A stretch of DNA of 64,000 nucleotides, from positions 1 through 64,000 of the forward strand of contig NZ_MTAV01000032.1 in the NCBI RefSeq assembly GCF_002154695.1. Direction: 5' to 3'. The stretch is from Nostoc sp. T09. GTDB lineage: Bacteria > Cyanobacteriota > Cyanobacteriia > Cyanobacteriales > Nostocaceae. Positions 1 through 64,000 of this stretch are shown one piece after another; positions within the stretch are counted from its first letter, which is position 1, and the number at the start of each line of letters is the position of its first letter. The position numbers were made by a program, and so were the translations under genes. The notes below the pieces were generated by a model. It was not told the origin of the DNA and did no database searches. It saw nothing but the letters and a program-made list of their open reading frames with translations.

Positions 1-60
1 TGCAGGGCGATGCATTAATATAACAAGGCGATGCAATTCGATTGCAGGGCGATGCACTAA
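1..60. repeat. Partial 42-bp tandem repeat array (left of the ROCO gene)
   Basis: The window opens inside an array whose unit reads roughly GGCGATGCAATTCAATTGCA followed by a GGGCGAYGCATTAATATAACAA-type half. The same unit recurs at 3721-3917 on the other side of the large leucine-rich-repeat gene. There are no unique spacers between units, so it is a plain tandem repeat, not a CRISPR. The array probably continues to the left of the window. Confidence 0.8.
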
Positions 61-82
61 GTGGTTACGCAAAATTATTTAT

Positions 83-189
83 GTCATTGCGAGCGAAATG
101 AAATGTAGCGAAGCAATCTCCAAACCCTTGCGATTGCTACCCTGCGGGAAGGCTTCGCCTACATGTCGCTTCGCTCCATTCGCAATGAC
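83..189. repeat. Small inverted-repeat element (about 107 bp)
   Basis: The stretch is bounded by a perfect 10-bp inverted repeat, GTCATTGCGA at the left end and TCGCAATGAC at the right end. Its interior carries a CTGCGGGAAGGCTTCGCC-type palindromic core. No coding potential is seen. It resembles REP/MITE-like dispersed elements of cyanobacteria. Mobility is inferred, not shown. Confidence 0.6.
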
Positions 190-221
190 AAATGTATATT
201 TAATTTTGTATGAGTACTTAA

Positions 222-299
222 TATAACAAGCCGATGCGATGTCTACTACAAGCTGCTCTGCGTCTACGCATTCAAGACGCTCAAATCTCCGGCATACCG
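222..299. repeat. Repeat tail: AATATAACAA unit plus GTCTAC-type palindromic repeat
   Basis: A last ATATAACAAGCCGATGC half-unit is followed by GATGTCTACTACAAGCTGCT and a GCGTCTACGCATTC segment. Nearly the same composite (GATGTCTACGACAAGCTACC, then GCGTCTACAGATTC) ends the array on the far side of the gene, at 3913-3955. The gene between them is therefore bracketed by directly oriented copies of one composite repeat. Confidence 0.65.
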
Positions 300-3200
300 C
301 TATTTAACAGGGGGAAGCTTTAGTTCGATGTTTAATTTGCTTCCTATTTCCATAATATTATTTGTAAAATCTGTTATACCTGCGATCGGGGCAGCGACTA
401 CACTAGCAGCAGTTAGTAGAGCTAGTAGACGCTTTCTGAGTTTGGGTGTATTGCGTTCTTGTTCTGGCTTTTGAATTTCTGCTTCTACATCATCAATATC
501 AATAATGATGTCGTCGCGGATTTCTGGCGGGAATTGGGCGGCAGTTTGGCGCAGGTTGCCGATTAGTTGCAGAATTTCGGAGATGTTTGCGCCGCTGGTT
601 TGGGTGAAGTTAGAGGCTTGCTGACTGGCGTTGTCTTTGACTTCGTTGGCAAAATTGGCAATGTTTGCGCCTTGAAGGTTATTTGTGAATTGAGGATTTT
701 CTGACACAGCCTTTGCCTCAGCTTTATTAATAATTGGTCTGCTTACGGCTAGTTTAGCAATCTCTCGCATATCTTCGTATACAGTCCTATCATCTGCATC
801 GTTATCTCCTTTTTGTGATTTTCGACGCGATTCTATTGATTCGTAGCCGTCTAAAAGTTGACGTAAATCGAGTTTTAATTTTAGTTTGCCGATGGTGACT
901 GTCCTTTCACCCATTGCCTCAAGTCCTAGAAGTTCTTGGTAGTCGAGGGGGGGATGATTGGGATAGCCAGGGACAGGAACCCATTCGGTGATTTCGAGAT
1001 TGGGGAGACTTTTGTGGATTTTGTTGAAGACATCGCGGAGAATACCGAGAAATAAGCGGCGGGTTTCTTTGCGTCGGCTAATGGTGATGAAGATTTTTTT
1101 GTCTTCGGGATCGGCTTTGATGCGAGCGATGTTGTAGATTTCGTTGTGTTCTTGATATTGCAGCATTACTCCACTGCGCCAATAGATTTGGTTATGAATT
1201 TTTTCGTGGGTGATGACGATGAAGCGGGAAATGATGCTTTCGGGGAGAACTTTGTAATGGTATTGAAATTCTAGGGTTTCGCCTTCTAATTCTGTTGCGT
1301 CTGGTTGGTCTTTGGGTAGAAGTCCCGCAATCAGAAATTGTGGTGGCTGACATTCTAGGGCAAAGCAAAGCTCAAATTCTTTCATCAGCCCGATTAGATA
1401 GCCGTGACGCTGGGTGGGGTAACGCTCTGGATTGAGGATGCGGATGAGATCGGCGGAGGTGAAAATGCCTTTGCTTTTAGTTTTGAGAATTTCATCGCTT
1501 AGGAGTGCGTAAATACCTTCTGTCACCCAGTTGGGTTTGAGGACGTTGGTATCTTTGAGGATGGGGTGATCGCGGAAGTTGAGAACTAAGCCGAGTCGAT
1601 GCAGCAGATCGATCAGTTGCTCTTGGTTTTGTTCTTCGGGAATATTGTTTTTGTAGCAGATGCCGATATAGGAGTTGTAGCTGATAAAGTCTTCACTCAT
1701 GGATTCGAGTTTTTGTTTAACTTCAAACCATGTCAGGGGTAGAAGGTCGTAGACTTCTTTGAGGTTGGCGATTTGCTGCAAAATGGCGGCGCGAAGTTCA
1801 TCAATGCCGATATTCTCTTGGCAGGAAGTTTCGATAATGGCTTGGATGTTAGGATATTTTTCGCGTAATGCCTTGCGGTTGATGTCGAGGGGTTGTTCGT
1901 CTTTTTTGTTGCCAACGATAATCACGGGGGACTTTCCACCGAAGCTTTCGATTAGTTTCAGCCAATATTCGATGCGGTTTTCTTCTTCACTGGTGCGACA
2001 ATTACAGACTAGGAGATAGAGGCTGCGCTTAGTCAGAAAAAACTGATGGGTGGCATGATAAATTTCCTGTCCGCCAAAATCCCAAACATTCAAGCGGATG
2101 TCTTTGCTATTGACCTGCACGTTCCAAGTTTCTACATTGAGTCCGTCGGTTTGGGGTTGATTTTGATCGTATTGATTGTGGATTAGTCGCTCAATGAGGG
2201 ATGTTTTCCCGACGCTACCCTGTCCAATTAGTAAAAGTTTGGCTTCGTTGAGTGGACGCACTTCACCGCTACGGAGTAATCGCAAGTAATTGAAAATGTC
2301 TTCAACTGAACCAACATCATCAGAAGCTCCTAAAATCTCTGGTGAAATAGGAAGCGGATTTCTTCGTAAATCTAGTTGTTCTAATTTCGGCAAACTTTCG
2401 AGCGCCTCTGGTATCTCGGTAATTTGGTTGTTATAGAGGTCAAGCCTAGTCAGATTGGTTAATTTAGCAATCGCCTCTGGAAGCTTGGCAATTTGGTTGT
2501 AATTGAGGTCAAGCCTAGTCAGATTGGTTAATTTAGCCAGCGCCTCTGGAAGCTTGGTAATTTGGTTGATACCGAGACCAAGCTCTGTCAGATTGGTTAA
2601 TTTTGCGATTGCCTCTGGTATCTCGGTTATTTCGTTGGAAAAGAGGTAAAGTTCACTTAGATTGTTTAAATTACCGATCGCCTCTGGTATCTCGGTTATT
2701 TGGTTGTTATAGAGGTCAAGCACAGTCAGATTGGTTAATTTTGCGATCGCCTCTGGTATCTCGGTTATTTGGTTGTCACTGAGGTCAAGCCTAGCCAGAT
2801 TGGTTAATTTTGCGATTGCCTCTGGTATCTCGGTTATTTGGTTGTTACTGAGGTCAAGCAGCCTCAGATTGGTTAATTTTGTGATCGCCTCTGGTATCTC
2901 GGTTATTTGGTTTTTATGGAGGACAAGCACAGTCAGATTGGTTAATTTTGCGATTGCCTCTGGTATCTCGGTTATTTGGTTGTTACTGAGGTCAAGCAGC
3001 CTCAGATTGGTTAATTTAGTGATCGCTTCTGGAATCTGGGTTATTTGGTTGTAACTGAGGTCAAGCTGCGTCAGATTGGTTAATTTTGCGATCGCATCAG
3101 GTATCTCGGTTATTTGGTTGTTACTGAGGATAAGCTGCGTCAGATTGGTTAATTTTGCGATCGCATCAGGTATTTCAGTTAGCTTTACTCGAATTAAGAT

Positions 3201-3524
3201 AAGTTTCTCTAAATGTAGTATTTGCGTTACCACATTGGTGATGCTCTCTAAAGGATTGCCACTAATATCCAACTTACGCAAATTAGGCAAACCCAATAGT
3301 TCAAGTGGAAGCGTTTTTAAATTGTTGCCTGAAATCTTTTGGAGATGGCGGTTTCCTACGACTTCATAACCTTCAACCTTCTTTCCCAAAATCAAAGACT
3401 CAAGCTGCTGCAACTTACCAATTTCCCTAGGTAACTCAGTCAACTCTTGCCCCGACAAGTCTAACTCTCGCCAACCCTCAGCCGCCGCGCGATCTATCAG
3501 TAGCAATAACTCATCCTGCGTCAT
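300..3524 (-). CDS. ROCO-family protein: leucine-rich repeats, Roc GTPase, COR domain
   Basis: This 1074-residue protein has an N-terminal leucine-rich-repeat solenoid (about residues 15-400). About a dozen 23-residue units of the form LTNLxxLDLxxNQITEIPEAIAK are nearly identical at DNA level. A Ras-like Roc GTPase follows, with P-loop GQGSVGKT (K440), switch motif DFGGQ near 490 and NKKD near 550, then a COR-like region to about 800. The C-terminal 150 residues carry an NxxxQxSNF-type stretch and a hydrophobic segment (LLALLTAASVVAAPIAG) that may touch the membrane. ROCO proteins are GTP-regulated signalling scaffolds, here without a kinase domain. The ligand and output are unknown. The gene stands alone between repeats. 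Start is the ATG at 3524; no strong ribosome-binding site precedes it. Confidence 0.93.
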   Translation of the reverse strand: MTQDELLLLIDRAAAEGWRELDLSGQELTELPREIGKLQQLESLILGKKVEGYEVVGNRHLQKISGNNLKTLPLELLGLPNLRKLDISGNPLESITNVVTQILHLEKLILIRVKLTEIPDAIAKLTNLTQLILSNNQITEIPDAIAKLTNLTQLDLSYNQITQIPEAITKLTNLRLLDLSNNQITEIPEAIAKLTNLTVLVLHKNQITEIPEAITKLTNLRLLDLSNNQITEIPEAIAKLTNLARLDLSDNQITEIPEAIAKLTNLTVLDLYNNQITEIPEAIGNLNNLSELYLFSNEITEIPEAIAKLTNLTELGLGINQITKLPEALAKLTNLTRLDLNYNQIAKLPEAIAKLTNLTRLDLYNNQITEIPEALESLPKLEQLDLRRNPLPISPEILGASDDVGSVEDIFNYLRLLRSGEVRPLNEAKLLLIGQGSVGKTSLIERLIHNQYDQNQPQTDGLNVETWNVQVNSKDIRLNVWDFGGQEIYHATHQFFLTKRSLYLLVCNCRTSEEENRIEYWLKLIESFGGKSPVIIVGNKKDEQPLDINRKALREKYPNIQAIIETSCQENIGIDELRAAILQQIANLKEVYDLLPLTWFEVKQKLESMSEDFISYNSYIGICYKNNIPEEQNQEQLIDLLHRLGLVLNFRDHPILKDTNVLKPNWVTEGIYALLSDEILKTKSKGIFTSADLIRILNPERYPTQRHGYLIGLMKEFELCFALECQPPQFLIAGLLPKDQPDATELEGETLEFQYHYKVLPESIISRFIVITHEKIHNQIYWRSGVMLQYQEHNEIYNIARIKADPEDKKIFITISRRKETRRLFLGILRDVFNKIHKSLPNLEITEWVPVPGYPNHPPLDYQELLGLEAMGERTVTIGKLKLKLDLRQLLDGYESIESRRKSQKGDNDADDRTVYEDMREIAKLAVSRPIINKAEAKAVSENPQFTNNLQGANIANFANEVKDNASQQASNFTQTSGANISEILQLIGNLRQTAAQFPPEIRDDIIIDIDDVEAEIQKPEQERNTPKLRKRLLALLTAASVVAAPIAGITDFTNNIMEIGSKLNIELKLPPVK

Positions 3525-3720
3525 AATTCCAAGGAAAAGGGTAAAAGGAAAGAAGATTGATAAAAATTATACAAAAGGCAGAAGGCAGGTGGTCACTGAG
3601 CGAAGTCGAAGTGAGGCAGATGGCAGAAGGTAAAACTATTGCTATCCCTAGCATTTACGCTTTCAAGATATCCTAACTTATGTAACTATACCTATAATCA
3701 CCTGATACAATCGCATTGTT
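3525..3720. other. Intergenic, no gene; short dispersed repeats
   Basis: It holds short repetitive pieces such as GGCAGAAGGCAG and CACTGAGCGAAGTCGAAGTG, which are common filler in filamentous cyanobacterial genomes. I see no open frame, clear promoter or RNA gene. Confidence 0.5.
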
Positions 3721-3955
3721 ATCCGATGCAATTCAATTGCAGGGCGACGCATTAATATAACAAGGCGATGCAATTCAATTGCAGGGCGACGCATTAATAT
3801 AACAAGGCGATGCAATTGAATTGCAGACCGATGCATTAATATGACGAGGCGATGCATTAATATAACAAGGCGATGCAATTGAATTGCAGGGCGATGCATT
3901 AATATAACAAGGCGATGCGATGTCTACGACAAGCTACCCCGCGTCTACAGATTCC
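3721..3955. repeat. 42-bp tandem repeat array (right of the ROCO gene)
   Basis: About four and a half units of a 42-bp repeat run without spacers, then end in the GTCTAC-type composite tail. Each unit contains the near-palindrome GCAATTSAATTGC. Because 42 is a multiple of three, the array leaves an open frame on the minus strand (3899-3678) that encodes only a monotonous His/Arg/Leu/Ile peptide. I treat that frame as an artefact. The same unit lies at 1-60. Confidence 0.85.
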
Positions 3956-4014
3956 ATACACTCGCATACCCGACATAACGCCCGCAGGCTGTAAGCCTGG
4001 GGCTATCAGTACAA

Positions 4015-4059
4015 AGCCCACCTTCGTGGGCTAAAAAAATTAGCCTGCAAACGCAGGCT
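4015..4059 (-). terminator. Tandem hairpins, likely terminator of pntAB
   Basis: Read on the minus strand, AGCCTGCGTTTGCAGGCT (7-bp stem) is followed at once by AATTTTTTT, then by a second hairpin AGCCCACGAAGGTGGGCT. The first has stem plus U-tract, as in intrinsic termination, and lies about 75 bases after the pntB stop. Another hairpin-like repeat (CGCCCGCAGGCTGTAAGCCT) is adjacent, so these may be dispersed palindromic repeats recruited as terminators. Confidence 0.6.
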
Positions 4060-4135
4060 TTGTTCGATTAGCCGCACCCTTCTAGGGTGACGGCGGGATT
4101 GCGGGATAAGCCAGAGGTATTCTCACCAACAATGG

Positions 4136-5587
4136 TTAAGTAGAAAATGCTGGTTTTGCGGTTAGCTTAAGATTGACCCTTTCCTCGCTCAACTCGGCAA
4201 GTTTGCCAACAGTAGCATCAATATTTTTCCTGGCATCACCAAATAACATCAAGGTATTGTGCTTGTAAAATAGTGGATTTTCCACTCCGGCGTAGCCACT
4301 AGCCATACTGCGCTTCATGACAATCACAGTACCAGCTTTCCAAACCTCAAGTACTGGCATTCCCGCAATTGGGCTGTTGGGGTTTTCTAAGGCGCTAGGG
4401 TTAACAGTGTCATTAGCACCAATGACTAACACTACATCTGTCTCAGTGAAATCCTCATTAATTTCATCCATCTCTAATACGATGTCGTAGGGAACTTTCG
4501 CTTCCGCTAACAGCACATTCATGTGTCCAGGCATACGACCGGCTACAGGATGGATACCAAAACGAACTTTAATGCCGCGATCGCGCAATCGTTTGACAAT
4601 TTCTGAGACTCCATGTTGTGCCTGCGCTACTGCCATACCGTAGCCAGGGACGATAATCACACTCTTGGCACGAGATAGGAGTTCAACTGTGTCTTCAACT
4701 GTGGTTACAGTAACTTTACCCTCTATCTGTTCGCCATCTCCAGCACTTGCACTTGTCTGAGCGCCAAAACCTCCTAAAATGACGCTGATGAAGGAACGGT
4801 TCATGGCTTTGCACATGATGTAGCTGAGGATCGCCCCACTACTACCTACCAAGGCACCTGTGATGATCAGCAAATCGTTCGATAGCATGAAACCAGCAGC
4901 AGCAGCAGCCCATCCTGAGTAGCTGTTGAGCATGGAAATCACTACCGGCATATCAGCACCGCCAATGGCCATGACGAGATGAATGCCTAAGACTGAGGCA
5001 ATTGCAGACATGATCAATAGCGGTTGCAGTCCAGTTATTGCCTCTGCACCAATAAATTGGCTACCAAGCCAGATTGCAGCCGCAAGCATAGTCAAGTTCA
5101 GTAAGTGCCGTCCTGGTAGTAGTAACGGTTTGCTGCTGATGATACCCCGCAGTTTACCAAAGGCAATAATCGAACCTGTAAAGGTGACTGCACCAATAAA
5201 TACACCAACAAATATTTCTATTTGGTGAATTGTGGATTCTACAGGCGTGAGCGATCGCGATTCTTGGAGATAATTGGCAATACCTACCAGAACTGCGGCT
5301 GCACCGACAAAACTATGCAGAATTGCCACTAGTTCTGGCATGGAAGTCATCGCCACCCGCGAAGCAACAATTGCACCAATCACGGCTCCGGGGATAACAA
5401 CTGACCCCAAGATGCCGTAAGCATTCATATCTAGGGAAAGCGCTGTAGCCACGAAGGCAATCAGCATTCCCACAATGCCGTAAACATTGCCTTGGCGAGC
5501 AGTTTCCTGGTCAGACAGTCCCCCTAGGCTGAGAATGAATAAGGCGCTAGCCACAATATACGCCACTGTCAGTAAGTTATTTGACAT
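4136..5587 (-). CDS. pntB: NAD(P) transhydrogenase subunit beta
   Basis: The 483-residue protein matches the usual length of the membrane beta subunit of proton-translocating transhydrogenase, which transfers hydride from NADH to NADP+ using the proton gradient. The first ~275 residues are a multi-helix membrane domain. The C-terminal ~175 residues form the NADP(H)-binding domain III, with [32 protein letters not shown] and [12 protein letters not shown] motifs. It starts 9 bases after the pntA stop, with a possible AAAGGTAG ribosome-binding site inside the end of pntA, so the two are co-transcribed and probably translationally linked. Confidence 0.97.
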
Positions 5588-5596
5588 ATTTTTGTT

Positions 5597-7186
5597 CTAC
5601 CTTTGGAACATCTTGAGCATTCGTTGAGTGACTAGGAAACCGCCGGAAATGTTAATCGTGCCTACGAGAATTGCGATCGCTCCCAGAATAGTAGTAGATG
5701 AGCTTGCTCCTCCAGAGATTTGCAACATCCCGCCAATAATGATGATGCCGCTAATAGCGTTGGTGACGCTCATCAGTGGTGTGTGCAAAGCAGGTTTCAC
5801 ATTCCAAATCACTTGCCACCCAATAAAGCAAGCTAGGACAAATACTATGAAATGAGAAAGGAATTCTGGAGGCGCATTAATACCAATACCGAGTAAGGCT
5901 AAACCAACTAAGAGTAGCCAGAGAAAGTTACTTCCACCTTTTGCAGAACTGGGAGTTGAGGAGATTGAGGCAGTTGTTAAGACTGGGGTAGGCTCTTTGA
6001 CTTTATCTTCACTTTTGCTACTTTTGTTTTCTGTTACCTCTACTTTTTTCTCAATCTTTGGTGGGGGATAAGTAATCTCGCCAGCATGAACAACTAAGGC
6101 ACTCCTAATTACCTCATCTTCGAGATTGATTTGGAAATTACTCGCTCCACCCATGTCTTCGAGCAGATGGCAAAGATTGTTACCGTAAAGTTGACTGGCT
6201 TGTTGCGCCATCCGGCTGGGTAAATCTGTCAAACCTACAATCGTTACTCCCTTGTAACGGTAGATTTCCCCAGGATGAGTACAAGCGCAATTACCACCTT
6301 GCTCTGCTGCCAAATCAACGATAACTGACCCCTCTTTCATGCTTTCAACCATTTCTTGGGTAATCAGCACAGGTGCTTTTCTACCAGGGATGAGGGCTGT
6401 GGTAATGATGATGTCAACTTCTTGAGCTTGAGCAGCAAACAATTCCATCTCAGCTTTGATAAATTCGTCGCTCATCACCTTGGCGTAGCCGCCTTCACCA
6501 GTACCGTCTTCGGCAAAGTTGAGTTCGAGAAACTCTGCACCTAAGCTTTCTACCTGCTCTTTCACTACCAAGCGGGTATCAAAAGCTCGTACAATTGCAC
6601 CCAATCCCTTTGCAGTACCAATTGCTGCTAATCCCGCTACACCAACCCCAATAATCATCACCTTTGCAGGTGGCACTTTGCCCGCTGCCGTAATCTGACC
6701 GTTAAAGAAACGCCCAAAGTGGTTAGCAGCTTCAATCACCGCACGGTAGCCAGCGAGATTTGCCATCGAACTTAAGGCATCCAGCTTTTGTGCCCGACTG
6801 ATACGGGGGATGGCATCCATCGCCAACACTGTAGCCTGGCGTGCTACCAGTTTTTGTAGTAGTTCAGGATTTTGGGCAGGCCAGATAAAACTGATCAGCG
6901 TGCTTCCCTGATGCAGGAAATCTGCCTCATGTTTACATTCATCAGGATGCATTTGGGGTGGGCGCACTTTAAGTACAATATCTGCCTCTGCCCATAAAGT
7001 TGCAGCATCCGGAGCAATCTGGCAATTTGCTTGAGTATAAGCATCATCAGCAAAGTTTGCCGCACAACCAGCATTTCTCTCAACCAGCACATCAAAACCA
7101 AGCTTTTGCAACCGTTTGGCTGTGTCTGGCGTAGCTGCTACACGGTGTTCGTCAGGATAGACTTCCTTTGGAATACCAACCTTCAT
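5597..7186 (-). CDS. pntA: NAD(P) transhydrogenase subunit alpha (fused form)
   Basis: The 529-residue protein combines the NAD(H)-binding domain I with the C-terminal membrane part of the alpha subunit, as in the E. coli-type single-chain alpha. Residues 1-380 show the AlaDH/PNT fold: [17 protein letters not shown] at the N-terminus, [20 protein letters not shown] and the Rossmann loop [19 protein letters not shown] charged linker (about 380-415, rich in K/E/S/T) leads to about four transmembrane helices (420-525). The ATG at 7186 is preceded by AAAAGGAGAACACCA, a strong ribosome-binding site. It is the first gene of the pntAB operon. Confidence 0.97.
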
Positions 7187-7254
7187 TGGTGTTCTCCTTT
7201 TGATTTAGCTGAGTTCCCCAAATAAAGAGAGACACTAAGCAATTCAAAATTCAT

Positions 7255-7388
7255 AGGACTTACGCAAGTGTCATAGATTTCGCGTTGAGGCTGTCAATTG
7301 TCAATGGTCAATAGTTCTTAGACTTTTGACTTTGGACTGTTGACTCTTGACAACCTTTTTATTGAGTGTGCCAGTTGCGTAAGTTCTA
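7255..7388. repeat. MITE-like element with GACTTACGCAA terminal inverted repeats
   Basis: The left end AGGACTTACGCAAGTG and the reverse complement of the right end, AGAACTTACGCAACTG, match at 14 of 16 positions. Flanks contain AATTCA on each side, a possible target duplication. The 134-bp interior is filled with TTGACTNTTGAC-like short repeats and encodes nothing. Ends of the ACTTACGCA type are known from insertion sequences in cyanobacteria, so this may be a non-autonomous derivative. Confidence 0.6.
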
Positions 7389-8675
7389 ATTCAAATCTAG
7401 TTGTTGATAGCTATCCTGGCTGCTGGCTGTATGCAAGTTAAATTTGGAATCCTGAGATAACAAAGGGTCTACAAAATGAAGGATTCCAGTGTTTAGTTTA
7501 TGTGTTGCTAGTAGCGATCGCCGCTAGCCGGAGGTTTAGATCTTGCACCAACCTCAAAAATACTCTGAAATAAATTTTGGTACGCCAATCGCACGCCACT
7601 TATGGGAATGGGGAGAACTCTCCGAAGATTGGATGCCTTCTCTACCCTATCCTGCGGGAACTCTCTTCTCCTGCGGAGACGCCGCGCTAACGGCAAACCA
7701 CTTTTCAGGTGTCTACAGCGGAAGCTGCTCCAACAACCCTTGTAAACAAAGTGTCTTTGCTTTTTGCCTCCCCTACTCAGGTTTTATCTTTAATATTTGG
7801 TTGAATTACTTATGTTAAACATAATATTTAGTATAGTGTATTGTATTTAAATTTGTAGTAATTCTTCATAAGTTTTTAAATAATTATCAGCAGAAAAAAT
7901 TGTTGCAATTTTGATATTCTTAAGATTTACATTTAATTGCAAAAGACAAAAACCTTAGTAACTTGCCATTTAAATTAATACAAGTTTCTAGTTATTTTAG
8001 AAAGCAGATATGTAATTACTCTAGAATATATTTTGCTTATTTTTAGCGAATTTGCTATCACTATGCTAGTAAATTAAACCGAAAATAAAAGATTTAAAAT
8101 TGAATATTATACTTTATATAGTATATCCGAAAAAATCAAAGTTTTATGTCTGTAACTGAACTTTGCATTCGGCTGTGATATTTACTAATGTGGTCTACTT
8201 GCAAACTTTTAACCATAACCCTTCCAAAAAATAATCCTGAATGCTGATGTGATTAGTCAGAATTCAGGTAATAGGTATTAACAGAGGGAAGACTTAGCTT
8301 AGAGGAACGAAATCCTAAACAAAGCATGGACAAAACTAGAATATTGCTGTTATTTGACAATATTATATTGCGAGATAACAGCGTTCTTGCCTGTTAATTA
8401 AATTGAATATGAGCTATTAAATCTGCCAGGAAAGGTGTCTAGCTTTAATTAATAAATTAACACTATATATCTAGGGGTAAATATATTGCAACTAAACTTT
8501 ACTTTTAAGAAATAAATGCTCTAGAATTGCTAATTACTCAACTAGACACTGACTCAAATGACTTTCCGTACCATTACCAGTGCTGGTAACCAAATGGCGA
8601 TCGCTACAGATGGCAAGCAGGGGAGGTAAACAATTTAAAATTAACCCTATTGCCTTTTAACCCTTGAGCCAAAAC
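7389..8675. other. Long intergenic region, no convincing gene
   Basis: About 1.3 kb without a supported gene. The open frame at 7543-7818 (plus) is built over a degenerate palindromic repeat (CCTGCGGGAACTC, GCGGAGACGCCGCGC) and has no recognisable product. From 7800 to 8500 the sequence is very AT-rich. A nested hairpin lies at 8346-8382. At 8559 a short frame of 23 codons (MTFRTITSAGNQMAIATDGK...) begins after a HIP1-rich stretch and could be a gene remnant. Confidence 0.5.
8346..8382. other. Nested inverted repeat, possible RNA hairpin
   Basis: Outer arms GCTGTTAT and ATAACAGC enclose four-base asymmetric sides and an inner perfect palindrome CAATATTATATTG. The whole folds as one long stem with an internal loop on either strand. 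There is no U-tract, so it is not a classical terminator. It sits in the middle of the AT-rich gap between pntA and the amidase gene. Confidence 0.4.
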
Positions 8676-10028
8676 TCATTGCAATCCTGCTGACTCATAC
8701 AAACGTTTGAGCATGGCGGTGATCTTTGCACCATAATCTAAATCTGCTGACCAGCGTCCTGATAACTGATCAATTAATGGAGCAATACCACGCGTAACAA
8801 AACGAAACCTGGGATCTACTACTTCGTTCACCAAAGGTTCTAAACTGGCGTAAGCTTTTAAATGTTGGATGTGCGCTCTCACACCAATTCTGGCACTATC
8901 AAAAGATGCTGCCTGTGAACTACCGCCAATCGTACCTAAACCTGCAAAGTTATTTTGCTGAGGTCTAATATCACCACCAAAGCGTAAAAATCCAGTTTCA
9001 ACGCACATTTGGCAAAAGGCAATATCGTAGTTTATACCCTCTGTACTAGCTTCTTCTCGATAGAGTTTTGGGATGTCAGGAAATTGCACCAAAGCGTTTT
9101 CATTGTTGTTTCTGAGAAATAGCTGTAACTGTACTTCTGAAGTATTACCATTCGATATAATGCGGTCGAATTGACCAGGGCAGACAACTAAGATTGAACG
9201 CAAACTTACAGTACGAGTTGCCGCGTCCCAGCTGACAGAAACATTAAAATCTCGTAGTTCAATCGCTTTGACATAGACTACTTTATGATATGTAATTCGG
9301 CGAACTTCAGGTATTTTTGATAGGTCAATTCGTAAACGATCTACTAAATCAATTGGGATATAAGCATTGCCATTGATCAATATTCCTTGCTCTGAATATT
9401 TCTGTCCATTAATATTAATATTAATGGGTGGATAATTTGGTTCTGGAGTATTTCCTTGACTGGGATCGATCGCTCGACTCCAAGAAGCCAATCCATCAGC
9501 AATTCCCAGAGCAAAATCGCGGCGACGATTTTGTAATAAAGACCTGTCATCAGGATTGCTAAGGAAACCTACCTGCATTAACAAAGAAGGGATCGCTGTT
9601 TGACGACAGAATATTAGCCGACCTAATCCGCTATCTGTATCTGGCTTAACGCCTCGATTTGGCAACTGAGGTACGCGGCGCAACAGTCCCAACAATAGGA
9701 GTTCAGCATTGCTTTTTCGCTGCTCGTTGTTGGCAATATAGAAGACACTAGCCCCCCGCACATTGGGACTGCTAGCTGCATCAGCGTGAATTTCTAACGC
9801 CACATCAGTAGAACGACCACGGGAATTTATCCAAGCGATAGTATTGGCAGCACTGAGATCATCGGGAACTGATAAAACTTCAAAACTCCGCGCCCGCAAT
9901 TCTGTCACAATCAAATCCCGCAACAGAATCATTTCTCTAGCTTCTGTTGTCCCACCAGCGATCGTCCCTGGATCAATTCCTCCAGCTTCTTTGCCTCCGT
10001 GAGCAGCAGAAATAAATATACGCCCCAT
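8676..10028 (-). CDS. N-acetylmuramoyl-L-alanine amidase (Amidase_3) with C-terminal glucosaminidase-like domain
   Basis: Residues 1-190 match the zinc amidases that cleave the peptide from MurNAc: H10 in SAAHGG, DPG at 19-21, E29 and H81 in EIHAD are the expected zinc ligands. The usual catalytic glutamate before the GFLSNP motif is Gln here (Q152). A middle segment (about 210-285) resembles a copper-amine-oxidase N-terminal-like stalk. Residues about 300-450 resemble a mannosyl-glycoprotein endo-beta-N-acetylglucosaminidase domain, with CVETGFLRFGG holding the likely catalytic Glu. No signal peptide is visible, so the export route is unclear. It is divergent from dnaG, with 177 bases between. 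Confidence 0.85.
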   Translation of the reverse strand: MGRIFISAAHGGKEAGGIDPGTIAGGTTEAREMILLRDLIVTELRARSFEVLSVPDDLSAANTIAWINSRGRSTDVALEIHADAASSPNVRGASVFYIANNEQRKSNAELLLLGLLRRVPQLPNRGVKPDTDSGLGRLIFCRQTAIPSLLMQVGFLSNPDDRSLLQNRRRDFALGIADGLASWSRAIDPSQGNTPEPNYPPINININGQKYSEQGILINGNAYIPIDLVDRLRIDLSKIPEVRRITYHKVVYVKAIELRDFNVSVSWDAATRTVSLRSILVVCPGQFDRIISNGNTSEVQLQLFLRNNNENALVQFPDIPKLYREEASTEGINYDIAFCQMCVETGFLRFGGDIRPQQNNFAGLGTIGGSSQAASFDSARIGVRAHIQHLKAYASLEPLVNEVVDPRFRFVTRGIAPLIDQLSGRWSADLDYGAKITAMLKRLYESAGLQ

Positions 10029-10146
10029 CTTCAGTATTTCCTCTTATAAGACTCAGCCTAAGCAATCCTATATTCATTCTTGGTTGAGCAACAACAATAT
10101 AATAGCCATCAGGAGTCCTTGATCATTTGTCCTTTGTTATTTCTCC

Positions 10147-10200
10147 CAAGTTGATGACCAATGACTAATGATCAATGACTAATGACTAATGACTCATGAG
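10147..10200. repeat. Heptamer tandem repeat (AATGACT)
   Basis: Imperfect copies of AATGACT/AATGATC run up to the dnaG start codon. Short tandemly repeated heptamers of this kind are typical of heterocystous cyanobacteria. They occupy the space where the dnaG ribosome-binding site would be expected, and no clear Shine-Dalgarno sequence is visible. Confidence 0.65.
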
Positions 10201-10205
10201 TAAAT

Positions 10206-12146
10206 ATGCAAATTCCCCGCTTGCACCCAGATACGATTGAAGAAGTTAAACAACGTGCTGACATTGTAGATGTCATCTCTGAGTACGTAGTTTTACGCAA
10301 GCGTGGTAAAGATTTTGTGGGTCTATGCCCCTTCCACGATGAGAAAACTCCTAGCTTTACTGTGAGCCAGACCAAGCAGATGTACTACTGCTTTGGCTGT
10401 CAAGCTGGGGGAAATGCCATTAAATTTTTAATGGACTTAGGAAAGCGTTCCTTTGCCGAAGTGACTCTAGATTTAGCGCGGCGTTACCAAATCCCTGTGC
10501 AAACCCTAGAACCTGAGCAAAGGCAAGAATTACAACGACAGATCTCTTTGCGTGAGCAGCTATATGAAGTTCTCGCTTCGACAGCACATTTTTATCAACA
10601 CGCCCTGAGACAATCTCCAGAACAAAAAGCACTACAGTATCTCCAACGCGATCGCCTACTCCAAGAGCAAACAATTCAGCAGTTTGGCTTAGGTTATGCT
10701 CCCACAGGTTGGGAGACACTCTATCGTTATTTGGTAGATAGTAAACACTATCCAGTGCAACTGGTGGAAAAAGCCGGATTAATTAAACCCCGCAAGGAAG
10801 GGGGCGGTTATTATGACGTGTTTCGCGATCGCCTGATGATTCCCATCCGTGACGTTCAAGGGCGGGTGATTGGGTTTGGCGGGAGAACCCTTTCCGATGA
10901 GCAGCCCAAGTATCTCAATTCCCCAGAAACCGAACTTTTTAGTAAAGGTAAAACTCTATTTGCCTTGGATCAAGCCAAATCTGGGATTTCCCAACTCGAT
11001 CAAGCTGTGGTGGTTGAAGGATATTTTGATGCGATCGCTCTCCATGCTGCTGGGATTAATAACGTTGTCGCTTCCCTGGGTACTGCCTTAAGTTTAGAAC
11101 AAGTACGTTTGGTATTACGCTATACCGACTCAAAACAATTGGTGCTCAACTTTGATGCTGATAGTGCTGGAACTAATGCCGCAGAAAGAGCGATTGGGGA
11201 AATTGCCGAACTGGCATATATGGGCGAAGTCCAGTTAAAGATTCTCAACATTCCTGATGGTAAAGATGCTGATGAATACTTACACAGCCATACCTCCGAG
11301 GACTATCGCCAACTATTAACTAATGCCCCACTGTGGCTTAATTGGCAGATTAATCAAATCACCAAAGACCGTGATTTAAAACAGGCTACAGATTTTCAGC
11401 AAGTAACTCAGCAAGTAGTGAAATTGCTGAAAAATATAGTTAACAATGATACGCGTAACTATTATGTTTCTTATTGTGCTGAACTTCTCAGCTTAGGAGA
11501 TAGTAGACTGATTCCTCTAAGAGTTGAAAATCTGCTGACACAAATTACTCCTGGTAACACCTACTCTCAGCCCCTACTAGGAAGGAGAAAATGGGAGAAT
11601 AGCAGATCTTCTCCAACTTCAGTCGCCAGGCCGCAATCGACTGTTGCTGCGAGCGAACGCGGTTTATTGGAACGAGCAGAAGCTCTATTGCTACGGATTT
11701 ATCTACACTGTCCGGAACAGCGTCAAGTTATTTTAGACACATTAGAAGAGAGAGACTTACAATTTAGCCTTTCTCACCACCGCTTTTTGTGGCTACAGAT
11801 TGTAGAAGTACCTAGGGGGATGGAAGTAGATTTAGTCTCAACTCTGCAAGACAAATACCCAGAGTTTCCTGAGGAGATGGGCTTAGTATCTCATTTGTTT
11901 CATCTTAATGAGAAAAGCCAGAAGGAAATATTGCGTACTCCTCAAGTTGTTCAAGCTGCGATCGCTTGTATGGAAAGAGTATTGCGAGAAAAGCGCTATC
12001 GTCACTTTTTGGAAATGTGGCAAGAAACCGATCCTGAAGCAGAACCAGAGCGATGGCAATCATATTATCAAGCTTTTTATACCGAAAAACTACGGCTTCA
12101 AGAACTAGACCGCCAACGGCAATTTTCAATTACAGACTTGTTATAG
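10206..12146 (+). CDS. dnaG: DNA primase
   Basis: DnaG makes the RNA primers for replication. The 646-residue protein has the N-terminal zinc ribbon (C41, H44, C62, C65 in CPFHDEKTPSF and YYCFGC), the RNA-polymerase-like core (RDRLMIPIRDVQGRVIGFGGR), and a Toprim domain with VVEGYFDAIALHAAG and LNFDADSAGTNAA. The C-terminal ~180 residues form the DnaB-binding helical region. The ATG at 10206 directly follows an AATGACT repeat tract. It is a single gene, flanked by oppositely oriented neighbours. Confidence 0.98.
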   Translation: MQIPRLHPDTIEEVKQRADIVDVISEYVVLRKRGKDFVGLCPFHDEKTPSFTVSQTKQMYYCFGCQAGGNAIKFLMDLGKRSFAEVTLDLARRYQIPVQTLEPEQRQELQRQISLREQLYEVLASTAHFYQHALRQSPEQKALQYLQRDRLLQEQTIQQFGLGYAPTGWETLYRYLVDSKHYPVQLVEKAGLIKPRKEGGGYYDVFRDRLMIPIRDVQGRVIGFGGRTLSDEQPKYLNSPETELFSKGKTLFALDQAKSGISQLDQAVVVEGYFDAIALHAAGINNVVASLGTALSLEQVRLVLRYTDSKQLVLNFDADSAGTNAAERAIGEIAELAYMGEVQLKILNIPDGKDADEYLHSHTSEDYRQLLTNAPLWLNWQINQITKDRDLKQATDFQQVTQQVVKLLKNIVNNDTRNYYVSYCAELLSLGDSRLIPLRVENLLTQITPGNTYSQPLLGRRKWENSRSSPTSVARPQSTVAASERGLLERAEALLLRIYLHCPEQRQVILDTLEERDLQFSLSHHRFLWLQIVEVPRGMEVDLVSTLQDKYPEFPEEMGLVSHLFHLNEKSQKEILRTPQVVQAAIACMERVLREKRYRHFLEMWQETDPEAEPERWQSYYQAFYTEKLRLQELDRQRQFSITDLL

Positions 12147-12189
12147 GCATCCTATTTATTAGTGTTTATCTGGGTATTGGATAGTTTTT

Positions 12190-12729
12190 TTAAGGATTAT
12201 CAAGAATAAATTGTCGAGAATTTTTGAGAATAAACGTGTTATTTTCTTTGATTAAATCCCCCGTGCAAAGCACTGGTAAGCGCTCTTGATAAGCTTTAAT
12301 AGCGAGGATATATTCGTGGTCAGCTAGTTCGGTTTTAATTAAACGCAATTTATCGAAAACCACACCAAGTAATGTGATTTCAGCACTTAATTGGTCAGCA
12401 TTAGGGGCTTCAATTTGCATCACAACTCCCTGAATTGTAATATTAGAGGCATTGGTTATTAGCTCGCTTAAAATTTCAATTTGTGAGCGATTTTCGACTT
12501 CTTCTAATATTTTGAGAGCTTCTTGAATGCGAGTAGGATAATCACCAAGATGTTGCTTATTTGGTAACAAAATTTCAAACTCACCATGTTCTGGTTCTTG
12601 TTTGAGCCAAACTGTAGCATTATCAAGAAAGGGACGGTCTTCATGCCATCCATGAGATTGCAAGTAATGCTTTAGTTGTTGTGGTTCGATAGTTTTGAGA
12701 ATATCTGCATCCCGCACGGTAACTTTCAT
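12190..12729 (-). CDS. Hypothetical protein, 179 residues
   Basis: I do not recognise a named family. The sequence is soluble, without a signal peptide or membrane segment. It reads like an alpha/beta protein: KVTVRDADILKTIEPQQLKH, then KQEPEHGEFEILLPN, a helical stretch ALKILEEVENRSQIEILSEL and later beta-rich segments. It has ordinary cyanobacterial codon use. It lies 95 bases downstream of the pRiA4b ORF-3-like gene on the same strand and may share its transcript. Confidence 0.75.
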   Translation of the reverse strand: MKVTVRDADILKTIEPQQLKHYLQSHGWHEDRPFLDNATVWLKQEPEHGEFEILLPNKQHLGDYPTRIQEALKILEEVENRSQIEILSELITNASNITIQGVVMQIEAPNADQLSAEITLLGVVFDKLRLIKTELADHEYILAIKAYQERLPVLCTGDLIKENNTFILKNSRQFILDNP

Positions 12730-12824
12730 GGTTTTATTCCTTGACCAATTCCTTGCATAATTGATTGGAGCGCGGCAAATGTAAATTGATTGGTTCTTGG
12801 TATGCTTTTTGAACTTTGAATTTT

Positions 12825-14090
12825 TTACTCCTCGTCATTCCAATCATCATCTTCACTCCAATACTGTTGCGGTGCATCGCCGTGAATTTCTAAAATCTTG
12901 GCTTTTTTGATTTTGTTATCAGGTGGATTAATTGCTTCTAATTGCACATCAAATTCCCAATGATCGCCAAAATCATAAAGATAGGTCATGTTTGCACCCG
13001 GTTCTAGCGGTAAATCACCAATGCGGACTTGATCGGCAAATGGGGGTGATTCCATGTAGGGATGACCAATTTTACAAGTGCGACCAAAACGGTCTTTATA
13101 ACTAAATTCGTATAGGTGATCGTAGTCAAAATCAAAAGCATCAAGGATTGTACTAGCTAACCAGCTTAATTGTCTCTTAGCTGGTATAGCAATACGCCGC
13201 CAAGACCTAGAGACAGATACTTTAAAAATATAAATACCGTCGGTGAAGCCTTGTTTGGGAAGAACTAAATTATGCTCCCATTCTAGGAAGTATGGTTTAA
13301 AAGTAGGCTGCAATTCGCCAAAATTTATATTTACCTCATCCTCAAACTCTCCTGACATGCCAATGGGAAAGAGTAACCTAAATATGGCATCACCTAGAGG
13401 TAATCGCTCCACATTAGCTATGCGCCAGCCCTTACCTTCTGGTGGTTTTCCCTGTTTGATAGCTAAAAATCCAAATAATTCTAAAAGTGCGATATTATGC
13501 AATCCCGGATAATAACTAACATCCTGTTGGTGTTCATATTTAGCAAACTTTAAGCCTTTATCTGGAACGCGCGCCCAAAATTGAATACACTTAAATAAAT
13601 TATTCCATGCATCTTGACGCTCACCCAGAATCTCGTTATTTCCCCAAATTAACCAGGCTTCTAGTAAAGTGAAATAACGTTCGGTGAAGTTGAGGCTAGA
13701 CCAAGATTCTAAGACCGCTTCATCTAATACTAAAATTTGTTTTTTACTTTGAGATTTAATTTGAACTATTCCCGAACTGCGTAATAACAGATAAAGTCCA
13801 TTGATGTAAGGATATGATTTTTGTACAGGACGTTTAAGTTTAGTTTCTATTGGGTGACTCAACCGTAAATTAAGCTCTGATAATACTTTTAAAGGCAGAA
13901 GATTATTAACGCTACTGACTTCCACACCTTTCGGTTGCAGAAAATCGATGAGAGTCTGAAAGTCACGCAGAATTGTACCTGGTTGATTTTCATCAATGCT
14001 TAGTTCTTTGAGGAGTTGCTGCTGTGACTCTGTTAAGGAAGGCAGTTCAGGATTGAGCGTACGTTCTAATTTCGCAAATAAGTCTTCCAT
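12825..14090 (-). CDS. pRiA4b ORF-3-like protein
   Basis: The C-terminal ~150 residues fit the plasmid pRiA4b ORF-3-like domain: YIFKVSVSRSWRRIAIPAKR, LASTILDAFDFDYDHLYEF, and MTYLYDFGDHWEFDVQLE. This domain is common beside mobile elements and toxin-antitoxin genes, but its biochemical role is not established. The N-terminal ~260 residues are helical and unclassified by me. The C-terminus ends in an acidic EDDDWNDEE tail. The start at 14090 gives the reasonable N-terminus MEDLFAKLERTLNPELPSL. Confidence 0.85.
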   Translation of the reverse strand: MEDLFAKLERTLNPELPSLTESQQQLLKELSIDENQPGTILRDFQTLIDFLQPKGVEVSSVNNLLPLKVLSELNLRLSHPIETKLKRPVQKSYPYINGLYLLLRSSGIVQIKSQSKKQILVLDEAVLESWSSLNFTERYFTLLEAWLIWGNNEILGERQDAWNNLFKCIQFWARVPDKGLKFAKYEHQQDVSYYPGLHNIALLELFGFLAIKQGKPPEGKGWRIANVERLPLGDAIFRLLFPIGMSGEFEDEVNINFGELQPTFKPYFLEWEHNLVLPKQGFTDGIYIFKVSVSRSWRRIAIPAKRQLSWLASTILDAFDFDYDHLYEFSYKDRFGRTCKIGHPYMESPPFADQVRIGDLPLEPGANMTYLYDFGDHWEFDVQLEAINPPDNKIKKAKILEIHGDAPQQYWSEDDDWNDEE

Positions 14091-14238
14091 AATTTAAAAT
14101 TAAATTAAAAATTCAATTTAAATTTAACCTTGTGTGTAATTCTTTGCTCTTTATACTACGAATCAAGAAATGCACAAACTTTAGCAAAGATGAATGGTAA
14201 TATTTTCGCTTGCAAGTTGAAAATCCTATAAATTTGAT

Positions 14239-14790
14239 ATGAACAGTAACACTCGCCTCCAGATGATCCTAGCTGACACACCTGTTGGCATGATATTACC
14301 TGCGATCGCTCAACTTAACCTACCTGACTGGTGGTTAGCAGGTGGTGCGGTGCGAAATACTGTTTGGCGTTCAATTTTTGCTAATGACTGCGAGTTAGTT
14401 ATCAAGGACTTTGATATTGCATTCTTCGATCTCCAAGGAAACCGTTCCCAAGAACTAGCAGCAAAAGCCACCCTCACAGAACAGTTTCCTGACGATGAGT
14501 TTGATGTCAAAAATCAAGCTAGTTTTGCCCGTTGGCGTCCTGGTCGCATACCCTACAATAGTACAGAGGACGCAATCAAGGAATGGTTACATACTGCCAC
14601 TGCTGTAGGAGTTCGGCTAGATGCACAAGGGCAATGGCAATTTTTTACTCCTTACGGGTTGGATGATTTATTTAATGGCATTATCCGAACTACGCCTGTG
14701 CATACTTATAACCCAGATGCTCATAAAAAAGCATCCGGCTTCCTGCAAAAGTGCCCTAAATTGCAATTAGCAGAACGCAACTCTATCTAA
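14239..14790 (+). CDS. Nucleotidyltransferase family protein (NTP_transf_6/DUF925-like)
   Basis: The 183-residue protein has the layout of the bacterial nucleotidyltransferase-fold family: LPDWWLAGGAVRNTVWRSIF early, then KDFDIAFFDL with acidic residues where the metal-binding Asp pair is expected, and ARWRPGRIPYNSTEDAIKEW. The C-terminal GLDDLFNGIIRTTP is also typical. The substrate is unknown. It appears full length. It is alone on the plus strand between minus-strand genes; a GGTGGGCAATGCCCACC palindrome lies just after the stop. Confidence 0.85.
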   Translation: MNSNTRLQMILADTPVGMILPAIAQLNLPDWWLAGGAVRNTVWRSIFANDCELVIKDFDIAFFDLQGNRSQELAAKATLTEQFPDDEFDVKNQASFARWRPGRIPYNSTEDAIKEWLHTATAVGVRLDAQGQWQFFTPYGLDDLFNGIIRTTPVHTYNPDAHKKASGFLQKCPKLQLAERNSI

Positions 14791-14800
14791 GCCTTTGTAG

Positions 14801-14817
14801 GGTGGGCAATGCCCACC
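14801..14817. repeat. GGTGGGCAATGCCCACC palindrome
   Basis: An 8-bp perfect inverted repeat around one central base, 10 bases after the nucleotidyltransferase stop. Related GGGCAATGCCC/GGGCAAAGCCC palindromes occur at 49752-49772 and 55511-55535, so this is a dispersed repeat. No U-tract follows, so a terminator role is uncertain. Confidence 0.6.
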
Positions 14818-14852
14818 ATATCCAGCTTTTAGCTGACAATATTAATTATTTA

Positions 14853-14994
14853 TATAGGACTCATATTTGATTTTTGAAAAAAACTCAGGACAGTTTTATT
14901 CCTTCTTCCCTGTTCCCCGTTCCCTGTTCCCCGTTCCCTGTTCCCTATTCCCTCCCTACGTAAATAATTTCAGTAATCAAATCGGATTGCTATA
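14853..14994. repeat. MITE-like element, copy 1 (TATAGGACTCATATTTGATT ends)
   Basis: The left end TATAGGACTCATATTTGATT pairs with the right end AATCAAATCGGATTGCTATA, about 19 of 25 positions over the extended arms. The interior contains CCCTGTTCCCCGTT-type heptamer repeats (14900-14955) and CCTACGTAAATAATTTCAG near the right end. A second copy with the same termini and CCTACGT junction lies at 49699-49853. No coding capacity. Confidence 0.65.
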
Positions 14995-15029
14995 GATGAT
15001 TTGGCATTAGCATAAAATACTTGTCAACA

Positions 15030-17363
15030 CTATGTTTTGTTTTTAATTTTTAATTTTGAATCACTTAGCTGGCTTTCAAAACGGCTATAAACAATTTGAA
15101 TAGGATACCAAGTAGAAAACCAATACATATCTTGAATAACTTTGTAAGAGTTATTGTTATCTATTTCAAACTGAACTAAAGCTAAATTATTTAATCCAAT
15201 TACTTCGCGCCCATCTTGAAACCAGGGCAATTTCCAAAACGTTAAATACTGCAACCATCTCCATTTCCTATTTTTCGCTTGTTGCTTGGAAGTCATCAGC
15301 CATGCCACGTTATTACCAAAGTCAGCAGTCTGAGTACTTTTTCGTGAAATCCATTCCATTACAGCATTCCATTCAGGCTGACGGGGTGAAAGATAATTGT
15401 GGCGGGATTTTCTGCCAGAAATTTCTACCATATAAGGTGAATTTGACCATCCTATCCAATGTCGACTTTTTTCTGGTAAAAGCCATTGTTTGAGTCGTGT
15501 ATGAATGATTTGAGTAATAGTCTCTTCATTTTTAAAGGCACTAGCCGTTAACTGCACTAAGACCGAATTTCTGTGAGAACCTACAGAAGTTCTGGTATAA
15601 GATAAACGGACAACAGAACTGTAGTGAATATCCCCAGAAAGCACAATCACTTGTTGGCGTTGCTCAAATAAAGTTGTGAGAAACTTTGCCAATGCTTCGT
15701 AATTAATATTCCAAGCATCTCCTACATCTACGCCATAAACTTTTTCTCGTTGTAAATGCCAATGGTGAATCCAATCAATTACTTTGAGACCAAATAGATT
15801 TGTTGGTGCAATCACAAATGTGGCTTGCATTTGCGATCGCGCTTTGGGTTTATGTGTTGCTTGTTCTAGAGGCTGAGAAAGTTGCTGCCCAAAGGCTTGG
15901 GGAGATAGCAACATTGGCGGCGCAATTGGTTTTTGATCGGCAGGATAACCGCGCCATGTGCGTGTATCTAAAACAATCACTTCATGGCAAAAACTCCGCA
16001 CTGTATAATGCCAGGTAAGTGCTTCAGAATCTCGATCTAGCACCAATACTGAGCCATATCGAATAAACTCTGGTAAGCCTGTGCTGGGGTTGGTAGGTGG
16101 CATTCCTAAGTAACGAGCGATCGCATCCCAGGCTACAGCATCCATCCCTTGAGAAGCCGACCATTTCTCAGCCGCTTGCAATAATTTTTCTCCAGGTTGA
16201 CCGCCTGTAAATTGCTTGGGTGTATTGCCCCATGCTTGAAAAACTGCATAGGCTAACAGGGCATTTTGAACAGTTCTGCGCCCCAAAGGTCTTCCTAGGA
16301 CTCGCAAACACCAAGCTTGATTGAGGTTCCAGTCATCGCTAACATCATGGTCATCGAAGATACTGTACATGGGAATATTTGCCAAGGCACGCCGCACTTT
16401 CCAGAGGGTGTGGATAAATTGCCGCATATCTTGCACTTCTTTGTCCCAGCGTCGGCTGACTCGATGACCATCCATAACCTCCCGTCCTTTAGGTAAGGTT
16501 GTCGGCCAGCAGACTGGAGACCATGACAATAAATAAGATGCGTAATACTCACCCAAACTCAGCAGGTGACTGTTAACCTTGGCGGTTTTATTGTGTAATC
16601 CGGCGGTGAAACCAGCTTGGTTAGTTGCTACCTCAGCCCGATGTCCGGGAAGCAGTTGTTTTGGTGTGTAATAACTGGCATCTGTAGCTGTTTGCTGTAC
16701 AAAAGGTAGCCGTTCTTCCCAACCCAGCAGTGCATCGCCCAACTGACTGGATACCCACAACAGCGGATCGGCAACATCATCACCATAAATCTGGTCGCCA
16801 GTCAGGAAAAGTTGATGGGGTCGTTTTCGCGGCTGGTTTGCTGCTTTCTCAATCAAGCAATCGAGAATCGGTAAGGCATCAAACCCATCACCGTGGGGTT
16901 TGCGACAGGAACCATGTACAATTTGCAAATCTTGTAAATCAGTTGGTGGCAGGACAAATGTTGGTTTTTGATGTGCAAAATAGCTGATGTTGACATTGGG
17001 AAAGCGGTGAGACCACAAAGCTTGCGACAATGTATGCTCAGTCTGGGAAGATTCTTCAATAAATTGCAGATCGTATGCATATATGCGATCACTACTCAAC
17101 AAATACTTACCCGCAGATTCAGCCGTTACTGCCACAATATGTAGCGAGTTCCCTAACGCAAAGGTAGAACGTCTGCCTGCAAATAAACAATTTGTGATTA
17201 ATGTACCGTTGTCGGCTGTTTCGTAAACTCGGAGTAGCACTTCACAAGGACGTTTAAGCGCTACCCAAACTGTAACTGTTTCGGGTTCTGTATGTTGTAA
17301 CAATGGCCCCGCCAAAATCAGCGGCAATTCTTGTAAAAATTCGTCTCCAAATGGGTAGTTCAT
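15030..17363 (-). CDS. PhoD-like metallophosphatase (alkaline phosphatase D family)
   Basis: PhoD-type enzymes hydrolyse phosphomono- and diesters with a metal centre. Visible motifs are LPLILAGPLLQHTEPETVTVW (N-terminal beta domain), IVHGSCRKP, LFLTGDQIYGDDVADP, YSIFDDHDVSDDWN and IVLSGDIHYSSVV, in the order expected for the family. At 777 residues it is longer than classical PhoD and lacks a Tat signal, like the cyanobacterial PhoD-like group. I chose the ATG at 17363 (MNYPFGDEFLQ) because homologues of this type begin near that motif. The frame is open to another ATG at 17423. Confidence 0.88.
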   Translation of the reverse strand: MNYPFGDEFLQELPLILAGPLLQHTEPETVTVWVALKRPCEVLLRVYETADNGTLITNCLFAGRRSTFALGNSLHIVAVTAESAGKYLLSSDRIYAYDLQFIEESSQTEHTLSQALWSHRFPNVNISYFAHQKPTFVLPPTDLQDLQIVHGSCRKPHGDGFDALPILDCLIEKAANQPRKRPHQLFLTGDQIYGDDVADPLLWVSSQLGDALLGWEERLPFVQQTATDASYYTPKQLLPGHRAEVATNQAGFTAGLHNKTAKVNSHLLSLGEYYASYLLSWSPVCWPTTLPKGREVMDGHRVSRRWDKEVQDMRQFIHTLWKVRRALANIPMYSIFDDHDVSDDWNLNQAWCLRVLGRPLGRRTVQNALLAYAVFQAWGNTPKQFTGGQPGEKLLQAAEKWSASQGMDAVAWDAIARYLGMPPTNPSTGLPEFIRYGSVLVLDRDSEALTWHYTVRSFCHEVIVLDTRTWRGYPADQKPIAPPMLLSPQAFGQQLSQPLEQATHKPKARSQMQATFVIAPTNLFGLKVIDWIHHWHLQREKVYGVDVGDAWNINYEALAKFLTTLFEQRQQVIVLSGDIHYSSVVRLSYTRTSVGSHRNSVLVQLTASAFKNEETITQIIHTRLKQWLLPEKSRHWIGWSNSPYMVEISGRKSRHNYLSPRQPEWNAVMEWISRKSTQTADFGNNVAWLMTSKQQAKNRKWRWLQYLTFWKLPWFQDGREVIGLNNLALVQFEIDNNNSYKVIQDMYWFSTWYPIQIVYSRFESQLSDSKLKIKNKT

Positions 17364-17544
17364 TGCCAACTGTGCAAGCCTTCTTTGAACCGTATTGCAA
17401 TGGTTATGTGTTTTTCTTTGCAAAGCTTGACGACAAACTACTTTTTATAGTACAAATATACTATTAAGCGTTGCGATTTTGCATAAGAATTTAACACTCT
17501 CAACTGAAAAATATCATCTCTACGCCAACAGGAGAGCAAAATTA

Positions 17545-17958
17545 ATGAAGTTATCGAAAATGGACTTGAGTAGCTTGATTGCGATCGCTCACTCTGACGG
17601 ATATTTGCAGTTATTGCTCGATCGAGGCGACGAGATAGAATTTTTAGAAATTCCCGCACCAATCCAAGCTTATGAAGGATTGCGAGAACTAAACGAGATT
17701 GTATCTGAACCTGCGGCACTTCCTCCCCAAGAAGAACCTATTGCCCTATTACCAGTTAGCTCATCAATGGCCGCTGCGATCGCCTACGATAGTCACGAGC
17801 AAACTTTACAGGTTGAGTTTCGTAATGGAGCAGTATATCAGTATTTCGGAGTAGATGAAGAAACTTGGGAAGATTTTTATTCTTCTGACTCAATAGGCAG
17901 TTTTTTCAATCAACAAATCAAAGGTAGATTTGACTGCGAACAAATTGGTGATGAGTAA
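17545..17958 (+). CDS. KTSC domain-containing protein
   Basis: The C-terminal ~60 residues (SSMAAAIAYDSHEQTLQVEF, NGAVYQYFGVDEETWEDFY, SIGSFFNQQIKGRF) match the KTSC domain, a small fold often found alone or with phage and nucleic-acid-related proteins; its function is not established. The N-terminal half (SLIAIAHSDGYLQLLLDRGD) is less familiar. The ATG at 17545 is chosen because GGAGAGC precedes it by about 8 bases; the frame is open further upstream to 17479. It is divergent from the PhoD-like gene. Confidence 0.82.
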   Translation: MKLSKMDLSSLIAIAHSDGYLQLLLDRGDEIEFLEIPAPIQAYEGLRELNEIVSEPAALPPQEEPIALLPVSSSMAAAIAYDSHEQTLQVEFRNGAVYQYFGVDEETWEDFYSSDSIGSFFNQQIKGRFDCEQIGDE

Positions 17959-18437
17959 AAAAGTTTAGATTCGTTAAAAGGTTGAGGCTTGGTAAAATTT
18001 ACCTTGCCGCACGTAATCAATATCATTGCAAACAGCATCGTCATTACCTTCACACCCGGTTTGCCCAAAACGCCTATTTTTTCCAGCAGCCTTTGTAAAA
18101 GTTCCATATAGCTATCGTTCCGGTGCTTGTTTCTTCTCATCAGCACCCTAATGGATCGATAGCTTTCTTATAGGTGCTACAGCATTAGGGAGCATCCACT
18201 TTTGGCAGAAATACCAGGGAATTAGAAATCACGGCTTAAAAACCAAATTCACCTGCGTGGATGATATTGAGCCTACCTACGGAGTACACACAAATCCTAT
18301 CGCCCGCAGGTTAGAAGCCTGCGGGCGTTTCTCAGGCTAAAGTCATAGTATGACTACCAATGAATATTGATGAAGCATTAGCACAACTACAACAAAAGTG
18401 ATTACCCAATATCTACCTAGCTCGATCAAGGATCTCA
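17959..18437. other. Intergenic, no confident gene
   Basis: The minus-strand frame 17910-18146 (78 codons with one hydrophobic stretch) overlaps the KTSC gene and has no recognisable product. A 10-bp-stem hairpin repeat lies at 18301-18327. A 13-codon frame at 18361 (MNIDEALAQLQQK) stops before the nuclease gene and may be a remnant. Confidence 0.45.
18301..18327. repeat. CGCCCGCAGG hairpin repeat
   Basis: CGCCCGCAGG, a 7-base loop and CCTGCGGGCG form a perfect 10-bp stem followed by TTT. Similar CGCCCGCAGGCTGTAAGCCT sequence occurs at 3979-3998. It could terminate plus-strand transcription, but the repetition points to a REP-like dispersed palindrome. Confidence 0.6.
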
Positions 18438-19134
18438 ATGCCATTTGATATCCAACTATTACCACGCATTGATGCCAAATCTCTCAGAGAAAATGGCAAA
18501 CAATATTATATAGATGCTCAAGGAAATCGCCTCCCCAGTGTGACGACTATACTTAATGCCACCAAACCTCAAGCAGATCGTGATAGATTACTAAACTGGA
18601 AAGCGCGTGTTGGTACAGAAGAAGCAAGCCGCATTACCACTGCTGCAAGTCGTCGGGGAACGAAGACACACAAGCAAATTGAGCGCTATCTTCTTGGGGA
18701 AAATCCTGTCTGTTCGGAAGCCAGTCTTCTTTATTGGGAAAGTATCAAGCCTGTTTTACAAGAAATCAATACAATTAGACTCGTTGAAGGCTCTGTTTTT
18801 CATTATGATTTGAAGTATTCTGGCAAGGTTGATTGTATTGCTAGCTATCAAGGTATACCTTGTGTTTGTGAGTGGAAAACATCTGATAAACCTAAAGGTT
18901 CAATTGAGCGTTTATATGAACATCCTCTGCAACTAGCAGCATATATTAGGAGCAGCTAATAAATATTATGGTGATTTTGGTATTGAGATAAATCATGCAC
19001 TGTTGGTTGTGGCGATTCCAGAGATGGCGGCGGAGGTTTTTTGGTTGGAACCAGATGTGATTAAATATTATTGGGAGCAGTGGGAAACAAGAGTTGCTGA
19101 GTATTGGAGACGCAAGAAGTATTGGGATTTTTAA
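18438..19134 (+). pseudogene. PD-(D/E)XK (RecB/MGME1-like) nuclease, single-base frameshift
   Basis: The first frame (18438-18959) encodes LPSVTTILNATKP, RRGTKTHKQIERYL and YSGKVDCIASYQGIPCVCEW, with the D and E-x-K spacing of PD-(D/E)XK exonucleases related to RecB and MGME1. It breaks off at LAAYIRSS. Removing one A at about 18948 restores LAAYIGAANKYYGDFGIEIN and continues to AEYWRRKKYWDF with a stop at 19132-19134. The restored protein would be about 231 residues. The motif residues are before the break. Either the gene is a recent pseudogene or there is a sequencing error. Confidence 0.8.
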
Positions 19135-19151
19135 GGTGCGTATTGCCCACC

Positions 19152-20366
19152 TTACTCCATCACAGCTAACACAGATTTTGGTAATAATTTATCTTTAAAC
19201 CAAATAATTTTTGCTGGGACATCATTTAATTTCACGCCAGCTTTTTCTAAATTCAGCCGTTCAGAAATTGCCAAAATTAAATCATCTCTTCCAGCACGTC
19301 GCACTTGAGAAAACTTTTTTTGTAGATATTCTGGTCGCCAATAACCGACTATTTCTAATAGAAAGGTACGGCCATCAGGATGGACTAAGCGAAAATCGGG
19401 AATCATTACACTCCCAGGAATAGGAATTAAATCTACTTCTCGCTCTAATGCCCATTCACTTTTGAGCGCATCCCATTTATCAGCAAAGGATGCTTCTAGC
19501 ATACTATCGTAGGGTTTACCTGGGGAGTAGTGGGAGACTAAACCACATTCGGAGTTGAGGGTAAAACGTCCAGTTCTCCAGGTATTGGTGTAAGCGTCGC
19601 GGGTTTGTAAGGTAGAAGCCAAACTCCATCGAGTCACGTGGAGTAAGGCTGGGATAAGTTTAGCGATCGCCAACCCATAACGCGTACTTGGATTAAATAA
19701 ACTCGTCGGCCCATCAATGGTAATTGTAAAGCCGTGGTCAGCATCGCCCTCAATATAAGCCATCAATTGAAATAACTTAAGATAGCGAAATAACAGCTTA
19801 TATTCTCCAGGTACATTGCGATGAGCATTTAACACCAATTGACTGGCTTTATAAAATACTCCCTGCACTTGTGATAAATTATATCGATGCAATAAATCTT
19901 GCGCTGTGGGTGTATCAAAAACCGTCAAAATCTTATTTTCATTTAAATCCGCATATAAACCATCATGAACCTGTTGTGGTAAAACTTCTCGCTCAAGTTC
20001 ATGAGTTAATTCATCAGCTATTTTACTCAGAGTCAGTTGTGTCGCTTCCCGACTAGGAACAGATTTAGCAGATAGCGCAAATACCCTTTCTCTCAACATT
20101 GGTGGTTCCAGGGGACTCACCACCTCAAATGTGCAAAAACTGCTTTTAAGAATATAAGCCAAACCTCGTTTGACGCGATAATCTGTATTGTCTCCTTCAA
20201 AATCTGTCAGTTGGCGTTCTAGCATCCCCTGAGTTTTGCCAACTGCTGCTTGAAAATAAGTAATTAACTCATTAGCTAAATTTAAATGTTTATCATCAAT
20301 TTTCAATCGCTTGGGGATGATTTCTTCACCGTTGTGGCGGTGCATTAGTAAGTCTGTGGGTAACAT
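19152..20366 (-). CDS. DUF790/Bax1-like nuclease
   Basis: The 404-residue protein belongs to the DUF790 family, whose archaeal member Bax1 binds the XPB helicase and cuts DNA next to bubbles. Family features include the N-terminal MLPTDLLMHRHNGEEIIPKRL, KRGLAYILKSSFCTFEV, and a C-terminal nuclease core with MIPDFRLVHPDG and FLLEIVGYWRPEYLQKK, where D and E-x-x fit a PD-(D/E)XK-type site. It follows the XPB-like helicase by 62 bases on the same strand, the conserved helicase-nuclease arrangement. A GCAAAGGCGCAAAG repeat sits in the gap. Confidence 0.9.
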   Translation of the reverse strand: MLPTDLLMHRHNGEEIIPKRLKIDDKHLNLANELITYFQAAVGKTQGMLERQLTDFEGDNTDYRVKRGLAYILKSSFCTFEVVSPLEPPMLRERVFALSAKSVPSREATQLTLSKIADELTHELEREVLPQQVHDGLYADLNENKILTVFDTPTAQDLLHRYNLSQVQGVFYKASQLVLNAHRNVPGEYKLLFRYLKLFQLMAYIEGDADHGFTITIDGPTSLFNPSTRYGLAIAKLIPALLHVTRWSLASTLQTRDAYTNTWRTGRFTLNSECGLVSHYSPGKPYDSMLEASFADKWDALKSEWALEREVDLIPIPGSVMIPDFRLVHPDGRTFLLEIVGYWRPEYLQKKFSQVRRAGRDDLILAISERLNLEKAGVKLNDVPAKIIWFKDKLLPKSVLAVME

Positions 20367-20428
20367 TGGGTTTTTATCTCACGCAAAGGCGCAAAGGCGC
20401 AAAGAAGAAAACAATTGTGAATTGTTAA

Positions 20429-22015
20429 CTATGTTAAATCTGAGGAGTCTTCGTTGCGCTTTGTTGAATAATTGATCTCTAACTGTTCCGCAGCCTTAGC
20501 ACTTTTTTCTTTTCCAGTTCCATACACAACTTGCAAATGTCCTTTATTTTCCTTCTTTTCTTCGTGTCCTTTGCGCTTTGGCGGTACCCTACCCTCCGGG
20601 AACGACTTCGTCGAACGGGAAGCCGCTTGCGCGTCTACGTTACTTTTCTCCATCCCCCGACGCCGCGCCGAAGTTCTCTCCTCACTCGTATCTTCAGCCA
20701 CTACTTCGTATAATATCGCCTGCTTATTGGCAACATTTCCCTTGCGCAACACCCTCCCCAAACGTTGAATATATTCTCTAGTCGAACCAGTACCAGATAA
20801 AATAATCGCTATAGAAGCTGCTGGGACATCAACTCCTTCATTCAACACATGAGAAGCGATCAAAGTATTATATTCACCCTCGCGAAACTTGGTTAATATT
20901 TCATGCCGTTCTTTTACAGGTGTTTGATGAGTAATTGCGGGAATTAACAACTCTTGAGAAATGCGGTAAACGGTAGCATTATCAGCAGTAAAAATGATGA
21001 TTCTTTCGGGATGATGTTTAGCCAATAAATTAGCTAAAATTCGCAATTTACCATCCGTACCCAAGGCGATTTCTTTGGCTTCACGGTGTGCTAACATCGC
21101 TCTACGACCATTTTGCGATCGCGCACTCATTTGCACAAACATTTGCCAACCTTGAATACTCCCTAAGGAAATCCGCGATTCTCGTAAAAAATCGTTGCGG
21201 AGTTGAATTAACTCGTTGTATTTTTCCCGTTCGTGTTGGGATAATTTCACCTTAATTTGGACAATTTCATGTTCCGCTAACGCCTTCCCTGCTAAATCTT
21301 CAGCGCGTTTGCGATATACTTCTCTACCAATGAGGATATTTAAGTCAGCGTGTTTACCATCGGTACGTTCTGGGGTAGCTGAGAGTCCAAGACGATAGGG
21401 TGCGATCGCATATTCTGCAATTACCCGATTAAAATCCGTCGGTAAATGATGGCATTCATCAAAAATCAACAAACCGTATTGATTTCCCAAGCTTTCAGCA
21501 TGAATGGCTGCGCTGTCATAAGTTGCAATTAGGATGGGTGTCTTATCTCTAGAACCACCCCCCAACAAACCCACCTCAGCATCAGGAAACGCCGCTACCA
21601 AATGTGCATACCACTGATGCATCAAATCTAAAGTTGGGACGACAATTAGCGTCGTGCGCGGTGTGGCTTGCATCGCCATTTGTGCCAAATAAGTCTTTCC
21701 CGCTGCGGTAGGAAGCACTACTACCCCTTGTCTTCCCGCTAGTTTCCACGCCGCTAATGCCTCACTCTGGTGGGGATAAGGTTCCATTTCCAGAGTTGCA
21801 ACCAAATCTAAAGGATAAAATTCCTTCGCCTCATCGATAAAGTTAGCCTCTTCCGCTTGGAGTGCTTCCACCAGAGAACGATATTGAATTGCCGGCATAC
21901 GAAATTTCTCCACCCTATCATCCCAGGTGGCATAGTCCATCCAGGCTTTACCGCGTGGTGGTGGATGCAGTATGAGTGTACCGCGATCAAAAGTTAATGT
22001 AGGGGTGCGAGCCAT
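20429..22015 (-). CDS. XPB/Rad25-like superfamily 2 DNA helicase
   Basis: The 528-residue protein has SF2 helicase motifs in order: VVLPTAAGKTYLA (Walker A), TLIVVPTLDLMHQW (Ia), LLIFDECHHLP (DExH box), LGLSATPERTDGKH (III), IIFTADNATVY (IV), NTLIASHVLNEGVDVPAAS (V) and EYIQRLGRVLRKG (VI). An N-terminal damage-recognition-like part precedes them. XPB helicases open DNA for excision repair with the Bax1 nuclease, encoded next. I chose ATG 22015 (MARTPTLTFDRG), preceded by GGGAGAAAG; the frame is open upstream to 22120. The C-terminal tail includes residues encoded by a dispersed palindromic repeat. Confidence 0.92.
   Translation of the reverse strand: MARTPTLTFDRGTLILHPPPRGKAWMDYATWDDRVEKFRMPAIQYRSLVEALQAEEANFIDEAKEFYPLDLVATLEMEPYPHQSEALAAWKLAGRQGVVVLPTAAGKTYLAQMAMQATPRTTLIVVPTLDLMHQWYAHLVAAFPDAEVGLLGGGSRDKTPILIATYDSAAIHAESLGNQYGLLIFDECHHLPTDFNRVIAEYAIAPYRLGLSATPERTDGKHADLNILIGREVYRKRAEDLAGKALAEHEIVQIKVKLSQHEREKYNELIQLRNDFLRESRISLGSIQGWQMFVQMSARSQNGRRAMLAHREAKEIALGTDGKLRILANLLAKHHPERIIIFTADNATVYRISQELLIPAITHQTPVKERHEILTKFREGEYNTLIASHVLNEGVDVPAASIAIILSGTGSTREYIQRLGRVLRKGNVANKQAILYEVVAEDTSEERTSARRRGMEKSNVDAQAASRSTKSFPEGRVPPKRKGHEEKKENKGHLQVVYGTGKEKSAKAAEQLEINYSTKRNEDSSDLT
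20578..20662. repeat. Palindromic repeat inserted in the XPB C-terminal coding region
   Basis: CTACCCTCCGGGAACGACTT and CGAACGGGAAGCCGCTTGCG, followed by CGTCTACG, match the intergenic palindromic repeat type seen around 137-165, 241-275, 3918-3955 and 7647-7700. Here it is translated in frame as VDAQAASRSTKSFPEGRVPP near the C-terminus of the helicase. An adjoining piece with GACGCCGCGCCG at 20661-20672 may belong to it. Confidence 0.6.
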
Positions 22016-22708
22016 TGAGAGCTTTCTCCCGACGTTTTCACATTTAATTACTAATAGCGCAAAATGTACGCATATAGTCTTTTGATTATGAATCAATAGC
22101 TGGGCAAGATTGAATCTCAATCAGGAAATTTAGCTGTGAGCCATAGTCAAAAATATGTTTCTGACAATTTATACCTATTGATTTCCTATTACATAACCAT
22201 AATTATTCTTAGCTGATTACTAAAATATTTTGCAAAAACATAGGTTTTAAAAAGTGTGAATTAGCCTAAATCTATACTCAGTAATTACTAAAAGTTAATT
22301 ATTTAAACATGTGTATACTATTATTGCATCATAATAAATTAGACTAAATTCAATGACGGCGATCGCAATTTTATCTAAGTTGTAAAAATTACTTGTTCCC
22401 TGTAGAATCAAAGCAGTGAAACAGTGCTCTTGGTAGCTTTACCCGATCGAAGTAACTCTACAAGTGAAAGAATTACCGCAATGTAGAAAACAAATCTGGA
22501 GAAGATAAAGAAAATTTCATAATTTCTGGGGAGATACAATAATCTTATTAAAAATTTGTATTAGTTTTTACTACCTTGGATAGATTTGCCAAAAGTTGTT
22601 ATTTACTTACCTATTTATTCAAAGCAAAATAGGTGTTAAGCAATCGCTTTGTTTAGCTAATTGTGGCAAAATTCCCTTCAGTTAGCTGCATCATCAGGAG
22701 ACGCCACT
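22016..22708. other. Divergent promoter region between XPB and hybrid kinase genes
   Basis: About 690 AT-rich bases with no convincing open frame. It must hold promoters for both flanking genes. I could not assign -10/-35 boxes or a regulator site with confidence. Confidence 0.4.
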
Positions 22709-25700
22709 TTGAAAGGAATCATCCTCCGACTTGTGCCTTATGCTGTAGCAGTATTGGCAGTTGGTACTGCATTACTACTGACAATATTGTTACAGCCACT
22801 GCTCAGTCAAACCATTTTCTTACTGTTTTTTGCTGCTGTGGCGGTGAGTGCTTGGTATGGCGGTATGAAACCAGGATTATTGGCTACTGCTTTGGCTACT
22901 ATCGCTGCCACATATTTTTTTATCCCTTCTGTATCTTCACCTTTAATTTACCCTGTAGATAGCATCTTGCGCTTAGGCTTGTTTGTGCTAGTAACAACGC
23001 TCATCAGCTGGCTGAACTCGCAGTTACGTAATGCCAAGCATTGTCTAGAAAAGAGTATGCAGAAGCTACAAGCAAGCGAGGCCAGATTTAGACGGTTGGC
23101 AGAGTCTAACATTATTGGGGTAGTTGTAGCCGACATGAATGAGGCGATTATTGAGGCTAACGATGCATTCTTAACAATGGTAGGTTACACGCGGGAGGAA
23201 CTTTTATCTGGGCGAGTGCGATCGCGTGATATGACACCGCCAGAATATCAAGAAATTAGCGATCGCGCCATTGTAGAATTGAGAAATCAAGGCGTAATTC
23301 AGCCTTTTGAGAAAGAATATATCCGCAAAGATGGTAACCGTGTTCCCATTCTCCTCGGTTCTGCCTTGTTGGAAAATGAGTCAGAAGAAATAATCAGTTT
23401 TGTTCTTGACTTAAGCACTATCAAACAAACAGAAAATGCTTTGCGTGAAAGCCAAAGTAGATTTTTTGCCTTGGCTGATGCCACTATTGAAGGTGTTGTG
23501 ATTCACGACAATGGGAAAATTCTAGACGTCAACCCAGCTTTCGCCAAAATGTTTGGCTATGAAATTGATGAAGTTATTGGCATGTTGGCAACAGATTTAT
23601 TAATACCAGAATCACAAAAGCTTTTCTTGGAAAATATACATTCTGGCTATGAAAAAGCTTATGAGGTAACTGGGTTAAGAAAAGATAAAACTACTTTCAG
23701 TTTAGAAGTGTTTAGCAAAAACTCTGTTTATCAAGGTCATCATGTCAGAGTTTGTGCATGGCGTAATATTACAGAACGTAAGCAAGCAGAAGCAGCAATT
23801 ATAAAGAGTGAAAAACGATTTCGTAGGCTGGTAGAATCTAATATTTTTGGTGTTGCTTTTGCTAACTTCAACGGTGGGATCCACTATGCCAATGAATATT
23901 TTCTGAATATGGCTGGCTACACTTTTGCAGATGTAGTTGCAGGTGAGTTGCATTGGAACGTCATGACACCAGCAGAATACCTAACTTTAGCTGCATATGC
24001 CGCAGAAGAACTCAGAAAAAATGGAGTTGCGACTCCTTTTGAAAAAGAATACATCCGCAAAGATGGTAGTCGCGTTCCGATTTTATTTGGTGCTGCATTA
24101 TTGCAGGATTCTGAGGGTGAGCAAGAAGAAATTATCGCATTTTGTTTAGACTTAACTGCACGCAAAAAAGTAGAAGCAGCACTGCGCCAAAGCGAAGAGC
24201 AGTTACGGTTAATTACAAATGCTGTACCCGTTTTTATTTCCTATGTCGATGCCCAGCAACGTTACCGCTTTAACAATAAAAAATACGAAGAATGGTATGG
24301 AATCAAAGCTTCTGAAGTTTATGGCAAACACATCAAAGAAATTGTCGGTGAGTCAGTTTATAAAGCAGTTCGTCCTTATATAGAAAGAGTATTATCAGGA
24401 GAAACAGTAACTTATGAAAGCCAAATTTATTCTCTAGATGGCAACAGCCATGACGTTAATATCTCCTATGTTCCCCAGTTTAATCAACAGGGAAGAGTAG
24501 AAGGATTTGTTGCCCTACTCAATGATATTACAGAGACTAAGCAAGCTCAAAAAGCTCTTCAACAGAGTGAGGAACGCTTTAGGAAACTTACAGAAAAAGT
24601 CCGTGTAATTCCTTGGGAGGTGGATGCTACCACAGGAAATTTTACTTATGTGGGTCCGCAAACTATGGAGATTCTCGGTTATCCATCAACAGACTGGTAC
24701 GCCGACAATTTTTGGGAAGAACACATTCATCCAGAGGATCGAGACTGGGCAGTTAAGTATTGTATAGAATCTTCGCTCTCACTGGATAATTATGAATTTG
24801 AATACAGAATGTTGACAGCAGATGGCAGAGTAGTCTGGCTATATGACATTGTGAATGTTTTGCGGAGCCAAGGTAAGCCGCAGCTACTACATGGATTCAT
24901 GCTTGATATTACCGAGCGAAAACTCTCAGAGCAAGAACGCGAACGACTACTAGCCGAAGCCGAAGCTGCCAACCGCATGAAAGATGAGTTTTTAGGCACC
25001 CTTTCCCACGAACTGCGTACTCCTCTCAACGCCATGCTGGGCTGGACACAGTTACTCAGAAACCGCAAGTTTGATGAAAGTACTACAGCCCGTGGCTTAG
25101 AGACCATTAACCGCAATACCAAGGCTCTAGCACAACTGATTGAAGATGTCTTGGATGTGGCTCGGATCATTCAAGGCAAACTCTCCTTGAATCTCCAGCA
25201 ACTAGAACTTATACCAGTTGTAGAAGCGGCAATTGAAACTGTACATCCAGCCGCCGATGCTAAAGAAATTCGCATTGAGTGCAGATTTGATCCGACAGTA
25301 GGAGTGGTGGTAGGCGATGTCAACCGTTTGCAACAAATTGTTTGGAATTTACTCTCCAATGCTGTTAAGTTTACACCCAAAGGCGGCAGAGTCGATGTGC
25401 AACTAGAACGCATCCATTCTCACATTCAACTTCGGGTGAGCGATACAGGGGGAGGAATTAGCCCTGACTTTCTACCATACGTATTTGAGCGCTTTCGCCA
25501 AGCCGATAGCTCTAGCACGCGATCGCATGGCGGATTGGGTTTAGGGCTGGCGATCGTGCGTCATCTGGTAGAATTGCACGGAGGTACAGTCTCTGCGGAA
25601 AGCCCAGGAATTGGACAGGGGGCAACCTTTATTGTGAATTTCCCGATGAGAGCTGTTTATGTAGAAGATACAAAATCAGCGTCGAGTCAACTCCCCATTG

Positions 25701-26113
25701 ACAGCGAAATTTCCCAACAAAACCCGTTATCACTTGATGGCGTGCGCGTGCTAGTTGTTGATGATGAGCAAGACGCTCGGCAATTAATTACCACAGTTTT
25801 GTCACAGTATGGTGCTCAAGCGATCGCAGTTGCATCTGCTGCTGAGGCCCTAGTTACTGTGCAACAATTCCACCCTGATGTACTGGTAAGTGATATTGGT
25901 ATGCCAGAAGCAGATGGCTATGCACTGATTCGTCAACTCAGATCCCTGCCCTCAGAGCAAGGCGGAAGAATTCCCGCAGTAGCACTCACAGCTTATGCTA
26001 GAGCAGAAGAACGTACACAAGCTCTGTTAGCAGGCTTTCAACTCCACGTCCCCAAACCTGTGAATCCTGCTGAATTAGCCGCAGTAGTCGCCAATCTCGC
26101 CGGACGGACTTGA
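22709..26113 (+). CDS. Hybrid sensor histidine kinase: DUF4118 membrane domain, five PAS domains, HisKA, HATPase, receiver
   Basis: The N-terminus has a KdpD-like DUF4118 segment with about four membrane helices (residues 1-105). Five PAS/PAC units follow, each ending in a D[IL]TERK-like motif. PAS 1 and 3 share almost the same FEKEYIRKDGxRVPIL block, suggesting internal duplication. The kinase core has SHELRTPLNAMLGW (H767), NLLSNAVKFTPKGG, DTGGGISPDFL and GGLGLGLAIVRHL. A receiver domain closes the protein, with VLVVDDEQDA, the phospho-acceptor Asp in VSDIGMPEADG and a Lys in HVPKP. The start is probably TTG at 22709, with AGGAG 8 bases upstream; an earlier in-frame TTG at 22661 lacks such a site. 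The signal sensed is unknown. Confidence 0.93.
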   Translation: MKGIILRLVPYAVAVLAVGTALLLTILLQPLLSQTIFLLFFAAVAVSAWYGGMKPGLLATALATIAATYFFIPSVSSPLIYPVDSILRLGLFVLVTTLISWLNSQLRNAKHCLEKSMQKLQASEARFRRLAESNIIGVVVADMNEAIIEANDAFLTMVGYTREELLSGRVRSRDMTPPEYQEISDRAIVELRNQGVIQPFEKEYIRKDGNRVPILLGSALLENESEEIISFVLDLSTIKQTENALRESQSRFFALADATIEGVVIHDNGKILDVNPAFAKMFGYEIDEVIGMLATDLLIPESQKLFLENIHSGYEKAYEVTGLRKDKTTFSLEVFSKNSVYQGHHVRVCAWRNITERKQAEAAIIKSEKRFRRLVESNIFGVAFANFNGGIHYANEYFLNMAGYTFADVVAGELHWNVMTPAEYLTLAAYAAEELRKNGVATPFEKEYIRKDGSRVPILFGAALLQDSEGEQEEIIAFCLDLTARKKVEAALRQSEEQLRLITNAVPVFISYVDAQQRYRFNNKKYEEWYGIKASEVYGKHIKEIVGESVYKAVRPYIERVLSGETVTYESQIYSLDGNSHDVNISYVPQFNQQGRVEGFVALLNDITETKQAQKALQQSEERFRKLTEKVRVIPWEVDATTGNFTYVGPQTMEILGYPSTDWYADNFWEEHIHPEDRDWAVKYCIESSLSLDNYEFEYRMLTADGRVVWLYDIVNVLRSQGKPQLLHGFMLDITERKLSEQERERLLAEAEAANRMKDEFLGTLSHELRTPLNAMLGWTQLLRNRKFDESTTARGLETINRNTKALAQLIEDVLDVARIIQGKLSLNLQQLELIPVVEAAIETVHPAADAKEIRIECRFDPTVGVVVGDVNRLQQIVWNLLSNAVKFTPKGGRVDVQLERIHSHIQLRVSDTGGGISPDFLPYVFERFRQADSSSTRSHGGLGLGLAIVRHLVELHGGTVSAESPGIGQGATFIVNFPMRAVYVEDTKSASSQLPIDSEISQQNPLSLDGVRVLVVDDEQDARQLITTVLSQYGAQAIAVASAAEALVTVQQFHPDVLVSDIGMPEADGYALIRQLRSLPSEQGGRIPAVALTAYARAEERTQALLAGFQLHVPKPVNPAELAAVVANLAGRT

Positions 26114-26117
26114 ACTA

Positions 26118-27200
26118 CTATATATCAATCCAATTTTTCAACAAAGGGCTGACTTTAACCAGTAACGTTCTCAAGTTTTTATGGGGAACTAATTTGTCGT
26201 GCTGTAGGCGACCAAGAATTATACCAGCATATCTGCGGTGAGTACGGGCGAATTCTTCAATTGCTTGGCGAGAAAAATATTTTTGAGTTTTGGAAACAAA
26301 GTTGTCGAATGCTTGAGATTCTATCAACCAGTCAGCAGCTTTTTCATTAGCTTCTCTCTCCTCATCATTGTCTTCTAAAACATCTAAATTATCTAAATAA
26401 ACACCTTGGTGTCCTGCGACAATATGTGCTAACTCATGCATGAGAGTGAACCAAAAAGAGTCAATCCGGTCATATCTTAAGGTCAAGGCAACAACAGGAT
26501 TTTCATTTAAATAAAAAGCTGCTCCATCGAGGTAAGTTTTGCTTAAATGAGGCACAACGACAAAATGTACACCTAAATCTGTTAGTAATTTAGGAATTTG
26601 CACCACAGCTTCTACTTGTTCAGCACAAGCAAGAATTTTAGGAATAGCATCTTCTAGTTTTTTGCGGTCAAATATGGTAATAGTTTGTTGTTTGGCTAGA
26701 TTCTCAACTCGTTTTATCCAAGCTAACTGAGACGCTATTTCTGGTTGTTGATGTTGGGAGTAACGGAAGTTAACTACTAGTTGAGGTGATTCATCCAATG
26801 TGGATATTCCCAGAAATTTACAGACTTGTTGTTCTAAGTCATCAATGGATTCAGTTTGTTGAATCCATTGATGTTTAATTAGTTCAGAAATAGGGACAAT
26901 ACTATACAAACGACTTTTACGAGCAATATCTAGTTCCTTAGTTTCTTTTCCAGCTAAATGAAGCCGATACTTAGCTTCTAGATTTGTCCAGAACTCAGGA
27001 GAAGTACCCAAAGCTTGCGATAATTCGATAGCTGTTTCAGGAGTAATTTGCTTAGTACCTCTGATAATTTCATTGATAGTTTGAATAGGACGACCCATAA
27101 TTTCTGCAAGATCCTTTTGTGTCCAACCACGGGCTTCTATTTCTCGATGCAAAATTTTTCCTGGTGCTGGAACTCTTGCTGGTGTTAGTTTCTGGCTCAT
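26118..27200 (-). CDS. higA: HigA-type antitoxin: XRE helix-turn-helix fused to ImmA/IrrE-like metallopeptidase
   Basis: Residues 10-85 form the HigA/XRE DNA-binding domain (WTQKDLAEIMGRPIQTINEI, GTKQITPETAIELSQALGTS). The rest is an M78-type zinc peptidase-like domain with HELAH (H255, E256, H259). The fused form of about 360 residues is common beside HigB-like toxins. It should neutralise the toxin and repress the operon; whether the peptidase is active is unknown. The start has AGGAGAAAGC upstream and lies 26 bases after the toxin stop. Its stop is 4 bases from the convergent kinase gene. Confidence 0.92.
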   Translation of the reverse strand: MSQKLTPARVPAPGKILHREIEARGWTQKDLAEIMGRPIQTINEIIRGTKQITPETAIELSQALGTSPEFWTNLEAKYRLHLAGKETKELDIARKSRLYSIVPISELIKHQWIQQTESIDDLEQQVCKFLGISTLDESPQLVVNFRYSQHQQPEIASQLAWIKRVENLAKQQTITIFDRKKLEDAIPKILACAEQVEAVVQIPKLLTDLGVHFVVVPHLSKTYLDGAAFYLNENPVVALTLRYDRIDSFWFTLMHELAHIVAGHQGVYLDNLDVLEDNDEEREANEKAADWLIESQAFDNFVSKTQKYFSRQAIEEFARTHRRYAGIILGRLQHDKLVPHKNLRTLLVKVSPLLKNWIDI

Positions 27201-27226
27201 AATGTTGCTTTCTCCTGTTGCCTAAG

Positions 27227-27526
27227 CTAGTGATAGTCTTCGATATCGATAATGTTGAGGTACTGTCCCAGATCGTCCTCATCTAATACGACAATCAGAC
27301 GCCACTGGTCATTTAAACGTAGAGAACGCTGTCCTTTTTTTCCCCGTTTTCCTTGGAGTTTCTCAAATCTCAATCCTTTCTGAGCATACAAGTCACGCTG
27401 ATCTACAGCAGCGTCAATAATTGCCATGACTTCAAAAAAGTCATCTACCACACCTGGATACTTATGAGCATTTTTTTCTTCTGTGTACAGTGCTTCGAGT
27501 TTCTTGCTTGTGAACTGAAAACGCAA
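27227..27526 (-). CDS. higB: RelE/ParE-superfamily toxin, HigB-like
   Basis: The 99-residue protein (RFQFTSKKLEALYTEEKNA, VDDFFEVMAIIDAA, LRFEKLQGKRGKKGQRSLRL, NDQWRLIVVL, IIDIEDYH) has the layout of HigB-type mRNA interferases, with the C-terminal DYH typical of the family. I place the start at TTG 27526: GGGGG lies 5 bases upstream, the length fits the family, and a perfect palindrome lies just before it. The frame is open to an ATG at 27646, which would add an unrelated 40-residue extension across the palindrome. It is translated first, then the antitoxin. Confidence 0.85.
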   Translation of the reverse strand: MRFQFTSKKLEALYTEEKNAHKYPGVVDDFFEVMAIIDAAVDQRDLYAQKGLRFEKLQGKRGKKGQRSLRLNDQWRLIVVLDEDDLGQYLNIIDIEDYH

Positions 27527-27538
27527 AGCCGCCCCCAA

Positions 27539-27566
27539 ATTAAATGCAGTGAATTCTGCATTTAAT
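27539..27566. promoter_or_regulatory. 11-bp perfect inverted repeat, likely HigA operator
   Basis: ATTAAATGCAG, a 6-base spacer (TGAATT) and CTGCATTTAAT form a perfect 11-bp inverted repeat 13 bases upstream of the TTG proposed for the toxin. HigA proteins bind palindromes over their own promoter. The position fits autorepression and supports the short toxin start. Binding is inferred. Confidence 0.6.
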
Positions 27567-27765
27567 ATCAGTTTAATTCGGTCATGGGGTGAATGGGCGT
27601 AATAATTTTTCTTTAATAGTATTATTGTACTATAAAAATGTTGCATTATAATCCTTGGGCAATAGAATTTGAGCTAATGTATACACCTCCAAATTCTTCC
27701 ACCTTCGCTTCTTCTGCTCAGACTAGAATTAGAATGAAGATGACGTAAATTCCCCAGTAGCTAAA

Positions 27766-29610
27766 GTGTCAGACTCTCTGCCATTGCGCGATCGCTACCT
27801 TGCTTTAATCGACGAAATTGTGGACACCACCCTCAAGGGCAAAATTAGCTCTGTAGAGCAGGTGTATCAAATGTTGCTAAAAGGAGTGAATCCTGGCACA
27901 GGAGAAGTATTTGAGCTAGTTTTGAGCGATCGCCTCAGTACGATCCAAAACCAAGTAGATAGTGAAAAGGATGAACTCAAGAAAGCCAAGGCTACCCGGA
28001 GTTTAAGAGCAATTAAGACAATTCAGAGCCAATGGCAAAGGTGGCAAGAACATAACAAAGCTACAGAGGCGATCGTCTCTGGTGTGAAAGAAATTACCAC
28101 AGCTTCAGATGAAGAACGTCTGGCAACATTCCTCCGTTTTACCGACCCCAATCAAAAGTATCCGCTCAATTCGCAACAGCTACAGCAGTTAGCAAAATCT
28201 TTACAGCAATTTGCCCAAGCAGATTCTGATTTACAGCAGATATCAATAGGAATTAATCGGGGTTTGGCTTCATGGCAGCGATTGCAAGACCATTTAGTTA
28301 GCTGGATGTACGAGCAAAATCAAGCGCTGGGATTTGGGGGTGTACCCGGAGAAAGCGGCCCGTGGGCAACTTGGGCAAAGCAGATCAATAGCCAAGTACC
28401 TCAAGCATTACTGCGTACCTTGGCAATGGAGCAATCTGCAATTGAATTTGCCGCACAGCAGCGCAGTATTACCCTGAGTGATTGGGTAGAACTGGCATTA
28501 ATTCTGCAATACTTGCAAAGGGGATTAGTCAACTGGTTTGACCAACAAGCTTACAATGTGCAAGCAGGTTCAAAGTTATCTATCTCAACCTACTTAACCT
28601 TTGCAGTGCTGTGGAGTCAGTTGGCAAGTGGTTTTCAAAGCATTGCCGCAGTGTACAGCAATGGCGCTGCTCAAATCATGCTCCAGATTCTGCGCAACTT
28701 TTCCCTGCGCCCATATTTTCCCCTCTATGGGGGCATTTTTGCCTCTTTTGCTGGTAACTATTTACGTGATACCTTAGATTATCTAGACGAACCGTTGCAG
28801 CGAGTCGAAGGAACTCAAGAAAAAGCGAGAATTTTGACAATTTTAGGCTATTCCCAGCGTGCTTTAGGGCAATATCAACGCTCCATCTACTTCCATCAGC
28901 AAGCATTAGAGATAGCCAGGAATGCAGGCGATCGCCCTTGTGAAATTGCCAATCTCAACCACCTCAGCCGTACTTACGTCCAAGAGCAAGATTATGTCGA
29001 GGCGATTAACAATAGTCAACGAGCATTGATACTTAGCCGACAAGTAGGCGATCGCACAGGTGAAACCAATGCTCTGATCAATTTAGGCTACAGCGAAGTC
29101 ATGCACGCTCAAGAATTAGAGCAATTAGAACCAGAAACTTATGAAATGGCAATTAATTATCTGCAACAAGGCTTAAAGTTATCTGAACAATTAGGTGATA
29201 TTCAAAGTAAAGCTTTGTGTTTTAGTAGCTTAGGAATTGCTTATTTGGTTATTGGGCAACCGCAAGATGCAATTAAATATCTAGAAGAGGGTTTTAAAAC
29301 ATCACAGGTTTCCGGTGATTTATATCTCCAAGGTCGCAATTTAGCTTACTTAGCTGAAGCTTATTATCATCTCCAAAACTCTGAAAAAGCGATTTACACT
29401 GGCAGCTTAGGTATGTATTTGTTGGAGCAAATTGCTTCTCGTGAATGGCGACAACCAGCAGGACTACTCACAATTTTACAAGGACAAATAGGAACAGAAG
29501 CTTTCCAAAATTTCTTGCAACAACATCGTTCTAAAATCATTGCAATTATCGGTGTAGATGGATACGACCACATTCCGCAGTTGTTAGCAGCATACAAGGA
29601 ACAGATGTAG
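27766..29610 (+). CDS. Tetratricopeptide-repeat protein
   Basis: The 614-residue protein starts with GTG (SDSLPLRDRYLALIDEIVDT). The N-terminal ~330 residues are helical and unfamiliar to me. From about 350 to 540 there are TPR-like units: ARILTILGYSQRALGQYQRS, ANLNHLSRTYVQEQDYVEAI, NALINLGYSEVMHAQ and CFSSLGIAYLVIGQPQDAIKY. TPRs mediate protein contacts. No signal peptide or catalytic domain is seen. It stands between the divergent toxin operon and the epimerase gene and has no obvious partner. Confidence 0.85.
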   Translation: MSDSLPLRDRYLALIDEIVDTTLKGKISSVEQVYQMLLKGVNPGTGEVFELVLSDRLSTIQNQVDSEKDELKKAKATRSLRAIKTIQSQWQRWQEHNKATEAIVSGVKEITTASDEERLATFLRFTDPNQKYPLNSQQLQQLAKSLQQFAQADSDLQQISIGINRGLASWQRLQDHLVSWMYEQNQALGFGGVPGESGPWATWAKQINSQVPQALLRTLAMEQSAIEFAAQQRSITLSDWVELALILQYLQRGLVNWFDQQAYNVQAGSKLSISTYLTFAVLWSQLASGFQSIAAVYSNGAAQIMLQILRNFSLRPYFPLYGGIFASFAGNYLRDTLDYLDEPLQRVEGTQEKARILTILGYSQRALGQYQRSIYFHQQALEIARNAGDRPCEIANLNHLSRTYVQEQDYVEAINNSQRALILSRQVGDRTGETNALINLGYSEVMHAQELEQLEPETYEMAINYLQQGLKLSEQLGDIQSKALCFSSLGIAYLVIGQPQDAIKYLEEGFKTSQVSGDLYLQGRNLAYLAEAYYHLQNSEKAIYTGSLGMYLLEQIASREWRQPAGLLTILQGQIGTEAFQNFLQQHRSKIIAIIGVDGYDHIPQLLAAYKEQM

Positions 29611-29717
29611 CGGCAAGGATTCTTCAAAAGATTGAATCTAAAATATTTGCGAAGTCATAACTTTTACTGACTCTAAGTATTACCCTGTGAATATACAGAT
29701 CGGCAACAATAGGGAAT

Positions 29718-30668
29718 ATGGCTAAAATCATCGTTACAGGAGCAGCAGGATTTATTGGTTCTCATCTTGCAGAAGCACTGCTGCGACAAGGTGAAGAAGT
29801 AATTGGCATCGATGAATTTAACGATTACTACGACCCGGCATTCAAGCAAAAGAATGTTGCCAACTTACAAGTGTTTCCTAACTTTACACTAGTTGAAGGA
29901 GATATTCAGTTTTTGGATTGGCAGATACTACTCCAGGATGTAGAGGTAGTTTACCATCAAGCAGCGCAAGCAGGAGTCAGAGCTAGTTGGGGAAAAGGTT
30001 TCCGTGCTTACACTGAACGCAATATCAATGCAACGCAAGTTTTATTGGAAGCAGCCAAAGATGCGAAAAACCTGAAAAGGCTGGTGTATGCCTCGACATC
30101 TAGCATATATGGTGATGCCGAGACTTTACCCACCCACGAGGGGATTCCCCCCCGTCCTGTCTCTCCTTATGGCATTACTAAGCTAGCAGCTGAGCGTTTA
30201 TGTGGGTTGTATCACAAAAACTTTGGTGTACCTTTTGTATCTCTGCGTTATTTTACAGTTTATGGGCCTAGACAGCGCCCAGATATGGCATTTCATAAGT
30301 TTTTCAAAGCTGTTTTGTACGATGAAGCAATTCCCGTTTATGGCGACGGACAGCAAACGCGAGACTTTACCTTTGTGAGTGATGCTGTCGCAGCAAACTT
30401 AGCCGCCGCCACCGTACCTCAGGCTGTTGGAGAAATATTTAATATTGGTGGTGGTAGCAGAGTGGTGTTAGCAGAAGTTCTAGATACGATGGCAGAGATA
30501 GTTGGCAAACCAATCAAAAGAAACCACATAGAAAAGGCAATGGGAGATGCGCGTCACACCGCTGCTGATGTATCTAAGGCACGAGAAATTCTCGGATATC
30601 AGCCAGAAGTATCCCTGAGGGAAGGTTTAACCAAAGAATGGCAATGGATTAAGCCGTTGTATAGCTAG
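29718..30668 (+). CDS. NAD-dependent nucleotide-sugar epimerase/dehydratase
   Basis: A short-chain dehydrogenase/reductase of the GalE/UDP-glucuronate 4-epimerase group. It shows the NAD-binding TGAAGFIGSHLAEALL, YHQAAQAGVRASWGKGF, the catalytic YASTSSIYG and YGITK (Tyr-x3-Lys), RYFTVYGPRQRPDMA and GDGQQTRDFTFVSD. The latter two favour a UDP-sugar 4-epimerase. At 316 residues it is complete. It probably supplies an activated sugar for the adjacent exopolysaccharide cluster, although it lies on the opposite strand and convergent with it. Confidence 0.93.
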   Translation: MAKIIVTGAAGFIGSHLAEALLRQGEEVIGIDEFNDYYDPAFKQKNVANLQVFPNFTLVEGDIQFLDWQILLQDVEVVYHQAAQAGVRASWGKGFRAYTERNINATQVLLEAAKDAKNLKRLVYASTSSIYGDAETLPTHEGIPPRPVSPYGITKLAAERLCGLYHKNFGVPFVSLRYFTVYGPRQRPDMAFHKFFKAVLYDEAIPVYGDGQQTRDFTFVSDAVAANLAAATVPQAVGEIFNIGGGSRVVLAEVLDTMAEIVGKPIKRNHIEKAMGDARHTAADVSKAREILGYQPEVSLREGLTKEWQWIKPLYS

Positions 30669-30786
30669 TTACAAATATATCAACAGTCTACAGCCATCAA
30701 ACTAGCCAATGTGCTGTAGGCTGTCATCGATAATACAATACTGAATCGCGATCGCTACTGGCTCAACTTCAATTTTCCGAATTCCT

Positions 30787-32973
30787 TCATTTGCGAGTTG
30801 TCGCAACAAAAGATTCTTGAAAGTCACTCTCTTTGGTGAAATAGTAGTAACTATGACTTTCATTTTGGGGAATAACTGCGTTAACAACTTGTCCAAGAAC
30901 ATTCTGACCAGATTTTTCTAAAATATCACAAGCAATAGCGGCGTGAACAGAATCAACTACCCCAGGACGAACTACGAATAAAACACCATCAGCCATTTGA
31001 CCTAATGTAGCTGCATCAGCTGCAACGTTTAATGAGGGAGCATCAATAATTACAAAATCGTAGTTAACAGCAAAACTCTGCATTAAAGAAGCCATGCGTT
31101 TAGAATCAAGCAGAGATGCTGGCGAGGGAGGTACGACTCCAGCAGTCAAAACATCCAAATTATCCATATTATCCATAACTTTGTTGATGGCTGTCTTGAT
31201 TTCAGCTTGTCCAACAATCACATTGCTTAGACCTTGAGTATTTGTTAAATCCCAAATTTTATGCTGAACTGGACGGTGTAAATCCCCATCTACGAGTAAG
31301 ACTTTACGCTCCATCTGCGCCATTGCTAAAGCTAAATTAGCAGCTACTGTTGACTTACCTTCACCTGGGACAGAACTGGTGATCACAATAACTTTTAACT
31401 CTTTATCAGCGCTCATAAACTTCAAGTTTGCTCGCAGCATCCGGTAAGCTTCGCTAATCGGCGAACGAGGGGTGTCTCTAACAATCAGTCTTGATCTATA
31501 TAATTCTAGCTCTTCATAACCACGAGTATATTTTTTGGACTTGCCAAAGGAAGGAATTACCCCTAATAAAGTAAATCCTATTAATTCTTTCGCTTCATCA
31601 ACAGTCTTGATTGATTTATCTTTAGCTTCCAAAATAAAGATAATCACCAAAGTAGCCAGGATAGACAGTAAGCCAGCACTCACGGTCATCCAGGAAGAAG
31701 AAAGGGGCTCATCGGGAACTTGAGCTTTAGCTAACTGGCTGGCATTACCTACAGTCTGGCTTTCCGCTATTCGGCTCTCTTGCAACTTTTGTAGAAGTAG
31801 TGAATAGGTAGATTGAGCAGCTTGTACTTTACGTTCTAACTGGCGCTGTTGTTGCTCCAATCTGGGCAAAGTATTCAGTCTTTGCCTATACTCAAATTGT
31901 AAATTCGATAAAGCATCAGCTTGGCTAATTAAACCTAAACGAGTTGACTCTAATCTAACTAGTTCTGCTGTGAGTTGTTGTTGTAGTGCTCCCGCCTGCA
32001 ACTTATCTTTTACATCTGTATTATTATTACCAACAGCCTGTTTTACACGTTGTTGAAGTATTTTCTTTAAAGCTTCTAACTTATTTTCTAGATTAATAAT
32101 TTCTGGATGGGTATCATGTAAAACAGTACGCCTAGCTGCAAGTTGAGACTCTCCCTGCTGAACTTCTTTAAGGATATCTTGTACCCCTGTAGACTGGTTA
32201 ACAGAAGTCATCGCTATTGCATGTTGAGAGTTCATTCCCAATTGCTTGCGAATCTCTTGTGACTGTGAATTGGTATTAGCCATTTGAGATTTAGTTTGGC
32301 TTATTTGCTTTTGCAACTCGGCGAGCACTTCGAGTGACCTAGTTGCTTCCTCTTGTAGAGCAACTACTTTATTTTTTTCTTTAAACTCTGCAAGTTGAGC
32401 TTCGGCTATGCGGACAATTGATTCTGCTTTTGGTACTTGTTTTTCAATAAACTTACGAGCAGCAGCTGTTTCAGTTCTTTGAGAAGATACGTTGTGTTCT
32501 AAATATACAGCCATTAGTGTATTAACAACATGTGCGGCTGTTTCAGGGTTCATATCTTTATAAGAAACTTGTAGAATGTCGGTTTTTTCAATATCCTTGA
32601 CTGTCAATTTTTCAATAAATTTTTTTGGGGTTAAGGGTAAGCCTTTATCATCTTTGAGTTGAAGTCTGTCTATAGTCTTTTGCACGACAGGCAAAGAACG
32701 TATAACTTCTGCTTCTGTATTGAGAGGATTACTTTGATCTTGAGCTACCGATTCTAGCTTACCTAATTCTGTTCCAACTCCTGTTAAGGAAGATATCTTA
32801 TTTGTTTTTTCAAATAGGAGTTTTCCTTCCGCTAAATAATCAGGTTTTTTTAAAGATAAAGGCAAAGTAGAAATTAGAAAAAATGCCAAAAACATTCCAC
32901 AAATTCCCAGCCAACGGCGCTTTAATACTTGCCAATATGTATCAAAGCTTAAAACCTCATTCTGTGTTTCCAT
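30787..32973 (-). CDS. Polysaccharide co-polymerase / tyrosine autokinase (Wzc/BY-kinase type)
   Basis: Bacterial tyrosine kinases of this kind set chain length in Wzy-dependent export. The 728 residues comprise an N-terminal Wzz domain with a first membrane helix (GICGMFLAFFLISTLPLSL), a long coiled-coil region (about 180-420), a second helix near 445 (LLSILATLVIIFIL), and a cytoplasmic kinase with SSVPGEGKSTVAANLALAMA (Walker A, about 535), VLLVDGDLHRP (A') and FVIIDAP (B). The C-terminal tail carries only a short tyrosine cluster (SYYYFTKE), unlike the longer cluster of E. coli Wzc. It is the last gene of the minus-strand cluster. Confidence 0.93.
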   Translation of the reverse strand: METQNEVLSFDTYWQVLKRRWLGICGMFLAFFLISTLPLSLKKPDYLAEGKLLFEKTNKISSLTGVGTELGKLESVAQDQSNPLNTEAEVIRSLPVVQKTIDRLQLKDDKGLPLTPKKFIEKLTVKDIEKTDILQVSYKDMNPETAAHVVNTLMAVYLEHNVSSQRTETAAARKFIEKQVPKAESIVRIAEAQLAEFKEKNKVVALQEEATRSLEVLAELQKQISQTKSQMANTNSQSQEIRKQLGMNSQHAIAMTSVNQSTGVQDILKEVQQGESQLAARRTVLHDTHPEIINLENKLEALKKILQQRVKQAVGNNNTDVKDKLQAGALQQQLTAELVRLESTRLGLISQADALSNLQFEYRQRLNTLPRLEQQQRQLERKVQAAQSTYSLLLQKLQESRIAESQTVGNASQLAKAQVPDEPLSSSWMTVSAGLLSILATLVIIFILEAKDKSIKTVDEAKELIGFTLLGVIPSFGKSKKYTRGYEELELYRSRLIVRDTPRSPISEAYRMLRANLKFMSADKELKVIVITSSVPGEGKSTVAANLALAMAQMERKVLLVDGDLHRPVQHKIWDLTNTQGLSNVIVGQAEIKTAINKVMDNMDNLDVLTAGVVPPSPASLLDSKRMASLMQSFAVNYDFVIIDAPSLNVAADAATLGQMADGVLFVVRPGVVDSVHAAIACDILEKSGQNVLGQVVNAVIPQNESHSYYYFTKESDFQESFVATTRK

Positions 32974-33122
32974 AATTTATTTCCACTTTATTCTAATTAA
33001 TAGATTGTTTTAACCTTTAACCCACATTTTATTTGCATATATTTACTCGTGTGTTATGTTAATTGTTATTATTAAATTTTATTAACTAAAAATAGTAAAT
33101 GAATCATTAAATCAAGTTACTA

Positions 33123-34286
33123 TTAAACACTAAACAAAGAACTTAAACTTTTTTGAGTATTATAGTACACTGCGGAAATCGCACCAATAACTCGCTCTAA
33201 ATCTTCAGTTGTAAGATTAGAACCAGAAGGCAAACAAAGACCATGTGCAAATAAATTTTCCGCTACGGAACCGCCAATACATTCACAGTCAGCAAATGCA
33301 GGCTGTAGGTGCAATGGCTTCCACACAGGACGAGTTTCAATTTGTCTTTCGACAAGTGCTAAACGGATTTGTTCTCGATTTGCACCAAACCTATGAGGAT
33401 CTATCGTCAAGCAGGTTAACCAGCGAGTAGCACTTCCAAAACTAGCTTCTGGCATAAATGCTATTCCTGGGAGATGTGCTAAAGCCTGTTGGTAGATCTC
33501 AAAGTTACGTCGTCTAGCTGCTACGCGATCGCTGAGAACTTGTAATTGACCGCGACCAATCCCCGCCAAAACATTGCTGAGGCGGTAGTTGTAGCCTATT
33601 TCTGAGTGTTGGTAATGCGGTGCAGGATCGCGGGCTTGGGTCGCTAGAAATCGGGCTTTTTTCACTAAATATGAGTCATCTGACACTAGCATCCCGCCGC
33701 CAGATGTGGTGATGATTTTATTGCCGTTGAAGGAGTAAATACCAATTTTACCGAAGGTTCCAGGGTGTCGTTCTTTGTAAGTAGCGCCTAAAGATTCGGC
33801 TGCATCTTCAATCAAGGGAATTTCATAGCGATCGCAAGCTTTAAGAATCGGATCGATATCTGCACTTTGCCCATATAGATGTACAAGCACAACTGCTTTG
33901 GGTAATTTGCCAATCCGGGCGCGGTGTTCTAGCGCTTCTAACAACAAATCTGGATTCATGTTCCAAGAAGTGCGATCGCTATCAATAAATACTGGTTTAG
34001 CTCCCTGATAAACTATCGGATTGGCGGTAGCAGCAAACGTTAGAGTCGAACAAAAAACTTCATCCCCAGACTCAACCCCAATTAATCGCAAAGCTAAATG
34101 AATAGCTGCTGTTCCAGAACTGACAGCAGCAGCATAACCAGCACCAGTAAATTGACAGAATTCTTGCTCAAAAGCGTCTACATGGGGACCAACAGGAGCG
34201 ATCCAGTTAGTGTCAAAAGCTTCTTTGACGAATTCTAGTTCGCGATCGCCCATGTGTGGAGTCGAGAGCAAAATAGGTTTAGACAT
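33123..34286 (-). CDS. DegT/DnrJ/EryC1/StrS-family aminotransferase
   Basis: PLP-dependent sugar aminotransferase, 387 residues. The family pattern is clear: STPHMGDRELEFVKEAF, SSGTAAIHLALRLIG, EVFCSTLTFAATANPIVYQG, VHLYGQSADI, IEDAAESLGA and SFNGNKIITTSGGGML with the PLP lysine near residue 187. Such enzymes add an amino group to keto-sugar nucleotides, such as the product of the 4,6-dehydratase encoded at the other end of the cluster. The product would be an amino-deoxy sugar for the polymer; the exact sugar cannot be read from sequence. Confidence 0.94.
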   Translation of the reverse strand: MSKPILLSTPHMGDRELEFVKEAFDTNWIAPVGPHVDAFEQEFCQFTGAGYAAAVSSGTAAIHLALRLIGVESGDEVFCSTLTFAATANPIVYQGAKPVFIDSDRTSWNMNPDLLLEALEHRARIGKLPKAVVLVHLYGQSADIDPILKACDRYEIPLIEDAAESLGATYKERHPGTFGKIGIYSFNGNKIITTSGGGMLVSDDSYLVKKARFLATQARDPAPHYQHSEIGYNYRLSNVLAGIGRGQLQVLSDRVAARRRNFEIYQQALAHLPGIAFMPEASFGSATRWLTCLTIDPHRFGANREQIRLALVERQIETRPVWKPLHLQPAFADCECIGGSVAENLFAHGLCLPSGSNLTTEDLERVIGAISAVYYNTQKSLSSLFSV

Positions 34287-34449
34287 AATAATTTTCAGTA
34301 ATTCAGATTTGCTGTTTGCTGAGAAGAACGCAATAATTTAGAACTTTTCACCTTCAAATCCTAAAAACAATCCTAGATTTACCTTTGAGAGATTTCAGCA
34401 TCTACGCAATATTTAATGAAACTATACATTAAAAATGTTGGGACAAACT

Positions 34450-35580
34450 TTATACTTTTATGGCATTTTTCTTCATAAAACGATTTAATACAAAATGAAT
34501 TAAGCCATTCAAATCTGATAAAAAATATTTCGTATTTGTATCAGATAAACTGTAATTTAAAGACCCGTCAAAAATATCTTTGATAAATCTGGAGAATTTA
34601 GCATAATATTTATCTTCATAGCAAACAGGCTCAAAACTAATTTCGTTAGATAATAAATATAAAAGATAGGGAAAATTTACCCCAATAGAAAGAGACCCCA
34701 TCATAGATTGCCAAAATCTCGGATTTATTTCTAGCAGCAAAATCTCTCCAGTTTGAGAATTATATCTCAGGTCAAGATTAGCGATTCCATTCCATTGGAG
34801 AGCCTTCATAGTTCTTCTGACTACATCAAGAATAACTGAGTCATGGATGAACTTTAATTTGTCAATTTTGGGAGTAAATCCTCTAGTTGCTCCTAATTGC
34901 TGCTGTATTGTGTAAGCAACAATTTCTCCTTTTCTACAGAGAACACTACAACCCATATCATAACCATGTATATATTTCTGAATAATATATTCATCCCTAG
35001 GATAGTTGAGGATAACCTCAAGACTTTCTGCTTTCGCTAAAGAGTCAAATTTTTGGATATTTTTTCCACCGCTACCATCAATTGGTTTGATGAGTACAGG
35101 ATAATTAAACTCGCTAAGATTATCAGTTTCTCTCAGTAATACTGTGTCCGGTATTGGAATATTATGCTGCTTTAAAAATAAATATAATCTCCACTTATCA
35201 AAAGCTGTATCTAAAGCGTCATAGCTGGGTAAGACTACTACTTTACAAAAATTGGATAACTGGTTTCTATATTGAGAAACAAACTTAAAGCTGCCTTCTG
35301 AAGCAGGAAATACTATATCTATTGCTAGATTTTTTATTATGTCAATTACCTCTTCTAAATAAGCTACTGAACTTATCTCGTTTTGCGAATAAAATAAGTT
35401 ATCAACATAGGATGAATGCTGATAAAAAGACAGCCAATAGTTATCATCGTTTACCCCTAAAGGTACGATTACGTTGATTTGAAAATTCTTGTTAGCCTCT
35501 TTTAAACAGCGAATAGTATAGTAAGCAAGAGGATTGTTGCACTGATCGGGAATTAAAACAGATGGTTGATTAATTTTCAT
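34450..35580 (-). CDS. ATP-grasp domain protein
   Basis: The 376-residue protein resembles carboxylate-amine ligases: an N-terminal pre-ATP-grasp Rossmann region (SVLIPDQCNNPLAYYTIRCL), then FDKWRLYLFLKQHNIPIPDT, YPVLIKPIDGSGGKNIQKF (ATP loop), EYIIQKYIHGYDMGCSVL and the metal-binding LLLEINPRFWQSM. These enzymes join a carboxylate to an amine or thiol through an acyl-phosphate. The placement among polysaccharide genes, next to a FemAB-like transferase, suggests amide formation on a sugar or lipid carrier. Substrates are unknown. Base composition is notably AT-rich. Confidence 0.9.
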   Translation of the reverse strand: MKINQPSVLIPDQCNNPLAYYTIRCLKEANKNFQINVIVPLGVNDDNYWLSFYQHSSYVDNLFYSQNEISSVAYLEEVIDIIKNLAIDIVFPASEGSFKFVSQYRNQLSNFCKVVVLPSYDALDTAFDKWRLYLFLKQHNIPIPDTVLLRETDNLSEFNYPVLIKPIDGSGGKNIQKFDSLAKAESLEVILNYPRDEYIIQKYIHGYDMGCSVLCRKGEIVAYTIQQQLGATRGFTPKIDKLKFIHDSVILDVVRRTMKALQWNGIANLDLRYNSQTGEILLLEINPRFWQSMMGSLSIGVNFPYLLYLLSNEISFEPVCYEDKYYAKFSRFIKDIFDGSLNYSLSDTNTKYFLSDLNGLIHFVLNRFMKKNAIKV

Positions 35581-35684
35581 TTACTACGATCGCAAACAAT
35601 TTAGTACAATAAAAGTGTTCAAGGTCTAATTAACGTTCCGCTTAATATGGGAAATAGAAAGTAAAATTATCTAAGTTACATTAT

Positions 35685-36752
35685 TTAGCGTGAACGATAA
35701 GCGGGAAAAAAGTCTGAATTTAGTAGTTCTGAGGCTGAGATCGCCAGAGCTTTGGCTCTTAAATCTACCAATTCATAATAGTTTTTCTCATCAACTATCA
35801 AACTTAACGTCGAAAAACTGTGAGTTAGTTGAGAGAATCCGGATTTGAAAGTATATAAACTATCTTCTGTCGATCCTCCAACTCCACCACCTAAGTGTAA
35901 AAATTCATTGCCACGTTCCTGTGCCCAATATCGTGCATAGTCAGTTTCTAAGCTACCTGGCGAGAGATGAACGAATTGATTTCTTGTTCCACCTAGTGTG
36001 CTTTGAACAATTCCACAACATTCTGTATACAAACCACCACAAACTATCTGATTTTCGTATTCAACAATACATAGATGCAAACTTTCTCCTAACAAATCGT
36101 TCATCTGAGAGAAATATTCACAATTAAAGGAGTAATATCCTGTCGTTGCATTGACACGTCCCATCGTTTCTTCGTAGATGGCAACAAATTCTTCCAGATA
36201 ATCTGAGAATGGCACCATCTTTGCAATCATTCCCAAACGCTTACACTTATTAATTGTGCTGCGATGTCCTTTTCTGGTATGGTTCCACAAATTAGGCTGT
36301 CGCAAATCAACTGAGACAGTTTTGCCTTTGACTGCCAATTTTTTTTCTTGAAAAACTTCACTAAAGTTTTCATTGAGGATGGGATGTAAACGAAAGAAAG
36401 CAGAGCATATACCGCGAGTGCGAAATTCCTGCTCGATCGCATCAAGAGCAGCGTCTGCAAATCCTGGTGTGTTTATAGCTGCTTCACTCAATAATATTCC
36501 TGGATAGCCGTAGGGTGACACAACATCAAAAATTTCCATAGCATCTGCCGATACTACATCCCCACAATTGCGTATCAAGTAAGGTACAAAGAGCATTTTC
36601 TCTCCATCGGCGATCAAAATAGCCTCAGGAATTGCTCGTAGTCTGTTTGCTTCTAAACGCAGGTATTCAGGTAATTGATAAATATCATGCCTAAGCTTCT
36701 CTAAAGCTTTAGACCACAACAGATCTGACGAACTAACAACTTGAAGATCCAT
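35685..36752 (-). CDS. FemAB/GNAT-fold acyltransferase
   Basis: The 355-residue protein belongs to the FemAB-like GNAT group: LPEYLRLEANRLRAIPEAIL, FVPYLIRNCG, VSPYGYPGILLSEAA, RKGHRSTINKCKRLGM, ECCGIVQSTLGGTRNQFVHL and EFLHLGGGVGGSTEDSLYTF, FKSGFS. Family members transfer aminoacyl groups from charged tRNA or acyl groups from CoA to cell-wall or saccharide amines. It may acylate an amino sugar of this polymer. It follows the PhyH-like gene by 42 bases and precedes the ATP-grasp gene. Confidence 0.85.
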   Translation of the reverse strand: MDLQVVSSSDLLWSKALEKLRHDIYQLPEYLRLEANRLRAIPEAILIADGEKMLFVPYLIRNCGDVVSADAMEIFDVVSPYGYPGILLSEAAINTPGFADAALDAIEQEFRTRGICSAFFRLHPILNENFSEVFQEKKLAVKGKTVSVDLRQPNLWNHTRKGHRSTINKCKRLGMIAKMVPFSDYLEEFVAIYEETMGRVNATTGYYSFNCEYFSQMNDLLGESLHLCIVEYENQIVCGGLYTECCGIVQSTLGGTRNQFVHLSPGSLETDYARYWAQERGNEFLHLGGGVGGSTEDSLYTFKSGFSQLTHSFSTLSLIVDEKNYYELVDLRAKALAISASELLNSDFFPAYRSR

Positions 36753-36794
36753 AGATTTCTCCAGTTCTGAAAACTTGGTTAAAGTACAGTTCCT

Positions 36795-37682
36795 TTAATC
36801 AATATCTTCCTCTGACCACAAAGCAGGAAATACTGCCGGATCGCTGTAATCGGGATCGCCGTTAGGCAATTGCCGACATACACGCTCAAGAAAATGATGA
36901 ATTTCTTCACCGTTATTCCAAAAAGGTTGATAACGGTTGGCATAATCCTGTAGATATAAAGCAAACGCCAAGCGGACTGAATTGCTGTAATTGGGATAGC
37001 TGCCGTGAATAGTACAACAGTGATGAAAGCTGATTTGACCTTTTTTGATGATTATCGGTACTTCTACAATCTCTCGGTCTTTTTGAGTGAATTTCTGTTC
37101 TATTTCTTTGAGATTTTTGTTATTGAAGCAGCGCAAATGTTCAGTACCCGACCACTTATGACTACCATCGAGCACAACTAGAGGTGCGCGATCGCGATCA
37201 ATATCGTATAAGGGAATCCATGCGGAAAGCATTTTCCTAGAGGTGCAGTTAGAAGAATAAGAGTAATCGGTATGCCAGCCAACTATCCCTTGAGCATCAG
37301 TGGTGACTGGTGCTTTGTAGACCAATGTATCTTCAAATAAGCGAATTTCTTTAGTTCTAGCTAACTTAGCAGCGATCGCGCCAATTATTGGCTGAAGTGC
37401 GAGATGGCGTAGTTCTCTTTTGCGATAAGAAACGTGTTGATTATTGCGTACAGCATCCCCATCTCCAGGTTTCCAATCGCTGTAGCCAGTACTATAGGGA
37501 AGTGTTGCGTCTCGCTCTCCACGATAGAATTTTTCACTACCCGCGATCGCTTCGTCTATAACTGCATCGGGTATGACTTTTTTACTGATAAACCAGCCGT
37601 GTTCTTCATAAAAAGCAACATCTTCTTCAGTTGGTAAAAGAGCTAGCTGCTCTTTTGATAATTTCTGAGTCAGAGTTTTCAT
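36795..37682 (-). CDS. Phytanoyl-CoA dioxygenase (PhyH) family protein
   Basis: Fe(II)/2-oxoglutarate-dependent oxygenase fold. The iron ligands are the HxD in VGWHTDYSY (about 136-138) and a distal His in CCTIHGSYPNYSNSVRLAFA (about 224), with a downstream Arg for 2-oxoglutarate. The 295 residues fit the family. The reaction is hydroxylation of an unknown substrate, possibly a sugar, acyl or amino-acid group made by neighbouring enzymes. It is the only oxygenase in the polysaccharide cluster. Confidence 0.9.
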   Translation of the reverse strand: MKTLTQKLSKEQLALLPTEEDVAFYEEHGWFISKKVIPDAVIDEAIAGSEKFYRGERDATLPYSTGYSDWKPGDGDAVRNNQHVSYRKRELRHLALQPIIGAIAAKLARTKEIRLFEDTLVYKAPVTTDAQGIVGWHTDYSYSSNCTSRKMLSAWIPLYDIDRDRAPLVVLDGSHKWSGTEHLRCFNNKNLKEIEQKFTQKDREIVEVPIIIKKGQISFHHCCTIHGSYPNYSNSVRLAFALYLQDYANRYQPFWNNGEEIHHFLERVCRQLPNGDPDYSDPAVFPALWSEEDID

Positions 37683-37829
37683 GTCAGATATATCCTCTTG
37701 CGTTCCAAGCTGACAATAAATTGTGCGATCGCTGACGAGATTAGATTCCTAGCAAGCTATTCCTTGTTGAATTTGTTTAAATCTTCCTGCTCACAATTAT
37801 GTTGCTTAAATGTGAGTTTTCTCTAATGC

Positions 37830-38939
37830 TCATCTTCCAACTAAAGAAAGAGAAAACTTGCCATATTTTTGGGAAAAATCAGTAATTTTTTCGCTGATGT
37901 AGGCAATATCATCCAAACAATAACGCTGGTCTGTAGGTATTGTTAAAATTCGATTTGATAAATCTATGGCTAAGGGATCTTTGGATGAATGTTCTGGTGT
38001 TTGCTGCCAATGAATCGCTGGAAAAATATTTTGGGCTATCAGATAGTTACGTAAAGCATCGCGAATTTCTTGGCTTTGACATACTATTATACTATTAAAA
38101 GCTACCGAACCAGATGGCCATGAAGTAAAAAGTGGCTGCCAATATGGACTATTTTTAATTAAACTTGAATTCAAAAAATATTTGACATTTATTTCCCTCT
38201 TTTGTCGAAATTCCGAAATATTCAAGCTTCGTAGAATCTGAGATGTGAAGATAGAAACTGCATAATTAAAGTCAGTTTCGAGTTCTATTTCACTTTCAAT
38301 TTCTAGTTGCCGATAGATATGTTTCGAGATGTTTGCACCGCCAAGATAAGCTTGCTTTAATAGCATAGCTGTCAGTTTTTTATAACTAGCCGATGATTCT
38401 GCACAAATAGCTTGTGGCAAGGACATCTTTTGGGGAGACCAGATCATGCCTCCATTAGGAATTGGTAAAGTTTTACGTAGAGAAGCTATAGCATAGTGAG
38501 CTTTACTTTCCTGTGCCCAAGCAGAAAAAGGGTCGTGGCTGTGGTCTTCAATTAAGATAATATCCTGATGCTGAGATTGCCAATCTTGCCAAAGTTTTCC
38601 TTGCCTAATTCCAAATAAATTAACTGCTAAAACTAAATCACCAGCTAAAGGATTGAGGGATTGAAAATCAGGAGATTCTTGAGTTGGTAAATCTCGATAC
38701 CAACATATGTCGAAAATCTTTTTCAGCTTGCCAACAAAATGCATACATAAAAATGATGGGATATGCAGCCGTAAACGATTTATTTTGCTTGGATTTAACA
38801 GACTTTCGAGCAATATTAAACAAGCTGTACCAGTAGAAAACAATTCGTATGGTTCAGGTAATAAACTATTCGATGCTGATACAGTTACTAATTCATTTGA
38901 CCAATCAAATTCAGACCCTACTTCCCATCGTTTGTTCAT
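37830..38939 (-). CDS. Divergent DegT-like PLP-fold protein
   Basis: The sequence follows the DegT/aminotransferase fold loosely: LFSTGTACLILLESLL for the PLP-phosphate region, LVLAVNLFGIRQGKLW, ILIEDHSHDPFSAW (Asp at the PLP nitrogen position) and IASLRKTLPIPNGGMIW with the lysine. It differs from the canonical aminotransferase at 33123-34286. At 369 residues it is full length. It may be an aminotransferase or a PLP enzyme with another reaction; I cannot choose from sequence. Confidence 0.75.
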   Translation of the reverse strand: MNKRWEVGSEFDWSNELVTVSASNSLLPEPYELFSTGTACLILLESLLNPSKINRLRLHIPSFLCMHFVGKLKKIFDICWYRDLPTQESPDFQSLNPLAGDLVLAVNLFGIRQGKLWQDWQSQHQDIILIEDHSHDPFSAWAQESKAHYAIASLRKTLPIPNGGMIWSPQKMSLPQAICAESSASYKKLTAMLLKQAYLGGANISKHIYRQLEIESEIELETDFNYAVSIFTSQILRSLNISEFRQKREINVKYFLNSSLIKNSPYWQPLFTSWPSGSVAFNSIIVCQSQEIRDALRNYLIAQNIFPAIHWQQTPEHSSKDPLAIDLSNRILTIPTDQRYCLDDIAYISEKITDFSQKYGKFSLSLVGR

Positions 38940-39091
38940 AGATATTGACCTAAAACCAATACGATATTGTTGGAAAAGCTACCTTTAAAATTTTTCTAAA
39001 GCTTTCTAGAGAAATTTTGGTTTCCTACTATGAACTACCTATTTTAAAAATAGAGGTCCATAAATCACTCTCACCATAAAGAAATAAAATT

Positions 39092-39748
39092 TCATACTTT
39101 TCCAGTACTACCTTGAAATTCTTCACCAGTCGCATAACCTTCTTGACTAATATTCTCTTTTTTCAAAACTTTGAACACAGTTAAAACTAGAATTTTTAAG
39201 TCTAGCCATAAACTCCAGTTGTCAACGTACCAAATATCTAATCTAAATTTTTCTTCCCAACATCCATCTAATAATCGACGACCATTGATTTGTGCCCAAC
39301 CTGTAATACCGGGTTGAACATGGTGGCGACGTGCTTGTTCAGGAGTATAGCGATCGAGATACTGTACTAGTAAAGGACGAGGGCCCACCAAACTCATGTC
39401 ACCTTTAAGGACATTCCAAAGCTGTGGTAGTTCATCTAAACTGGTTTCACGCAGGAATTGACCAAAAGCTGTCAGGCGTTGTTCATCGGGGAGTAAATTA
39501 CCCTCTTTATCCAGTTCATCGGTCATAGTACGAAACTTATAGAAGGTGAAAATCCGGCCGTCTTTACCTGGACGAGGTTGAGAGAAAACGATCGGATTAC
39601 CCATATAGATGTAAATAGCGATCGCCACTAACAACAACACTGGTAAAACAATAATTAAAGCGATCGCGGCAATTAATCTATCTAATACAGATTTGATGAA
39701 TCTGCTAGAGTTTTTGAAATTAGCACCCTGAAAATTTTTCGCATTCAT
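39092..39748 (-). CDS. Sugar transferase, initiating (WcaJ/polyprenyl glycosylphosphotransferase family)
   Basis: It transfers a sugar phosphate to undecaprenyl phosphate, the first step of Wzx/Wzy polymer synthesis. The 218 residues include a membrane helix ([20 protein letters not shown]), [53 protein letters not shown] and [12 protein letters not shown]. This is the compact form without the extra N-terminal membrane part. I chose ATG 39748 because AAGGATG precedes it; the frame is open to 39820. Confidence 0.93.
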
Positions 39749-39880
39749 AGATACATCCTTGGTTTTAAGAAATTGCAAAAACAATATGCAAGAAGATATT
39801 GGGTATGAATAGGAAAACAAATATCCAATCTCTTTAGCTTTCCGGTTTTTTGATTAACAACTTTTGCTTTCCAGGCTTTG

Positions 39881-41131
39881 CTACTGTCGGCTAGCTATCT
39901 TGAAGATATGCACACCGAGAGGTTTAAAGCTGGTATTCAAAGATCCGTTGCTAACTGCAAGCGTGCTGTTTTCAAATAGAACAGTTGCTAGGACGGCATT
40001 TTGGGGAAGACCAGTCAGCCTAGCAGCAACATTTTGCTCTGCTGAGTTAACGGCAATCACATATGTAATTTGATTCCAAACTAGTGTCAGAATATCGATG
40101 GCAGGAAAACTGATTAACTCTTTGCTCTGGTCGACAGAGAATTGATTTGTCCTATTTGGCCCACTGGTAATCTGAAAGCTCACCTTTTTCGAGCGATCGC
40201 CAAACAAGATTGCTGCACCAAGTTGCTCAGAACCCGTAATTTCTTTGGCGGCTTTATTGTACATTTGCCAAACACTTTCCAAATTCGGATGGTCTCGCTT
40301 GTGCCAGTAAGAAAAGATGAGAATACCCCTAGCACCGGAGACAATAGATTGCCAAAAGTCGTGATACGCTCCTTCAGGTGTAATCACTTTTTTGCCTTGT
40401 TCGTAAAATAGCTGCAAGATCGCTACAGGAATTTTTTCTCCATTTAGATAATTAGAGCCTATTTTGGCTTGGGCAACCTTGATGGCATTCATCGTAGATT
40501 CCATGCGCCACCGCACCCATGCATGAGGCTGACCTGCATAGGTTGTGTAAATGCTCGCGGGAATGACATCCAAGTCAGCTACATACTGCTGAACATCGTC
40601 AGTATCGTAGTGTCCGGGAATGTACATATAATTCGGTCGCTTTTTTGGGTCATACTTGCGTGTCCACTTCGCATAGTTGGCAATGAGCGCCCTTTCGCCT
40701 GCTCTCCAATAGCGTCTTTCCTCAGGAAAATTCCACCATACCACTGGCTCGCTCTTGGCGAGAGCAGCTATTGTAGCTGCCGCTTGATTTTCTGGGATTG
40801 GCTCCGATTCACCTGGCAGATTAGCGAGAGCATACATCTTACCCTCTTTTGCTGTCTGAACAAAAGAGGGGGTAAATTGGTAAGTATGAGCGATGTTCCA
40901 TCCAGATGGTCGCGTCGCGTTCATCTCTTGTACAGAGTGTATTGAATACAGGCCAAGTGGAAACTGTTTCCCTTGAGGATAAATATCTTCTGTAGTTAAT
41001 GGTGCGGCTTTCGATATACAAGCGACGAGCACCATGACAATCACCGTAGCTATTAATAAATTTTTAACTTGGTAGACGGCTTTTTTCTGAAACCAAGTAT
41101 TCCGCCCGTTGAAAGTTAGAACGGCTTTCAT
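39881..41131 (-). CDS. Putative lipoprotein, glycoside-hydrolase-like
   Basis: A 416-residue exported protein: a positively charged N-terminus, a hydrophobic stretch (LLIATVIVMVLVACISK) and a lipobox-like LVAC suggest a lipoprotein signal. The rest looks like a TIM-barrel sugar-active protein: PVVWWNFPEERRYWRAGE, PNYMYIPGHY, DLDVIPASIYTTYAG, VAILQLFYEQGK, GARGILIFSYWHKRD. I cannot assign a CAZy family. It may trim or release the polymer. Its start lies 68 bases inside the end of the preceding glycosyltransferase gene, a long overlap. Confidence 0.75.
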   Translation of the reverse strand: MKAVLTFNGRNTWFQKKAVYQVKNLLIATVIVMVLVACISKAAPLTTEDIYPQGKQFPLGLYSIHSVQEMNATRPSGWNIAHTYQFTPSFVQTAKEGKMYALANLPGESEPIPENQAAATIAALAKSEPVVWWNFPEERRYWRAGERALIANYAKWTRKYDPKKRPNYMYIPGHYDTDDVQQYVADLDVIPASIYTTYAGQPHAWVRWRMESTMNAIKVAQAKIGSNYLNGEKIPVAILQLFYEQGKKVITPEGAYHDFWQSIVSGARGILIFSYWHKRDHPNLESVWQMYNKAAKEITGSEQLGAAILFGDRSKKVSFQITSGPNRTNQFSVDQSKELISFPAIDILTLVWNQITYVIAVNSAEQNVAARLTGLPQNAVLATVLFENSTLAVSNGSLNTSFKPLGVHIFKIASRQ

Positions 41132-42362
41132 TTAATACCTTCTGAAAAATACTTGCCAGTTTCTTGTAAAGCAAGTCGCGGTCAAATTCCGTGTCTGCGA
41201 GTTTTCTGGAAGCAGCCCCAGCGCTTTGCAAACGTTCAGGGCTATTTAAAAATTGTGCGAGTTGGATTGCACCTGCTTGTGGGTCGTTACCAGAAATGCT
41301 GATACCAGCACCAGAACTTTCTAGAATCTCTTTCTGCCAACCTCCATAGTTAATGGCAATTGGGCGGCCTGCGGCTAGGGCATCAAAGAACTTATTGGCA
41401 GAGTTATGCTCCATTTCTGGAATTGGCAGAAATAGAGATGTAGCAACAGTACATGCAGAAAGAAGACCTGGCATTTGGGCTTTGGGTATAGACGGCCACA
41501 TCCAGAAATTCTTCTCCAGAATCCCTAACTGATGACTAATTTCTTTGATTTCATTTTCACAAGCACCTGAGCCAACAACCAAAAATCTTGCTTGAGGTAT
41601 CAGATTTTTCATTTGGCTAGCTAAATGGGCAAAGTAGCTCACTCCATTGATATAGCCTAAAGTGCCGGTATAGATGATCAACGGGCCACCAGATAGTTCG
41701 GGATGTTGAGATAGAAAATCCCATCCAACTGACTCTGGAACGTTAAAACGGTCATTATCGCAAGCATTAGGAATTACTTCCACTTTCTCAGGTGCAATAC
41801 CCTGCTTGACAATGCCTTCTTTCATGCCGGGAGAAAGCGCCACTATATGAGCAGCATTTCGATAAGAAATCCGCTCTAATTGACGTGCCAAAAATATAGC
41901 TAGTGGGGAGCGTATAGCTTTTACTGCTATTGGCATTTCTGGCCATAAGTCTCTAACTTCAAAAACATAAGGAGTACCACGTAACCATTTTCGTAATAGA
42001 GCAGGTATAGCAATAGTTAGCGGAGTACTAGTAGCAAAAGCTAGATCGGCTTCTGGTTCTCGGAGTACTTCTAAGGAAGATTTTAAGGCAAAATTGAGAA
42101 ATGCTAAAATTCTCCTTGAGTAACTCATGTTGTTACTGTATTTTACAGAAATTGCATTTAACTTAAATTGACCAATTTCTTTATCGAAAAATTTAAAAAT
42201 CTCATCTTTGGGTATCTCATGAATTTCTGAGTCTCCACAAATCATATTAACCTGCCACTGATCGCGAACCAGACGAGTGCAGAATTCCCAGGATCTTGTA
42301 CCTCCTGCTACTGAGGGAACAACAAAATATTGGTGTAGATAAATTAGCTTTTGTGTATTCAT
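41064..42362 (-). CDS. Glycosyltransferase family 4 (WbuB-like)
   Basis: The 432 residues have the GT-B fold of family 4: HQYFVVPSVAGGTRSWEF, VFEVRDLWPEMPIAVKA (WbuB-like), VALSPGMKEGIVKQGIAPEKVEVIPNACD and GPLIIYTGTLGYINGVSYFA, followed by HNSANKFFDALAAGRPIAIN where the nucleotide-sugar ribose and phosphates bind. It adds one sugar to the lipid-linked repeat unit on the cytoplasmic face. Donor and linkage are unknown. It overlaps the lipoprotein gene by 68 bases. Confidence 0.92.
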   Translation of the reverse strand: MNTQKLIYLHQYFVVPSVAGGTRSWEFCTRLVRDQWQVNMICGDSEIHEIPKDEIFKFFDKEIGQFKLNAISVKYSNNMSYSRRILAFLNFALKSSLEVLREPEADLAFATSTPLTIAIPALLRKWLRGTPYVFEVRDLWPEMPIAVKAIRSPLAIFLARQLERISYRNAAHIVALSPGMKEGIVKQGIAPEKVEVIPNACDNDRFNVPESVGWDFLSQHPELSGGPLIIYTGTLGYINGVSYFAHLASQMKNLIPQARFLVVGSGACENEIKEISHQLGILEKNFWMWPSIPKAQMPGLLSACTVATSLFLPIPEMEHNSANKFFDALAAGRPIAINYGGWQKEILESSGAGISISGNDPQAGAIQLAQFLNSPERLQSAGAASRKLADTEFDRDLLYKKLASIFQKVLNESRSNFQRAEYLVSEKSRLPS

Positions 42363-42468
42363 CAGCTTTAATGCTCTAAAGAATTTGACAAGCGATAAAT
42401 TAAATTCTGCGCAGCATTATAAATTTGTAATATCACAAGTAATTTCCTCCTTAAGCAATCCTAAATCT

Positions 42469-43668
42469 TTAAATTGTTAAACTTTTGAAATTTATATAAT
42501 TACTACTTTTAATTTGGTTTTTCATCCAAAACGGTAACATCAACAATAAGCTTAAAATTGGATAGTTATTATATGTTGTTCCAGAGAATAGAGAACCTAT
42601 ATAAATCGGTAGAAAAAGTAGAGATAGAATCTTCCAATTGCGATGGAGATTACCTTTCCATAAAATTAGTGCATAAATAACAGTAGATACTAACAGGGCT
42701 AAAAATGGAAAAATGCCAGCGTTATATAGCAAATCTAGATAAAGATTGTGTGGGTAAGAATATATATAGTTACTACCTTCTCCCAACAAGTAATTATCTT
42801 TAGCAAAGAAAGTTGAAAAGTTATTCAAAAATTCACCTCTTGTGGCTATGGAACCAGAAGATGCGCCACGGTCATAAAACCAAAAAGCTCGAGAATCCAA
42901 CACAGAAGCTGATAAGCCTGATTGGAGAATGTATATTGAAAGGGAAGATATTATGGTAATAACGGATATTTTTAGCCATTTTACTTTGATAGATAACATT
43001 GAATATAAAAAGGCTAATAGCATAGTAACTCCCACGATAATTGCACCGCGAGAACCTGTTTTTATCATGATTAATAATGCAATCAGTAAGCAAGTTATAG
43101 TTGCTAATATACTGAAAATGGAAATTTTATTTTTTTCTTTAGTATAATTTTCGTGAAACAACACGAGATGCAGCATAAAAATAGTGCCAATAATGCGGTA
43201 ATACACATTAGGTCCAAATACAAAGGATTGCCTTGTAGAATGACCAGATAAAAATTGAGTTAATACTCCCAGAAAAACTAATGATATTGCTGGTAACCAT
43301 CGAGCTAACTTAGAACCAGGAATATCGTTCAGCAAACGGTCAATTATATTATTCCCAAAGACAATAACGTTAACATATAAAACTACAAATATAGCTCCAC
43401 AATAATATTCAAAATTGTATTGATAAAATTGAATTAAGAGTGGCGACAAAGCAAATATTGTAAATAATTGAGCTAAAATTTCTGATTTCCAAATCCTAAA
43501 ATTTCTTCTAATAACAAAAACAATTGTCCAAAAAATAAAAAATAAAGGAATTCCCGAGATTTTCTGTTCTCCAGAAAATGTTGCACAAAAAATTAGAGCT
43601 AAGTCAAGAGCTATAAAAATTAGATTTTTTTCCTGTGTAAACTTTTGTTCATAATGAGTTTTATTCAT
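42469..43668 (-). CDS. O-antigen ligase/polymerase-like membrane protein (Wzy candidate)
   Basis: A 399-residue integral membrane protein with about ten hydrophobic helices. The larger loop with GEGSNYIYSYPHNLYLDLLYNAG carries the PHNxYL motif typical of the WaaL/Wzy family, and IKTGSRGAIIVGVTMLLAF matches the conserved Arg segment. It is the expected polymerase between Wzx and the glycosyltransferases. Strong AT-richness and weak conservation are usual for Wzy proteins. Confidence 0.85.
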   Translation of the reverse strand: MNKTHYEQKFTQEKNLIFIALDLALIFCATFSGEQKISGIPLFFIFWTIVFVIRRNFRIWKSEILAQLFTIFALSPLLIQFYQYNFEYYCGAIFVVLYVNVIVFGNNIIDRLLNDIPGSKLARWLPAISLVFLGVLTQFLSGHSTRQSFVFGPNVYYRIIGTIFMLHLVLFHENYTKEKNKISIFSILATITCLLIALLIMIKTGSRGAIIVGVTMLLAFLYSMLSIKVKWLKISVITIISSLSIYILQSGLSASVLDSRAFWFYDRGASSGSIATRGEFLNNFSTFFAKDNYLLGEGSNYIYSYPHNLYLDLLYNAGIFPFLALLVSTVIYALILWKGNLHRNWKILSLLFLPIYIGSLFSGTTYNNYPILSLLLMLPFWMKNQIKSSNYINFKSLTI

Positions 43669-43717
43669 TTATTTTCCCCATGATGTAGATAAATTATGTT
43701 TTTGCTTCCAACCTCCA

Positions 43718-44860
43718 TTAATGACTAGTTGTACTCAGACGCAGCAAGCTTACATATTCTTGAAGTGATTGCTTGCTAATCTGCTCCCAGGAATATTTTT
43801 TTTCAACTAGATTTCTGGCAGCAGATCCTCTGATAGAAAGTTCCGAGCGCGCTACTAGGAGATTTTGCATACCTTTAGCGATCGCAACTGGGTTTGGTTC
43901 AACTGCCCATCCAGCCTTATTCACCGTCACCTCTTTGGCCATATTGGTACCAGGCGTTAATAGGCAAGGAATTCCATAAGACATCGCCTCTAAGACTGCC
44001 ATTGGATGTCCCTCAAAGCGCGAGGTATGGATAAATAAGTCGGCGCTTTGGAAAACAGCTTGTTTTTTATCTCCCCAAACTGGTTCTTTTAAATGAATAA
44101 GATCCTGAATTTGATAATTAATTATCAATTCTTCAAGTTTGGCCTTACTTCCCGCTATATCAGACCCATATAAAAGTATCTGAACATTATATTTTCTTAA
44201 ATTATCTTGGATAATTGCACAGGCTTCCAATAATAAATCTAAGCCTTTATGATGAATATCAAGTCTGCCCAAAAAGACAAACTTTAATTCTGGCTGAGTA
44301 CCAGGGTTTGCCAACATTTCATGTGCCGGGATATTGACACCATTTCCAACTACAAATGCTGGATGATTCCAAAGGTTTTTGACATCAACTGCTTCCTCTT
44401 CGCTTAAACAGTGTATTGCAGTTGAATTCTGCACCATCCAGTTAAAAAATAAAAAGTTACCTACCTTTTTCTTCATCTGCTTAACCTGCTGTGCCCCTTG
44501 CGTCATACCACCGTGAGGCTTAATTACATAGGAAATTTTCCTTTGAACAGCTTCATAGGCGAGGAGAATATGCTCCAAGATATAGGTACTATGAAAAACA
44601 ATCAGATCTGGCTTGTTCAAAGGTTCGGGCATTGATGCGATCGCCCGATAGCGCGGTAAATCCCGGATATAAACAACTGGATAGGGTTCAGACTTTTCGT
44701 ATCGTCCAATTGTAGAAGTAGTCACTAGCCCAGTTTGTACTCCTAAGCACTGTAGGGCTGCAACCGATGGAGGAATAGCAAATGTTAGCCCGGAAATCCG
44801 ATGATCTACAATCGGCGCAACGTGCAGGACTGTGATTGAATATCGCTTAGATGATGTCAT
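43718..44860 (-). CDS. Glycosyltransferase family 4
   Basis: The 380-residue GT-B enzyme starts MTSSKRYSITVLHVAPIV and shows YVIKPHGGMTQGAQQVKQMK, AIHCLSEEEAVDVKNLW, FVFLGRLDIHHKGLDLLLEA and the C-terminal HTSRFEGHPMAVLEAMSYGI with the EGxPxxxLEA motif of GT4. I chose ATG 44860: AAGGAGCAGGAAT precedes it, and it overlaps the flippase stop by 14 bases, which implies translational coupling. The frame is open to 44905. Substrates are unknown. Confidence 0.92.
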   Translation of the reverse strand: MTSSKRYSITVLHVAPIVDHRISGLTFAIPPSVAALQCLGVQTGLVTTSTIGRYEKSEPYPVVYIRDLPRYRAIASMPEPLNKPDLIVFHSTYILEHILLAYEAVQRKISYVIKPHGGMTQGAQQVKQMKKKVGNFLFFNWMVQNSTAIHCLSEEEAVDVKNLWNHPAFVVGNGVNIPAHEMLANPGTQPELKFVFLGRLDIHHKGLDLLLEACAIIQDNLRKYNVQILLYGSDIAGSKAKLEELIINYQIQDLIHLKEPVWGDKKQAVFQSADLFIHTSRFEGHPMAVLEAMSYGIPCLLTPGTNMAKEVTVNKAGWAVEPNPVAIAKGMQNLLVARSELSIRGSAARNLVEKKYSWEQISKQSLQEYVSLLRLSTTSH

Positions 44861-46148
44861 ATTCCTGCTCCTTATAAGGCCTGCTTTTAAGTTTGTGCAG
44901 TGCATACAAAATCACGCCTAAACTACCTCCTGCACTGAAAAGTGTTGCTATAATCAGGGCGATCGCTGCCCCATGCAATCCTCTTATTGGGATCAAAAAT
45001 AGGCAGGCTATAGCAGAGATAGTCGAAACCGCAGCCAACAAAGGCATTTGGATACGGAAGTACCTAGCTGCGGTCATTCCATAACTCAAGAAGGTTGATA
45101 TATAGTCAATCGTTGCCGCAATCATGAGCAACACAAATAAATCTGCATGTTGGGCATACTCAGGTTTGTAGAGGATAGTTAAAATTTCCTTGCCCCCAAC
45201 AACAGCTACTAAGATAACGATGACACCTTGCACAGCAGCGATCCCTACCAATTTTAAAAGAAGTTTGCGGAACGCTATACCATTTCCTTGGGCATAGTAT
45301 TTTGCCAGTCTTGGACTGCTTGACTCTGCTAACGCATTCACCACTATTTTTCCTCCTACCATCAAGTAAGCCAGTGCGGCAAAGATGCCTAGACTCCGTT
45401 CGTCTAAATACTGGGCGATAAAGTATCGAGGAATATTAGTGTTGAGCGAAACCAGCATCATCACAAATCCCAAAGGAAAACAGAGCCATGCTAGCTTCTT
45501 TACTGTTGCCAAATGCCATCGAGGTTGGAATGTAAATGCTCTATCTTCAACTTTTGACATTCGATTGAGTATTTCGGCACCGCTAGGAATGTCGTAGCTA
45601 ATTAGAACTACTAACCAAGCAAAAACTAACCCGATTACGCCCCATAAAAGGTTGCCTGTTATAAATACTCCTATGCCTAAAAGTAGCAGTGATAAAGGTC
45701 CTTTAATTATTAGTGATATTGCAATGCGATCCATTCGTTCGTGCTGCTGGATTAATCCATGAAATATGTCACTAATAGATTCACAAATCTTAGCTAACCC
45801 AACCAGGAAAATAACAACACAGGTTTCCCATCTATATTGAGATGTTAGAAGAATTATTGAAATCACTAAAAGGGCTAAAGCTGCCCCAATTATTCTTAGT
45901 GCTAAATAATCTCCAAAAAGATATTCTTTTTTCGCATCTGTTGCTTGCACAACTCGTAATTGCAAATTTGTCAACATGACTACAGGGGCTGTTACTGCCA
46001 ATCCCAAAGTAAACTGCCCTACCATTTCCGGTCTACCAAGTTTAGCTAAAACCACCAACATTCCCCACTGGCAAGCTACATAGACAGTATTACCAATGAA
46101 TGTCCAAGAAAAATTACGGCGTAGTGTTAGTGGCTTAATTTCTTGCAT
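44847..46148 (-). CDS. Polysaccharide flippase (Wzx-like, MOP superfamily)
   Basis: The 433 residues form about twelve transmembrane helices, with the N-terminal pattern LRRNFSWTFIGNTVYVACQWGMLVVLAKLG typical of Wzx/RfbX proteins. It moves the lipid-linked repeat unit across the inner membrane. It directly precedes, and overlaps, a glycosyltransferase gene and follows the dehydratase gene by 102 bases. Confidence 0.92.
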   Translation of the reverse strand: MQEIKPLTLRRNFSWTFIGNTVYVACQWGMLVVLAKLGRPEMVGQFTLGLAVTAPVVMLTNLQLRVVQATDAKKEYLFGDYLALRIIGAALALLVISIILLTSQYRWETCVVIFLVGLAKICESISDIFHGLIQQHERMDRIAISLIIKGPLSLLLLGIGVFITGNLLWGVIGLVFAWLVVLISYDIPSGAEILNRMSKVEDRAFTFQPRWHLATVKKLAWLCFPLGFVMMLVSLNTNIPRYFIAQYLDERSLGIFAALAYLMVGGKIVVNALAESSSPRLAKYYAQGNGIAFRKLLLKLVGIAAVQGVIVILVAVVGGKEILTILYKPEYAQHADLFVLLMIAATIDYISTFLSYGMTAARYFRIQMPLLAAVSTISAIACLFLIPIRGLHGAAIALIIATLFSAGGSLGVILYALHKLKSRPYKEQEYDII

Positions 46149-46250
46149 ATACCTTTGTTTGTTTGAATTTATTTGCCTGAAAAAGCAACTATTTGTGTTT
46201 CTAGCTCCAGTCCTTTTAACTAAGAAGGTTTTAATGCTATTTCTGAGAAT

Positions 46251-48296
46251 TTATGAACATCGTGGTTTTACTTTCGTCGACATATTGCCGTTGAAATTAC
46301 CTCGAATAGTACTATTTGTTAAAGCATCTGCTTTCAGATTTCTCTCTAAATCTTCAGCTTTATATCCAGCCACTATTTGTTTGAGCAACAACCGAATAGA
46401 ATGCACGTCATTGTTGGTTGCTGCTTGACACAAAGCCTCCACAGTAATTCCCAGATTTTCGGAAATTATTCCACTGGCATTTTTCACAACTAATAATTTT
46501 TTGTGTTCAGTCGGTTCGTATTCTTCTCCTTCAATAAACAGTTCCTCAAATAACTTCTCACCCGGCCGTAAACCTGTGAATACAATGGCAATGTCTTTGT
46601 GTACTTCATATCCAGAAAGGCGAATTAATTCTTTGGCTAAGTCAACAATTTTCACCGGCTGTCCCATATTCAGCATTAACACTTCACCAGCACGACCAAG
46701 CACCGCTGCTTGCAAAACAAGTTGTACTGCTTCCGGTATGGTCATGAAATAACGACAGATATCAGGGTGGGTAACTGTTATCGGCCCACCTGCGGCAATT
46801 TGTTTTTTGAAAGTGGGAACAACGCTTCCGCGACTGCCTAAAACATTGCCAAAACGCACGGCTACATAAAGCTTCCCACTTTCTCTTGCAGCTTGCAAAA
46901 CTAACATTTCAGCAACTCTTTTACTAGCCCCCATGACATTGGTAGGGTTAACTGCCTTGTCTGTAGATATCATCACGAAATGTTTGATATCGTATTGCTT
47001 TGCCAGTTCCAGCAAATTTTTTGTCCCTAATACATTGTTAGTGATTGCTTCTGCTGGATTTAATTCCATTAGAGGGACATGCTTATGAGCTGCGGCATGA
47101 AAAATCACATCGGGTTTGAATCGCTCAAAAGCATTTTCTAATCTAGACCGAAAGCGAATATCAGCAATGAAGGCGGAAATACGTGGGCTATTGAATTGTA
47201 CTTGGCTATCGTATTTGAGTACTTGGACAAGTTGTTCTAATTCCTGTTGGATATTGAAGACAGAATTTTCTCCATGTCCTATGAGTATCATTTCGGCAGG
47301 GCGATAGTTAAAAATTTGACGGCAAAGTTCGCTACCAATTGAACCACCTGCACCGGTAATGATGACTTTCTTCCCTGCAATAAATTGGGCAACTCTTTCA
47401 ATATCTGTCTGCACAGATTCACGTCTGAGCAAGTCCTCAATACGGACATCGCGAATGCTATCTACTCTTACACGACCATTGAGGATTTCATGTATACCAG
47501 GTAAAGTGCAGGTGTGAACTCCAGTGGCTTTGCAAATATCGACAATTTCCCTAATCACTCGTCCTGCAACTGTCGGCATCGCAATGATCACTTTTTGGAT
47601 CTGGAGAGATTGTACAACCTCAGGAATTTGGAAGCGATCGCCTACAACAGGAATCCCCCGAATGTGTACGTTCAATTTTTGAAGATCGTCGTCAATATAG
47701 GCTACAGGATAAAACCCTAGTTGAGGATTTCTTTGCATCTCTTGTACAAGAGAAACCCCTGCACTACCAGCACCAACTACCAACACCCGCTCGTTTTTGA
47801 AAAAAAATGCTTGTTTTTGGCTAGTTCTTTCTAGAGCTCGAACGCTGAAACGGAGTCCACCAATAAAAATAAAGGAAAGCAATCCGTCAATAAATGGTAG
47901 CGATTGTGGCAGTTTCTCTCTAGCCAAATGCGGTATATATTGAAGCACGTCAAACAAAAGGCTTTGGATGACTACCGCAGCCAACATTAGCATTGCTATA
48001 TACGTTAGTTCCTCAATACTGGCATAGCGCCAGTAACGTCTATAAAAACCAAGGCTCCAAAATAAAATTAGCTTGACTGCTAAAAAAAGTGTTGTTACAG
48101 TTCCTAGCTCTTTTATGTATGCGTTTAAAGAAAAATCGCCGTCTAAACGAATAATCAGAGCTAATAATGGTGTGATGGCAAATAAACCTATATCACACAC
48201 AAACAAATGTTTATTTCTCAGATGTAGCAATCCACACAGAAAAGTATTAGCAACTTTCTGCACTGCTGCGTAAAAAGTCAGGAGTAGGTAGTTCAT
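46251..48296 (-). CDS. Membrane nucleotide-sugar 4,6-dehydratase (WbpM/CapD/PglF type)
   Basis: The 681-residue protein has four N-terminal membrane helices, a first Rossmann-like domain (VLVVGAGSAGVSLVQEM), and the catalytic SDR domain with ITGAGGSIGSELCRQI (about 314), FHAAAHKHVPLME, ISTDKAVNPTNVMGASKRVAE (the Ser-Met-Lys arrangement of WbpM) and RFGNVLGSRGSVVPTF. It converts UDP-GlcNAc or a relative to a 4-keto-6-deoxy sugar, the usual substrate for DegT aminotransferases found downstream. It is the first gene of the cluster. Confidence 0.94.
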   Translation of the reverse strand: MNYLLLTFYAAVQKVANTFLCGLLHLRNKHLFVCDIGLFAITPLLALIIRLDGDFSLNAYIKELGTVTTLFLAVKLILFWSLGFYRRYWRYASIEELTYIAMLMLAAVVIQSLLFDVLQYIPHLAREKLPQSLPFIDGLLSFIFIGGLRFSVRALERTSQKQAFFFKNERVLVVGAGSAGVSLVQEMQRNPQLGFYPVAYIDDDLQKLNVHIRGIPVVGDRFQIPEVVQSLQIQKVIIAMPTVAGRVIREIVDICKATGVHTCTLPGIHEILNGRVRVDSIRDVRIEDLLRRESVQTDIERVAQFIAGKKVIITGAGGSIGSELCRQIFNYRPAEMILIGHGENSVFNIQQELEQLVQVLKYDSQVQFNSPRISAFIADIRFRSRLENAFERFKPDVIFHAAAHKHVPLMELNPAEAITNNVLGTKNLLELAKQYDIKHFVMISTDKAVNPTNVMGASKRVAEMLVLQAARESGKLYVAVRFGNVLGSRGSVVPTFKKQIAAGGPITVTHPDICRYFMTIPEAVQLVLQAAVLGRAGEVLMLNMGQPVKIVDLAKELIRLSGYEVHKDIAIVFTGLRPGEKLFEELFIEGEEYEPTEHKKLLVVKNASGIISENLGITVEALCQAATNNDVHSIRLLLKQIVAGYKAEDLERNLKADALTNSTIRGNFNGNMSTKVKPRCS

Positions 48297-48301
48297 GCTC
48301 G

Positions 48302-48360
48302 TAAAGCTTTTAAACCCTGCTAACTTGCTTATATTTGTTGATAAAGCTTTAAAGCTTTAT
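48302..48360. promoter_or_regulatory. Palindromic AAAGCTTT boxes upstream of the polysaccharide cluster
   Basis: Just upstream of the dehydratase start lie TAAAGCTTTTA (48302-48312) and the perfect 20-bp palindrome ATAAAGCTTTAAAGCTTTAT (48341-48360), which is two fused AAAGCTTT boxes. Another CTAAAGCTTTAG lies at 49367-49378. They could bind a regulator of the cluster or form a hairpin in the leader. The regulator is unknown. Confidence 0.45.
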
Positions 48361-49698
48361 TTATACAAGCAGTGGAAAAATTGTATTTGTAATAGACATA
48401 AAAAGCCTTGCCCTGGAAGGTTTTACCCAAATAGTTCTAGATTTTTACTAATACATTAGGTATTAAATACTGACCTTTGTCTGCTAAAGGAATTCAATAA
48501 TATTGTGATATTAATGACAGCAAAGGATGGATTATAATCATCGCCAAAATAATTGCGATTACAATCTTTTTATAGCAGGAATCAATAATTTATAATTATT
48601 TTTCCTACTGACTGATGTAGTGAGACAACAAAGACAAGCTTATAGATAGTTGATATAAGCTAGTTTTAATTGCTCATGATAACTACATAATTTTGTTCAA
48701 AGTATGGATGTGGATATTGAACCTACTTATCCGGTGCATCCTAAATTTGGAAGAAACATATGACGAAATTTATTTCGCCGTTAAAATAAATTAAACAACT
48801 GAGTACGTCTAAAGCAAACTTATTTTCAGCCTATGTTAACAGGCTATTCTGTGGAAAGCCTTTTTGCATCTATGTTTTTTGCAGTATTGACTTCCATTCG
48901 TAAGGAAATTTTCCAAATCGAGGCACACCTTGTTTATCGCTGCTTACATTTAAACTTTAGTTGCCTATTATTTATGATTGCGTTAGGTATGTAAGTTGCC
49001 CTAACCTTCTGAGTTACTTACGCGATAAACAATGAAATGTCAAACTAGTTTGTTCTAACTTAGTCTATGAAAGCTTAGCTTCCATTTCTTAGTTTTACTT
49101 GCCAGACTAGTAACTATCCTCCTACAGATAGATAACATTGAGAGCACAGAAATAAAACTGTTTTTATTTCCCTAAAATTATTATCACTTTATTTCACTGA
49201 ATGTATATATCAGTTTATAAAATGCAATATCTGGCAATTTTACGCTTGTATTTAATCTTCTATCACCTTTTGCTGGGCTAATTTATATAGATTTGATGAA
49301 CTGCTCTACTTGGGATCGGTAAATATATATAGATTTTATAAAGCGCAGCATTTGGCAGGATTGTACTAAAGCTTTAGCTTTTTGCATCAAGCATAAATCA
49401 AGCTACTTGATAGCTAATATAAGCTTCTATGAGAGCATTCTTTTTTTAAATAGAAAATTAAACATCTTGCTTATTATTGATATCAAGCTCAGTAAAATAT
49501 ACTTCTAGAAGTGGTTGACAATTTAAGAAATTTTGTAATTATTTAAAAGTCAAGATGTGGAAGCCGGAAGTGTTGACAAAGCTGTCATATTGATGAGAAT
49601 GTGCGTTGTCGCATCTTACCACAGGCAGATTAAAAAAGCGATCACAGAAAATTTGCAAGGTTTGTTGAGTAGCTCAGTCCTCTATGTTTCAAATCAGA
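48361..49698. other. Long AT-rich intergenic region upstream of the polysaccharide cluster
   Basis: No supported gene in about 1.3 kb. It contains an imperfect direct repeat of about 40 bp (49204-49245 and 49324-49366, both with TATATAT, TTTATAAA and TGGCA). Leader or promoter sequences for the 48296 gene are expected here. I recognise no RNA gene or riboswitch. Confidence 0.45.
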
Positions 49699-49853
49699 TA
49701 TAGGAATCCGGTTTAATTGTTGAAAAAATTACGTACACTTTAATCTTAAGTGTAGGGTGGGCATTGCCCAACGCCACTTGCTTTAAGCCGGGAAACCCGT
49801 CCAACGCAGTGGCTCCCCTACGTGTATTTCAGAAATCAAATATGAGTCCTATA
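49699..49853. repeat. MITE-like element, copy 2
   Basis: Ends TATAGGAATCCGGTTTAATT and AATCAAATATGAGTCCTATA are imperfect inverted repeats matching those of the copy at 14853-14994. The right part reads CCTACGTGTATTTCAGAAATC, against CCTACGTAAATAATTTCAG in copy 1. The 155-bp interior holds GTAGGGTGGGCATTGCCCAA and CCGGGAAACCCG palindromes and would fold into a long hairpin. No coding capacity. Confidence 0.7.
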
Positions 49854-50151
49854 CAGTTGAGATAAGCTTTTTTTCTTTTCTCTCACCGCAATAGATAAAC
49901 TTGCTTAACTGAGCTAACTCTCCTGCTACAATGTTTACCACGTTATACCTTGTAGTTAACTTGAAGAGAATTGGTGTTAACTATGGATGCAAAGCAGCTT
50001 GGAATGAAGCATTGCTTTCAGGTAACTTATGCTTAACTCTGGAATTTTTACTTACGGTATCACTCATATATATGATAGGGAGAGTCCGGTTTTCGACCTT
50101 TCCCTCTTTATCTAGGTTTAGCAACAAGTTTATTAATTACAAAATATTGAG
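49854..50151. other. Intergenic, no convincing gene
   Basis: A 74-codon plus-strand frame at 49931-50155 (MFTTLYLVVNLKRIGVNYGC...) ends against the SucD-like gene. It has one hydrophobic stretch and no recognisable family. I do not count it as a gene. Confidence 0.35.
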
Positions 50152-51033
50152 TTAATTAATTCCCTTTCGTACCAATTCTGGAATTTGAGAAGGACGTTCG
50201 GCTACTGGAACTTGCGCTTCTTGGAAAGCAGCTAATTTATGTTGTGCTGTACCAAAGTTAGGATCGCGTCCGATAATCGTTGCTAAAGTACCCGTTTGAC
50301 GCCAATGTTTTCCTGGTGGCGCTTGTCTACCTGCAATGTAGGCAATTACTGGTTTATCAATTGCTTCAGCTATGTAGCGCGCCGCAGCTTCTTCACTACC
50401 ACCACCAGGTTGACCTACTAAGACGATCGCTTGTGTAGTTTCATCTTCATCGAGAATTTGCAACCATTGCAGAAATGACGATCCAACGATCGCATCACTG
50501 CCAATACTGACACTAATCGACTGTCCTAAACCAGCTTTGGTTAATTCCCAAGCAACTTCGTAGGTGAGTGTGCTACTGCGACTGACAATTCCTACTGAAC
50601 CAGGGGTATAAAATTCACTAGGGTGGGTGCCTAAGAGAATTTTGCCAGGTACAATGATTCCCGGACTGTTGGGCCCCACCACTAGGGTTTCAACGGACTC
50701 GGCTTTACGCAGTAATTGCACCATGTCCAAAGGAGGTACACCAGCAGAGATGATAATAATCTGGCGAATATTAGAGGCGATCGCTTCCAATGCTGCATCT
50801 AGTACATGGTAAGGGTTGACACAAATAATTGTCGTGTCAATTGGCCCAAATTGTCTTACTACCTCCTCAACCAGATCGAATACTGGAAGATCATATAGTT
50901 GTTGTCCACCAAATCCGGGATTTACACCAGCAACCAAATTAGTACCATAAGCTTTCATTTGGGTAATATGAGTTCCTGAGATAAATTCACTGAACCCTTG
51001 GATTAACACTTTACTGTCTGGCGTTAAGTTCAT
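50152..51033 (-). CDS. SucD-like CoA-binding protein (succinyl-CoA ligase alpha homologue, catalytic residues replaced)
   Basis: The 293 residues align along the whole length of succinyl-CoA synthetase alpha: VLIQGFSEFISGTHITQMKA, YGTNLVAGVNPGFGGQ, VGPNSPGIIVPGKILLG, GIVSRSSTLTYEVAWEL and YIAGRQAPPGKHW. The position of the phosphorylated histidine (E. coli H246, GHAGA) is Gln here (Q246 in RQTGT). The partner glutamate (E. coli E208, GEIGG) is also Gln (Q208 in GQPGG). The CoA-binding features remain. It lies downstream of a SucC-like gene on the same strand, 345 bases away. It may be inactive as a ligase, have another reaction or be regulatory. Confidence 0.85.
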   Translation of the reverse strand: MNLTPDSKVLIQGFSEFISGTHITQMKAYGTNLVAGVNPGFGGQQLYDLPVFDLVEEVVRQFGPIDTTIICVNPYHVLDAALEAIASNIRQIIIISAGVPPLDMVQLLRKAESVETLVVGPNSPGIIVPGKILLGTHPSEFYTPGSVGIVSRSSTLTYEVAWELTKAGLGQSISVSIGSDAIVGSSFLQWLQILDEDETTQAIVLVGQPGGGSEEAAARYIAEAIDKPVIAYIAGRQAPPGKHWRQTGTLATIIGRDPNFGTAQHKLAAFQEAQVPVAERPSQIPELVRKGIN

Positions 51034-51378
51034 AAAAAATTACGGTAAATTTGACATCCCAGCACCAGAAGTTACAGGGAAGAGATTGACACATAAATGG
51101 TGTCACATAATGCCATTTTGACTATAATTCACAACTATTGTCTTTAAAAACTGATTAAATCTAGCTCATCCTGAGAGGATGTTGAATAAGTATTACATAA
51201 CACATCAACTTATTGATGCTATCCCGGAATTACTTAATGAATTGGAGGAATGTATGTCTCTTTTTCAGACAAGGCTAAGACGGGGATCTATAAAGTTAAT
51301 ATGTTTAGACAAATACTTTTTAAACATCCTATTTGCTGTATTCATTGCAGCTATTTTTACATTCAGGGTGAACTGTTA
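51034..51378. other. Intergenic gap between the SucC-like and SucD-like genes
   Basis: A 70-codon plus-strand frame (51179-51391) has a hydrophobic C-terminal half but overlaps the SucC-like gene end and is not recognised. The 345-base gap is unusual for a sucCD pair, which is normally close-spaced. I see no clear terminator or hairpin. Confidence 0.35.
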
Positions 51379-52605
51379 TTACCTTTTATAAGCAGTTGAT
51401 TTGGCAAGACGGACTGATTCCGCCACCGCCTCATCTAAATTTTCTACTAATATCAGCGTATCGCCTTGGGTCGGAAGCGTAGCTAAATATTTTCTAGCTG
51501 TATTAAACTCAGAACCTGCAAGCCGAACAACCAAGCGGGGAAAACTGCTTTCACGCCGATGTTTGCTGCCATTAGTACGTACAGCTTGTGATTTAACGTC
51601 ACTTTTATCTTGTTGCAGAAATTTGCTCAGGATTTCAGCAAATTCGGCACATTCAGGAATGCTACCTAGGAGGTTCACTAATATTACTTGAATACTTTTG
51701 TCAGCAGCCAGAATTTTTAAACTCGTATCTAGGCGATCGCAGAATGTAGTCTCAGAAGTGTCACTCAAGAAAGCATGGCGCAGATTTAAGCAAAGACCAG
51801 GCTTACCACCACCATTGACAACTAAATCTAAAGTTGCCAATACCGAACCAGTACCATTACCGAGAATACCGATTTTACCGTGCATTTCTAAGCCATCCCA
51901 TTTAGACAAATGGCCGTTTGTTTCACTATGACTATGAGTCTTGACTAGTTTTGCTGCCATTTCGGCGATTTCTAAATGACGTCCAATTGCCCGTTCATTA
52001 ACCCTAACTTTACCATTGAGGGCCATCACTTGACCGGAGGCATTAACTGCAAGCGGATTAATTTCTACTAAGTCTAAGTCTTTTTGGATAAACAGCTGAT
52101 ACATCTTCTCGATAACATTGCTAATCGATTGCATCAGCACACCCTCTAAACCCAGTTTTAAAGCCAGCCGTCGGGCATAAAATGGAGAAAATTCCTGTTC
52201 CACAACAACATACTGCATTTTTTCTCCTGCCGATTCCCAATCAATATCTGCTTCCTTGCAACCTAAAAGTACTGGTCGGCAGACAGCGGTATCTAAAACC
52301 ACTGCTAAATATAATTCCTGCTTGGCATCATATTTTGATTCTGCCAGTAAAACTTCAGGTAACTCGCCCCAAATCGGCAAATTGAAGATCATTTGCGCGG
52401 AGGCGATCGCATCGATTGTTGTTTCGACAATCCTAACCCCACCAGCTTTTGCCCGTTCCGCTGCATGTACTTGAGATTTCAGTACAACTGGGTAGCGAAT
52501 TTTTAACCGCTTCAAATCCGTGGGATGGTCAATTCGTTGGGAGGGCAATACAGGAATGCCTATTTCTCCAAACCATTCTTTAACTTGGTACTCCAATAAA
52601 TCCAT
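51379..52605 (-). CDS. SucC-like ATP-grasp protein (succinyl-CoA ligase beta homologue, divergent)
   Basis: The 408-residue protein follows the beta subunit plan: MDLLEYQVKEWFGEIGIPVL, YPVVLKSQVHAAERAKAGGVRIVE, LDLVEINPLAVNASG and GKIGILGNGTGSVLATLDLV. The ATP-loop HAGGRGKAGG of active enzymes reads HAAERAKAGG. The glycine-rich DVGGGA loop is replaced (CLNLRHAFL) and NIFGGI reads NLLGSI. The metal-binding EINP is kept. It is the partner of the SucD-like protein. A serine/lysine-rich insert lies at about 335-355. Loss of key loops suggests altered chemistry. Confidence 0.85.
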   Translation of the reverse strand: MDLLEYQVKEWFGEIGIPVLPSQRIDHPTDLKRLKIRYPVVLKSQVHAAERAKAGGVRIVETTIDAIASAQMIFNLPIWGELPEVLLAESKYDAKQELYLAVVLDTAVCRPVLLGCKEADIDWESAGEKMQYVVVEQEFSPFYARRLALKLGLEGVLMQSISNVIEKMYQLFIQKDLDLVEINPLAVNASGQVMALNGKVRVNERAIGRHLEIAEMAAKLVKTHSHSETNGHLSKWDGLEMHGKIGILGNGTGSVLATLDLVVNGGGKPGLCLNLRHAFLSDTSETTFCDRLDTSLKILAADKSIQVILVNLLGSIPECAEFAEILSKFLQQDKSDVKSQAVRTNGSKHRRESSFPRLVVRLAGSEFNTARKYLATLPTQGDTLILVENLDEAVAESVRLAKSTAYKR

Positions 52606-53401
52606 TGATCCGCACCTGGTAGTGACACTTACTTATAAAGTATTTCTTTGAATATTGTCTTCAATCTTTCGTAGCATCCTAATTAAACAATCCAGCTTTA
52701 GACATCTATCAAAATTTATTTTTCAACGATCAATTTTATCGAACTCAGTAAATCAGGTAAATTAAATGTTCCAGAAATAATTGGCTGCATTGCAACAAGA
52801 CGTTATTAATCTCCTCAGTAAATTTCCCAGGATGTCAAGAAAAGACCATACTTATAAAAAACCTCAGTAATGTAGATTTATTTTTCTACAATTCCTAGTG
52901 TAGAGTGTGAAGCGCGATCGCGTAACGCATCACTCTCAATTATTGGTAGGTTTGGCTGGCGATCGGGCATCTGGCAAAATTCAAATTTGCGATTTTAGCT
53001 ACATTCTTAACATAAATCTTATTTGGTTTATTTGGAGATAATTTTGTCACTACTGTACTGCAAATACTGAAGAGAAGGACAGTAGCGCTTATGCATTTTA
53101 CGGTAGATGTAAAGCAGTGAAAATGCCTAAAAATTTTATTATTCCCATTTTTTAGGTGTGATTTCTACTTTAAGCAGGTTTGTCAAATAAGACTTGTAGA
53201 AGTTATCAAGTTGAGAGACGTGAATAATCTCTGCTCTCTTTATTTTTGCTGAAAAGTCAGAATTTGTGTTAGAAAGTTGGTCAATCTGATTATCTGGCTT
53301 TGGTTGGTTAAACTGTGCATCTGCAATCAACAAACGAAAGTTCTACCTTTCCTACCCTCGAAGATAAGAAAAACAATATAGAAGAACAGCGGGAACGCTC
53401 T
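52606..53401. other. Intergenic, no confident gene
   Basis: About 800 AT-rich bases between divergent genes, with a HIP1-rich patch near 52915-52965. A minus-strand frame at 53139-53333 (64 codons, TTG start) has a plausible composition but no recognisable family and overlaps possible upstream starts of the next gene. Promoters of both neighbours should lie here. Confidence 0.4.
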
Positions 53402-55498
53402 ATGACAGTAGCAGTTCAGCAGGAAGACTTACAGCTGTTAACCAAAACTTTGCAGGAACTATTCCTTGCTGAAGTTCCATCTGGCGGAGTCTTCCAAGTG
53501 AAGTGTGCCGTCAATAATGACGGACTAATGATTCTAATTCAACATCCAATGGGTTTGACAGTTGACACCCAATTACTCTTTCAAGTACTTGAGGATACAA
53601 TCCGGTCGGTACCAACCCAAGGAGAGCAAAATGTGCAATGCTTTCTGAGAGTATTTGGTGAAAAACGTCCTTATACCAAGCGTTCCCTCTATATCAATCA
53701 GAGGGTAGAAATGGATGAAATTAATCTCTACCCTACTCTACAAGCAACTGCCTTGGAAGAGTCTACAGATAATTCCTCTAGTAATAGGTTAATCTTCCCG
53801 CCATTCTCTCTGCCCATTTCAGCAGCTTCATCGCTTGATGAGACTGATTCACCATCTGCACAGAGCATCCCAGCAGCTTCATCGTTTGATGAGACTGATT
53901 CACCATTTGCGCGCCCTTTCTCAGCCGCTTCATTCGATGAGGCTGATTCACCATTCGCACAGAGCACCCCAGAAGCCTCATCGTTTGATGAAGCTGATTC
54001 ACCATTCGCGCGTTCTTTCTCAGCAGCTTCATTCGATGAGACTGATTCACCATTCGCACAGAACGTCTCAGCAACTTCATTCATAGATGAGGCTGATTCA
54101 TCATTCGCGCGTCCTACCTCAGCTGCTTCATCAATCGATGAGACTGGGCACGAAGCACCATTCGATCCTTTTGCTGGCACACCAGATTTATTAATTTCTA
54201 AGCGAGCAAAACCAATCAAACCAATTTTGTTAGGTGCAGCTTGTGTAGGAATTGTCGTGTTAGCTGGCGGAGCTTACTTGCTGACTAGTCCTTGCGTAAT
54301 TTCGCAGTGTAAAGAAATACAAACTGCCGAGCAATTAAAAACGGAATCTAGACGATTAATGCGCCATGCCAAATCTGAAAAAGAATTAGCAGCGGTACAA
54401 CAGCAACTAGAAGCATCAAGCTCAGACTTAGAAAAGATTCCCTCTTGGTCTCCCCAATACCAAAAAGCTGAGGAACTACAAGCAAGTTTATCTGGGTCGT
54501 CAGAAAAAATCGCTCAGGTGGTAAAAGCTTTGCAAGCAGCATCCTTGGCGATGAGTAAAACTAAAACGCCCACTAATAGCCTAGAGGAATTGCAAGCTAG
54601 ACAGAAACTTTGGCGAAGGGCGATCGCACCATTAGAAGCGATCGGTTCCAATAGCGAATTGTACAATCTGGCGCAAGTGAAATTACTGAGTTATCGTGTC
54701 GGCTTGAAAACTGTTAATCAGCAATTGCTAGGGGCAGAAAAATGGTTGAAAAAACTCAACGCTGCTCAGGCTGTAGCTAATGCAGCCGTCCAGCAAGAGA
54801 CAATGATTCAATCCTTGCGTGACTTACAAAAGGTGCAGTCTACTTGGCAGGTGGCAGTTAATGCATTAAATATCATTCCCCAGACTAGCTCAGTATACCA
54901 ACAAGCACAAACACTCTTAGGAGAATATAAACCAAAACTAGCAGCAGCACGCGATCGCGCTACTAAAGAACAATTAGCTGCCAAAACTTACCAACAGGCT
55001 ATTAGCACAGCCAACCAAGCCAAGGCATTTGAGCAAAAGCAACAATGGCAGCCAGCCGTACTTCAATGGGAACGGGCTTTGCAGTCTGCTAAACAAATTT
55101 CTGATGATAGCTTTCAATATCGCCTGGCTCAAACTCTGATTGAACCCTACTCTGCTGCCCTGAAACAAGCACAAGCAAAGCTAGAAATGGCTAATAGTTT
55201 GCAACAAACCCGCACTGATCTAAATAAACTTTGTACTAATGGAATGCGGATTTGTAGTTTTACTATAGATAATCGCGGAATTACTGTGCAGTTAACCCGT
55301 GAATATGACCTAGCACGGCAAAGTACAAGTACTTCAGCTAATGCTAATCCTCCAAAATCAAATGTAATTGCTGATGGAAATCAACACTTGCAAATGTTAC
55401 AGCAAGCGCTGGGAGTAATTAGCGACAATGCTCAACTGTCTTTGTCTATTTATGATTCTCAAGGCAAACCAGTATATACGCGATCGCTGGAAGGGTAA
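53402..55498 (+). CDS. Repeat-containing single-pass membrane protein of unknown function
   Basis: I do not recognise the family. The N-terminal ~110 residues form a soluble domain (TVAVQQEDLQLLTKTLQELF, FLRVFGEKRPYTKRSLYINQ). A low-complexity region follows with seven tandem 16-18-residue units of the type AASSFDETDSPFAQS. One membrane helix comes next (PILLGAACVGIVVLAGGAYLL), then about 330 residues rich in Ala/Gln coiled coil, with LQARQKLWRRAIAPLEAIGS- and LRDLQKVQSTWQVAVNALN-like internal repeats. The C-terminus ends SIYDSQGKPVYTRSLEG. I chose ATG 53402; a GTG at 53315 would add 29 residues. Confidence 0.75.
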   Translation: MTVAVQQEDLQLLTKTLQELFLAEVPSGGVFQVKCAVNNDGLMILIQHPMGLTVDTQLLFQVLEDTIRSVPTQGEQNVQCFLRVFGEKRPYTKRSLYINQRVEMDEINLYPTLQATALEESTDNSSSNRLIFPPFSLPISAASSLDETDSPSAQSIPAASSFDETDSPFARPFSAASFDEADSPFAQSTPEASSFDEADSPFARSFSAASFDETDSPFAQNVSATSFIDEADSSFARPTSAASSIDETGHEAPFDPFAGTPDLLISKRAKPIKPILLGAACVGIVVLAGGAYLLTSPCVISQCKEIQTAEQLKTESRRLMRHAKSEKELAAVQQQLEASSSDLEKIPSWSPQYQKAEELQASLSGSSEKIAQVVKALQAASLAMSKTKTPTNSLEELQARQKLWRRAIAPLEAIGSNSELYNLAQVKLLSYRVGLKTVNQQLLGAEKWLKKLNAAQAVANAAVQQETMIQSLRDLQKVQSTWQVAVNALNIIPQTSSVYQQAQTLLGEYKPKLAAARDRATKEQLAAKTYQQAISTANQAKAFEQKQQWQPAVLQWERALQSAKQISDDSFQYRLAQTLIEPYSAALKQAQAKLEMANSLQQTRTDLNKLCTNGMRICSFTIDNRGITVQLTREYDLARQSTSTSANANPPKSNVIADGNQHLQMLQQALGVISDNAQLSLSIYDSQGKPVYTRSLEG
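53819..54150. repeat. Seven-unit tandem repeat within the coding region
   Basis: Units of 48-54 bp, each with TTCGATGARRCTGATTCACC and CATTYGCRC segments, alternate between short and long versions. They encode Ser/Ala/Asp-rich linkers. The regularity also leaves antisense frames open on the minus strand, which I regard as artefacts. Confidence 0.75.
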
Positions 55499-55510
55499 GC
55501 ATAGTAAACA

Positions 55511-55535
55511 GTAGGGTTGGGCAAAGCCCATCCTA
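55511..55535. repeat. GTAGG-type dispersed palindrome
   Basis: GTAGGGTTGGGCAAAGCCCATCCTAC forms a near-perfect hairpin just after the stop of the membrane-protein gene. It resembles the palindrome inside the MITE copy at 49699-49853 and the one at 14801-14817. It might act as a terminator, but no U-tract follows. Confidence 0.5.
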
Positions 55536-55655
55536 CTAAATAATTTTGATATGGATGTATGCAATTCAGTACTGAGTTTTGTTGCAAAAAAACAAAACAT
55601 TCTAATTTATGAGTATTTTTAATTCAAAAAGATATTTATTAATTTTTCATTGGTT

Positions 55656-55898
55656 ATGGCTTCTGGAATTTATGCGATCGCTAATATTGGTCGTTTTAAA
55701 GTCTTCGTTGGCGATGTCAACACTGTTAAACTAGTATGGCCTCCAATACTGGAGATGCTCAACACTGGAACGTATCCTCACGCGGAATTGCAACGAGAGT
55801 GGCAGCAATTAGGACAGCAAAGACATTTCACATTTCACACTCAACAAGAGATTGCAGGCAATCGAGAAATTATTGGTATTGAGCAGATGGAACGATAG
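55656..55898 (+). CDS. Small GIY-YIG-like protein with degenerate active site
   Basis: The 80-residue protein reads like a minimal GIY-YIG domain: GIYAIANIGRFKVFVGDVNT, then LVWPPILEMLNTGTYPHAEL and QREWQQLGQQRHFTFHTQQE, the usual N-terminal core with the helix-rich tail. The tyrosine of YIG is Phe (VFVGD), and the catalytic Arg expected near VKLVW is missing. It is probably not a working endonuclease. It stands alone on the plus strand. ATG 55656 is chosen over the TTG two codons earlier. Confidence 0.6.
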   Translation: MASGIYAIANIGRFKVFVGDVNTVKLVWPPILEMLNTGTYPHAELQREWQQLGQQRHFTFHTQQEIAGNREIIGIEQMER

Positions 55899-55949
55899 TA
55901 TTAATTTGCCAAAATTTGACCATATATAAAACGAAATTTATGACTAGAA

Positions 55950-56552
55950 TCAACCTGCTTTTACCATCCATACAAAGAAGCTGAGAATTTGCTCAATAGG
56001 AGGAAGAAAATAATCCATTAAATCAATTGTGATTATTTGTCCTTCTAATTTGAGAAACCGCCACTGTGTACCGCTACTTACTGTTCCGTAAATTGTTGTG
56101 AGAGGCTGTTCTCTGGCTTGATTAAATCGCTGTGCAGCTACCATTTCTGCAATACATTGTCCTAGCCCAGATTTAAGATCAGATTTTTTCGCTTCAACAA
56201 TCACAATTGCAGGTGCTTCCACTGTTAATTGTTCCGAAGAACGACTTATGAGAAAATCGCATACCCCGTTGAGTCCGACACTGGCATCAACGTTAAATTC
56301 TTCACCTGAAAATACGCTGATTGTGGAATTTAAGATGCGTCGTACTTCTAGAAGTACAGGATTTATAATTACCTCAGAACGTGCTTTTTCTGTATCTACA
56401 GCTATAGCCCAAGGTAAATCTTCTAAAATACCTTGTAATCTTTGACTGGGAACAATTTTTTCTATCGATTCGGGGAAAAAACGCACTCCCTCTACAGTTT
56501 TTAGGTGAAAATCTTGTTTGACTTTATCGATGCTGAATTGACTGTATGGCAT
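55950..56552 (-). CDS. PD-(D/E)XK-like protein of unknown function
   Basis: The 200-residue protein (MPYSQFSIDKVKQDFHLKTV) has a nuclease-like core: GLNGVCDFLISRSSEQLTVE, then PAIVIVEAKKSDLKSGLGQC and IAEMVAAQRFNQAREQPLTTI, with the D...E-x-K pattern of the PD-(D/E)XK fold. The catalytic role is not shown. It is encoded on the same strand 50 bases after the WD40 protein and may share its transcript. The ATG 15 bases upstream (56567) is an alternative start. Confidence 0.75.
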   Translation of the reverse strand: MPYSQFSIDKVKQDFHLKTVEGVRFFPESIEKIVPSQRLQGILEDLPWAIAVDTEKARSEVIINPVLLEVRRILNSTISVFSGEEFNVDASVGLNGVCDFLISRSSEQLTVEAPAIVIVEAKKSDLKSGLGQCIAEMVAAQRFNQAREQPLTTIYGTVSSGTQWRFLKLEGQIITIDLMDYFLPPIEQILSFFVWMVKAG

Positions 56553-56602
56553 GATCAATAATGACAATTTTAAACAAGAATGTGACAGATTAATTTATTG
56601 TT

Positions 56603-58936
56603 TCACACAACTATCCGCCATATTTTAATTGTTTGATCGGAACTACCAGTGGCAAGGAATTTACCATCTGCACTTAAAGCAATAGAATTAACTTGCTCTG
56701 AATGCCCCGTAAGTGTATGCAGCAGTTCGCCTGTAGAAATACGCCACATCTTGATGGTTTTGTCAGCACTACCACTCCAAAGTATTTCTCCATCTGGGTT
56801 AACTGCGATGGATTTCACCTCATCTGAATGTCCAGCCAGGGTATCTAGCAGTTTACCTGTGATCAGATGCCAAATTTTGATGGTTGTATCAGCGCTACCG
56901 CTAAAGAGAATTTTGCCATCAGGACTTATGGCCAGAGATTTGATCCCGCTACTATGACCGATGAGTGTGCGTAATGGATCGCCAGTGCGTGGATTCCACA
57001 GCCTGATTTTACTATCAGAACTTCCACTGGCGAGCATTGTGCCATCGGGACTGATAGCAGCAGTATCGACTGCGGATGAATGCCAAAGGGTACAAATGCG
57101 ATCGCCTTTATGCAAATGCCAAATCTTGATTTTATGACTGCCACTGGCGAGAAGTTGGCCATCTGGGCTGATGACTACAAAGTTAACAGGTTTTTGATGC
57201 CCCAACAGTGTATGCAGTAGTTTACCTGTTTTTAAATGCCAGACCTTGACATTACTTTTAGGATGTTGATAGCTACCGACGGCGAGGTAATTACCATCAG
57301 GACTCACAGCTACAGAAGAAATTTCTCCTAAATTCTCTGTGAGTGTACGGATAAGTTTGCCTGTATGCAGATTCCATACTTTGATAGTTTTGTCTGCACT
57401 ACCGCTAACTAACATTTCTCCATCCGGTGCAATAGCTACAGATGATACATTGCCTAAATGTCCGGTGAGGGTATGACAGAGAGTTGCAGATTCTGGGCTA
57501 GGTTGTTGGTTGAGATTGGCGATCGCCTGTAACATAGTTTCAACCTCAAGAATACTTTGGCGATCGTCAACAACTGTGAAATACTCCTTTAACTTGGTAA
57601 GATATTCCCGATCTTCTATTCTGAGTGCAGATTGCATTGCCTTTAAAGGATTATTTACCTCTTGTAGTGAGACTTGGTGCAGTTGCAACCATGTATTGAT
57701 AGAATAGTCAACCTGTTCCTTTGCCCAAGAGCGATCGCTTAAATAAGATAAACTCACAGCTAATTGCAAAGCTAACTCTGGAATCCAGTAACGTCGCTCC
57801 TGTTCTAGGGCTTGATAAACTTGTTGATAACCTGTAACTATTACTTGTACTGATTGTAAATCTAAATTATCGTCAAGCAAACTCATCAGTAACTCCGGTA
57901 ATAGTGGAGGAACATCATGATGAATTAGGTGATAAATATCCGCCACCCAGCTAGTAATCAGACGGTGACAGTTAATCAAGACTTGGCAAAGTCTTTCAAA
58001 ATCCTGATGATTAATTTCATATTCTAGGGATAACTTATTAATATCAATACCTTGATTTTGCCATTTTTCTGCTTTTTCTAAGATTGCTAAATTTCTCACA
58101 TTATCTTTACCTATACTATTAACTTCGTCTAAATCTTCTCCTAGCGATAACAATTCATCTCTAATTTTTCTCCATTCTAAAGCTCGACTTTTAGCAGAAT
58201 TTTCTAATATCGCTTTGTAAGGTAATCTCGATATAGTTTGATAGTAATAATTTCCTTGCCCCAATCCCCAATAAGCAATACGGAAATTTAGATAATCTCC
58301 ATCATGCTCTGATTCTAAAATTAAAATAGGCTCTGTTTTTAACATACTAAACAGAGCCTTAATGCTAGATTCGCTATGAAAACGTTTGCTATCCCATGCG
58401 CCTGCTAAAAATTCTGTTGGTCTGACTGAATTGTGGAGCGAGTAGTGCTTGTTAATAAACTCTCGTAACCCTTCAGATAACATTAACTCAATTTCTGGAT
58501 TTACTTGATTTTTATTAACAAATCTGTCATATTCCAGTTGTGGAGGGGCGATAAAAATTTTTAGTGGGATACGTCCATAATTAATGTAAGACTCTAAAAT
58601 TTGGGAAGGATATAATCTTAACGGCCAGTTTTCTAGAATTTTGTGAACTTCTGGTAACTTGAGTGCTGTTTCTCTCTCTTTTTGAGTTATTTCTAATAAA
58701 GTCTGATGTTGATAAACAGCTAATTGATGTTGTAGGCGTTTTTCTTGTGTCAATCCTACTTCATAGTTAAAATTTGAAGTAGCAATACTTAAAGATTGAT
58801 CTGATTCGGCAATTGTTAGGGGAATTTCGTACTTAGTTGCATTTAAGCTTTCCTCCATCCGTTTTTGGATGAAAGATGCAATCACAGGTGCAAACTCTAT
58901 TACTAACTGTATGAGTAGTCTTATTCCTTGCTCCAT
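56603..58936 (-). CDS. WD40-repeat protein with long N-terminal helical region
   Basis: The 777-residue protein ends in seven WD40 units (from about residue 490: GHLGNVSSVAIAPDGEMLVS, KTIKVWNLHTGK and repeats), enough for one propeller. The N-terminal ~480 residues are mostly helical: an amphipathic start (MEQGIRLLIQLVIEFAPVIA), a coiled-coil-like part with VGLTQEKRLQHQLAVYQHQ, and a region with no nucleotide-binding motif I can identify. WD40 proteins of filamentous cyanobacteria are often linked to signalling or defence switches. The partner is unknown; a PD-(D/E)XK-like gene follows. Confidence 0.85.
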   Translation of the reverse strand: MEQGIRLLIQLVIEFAPVIASFIQKRMEESLNATKYEIPLTIAESDQSLSIATSNFNYEVGLTQEKRLQHQLAVYQHQTLLEITQKERETALKLPEVHKILENWPLRLYPSQILESYINYGRIPLKIFIAPPQLEYDRFVNKNQVNPEIELMLSEGLREFINKHYSLHNSVRPTEFLAGAWDSKRFHSESSIKALFSMLKTEPILILESEHDGDYLNFRIAYWGLGQGNYYYQTISRLPYKAILENSAKSRALEWRKIRDELLSLGEDLDEVNSIGKDNVRNLAILEKAEKWQNQGIDINKLSLEYEINHQDFERLCQVLINCHRLITSWVADIYHLIHHDVPPLLPELLMSLLDDNLDLQSVQVIVTGYQQVYQALEQERRYWIPELALQLAVSLSYLSDRSWAKEQVDYSINTWLQLHQVSLQEVNNPLKAMQSALRIEDREYLTKLKEYFTVVDDRQSILEVETMLQAIANLNQQPSPESATLCHTLTGHLGNVSSVAIAPDGEMLVSGSADKTIKVWNLHTGKLIRTLTENLGEISSVAVSPDGNYLAVGSYQHPKSNVKVWHLKTGKLLHTLLGHQKPVNFVVISPDGQLLASGSHKIKIWHLHKGDRICTLWHSSAVDTAAISPDGTMLASGSSDSKIRLWNPRTGDPLRTLIGHSSGIKSLAISPDGKILFSGSADTTIKIWHLITGKLLDTLAGHSDEVKSIAVNPDGEILWSGSADKTIKMWRISTGELLHTLTGHSEQVNSIALSADGKFLATGSSDQTIKIWRIVV

Positions 58937-59205
58937 AAGGAGATTCCTGTTAAATAAATCATAGTAAAGAGTAGCTCGATTCTTTCACTATTTCTGCCAT
59001 TTATCAAGAATAATTCAGAACTCAGGAGTCGGAATTCAGTATGAATTTTGTACGACTGGGTAATGAATATTGGTTTAAAACCTTGCCCCTTGTAGGCGAA
59101 ACTAGTATTCAATATTCTTCCTAATTAAAACTCTATCCCTTTATGGGTAGAGTATTCTGAATTCTGAATTCTGTCTTCTGGCTCCAATTTATCAATAAAA
59201 ATAAA

Positions 59206-59232
59206 TAGCTGGCGATTTTTAATCGTCAGCTA
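59206..59232 (-). terminator. Rho-independent terminator-like hairpin
   Basis: On the minus strand, TAGCTGACGATT pairs with AATCGCCAGCTA in a 12-bp stem with one mismatch and is followed by TTTATTTTTATTG. It could end transcripts coming from the small secreted-protein gene about 270 bases upstream. Confidence 0.5.
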
Positions 59233-59450
59233 TACAAACAGGAATTACCTACCCAGGGTTTCTAAAATCTGCTTCTGAAACTCATAGTCTCAATTCAGAC
59301 AATAAACTAAAATGATGATTTAGGAATGTTGGATTACTTTATCTATGCCTTAATGGTAGATAAATCATAGTCAGTATAACTGGCGATCGCCTTGAGCCTA
59401 AACTACATCGAAATTAAAGGCTACTCAATATCTATAAATACTAAATTACT

Positions 59451-59469
59451 AACACCTGCGAGAGGTGTT
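59451..59469 (+). terminator. Hairpin with U-tract
   Basis: AACACCT, a 5-base loop and AGGTGTT form a perfect 7-bp stem followed on the plus strand by TATTTTTATT. No plus-strand gene lies just upstream. It sits 38 bases past the stop of the minus-strand secreted-protein gene and could be used in that direction, though the U-tract there is weak. Confidence 0.4.
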
Positions 59470-59506
59470 TATTTTTATTCCTCTATGTTAGTTGCTGTAG
59501 AGAAAA

Positions 59507-59896
59507 TTAGAATCTTACTCCTAGTTGCCCATTGAAGCCACGAACAGAGTTGTAACCTGCACCTACAAAAATGTGATCTGTAGCGCCTACCTGAACACCG
59601 CCAGAAACAGCAACACCTTTATCTTCTGAATAATATCCCAGCCCTACATAAGGTGAAATTACTGGTAAATTGATAAATTTCAAAACATCTACTCCCGTAG
59701 CACCATCAGGACCAGTTCCTAGTTCAACGCCCAAATTTAAAGCTCTAGCACCCACTGCATAGGTGACATCGCCATCATTTCCACCTACTGACACCCAAGG
59801 TTGTGGTATTAGTTGAGCAGAGGCCTGATTTGGGGTAAACAAAGTTAAAAAACCTAGTGATGCAATTAGAGTTTTGGCAATTACTGCTTTTTTCAC
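59507..59896 (-). CDS. Small secreted protein, possibly beta-barrel fragment
   Basis: The 129 residues begin with a clear Sec signal (MKKAVIAKTLIASLGFLTLF, then PNQASA before QL). The mature part is glycine-rich with alternating hydrophobic residues (VSPYVGLGYYSEDKGVAVSG, GATDHIFVGAGYNSVRGFNG) and ends in aromatic QLGVRF, like the C-terminal strand of outer-membrane proteins. It is too short for a classical porin. Its function is unknown. The start has AGGAGAATAACG upstream. Confidence 0.82.
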   Translation of the reverse strand: MKKAVIAKTLIASLGFLTLFTPNQASAQLIPQPWVSVGGNDGDVTYAVGARALNLGVELGTGPDGATGVDVLKFINLPVISPYVGLGYYSEDKGVAVSGGVQVGATDHIFVGAGYNSVRGFNGQLGVRF

Positions 59897-60102
59897 GTTA
59901 TTCTCCTAAATTACTTGCCACATTTTAATTGTTTTGTCAGAGTACCACTGGTTTTACACTACTGTTAACCCAGATTTATCCTAGATGTGTAATGGTGACG
60001 AATTAGACTTTGCTTAAGTGCCCACTCAAATTAGCTTAGATGCCTTTTTGGTCTTTATAGCAATGAGCCAAAATTCAACTACATCGTTAACTTGTTGTAC
60101 TA

Positions 60103-61527
60103 CTACTCGGTTGTTAACGGTAAGCAAATTGTAAAAGTTGCTCCTTGACCGACTACGCTGCTAGCAGTGATGCTACCATGATGGGCTTCTACAATCCGCT
60201 TCGCCAAGGCTAAACCCAAACCACTACCACTACCTTTCCGCGAGGGATCTGTTGTATAAAATTGTTCAAAAATCCTTGGTAAATCGCGCTCGCTGATACC
60301 CAAACCTTGATCTTGAATTTTCACAACAGCTTGCTTCCCCTCTTTATACCCAGAAATTAAGATCTGAGAATTGGGTAATGAGTGTTTGATAGCGTTATCC
60401 AACACATTCAAAAAAACTTGCAATAGTCGCTCAGGATCGCCTTGTAGTGATAAGTTAACAACGTTGACTTGCACAGATACGCCAACAGTTTGCATACGCG
60501 GTTCCATTGCGCTAACAGTACGGTTAATCAGACTGCACAATGAGCAAGTTTGCTGTTTTATTTGGGTAACTCCGGCTTCCAAACGTCCTAAATCGAGCAA
60601 ATCATGAATTAGTTGGGATAAGCGTTTAATTTCATTTTCGATTGTTTGAAAAAAGCGATCGCGTAATTCTGGTTCTTCGTAGGCTCCACTTTTGAGTGCT
60701 TCTACAGTTACTTGAACGTTGCTAATCGGTGTGCGCAGCTCGTGAGAAACATTTGCCAAAAACGAGCGACGTTCTTGATCGAGTGAAGCTAGTCGCGCGC
60801 TCATCCGGTTTAACTCTGCTGCTAACTGATCCAACTCATTGTTCTGGTTAATTAAGAGCTTGTCACCAAAATGACCTCTACCTAGGTGAATAGCGAAGTT
60901 TCGCATTGTTTCAATCGGTTTAGAAAGGCTGCGCGCAAGACGAGCGCTAATCAGCGCACACAGCAAAATTACCAACGTCAATGCTCCTAAAACACTCCAA
61001 ATCACCCTAGCAAACTGACGCTGATACTGCTCCAGAGTGATGGACATGCGTAGCAAACCCAGCAATTGACCACGACGCGAGATTGATTTAACGATGTAGA
61101 GGCGATCTTCATTTGATAAAACTCCTTTTGCAATCCCCTGTGCCTGATGATTTTCTAGGGCTTCGCGGATTCCCGGAACTTTGTACCAGTCTCTAACTTG
61201 TTTGTCGATTCTGGAATCAGAACTAGCTAGTAAACGAGCTTGTTGATCAAAAATGCGGAGTGTTACTGTTTGTGGTGCGCCATAGCGTTGCACTAACTCC
61301 TCTAGCTTTTGAATATCTTGTTTTTCTAAAGCATCAGCTGCACTCTCGCTGAGGGCTGTTGTCCAATTCTCTAAATCAGCTTGTCGTGTCCGCATGAAGT
61401 AGGTATGAAATGACCAGAGAATGTAACCTGCCATGAAGGAGGTTCCTAAAGCTGTGAGCAGCAGGTAAGTAGCTAATAACCTGGCATATATAGAATTGAA
61501 ATGGATGCGCCGTAGCCAGTCCATCAT
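60103..61527 (-). CDS. Sensor histidine kinase (HAMP, HisKA, HATPase)
   Basis: The 474-residue protein has two membrane helices (IYARLLATYLLLTALGTSFM; WSVLGALTLVILLCALISAR) around a ~125-residue extracytoplasmic sensor. A HAMP linker follows (RSLSKPIETMRNFAIHLGRG), then FLANVSHELRTPISNVQVT with the phosphorylated His, VLDNAIKHSLPN, DQGLGISERDLPRIFEQFY and GSGLGLALAKRIVEAHHG. Its start overlaps the stop of the upstream regulator by 4 bases (ATGA), so the two are translated together. The signal is unknown. Confidence 0.94.
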   Translation of the reverse strand: MMDWLRRIHFNSIYARLLATYLLLTALGTSFMAGYILWSFHTYFMRTRQADLENWTTALSESAADALEKQDIQKLEELVQRYGAPQTVTLRIFDQQARLLASSDSRIDKQVRDWYKVPGIREALENHQAQGIAKGVLSNEDRLYIVKSISRRGQLLGLLRMSITLEQYQRQFARVIWSVLGALTLVILLCALISARLARSLSKPIETMRNFAIHLGRGHFGDKLLINQNNELDQLAAELNRMSARLASLDQERRSFLANVSHELRTPISNVQVTVEALKSGAYEEPELRDRFFQTIENEIKRLSQLIHDLLDLGRLEAGVTQIKQQTCSLCSLINRTVSAMEPRMQTVGVSVQVNVVNLSLQGDPERLLQVFLNVLDNAIKHSLPNSQILISGYKEGKQAVVKIQDQGLGISERDLPRIFEQFYTTDPSRKGSGSGLGLALAKRIVEAHHGSITASSVVGQGATFTICLPLTTE

Positions 61528-61901
61528 GAGGACTGCTCTCCAGAACGACGCTGCAATACTGTTTTTATACTAGCTAGCAGTTCATTAGTTTTAAATGGCT
61601 TAGTAATATAGTCATCTGCGCCTGCTTCTAAGCCCCAAATCTTATCAACATCTTGGTCTTTTGCTGTGAGCATAATGATGGGAACATCTGAAAATGCTCG
61701 AATTCGCCAACAGACTTCCATACCACCAACCTCTGGTAGCATCAAGTCGAGCACAATCACATCTGGTACTTGCTTGTGGAACTGTTTGATAGCAGTATGC
61801 CCATCAGCAGCTGTTGTTACCTGATAGCCTTCTTTTTGTAGTGTGTAAGTAAGGCTTTCACGCAAAGGAGCTTCATCATCCACGAGTAAAACGTGAGGCA
61901 T
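61524..61901 (-). CDS. Receiver-only response regulator, partner of the kinase
   Basis: The 125 residues form a single receiver domain: HVLLVDDEAPLRES (acidic pair), VIVLDLMLPEVGG (phospho-acceptor Asp), PIIMLTAKDQDVDK and YITKPFKTNELLASI. No DNA-binding or output domain follows, although the sequence resembles the OmpR-family receiver. It stops at QRRSGEQSS and overlaps the kinase start. ATG 61901 (MPHVLLVDD) is preferred; 61919 is an alternative. Output through another protein is inferred. Confidence 0.9.
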   Translation of the reverse strand: MPHVLLVDDEAPLRESLTYTLQKEGYQVTTAADGHTAIKQFHKQVPDVIVLDLMLPEVGGMEVCWRIRAFSDVPIIMLTAKDQDVDKIWGLEAGADDYITKPFKTNELLASIKTVLQRRSGEQSS

Positions 61902-61919
61902 TTTATATTGCACAATCAT

Positions 61920-62172
61920 CAGCGCCCAATTTTAAACTACATTCGGCACTGAGTTCAACAAAGCAACTCATACTTACTGACAAGAATTGAGTAAATACAT
62001 TGCCTTTTCCGCATTTAGTGGCAAAATCTTTCTCTTTGTTTAACAAAATACAGCGTAGATCCGTAGCAGTCAGACAGCGCTCGGTAGAGCTTTAGCTGAA
62101 CTTGTCATGACATGCGATCGCCCTTGGCGTTGGCGCAGGTATCCCTTAGGAGAAGCCATCATATCCCCTTAG
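61920..62172. other. Intergenic gap between receiver genes, repeat-containing
   Basis: It contains the frequent cyanobacterial repeat GCGATCGCCCTTGGCGTTGG (62116-62135) and an AT-rich part that should hold the promoter of the receiver-kinase pair. No gene is seen. Confidence 0.4.
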
Positions 62173-62514
62173 TTATCCATTCAAAACCTCTGCTACTCTA
62201 GCTTCCAGTTGTCCTAAATTAAATGGCTTGGTGAGATAGCCATCAGCGCCTATACTTTCATCTAAATGCCTAGTCAGCATAAGTACAAATACTTCTCTAT
62301 GATTTTGCATCTCTTTGCAGAGATCGTGAATATTCACATCTGGTAAAGTCACATCTAAAATCACTAGATCTGGGTGAAAGCTCTGGAATACAGATCTTGC
62401 TGTCTCAACATCTGCGGCAGTTTCTACTTGATAGTTTAGTTTAGTTAAAAAACGCTGGATTAAGTTCCGAACTGCTGGGTCATCATCAACTACAAGAATT
62501 TTCCTACGAATCAT
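62173..62514 (-). CDS. Receiver-only response regulator with shortened fold
   Basis: The 113-residue receiver has KILVVDDDPAVRNLI, LVILDVTLPDV with the phospho-acceptor Asp, VFVLMLT and ADGYLTKPFNLGQLE. Between MLT and GADGYLTKP only about six residues (RHLDESI) remain, where receivers normally have about fifteen, so helix alpha 4 seems partly deleted. There is no output domain. ATG 62514 (MIRRKILVVDDD) is preferred over 62538. It lies on the same strand as the neighbouring two-component pair. Confidence 0.85.
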   Translation of the reverse strand: MIRRKILVVDDDPAVRNLIQRFLTKLNYQVETAADVETARSVFQSFHPDLVILDVTLPDVNIHDLCKEMQNHREVFVLMLTRHLDESIGADGYLTKPFNLGQLEARVAEVLNG

Positions 62515-62731
62515 AAATGTCTCTTTATATGAGAACATATGGCTGCTTGGTTCTATGTAATATAGTTTGGTAAAAGCCAGAGGCTAAAGTAGTGTATTAC
62601 ATCTCTATCAAACCTAGCAAAGGTTAACGGAACTTAGACATAAATACAGTATTGGTAGTGTTAGAATGCTCCCTAGATTAACCGCAGACAAGATTGATAT
62701 TCAGAAATAATTCAACAGGAGTAAGAAAGTG

Positions 62732-63931
62732 ATGGCTCAGGTTGTAATTGTTGGGGCTGGACCAACTGGTGCAACACTTGCACTCCTGCTTGTGAAACGC
62801 GGCATTGAAGTCAAATTAATTGAAGCATCCCGTAACTTTCGGCGAGTTTTTCGCGGTGAGGGGTTGATGCCCAGTGGAATAAATGCCTTAGAACAAATGG
62901 GATTATTACCTATCTTAGAACGTATACCCCATCGCGCTTTGGATGCCTGGGAGATTTTAATTAACAACCGCTCACTTTTTCGAGTTGATGAACCAATAGA
63001 AGATGGTGGTTGTCCTACTACACTCGTTTCACAGCCAGCCCTTCTGCAAGCGCTGCTCGAAGAAGCAAGCACTTATCCTAATTTCGAGTTTGTGCAGAGC
63101 GAACCTGTACAAGATTTGTTGTGGACTAATCAGCGTATTTCTGGCGTGAAGCTGGGTGAAGAACGCTCTATTTCTGCTGATTTAGTTATTGGGGCAGATG
63201 GACGTAATTCAATTGTTCGTCTACGAGCCAATTTACCTTTAGAACAACAGTCTCAAAGCTTTAACATTCTTTGGTTTAAATTAGCGAATAGTCCGCTTTT
63301 TGACTCTGAGAATGTATTTTATTCAATTGTTAATGGTAGTCATGCATTTGCTGTGTTTCAAGGCTCAGAGGGTAATCTCCAATTAGGCTGGTCACTCCCG
63401 GAAGCTTCTGCTTTGGACTGGAAGCAAGTCGATTGGCCGGAAATGTTGGCGTCGGTATCACCTCCTTGGTTAGCAGAGCATTTCCGGCAAAATGCAGAAA
63501 CGATTGAGCGACCCGTACTGTTGACAGTTGTGGTTGGGCGGTGTCCGCGCTGGTATGTACCGGGGTTATTGCTTCTGGGTGATTCTGCTCATCCGATGTC
63601 ACCTATCCGCGCCCAAGGAATTAATATGGCTTTGCGGGATGTGATTGTTGCCGCAAATTATCTGGTGCCGCTGTTGCGTTCTAAAGCAGGACACGCGGAG
63701 ATTGATGCGGTGTTGCCGCAGATTCAAGCTGAAAGAGAGCCAGAGATTTTTCGGGTGCAGCAGCTTCAAAGTCAGGAAGCGGCTCAGGCTGAACTATTGG
63801 GTAAAAGCCGACTGCTAGTGTCGGTAGTAAGCAAGCTAGCTTTTCTGCTTCGTAAACCTGTTCGACAGTCTTGGCTGCATCGGCAGATCCAGTTGCGCCA
63901 CGGAGTAACGCAGGTAAAGTTAATTGTTTAA
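62732..63931 (+). CDS. FAD-dependent monooxygenase (PHBH-like)
   Basis: The 399-residue flavoprotein has all three group-A monooxygenase motifs: the Rossmann VVIVGAGPTGATLALLLVKRG, the DG-like LVIGADGRNSIVR, and LLLLGDSAHPMSPIRAQGIN with the FAD ribityl-binding GD. Such enzymes hydroxylate aromatic or polyene substrates with NAD(P)H and O2. The substrate is unknown. AGGAG precedes the start; GTG 62729 is an alternative to ATG 62732. No biosynthetic partners lie in the window. Confidence 0.92.
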   Translation: MAQVVIVGAGPTGATLALLLVKRGIEVKLIEASRNFRRVFRGEGLMPSGINALEQMGLLPILERIPHRALDAWEILINNRSLFRVDEPIEDGGCPTTLVSQPALLQALLEEASTYPNFEFVQSEPVQDLLWTNQRISGVKLGEERSISADLVIGADGRNSIVRLRANLPLEQQSQSFNILWFKLANSPLFDSENVFYSIVNGSHAFAVFQGSEGNLQLGWSLPEASALDWKQVDWPEMLASVSPPWLAEHFRQNAETIERPVLLTVVVGRCPRWYVPGLLLLGDSAHPMSPIRAQGINMALRDVIVAANYLVPLLRSKAGHAEIDAVLPQIQAEREPEIFRVQQLQSQEAAQAELLGKSRLLVSVVSKLAFLLRKPVRQSWLHRQIQLRHGVTQVKLIV

Positions 63932-64000
63932 TACGCAGTCGTTTGAGTGAAGCGTCTCCTCTAGCAATATCGTCAACAAAAAGAAAGTGTTAAATCTTCT

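Follow-up and report, generated by a model that had tools for sequence, protein, structure and literature searches.

A SucCD-like gene pair of Nostoc sp. T09 from a cyanobacterial family in which catalytic residues of succinyl-CoA synthetase are replaced: a candidate pseudoenzyme

The stretch of DNA analysed here, hereafter the window, comprises 64,000 nucleotides of Nostoc sp. T09 (contig NZ_MTAV01000032.1, positions 1 to 64,000) and carries two genes whose products resemble the beta (SucC) and alpha (SucD) subunits of succinyl-CoA synthetase (SCS), with sucC placed before sucD on the same strand (Table 1). The coordinates of both reading frames, their lengths and the size of the spacer agree with an earlier note made from the letters of this DNA; the note had also called the spacer unusual, which did not hold, as the gap in 72 pairs of the family described below has a median of 187.5 bp and ranges from -4 to 2647 bp. 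The Pfam domains CoA_binding, Ligase_CoA and ATP-grasp_2 are distributed over the pair, and the best NCBIfam models are those of SucD and SucC. Both proteins score well below the curated cut-offs (alpha, 282.9 bits against 353.2 and 280.2 against 336; beta, 188.4 against 375.55 and 198.7 against 370), a weak test given that two cyanobacterial alphas retaining Glu208 and His246 (E/H) also fell below them, and that at L077, a locus from another class of the phylum, the beta lies just under the cut-off and the alpha above it.

Table 1. Features of the SucCD-like locus in the window. Family, loci of the bacterial family to which the window belongs; E/H loci, those with Glu208 and His246 in alpha.
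Feature	Position	Strand	Remarks
SucD-like alpha	50152..51033	-	293 aa; one alpha match in own genome
Q246 codon, alpha	50296..50298	-	faces E. coli phosphohistidine H246
Q208 codon, alpha	50410..50412	-	faces E. coli catalytic E208; Gln in 75/75 family loci
sucC-sucD spacer	51034..51378		345 bp
SucC-like beta	51379..52605	-	408 aa; one beta match in own genome
R276 codon, beta	51778..51780	-	Arg in 72/72 family loci; Gly in 49/52 E/H loci
N197 codon, beta	52015..52017	-	faces E. coli D213; Asn in 72/72 family loci, Asp in 52/52 E/H loci
E181 codon, beta	52063..52065	-	faces E. coli E197; retained, Glu in 72/72 family loci
Divergent neighbour gene	53315..55498	+	727 aa; beside sucC in 36/47 family loci with room

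The divergent neighbour encodes a protein with Ser/Asp-rich repeats that belongs to no Pfam family and likely has one membrane span and a coiled coil. Counting loci with room for it (a flank of at least 2.5 kb), the gene also stands beside sucC in 13 of 46 other loci lacking His246, 4 of 59 E/H loci, none of 6 intermediates and none of 17 added loci, and in a set of 45 family loci no other neighbour reaches a majority (33/45). Some match to the protein was obtained in 58 of 68 searched genomes, a few of these matches being very weak. As a candidate partner of SucCD it was set aside: the tree offers only 4-5 independent contrasts, which show nothing, and therefore no link between the two is claimed. 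Elsewhere in the window, a glycosyltransferase-like reading frame (43718-44905), a Polysacc_synt flippase-like protein (44847-46148) and a Polysacc_synt_2 protein (46251-48296) occupy approximately positions 43718-48296, which looks like part of an exopolysaccharide cluster, and a 777-aa protein with apparent WD40-like repeats at its C-terminus is encoded on the reverse strand at 56603-58936.

Alignment with solved SucD chains bears out the two glutamines that the earlier note had read in the alpha subunit, with Q208 opposite E208 and Q246 opposite H246 of E. coli SucD. AlphaFold2 (AF2) gave a confident SCS alpha fold (pLDDT 88.2, pTM 0.86) whose top PDB matches are the SCS of Thermus (TM 0.91) and of E. 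coli (TM 0.90), and pLDDT drops below 50 only at residues 242-255, the former phosphohistidine loop. The alpha has F41 at the K42 position and a histidine at 243. Its scores against the FdrA model NF004760 (39.4 bits, cut-off 433) and against TIGR02717, the alpha of ADP-forming acetate-CoA ligase (66.6 bits, cut-off 567.15), lie far below the respective cut-offs.

As the earlier note had described, the beta subunit has an altered ATP loop (HAAERAKAGG, against HAGGRGKAGG in E. coli), lacks GGGA and keeps EINP. Nevertheless, the pair is not otherwise intact, as that note had supposed: E197, N199 and D213 of the E. coli beta align with E181, N183 and N197 of the window, and the LDGK motif that includes D213 reads LNGK, a change overlooked in the first reading. 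N199 and D213 (E. coli numbering), which we take to be Mg ligands, are not jointly retained, since D213 is replaced and only the N199 position is Asn, in the window as in 61 of 72 family loci. With E181 kept throughout the family and N183 in most of its members, nucleotide binding could persist. The AF2 model of the beta is mediocre (pLDDT 79.5, pTM 0.54), with an SCS beta as its top structural match.

The bacterial family of the window, presumably Nostocaceae, was represented by 75 loci from 55 genera, drawn from 78 genomes with a full-length match (G103, G149 and G155 were left out). Residue states were counted after removal of nine identical alphas (205 reduced to 196), and a comparison of 81 alpha columns, made before that removal, took in 63 E/H loci. 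A sucC gene lies near sucD in 72 of the 75 loci; the other three have none in the retrieved stretch, two of them with flanks of just 1.5 kb, and three family betas are truncated by locus ends. The conservation check suggested in the earlier note gave Q208 in 75/75 and Q246 in 71/75 loci, the remainder having Lys (2), Asn (1) or Thr (1) at 246, and none His. Among the 81 alpha columns conserved in the E/H relatives, 75 are kept in the family, and the six that are mostly replaced are 58, 88, 208, 245, 246 and 247. In the beta, T62 replaces Asn in 72/72 loci and S254 replaces Leu in 71/72; across these 72 loci Ala or Glu mostly stands in place of G52 in the ATP loop and Cys mostly in place of S116, G119 and G120 are mostly replaced, and 11 loci have His or Ser at the N183 position. 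The derived residues are encoded by a variety of synonymous codons (five different ones for R276), a sign that selection acts on the residue itself.

The alpha reading frame is uninterrupted in 75/75 family loci. Comparison of the window with its three most similar loci (L092, L093 and L124) gave dN/dS values of 0.050-0.065 (alpha) and 0.103-0.112 (beta). The family medians, 0.096 for alpha (949 pairs) and 0.128 for beta (165 pairs), lie close to those of the E/H loci (0.077, 26 pairs, and 0.126, 18 pairs) and are lower than the medians of the remaining His-less loci (0.112, 20 pairs, and 0.141, 21 pairs). Loss of catalytic residues in a protein under purifying selection, a mark of pseudoenzymes, is found here. 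A shifted phosphohistidine was considered and ruled out: H243 occurs in 32 of the 75 family loci, and 34 have no histidine at all in alpha residues 238-258.

Among 60 family genomes, 59 have one full-length copy of SucD, in no case above the curated cut-off, and in a control set 10 of 14 genomes have a SucD match, all 10 above it. No canonical SucD paralogue was found in the genome of the window (8.25 Mb, 270 contigs) or in the 60 family genomes. The single genome without SucD, G395, has only a weak match of a second type; such weak second matches, present in 25 of the 59 SucD-bearing genomes, are nearly all reading frames of approximately 785-961 aa (one of 349 aa) and look like acetate-CoA ligases.

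Part of the divergence from textbook SCS extends beyond the family. The missing GGGA loop is real here and not special to this pair: the motif occurs in 0/72 family betas, in 0/47 E/H cyanobacterial betas and in none of the 176 betas outside the phylum's other classes, where 15 of 17 have it. The loop QG[FIY]TG..G and K42 of alpha are presumably CoA-binding elements. The loop motif is found in 17 of 19 other-class alphas and in none of the remaining 197, among them the 75 of the family and the 54 E/H alphas of the window's class; K42 is Lys in 19/19 other-class alphas and is replaced in at least 42 of the 54 E/H loci of the window's class, and among the 75 family loci 67 have C, F, S or Y there. 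Since the E/H cyanobacteria also lack GGGA and the CoA-loop motif, this departure is not confined to the window's family. With loop and K42 both gone, the CoA- or acyl-CoA-binding complex offered as one possibility in the earlier note is weakened and is not favoured here. E97 of alpha is Glu in 19/19 other-class loci, 34/54 E/H loci, 6/61 other His-less loci and 0/75 family loci; we take it to correspond to human E105, and E105 is mutated in solved structures among the structural matches of the alpha model.

Regarding the history of the loss, a tree of 90 alphas groups the 40 included family loci in one clade (100/99), next to which branch the two loci of the nearest related family, f3 (L042 and L043), both retaining E208 and H246, and also D213 in beta. 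In a second tree of 163 alphas, computed without columns 207, 208 and 245-247, the His state needs five changes, four of them forced by well-supported branches; this was a quick tree with long branches, in which 22 of the 75 family loci were represented. Outside the family, the named loci are the best 80 of 364 matches to a query derived from ten His-less sequences; frequencies of residue states outside the family are therefore not phylum frequencies. At the 61 His-less loci outside the family, position 246 is Asp in 42 and Asn in 14. These include Picosynechococcus sp. PCC 7117 (L132, R208/D246), with two more loci of that genus that also encode R/D, as well as Crocosphaera, Microcystis, Hydrococcus and diatom endosymbionts, and L075 (Q208/D246), a Synechocystis-type locus that matches exactly both published qPCR primers for sucD of Synechocystis 6803. 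The named E/H loci include Leptolyngbya, Kamptonema, Planktothrix and Myxacorys. Seven loci (L143, L183, L165, L172, L192, L203 and L189) have lost E208, with Ser, Lys or Gln in its place, and keep H246; they are perhaps intermediates, or the first step, of His loss. All 19 loci from other classes of the phylum, presumably non-photosynthetic, are E/H. A SucD match is absent in 58 of 386 genomes of the phylum, and many more have only weak matches that perhaps are not SucD. Two further groups deserve mention as side observations: in L156, L174 and L201, from Rhopalodia and Epithemia endosymbionts, an R/D SucD persists in chromosomes of 2.8-3.1 Mb; and L091 and L214-L218 are SucD-like proteins that lack the histidine and have diverged strongly. 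The f8 family type accounts for five or six of these loci, and their retrieved flanks showed no sucC.

The other His-less lineages differ from the window's family in what they have kept. Their betas retain D197 and N183 (48/48 each), and residues 153-158 of their alphas, which we take to be the start of the 'power helix', are mostly changed (among 61 alphas, S153 is kept in 12, T155 in 6 and Y158 in 19). The family, in contrast, keeps S153, T155 and Y158 in 75/75 loci and T157 in 74/75, and has lost D213 in beta; judging by these residues, the catalytic relay is dismantled from different ends in the two groups.

There is a long-standing dispute over the second half of the TCA cycle in cyanobacteria. 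In the accessible parts of the cyanobacterial literature, SucCD is handled as an enzyme (e.g., PMC5160925; PMC7133116) and described as the probable succinate/succinyl-CoA enzyme of the TCA cycle (PMC7133116); in the accessible parts of the open-access papers listed on cyanobacterial SucCD, no mention of the missing SucD histidine was found. The available text of PMC5160925 states that 2-oxoglutarate dehydrogenase is absent from all cyanobacteria. Methylmalonyl-CoA mutase, another source of succinyl-CoA, was discarded as a supply: 67 of 68 genomes gave no match and one gave a partial match, with a match in 8 of 14 control genomes. With both enzymes missing, the demand for the classical SCS reaction is probably low. 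According to the same partly available source, growth of sucCD deletion strains of Synechococcus 7002 was not possible with 2% CO2 sparging, and the sucCD single mutant contained approximately 60% of the wild-type succinate and malate (approximately 40% in the dark), a drop taken by its authors as support for enzymatic succinyl-CoA conversion; in a quadruple mutant that also lacked sucCD, succinate is given as 2.0-fold up in the results and as 'similar' to wild type in the discussion (PMC5160925). Should strain 7002, itself outside our locus set, share the R/D form found at all three distinct loci sampled from its genus, the deletion phenotype would be that of a His-less pair. Such a phenotype would be expected of a pair with a regulatory or scaffold role, and another reaction could also produce it.

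How, then, is the pair to be read? That alpha E208, alpha H246 and beta D213 have been lost in the window's family is, as a matter of sequence, nearly certain, and the pair very probably has no succinyl-CoA synthetase activity; with defining catalytic features gone, it should not be filed as SCS despite descent and fold. An error of sequencing or assembly can practically be dismissed. The earlier note would have given up its reading had orthologues with Glu and His been joined by such an error here; orthologues of that kind do exist in f3, but the same-genus genomes L092 and L093 are both Q/Q, which rules out a sequencing error, and Gln208 is shared by each of the other 74 family loci. A working SCS whose phosphate carrier has been relocated or become dispensable would explain the retained fold and pairing and the retained E181 (E197 in E. 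coli), and H243 would offer the window a substitute; yet that histidine is shared by fewer than half of the family loci, beta D213 is gone, and a paper of 2002, by its title, reportedly found Glu208 of alpha and Glu197 of beta crucial for phosphorylation of the active-site histidine, which makes this explanation highly improbable. Nor do we give much credit to decay in progress, in which genes would be eroding in organisms that, having no 2-oxoglutarate dehydrogenase, need little succinyl-CoA. Repeated losses of the histidine, losses of Glu208 alone, the SucD-less genomes of the phylum (and G395 within the family), divergent members of other lineages without many of the conserved residues, and an alpha dN/dS slightly above that of the E/H loci would all agree with it; against it stand dN/dS values of approximately 0.1, open alpha frames, absence from just 1 of 60 family genomes and the invariance of the derived residues. 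The earlier note's preference for a conserved non-canonical function over decay is therefore upheld, by residues fixed in 55 genera, dN/dS of approximately 0.1 and no second copy.

More weight, although we still regard it as unlikely, falls on reuse of the scaffold by a new enzyme whose chemistry would do without a phosphohistidine, such as a transfer of the kind served by FdrA/AllF in oxamate transcarbamylase. A new catalytic activity would account for the purifying selection just as well, and the derived residues are fixed as strictly as active-site residues. Intact D197 and N183 in the other His-less betas suggest that ATP chemistry may persist in those lineages, and a precedent is provided by FdrA, a transcarbamylase component with a Pfam domain of the CoA-ligase type (PMC11326118, as far as its text is available). 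In the family, however, D213 is invariably Asn and N183 is at times His or Ser, the FdrA model scores the window's alpha at less than a tenth of its cut-off, and the sole majority neighbour is a gene without a Pfam family. On balance, a non-catalytic binding or regulatory role appears rather more plausible than a new reaction, and our main reading, to which we assign a probability of roughly 0.6, is that SCS has, throughout this lineage, given rise to a non-catalytic pair kept for such a role. With E208, H246 and D213 replaced by Gln, Gln and Asn, and with fold, pairing and purifying selection retained, the complex would be unable to pass phosphate from ATP via His246 to make or use succinyl-CoA; it would be maintained to bind a small ligand, a partner protein or both, and may modulate central carbon or C/N metabolism. 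A more specific version, which we put forward only tentatively, is that SucCD of photosynthetic cyanobacteria ceased to be an SCS in steps, with the CoA loop, K42 and the GGGA phosphate loop lost first and the phosphohistidine afterwards, several times independently, and that the pair of the window's family became a sensor or scaffold of central carbon metabolism that needs neither Mg nor phosphate, E208Q, H246Q and D213N turning all three acid or phosphate-handling residues into amides. If this version is true, metabolic models of these strains include a SucCD step that the cells do not carry out.

Judging by sequence, the protein of the whole family, like that of the Synechocystis- and Picosynechococcus-type loci, lacks the residue on which the known SCS mechanism depends; the published sucCD knock-out phenotype (PMC5160925) thus merits a second look, and SucCD becomes an example of a core enzyme that has probably turned into a pseudoenzyme several times in parallel.

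Compared with known systems, the window's pair shows full-length homology to the SucCD of SCS (TIGR01019/TIGR01016; E. coli 1JKJ, Thermus 3UFX), with an alpha fold at TM 0.90-0.91, sucC followed by sucD on one strand and EINP kept; it differs by the absence of the phosphohistidine, E208, beta D213, GGGA, the canonical CoA loop and K42, and by scores below the curated cut-offs. The E/H cyanobacterial SucCD constitute the same pair and likewise lack GGGA and the CoA-loop motif, but they keep E208, H246 and D213, which the window does not. Other His-less SucD (Synechocystis-type, Picosynechococcus, Crocosphaera, Microcystis) have also lost His246, and usually Glu208, while mostly remaining paired; unlike the window's, they represent separate losses on the tree, with His mostly replaced by Asp or Asn and with beta D197 and N183 intact. 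Finally, FdrA/AllF, which unlike the window's alpha has 555 aa and works with AllG and AllH, is likewise a SucD-related protein that serves another reaction, that of oxamate transcarbamylase, according to the available text of PMC11326118.
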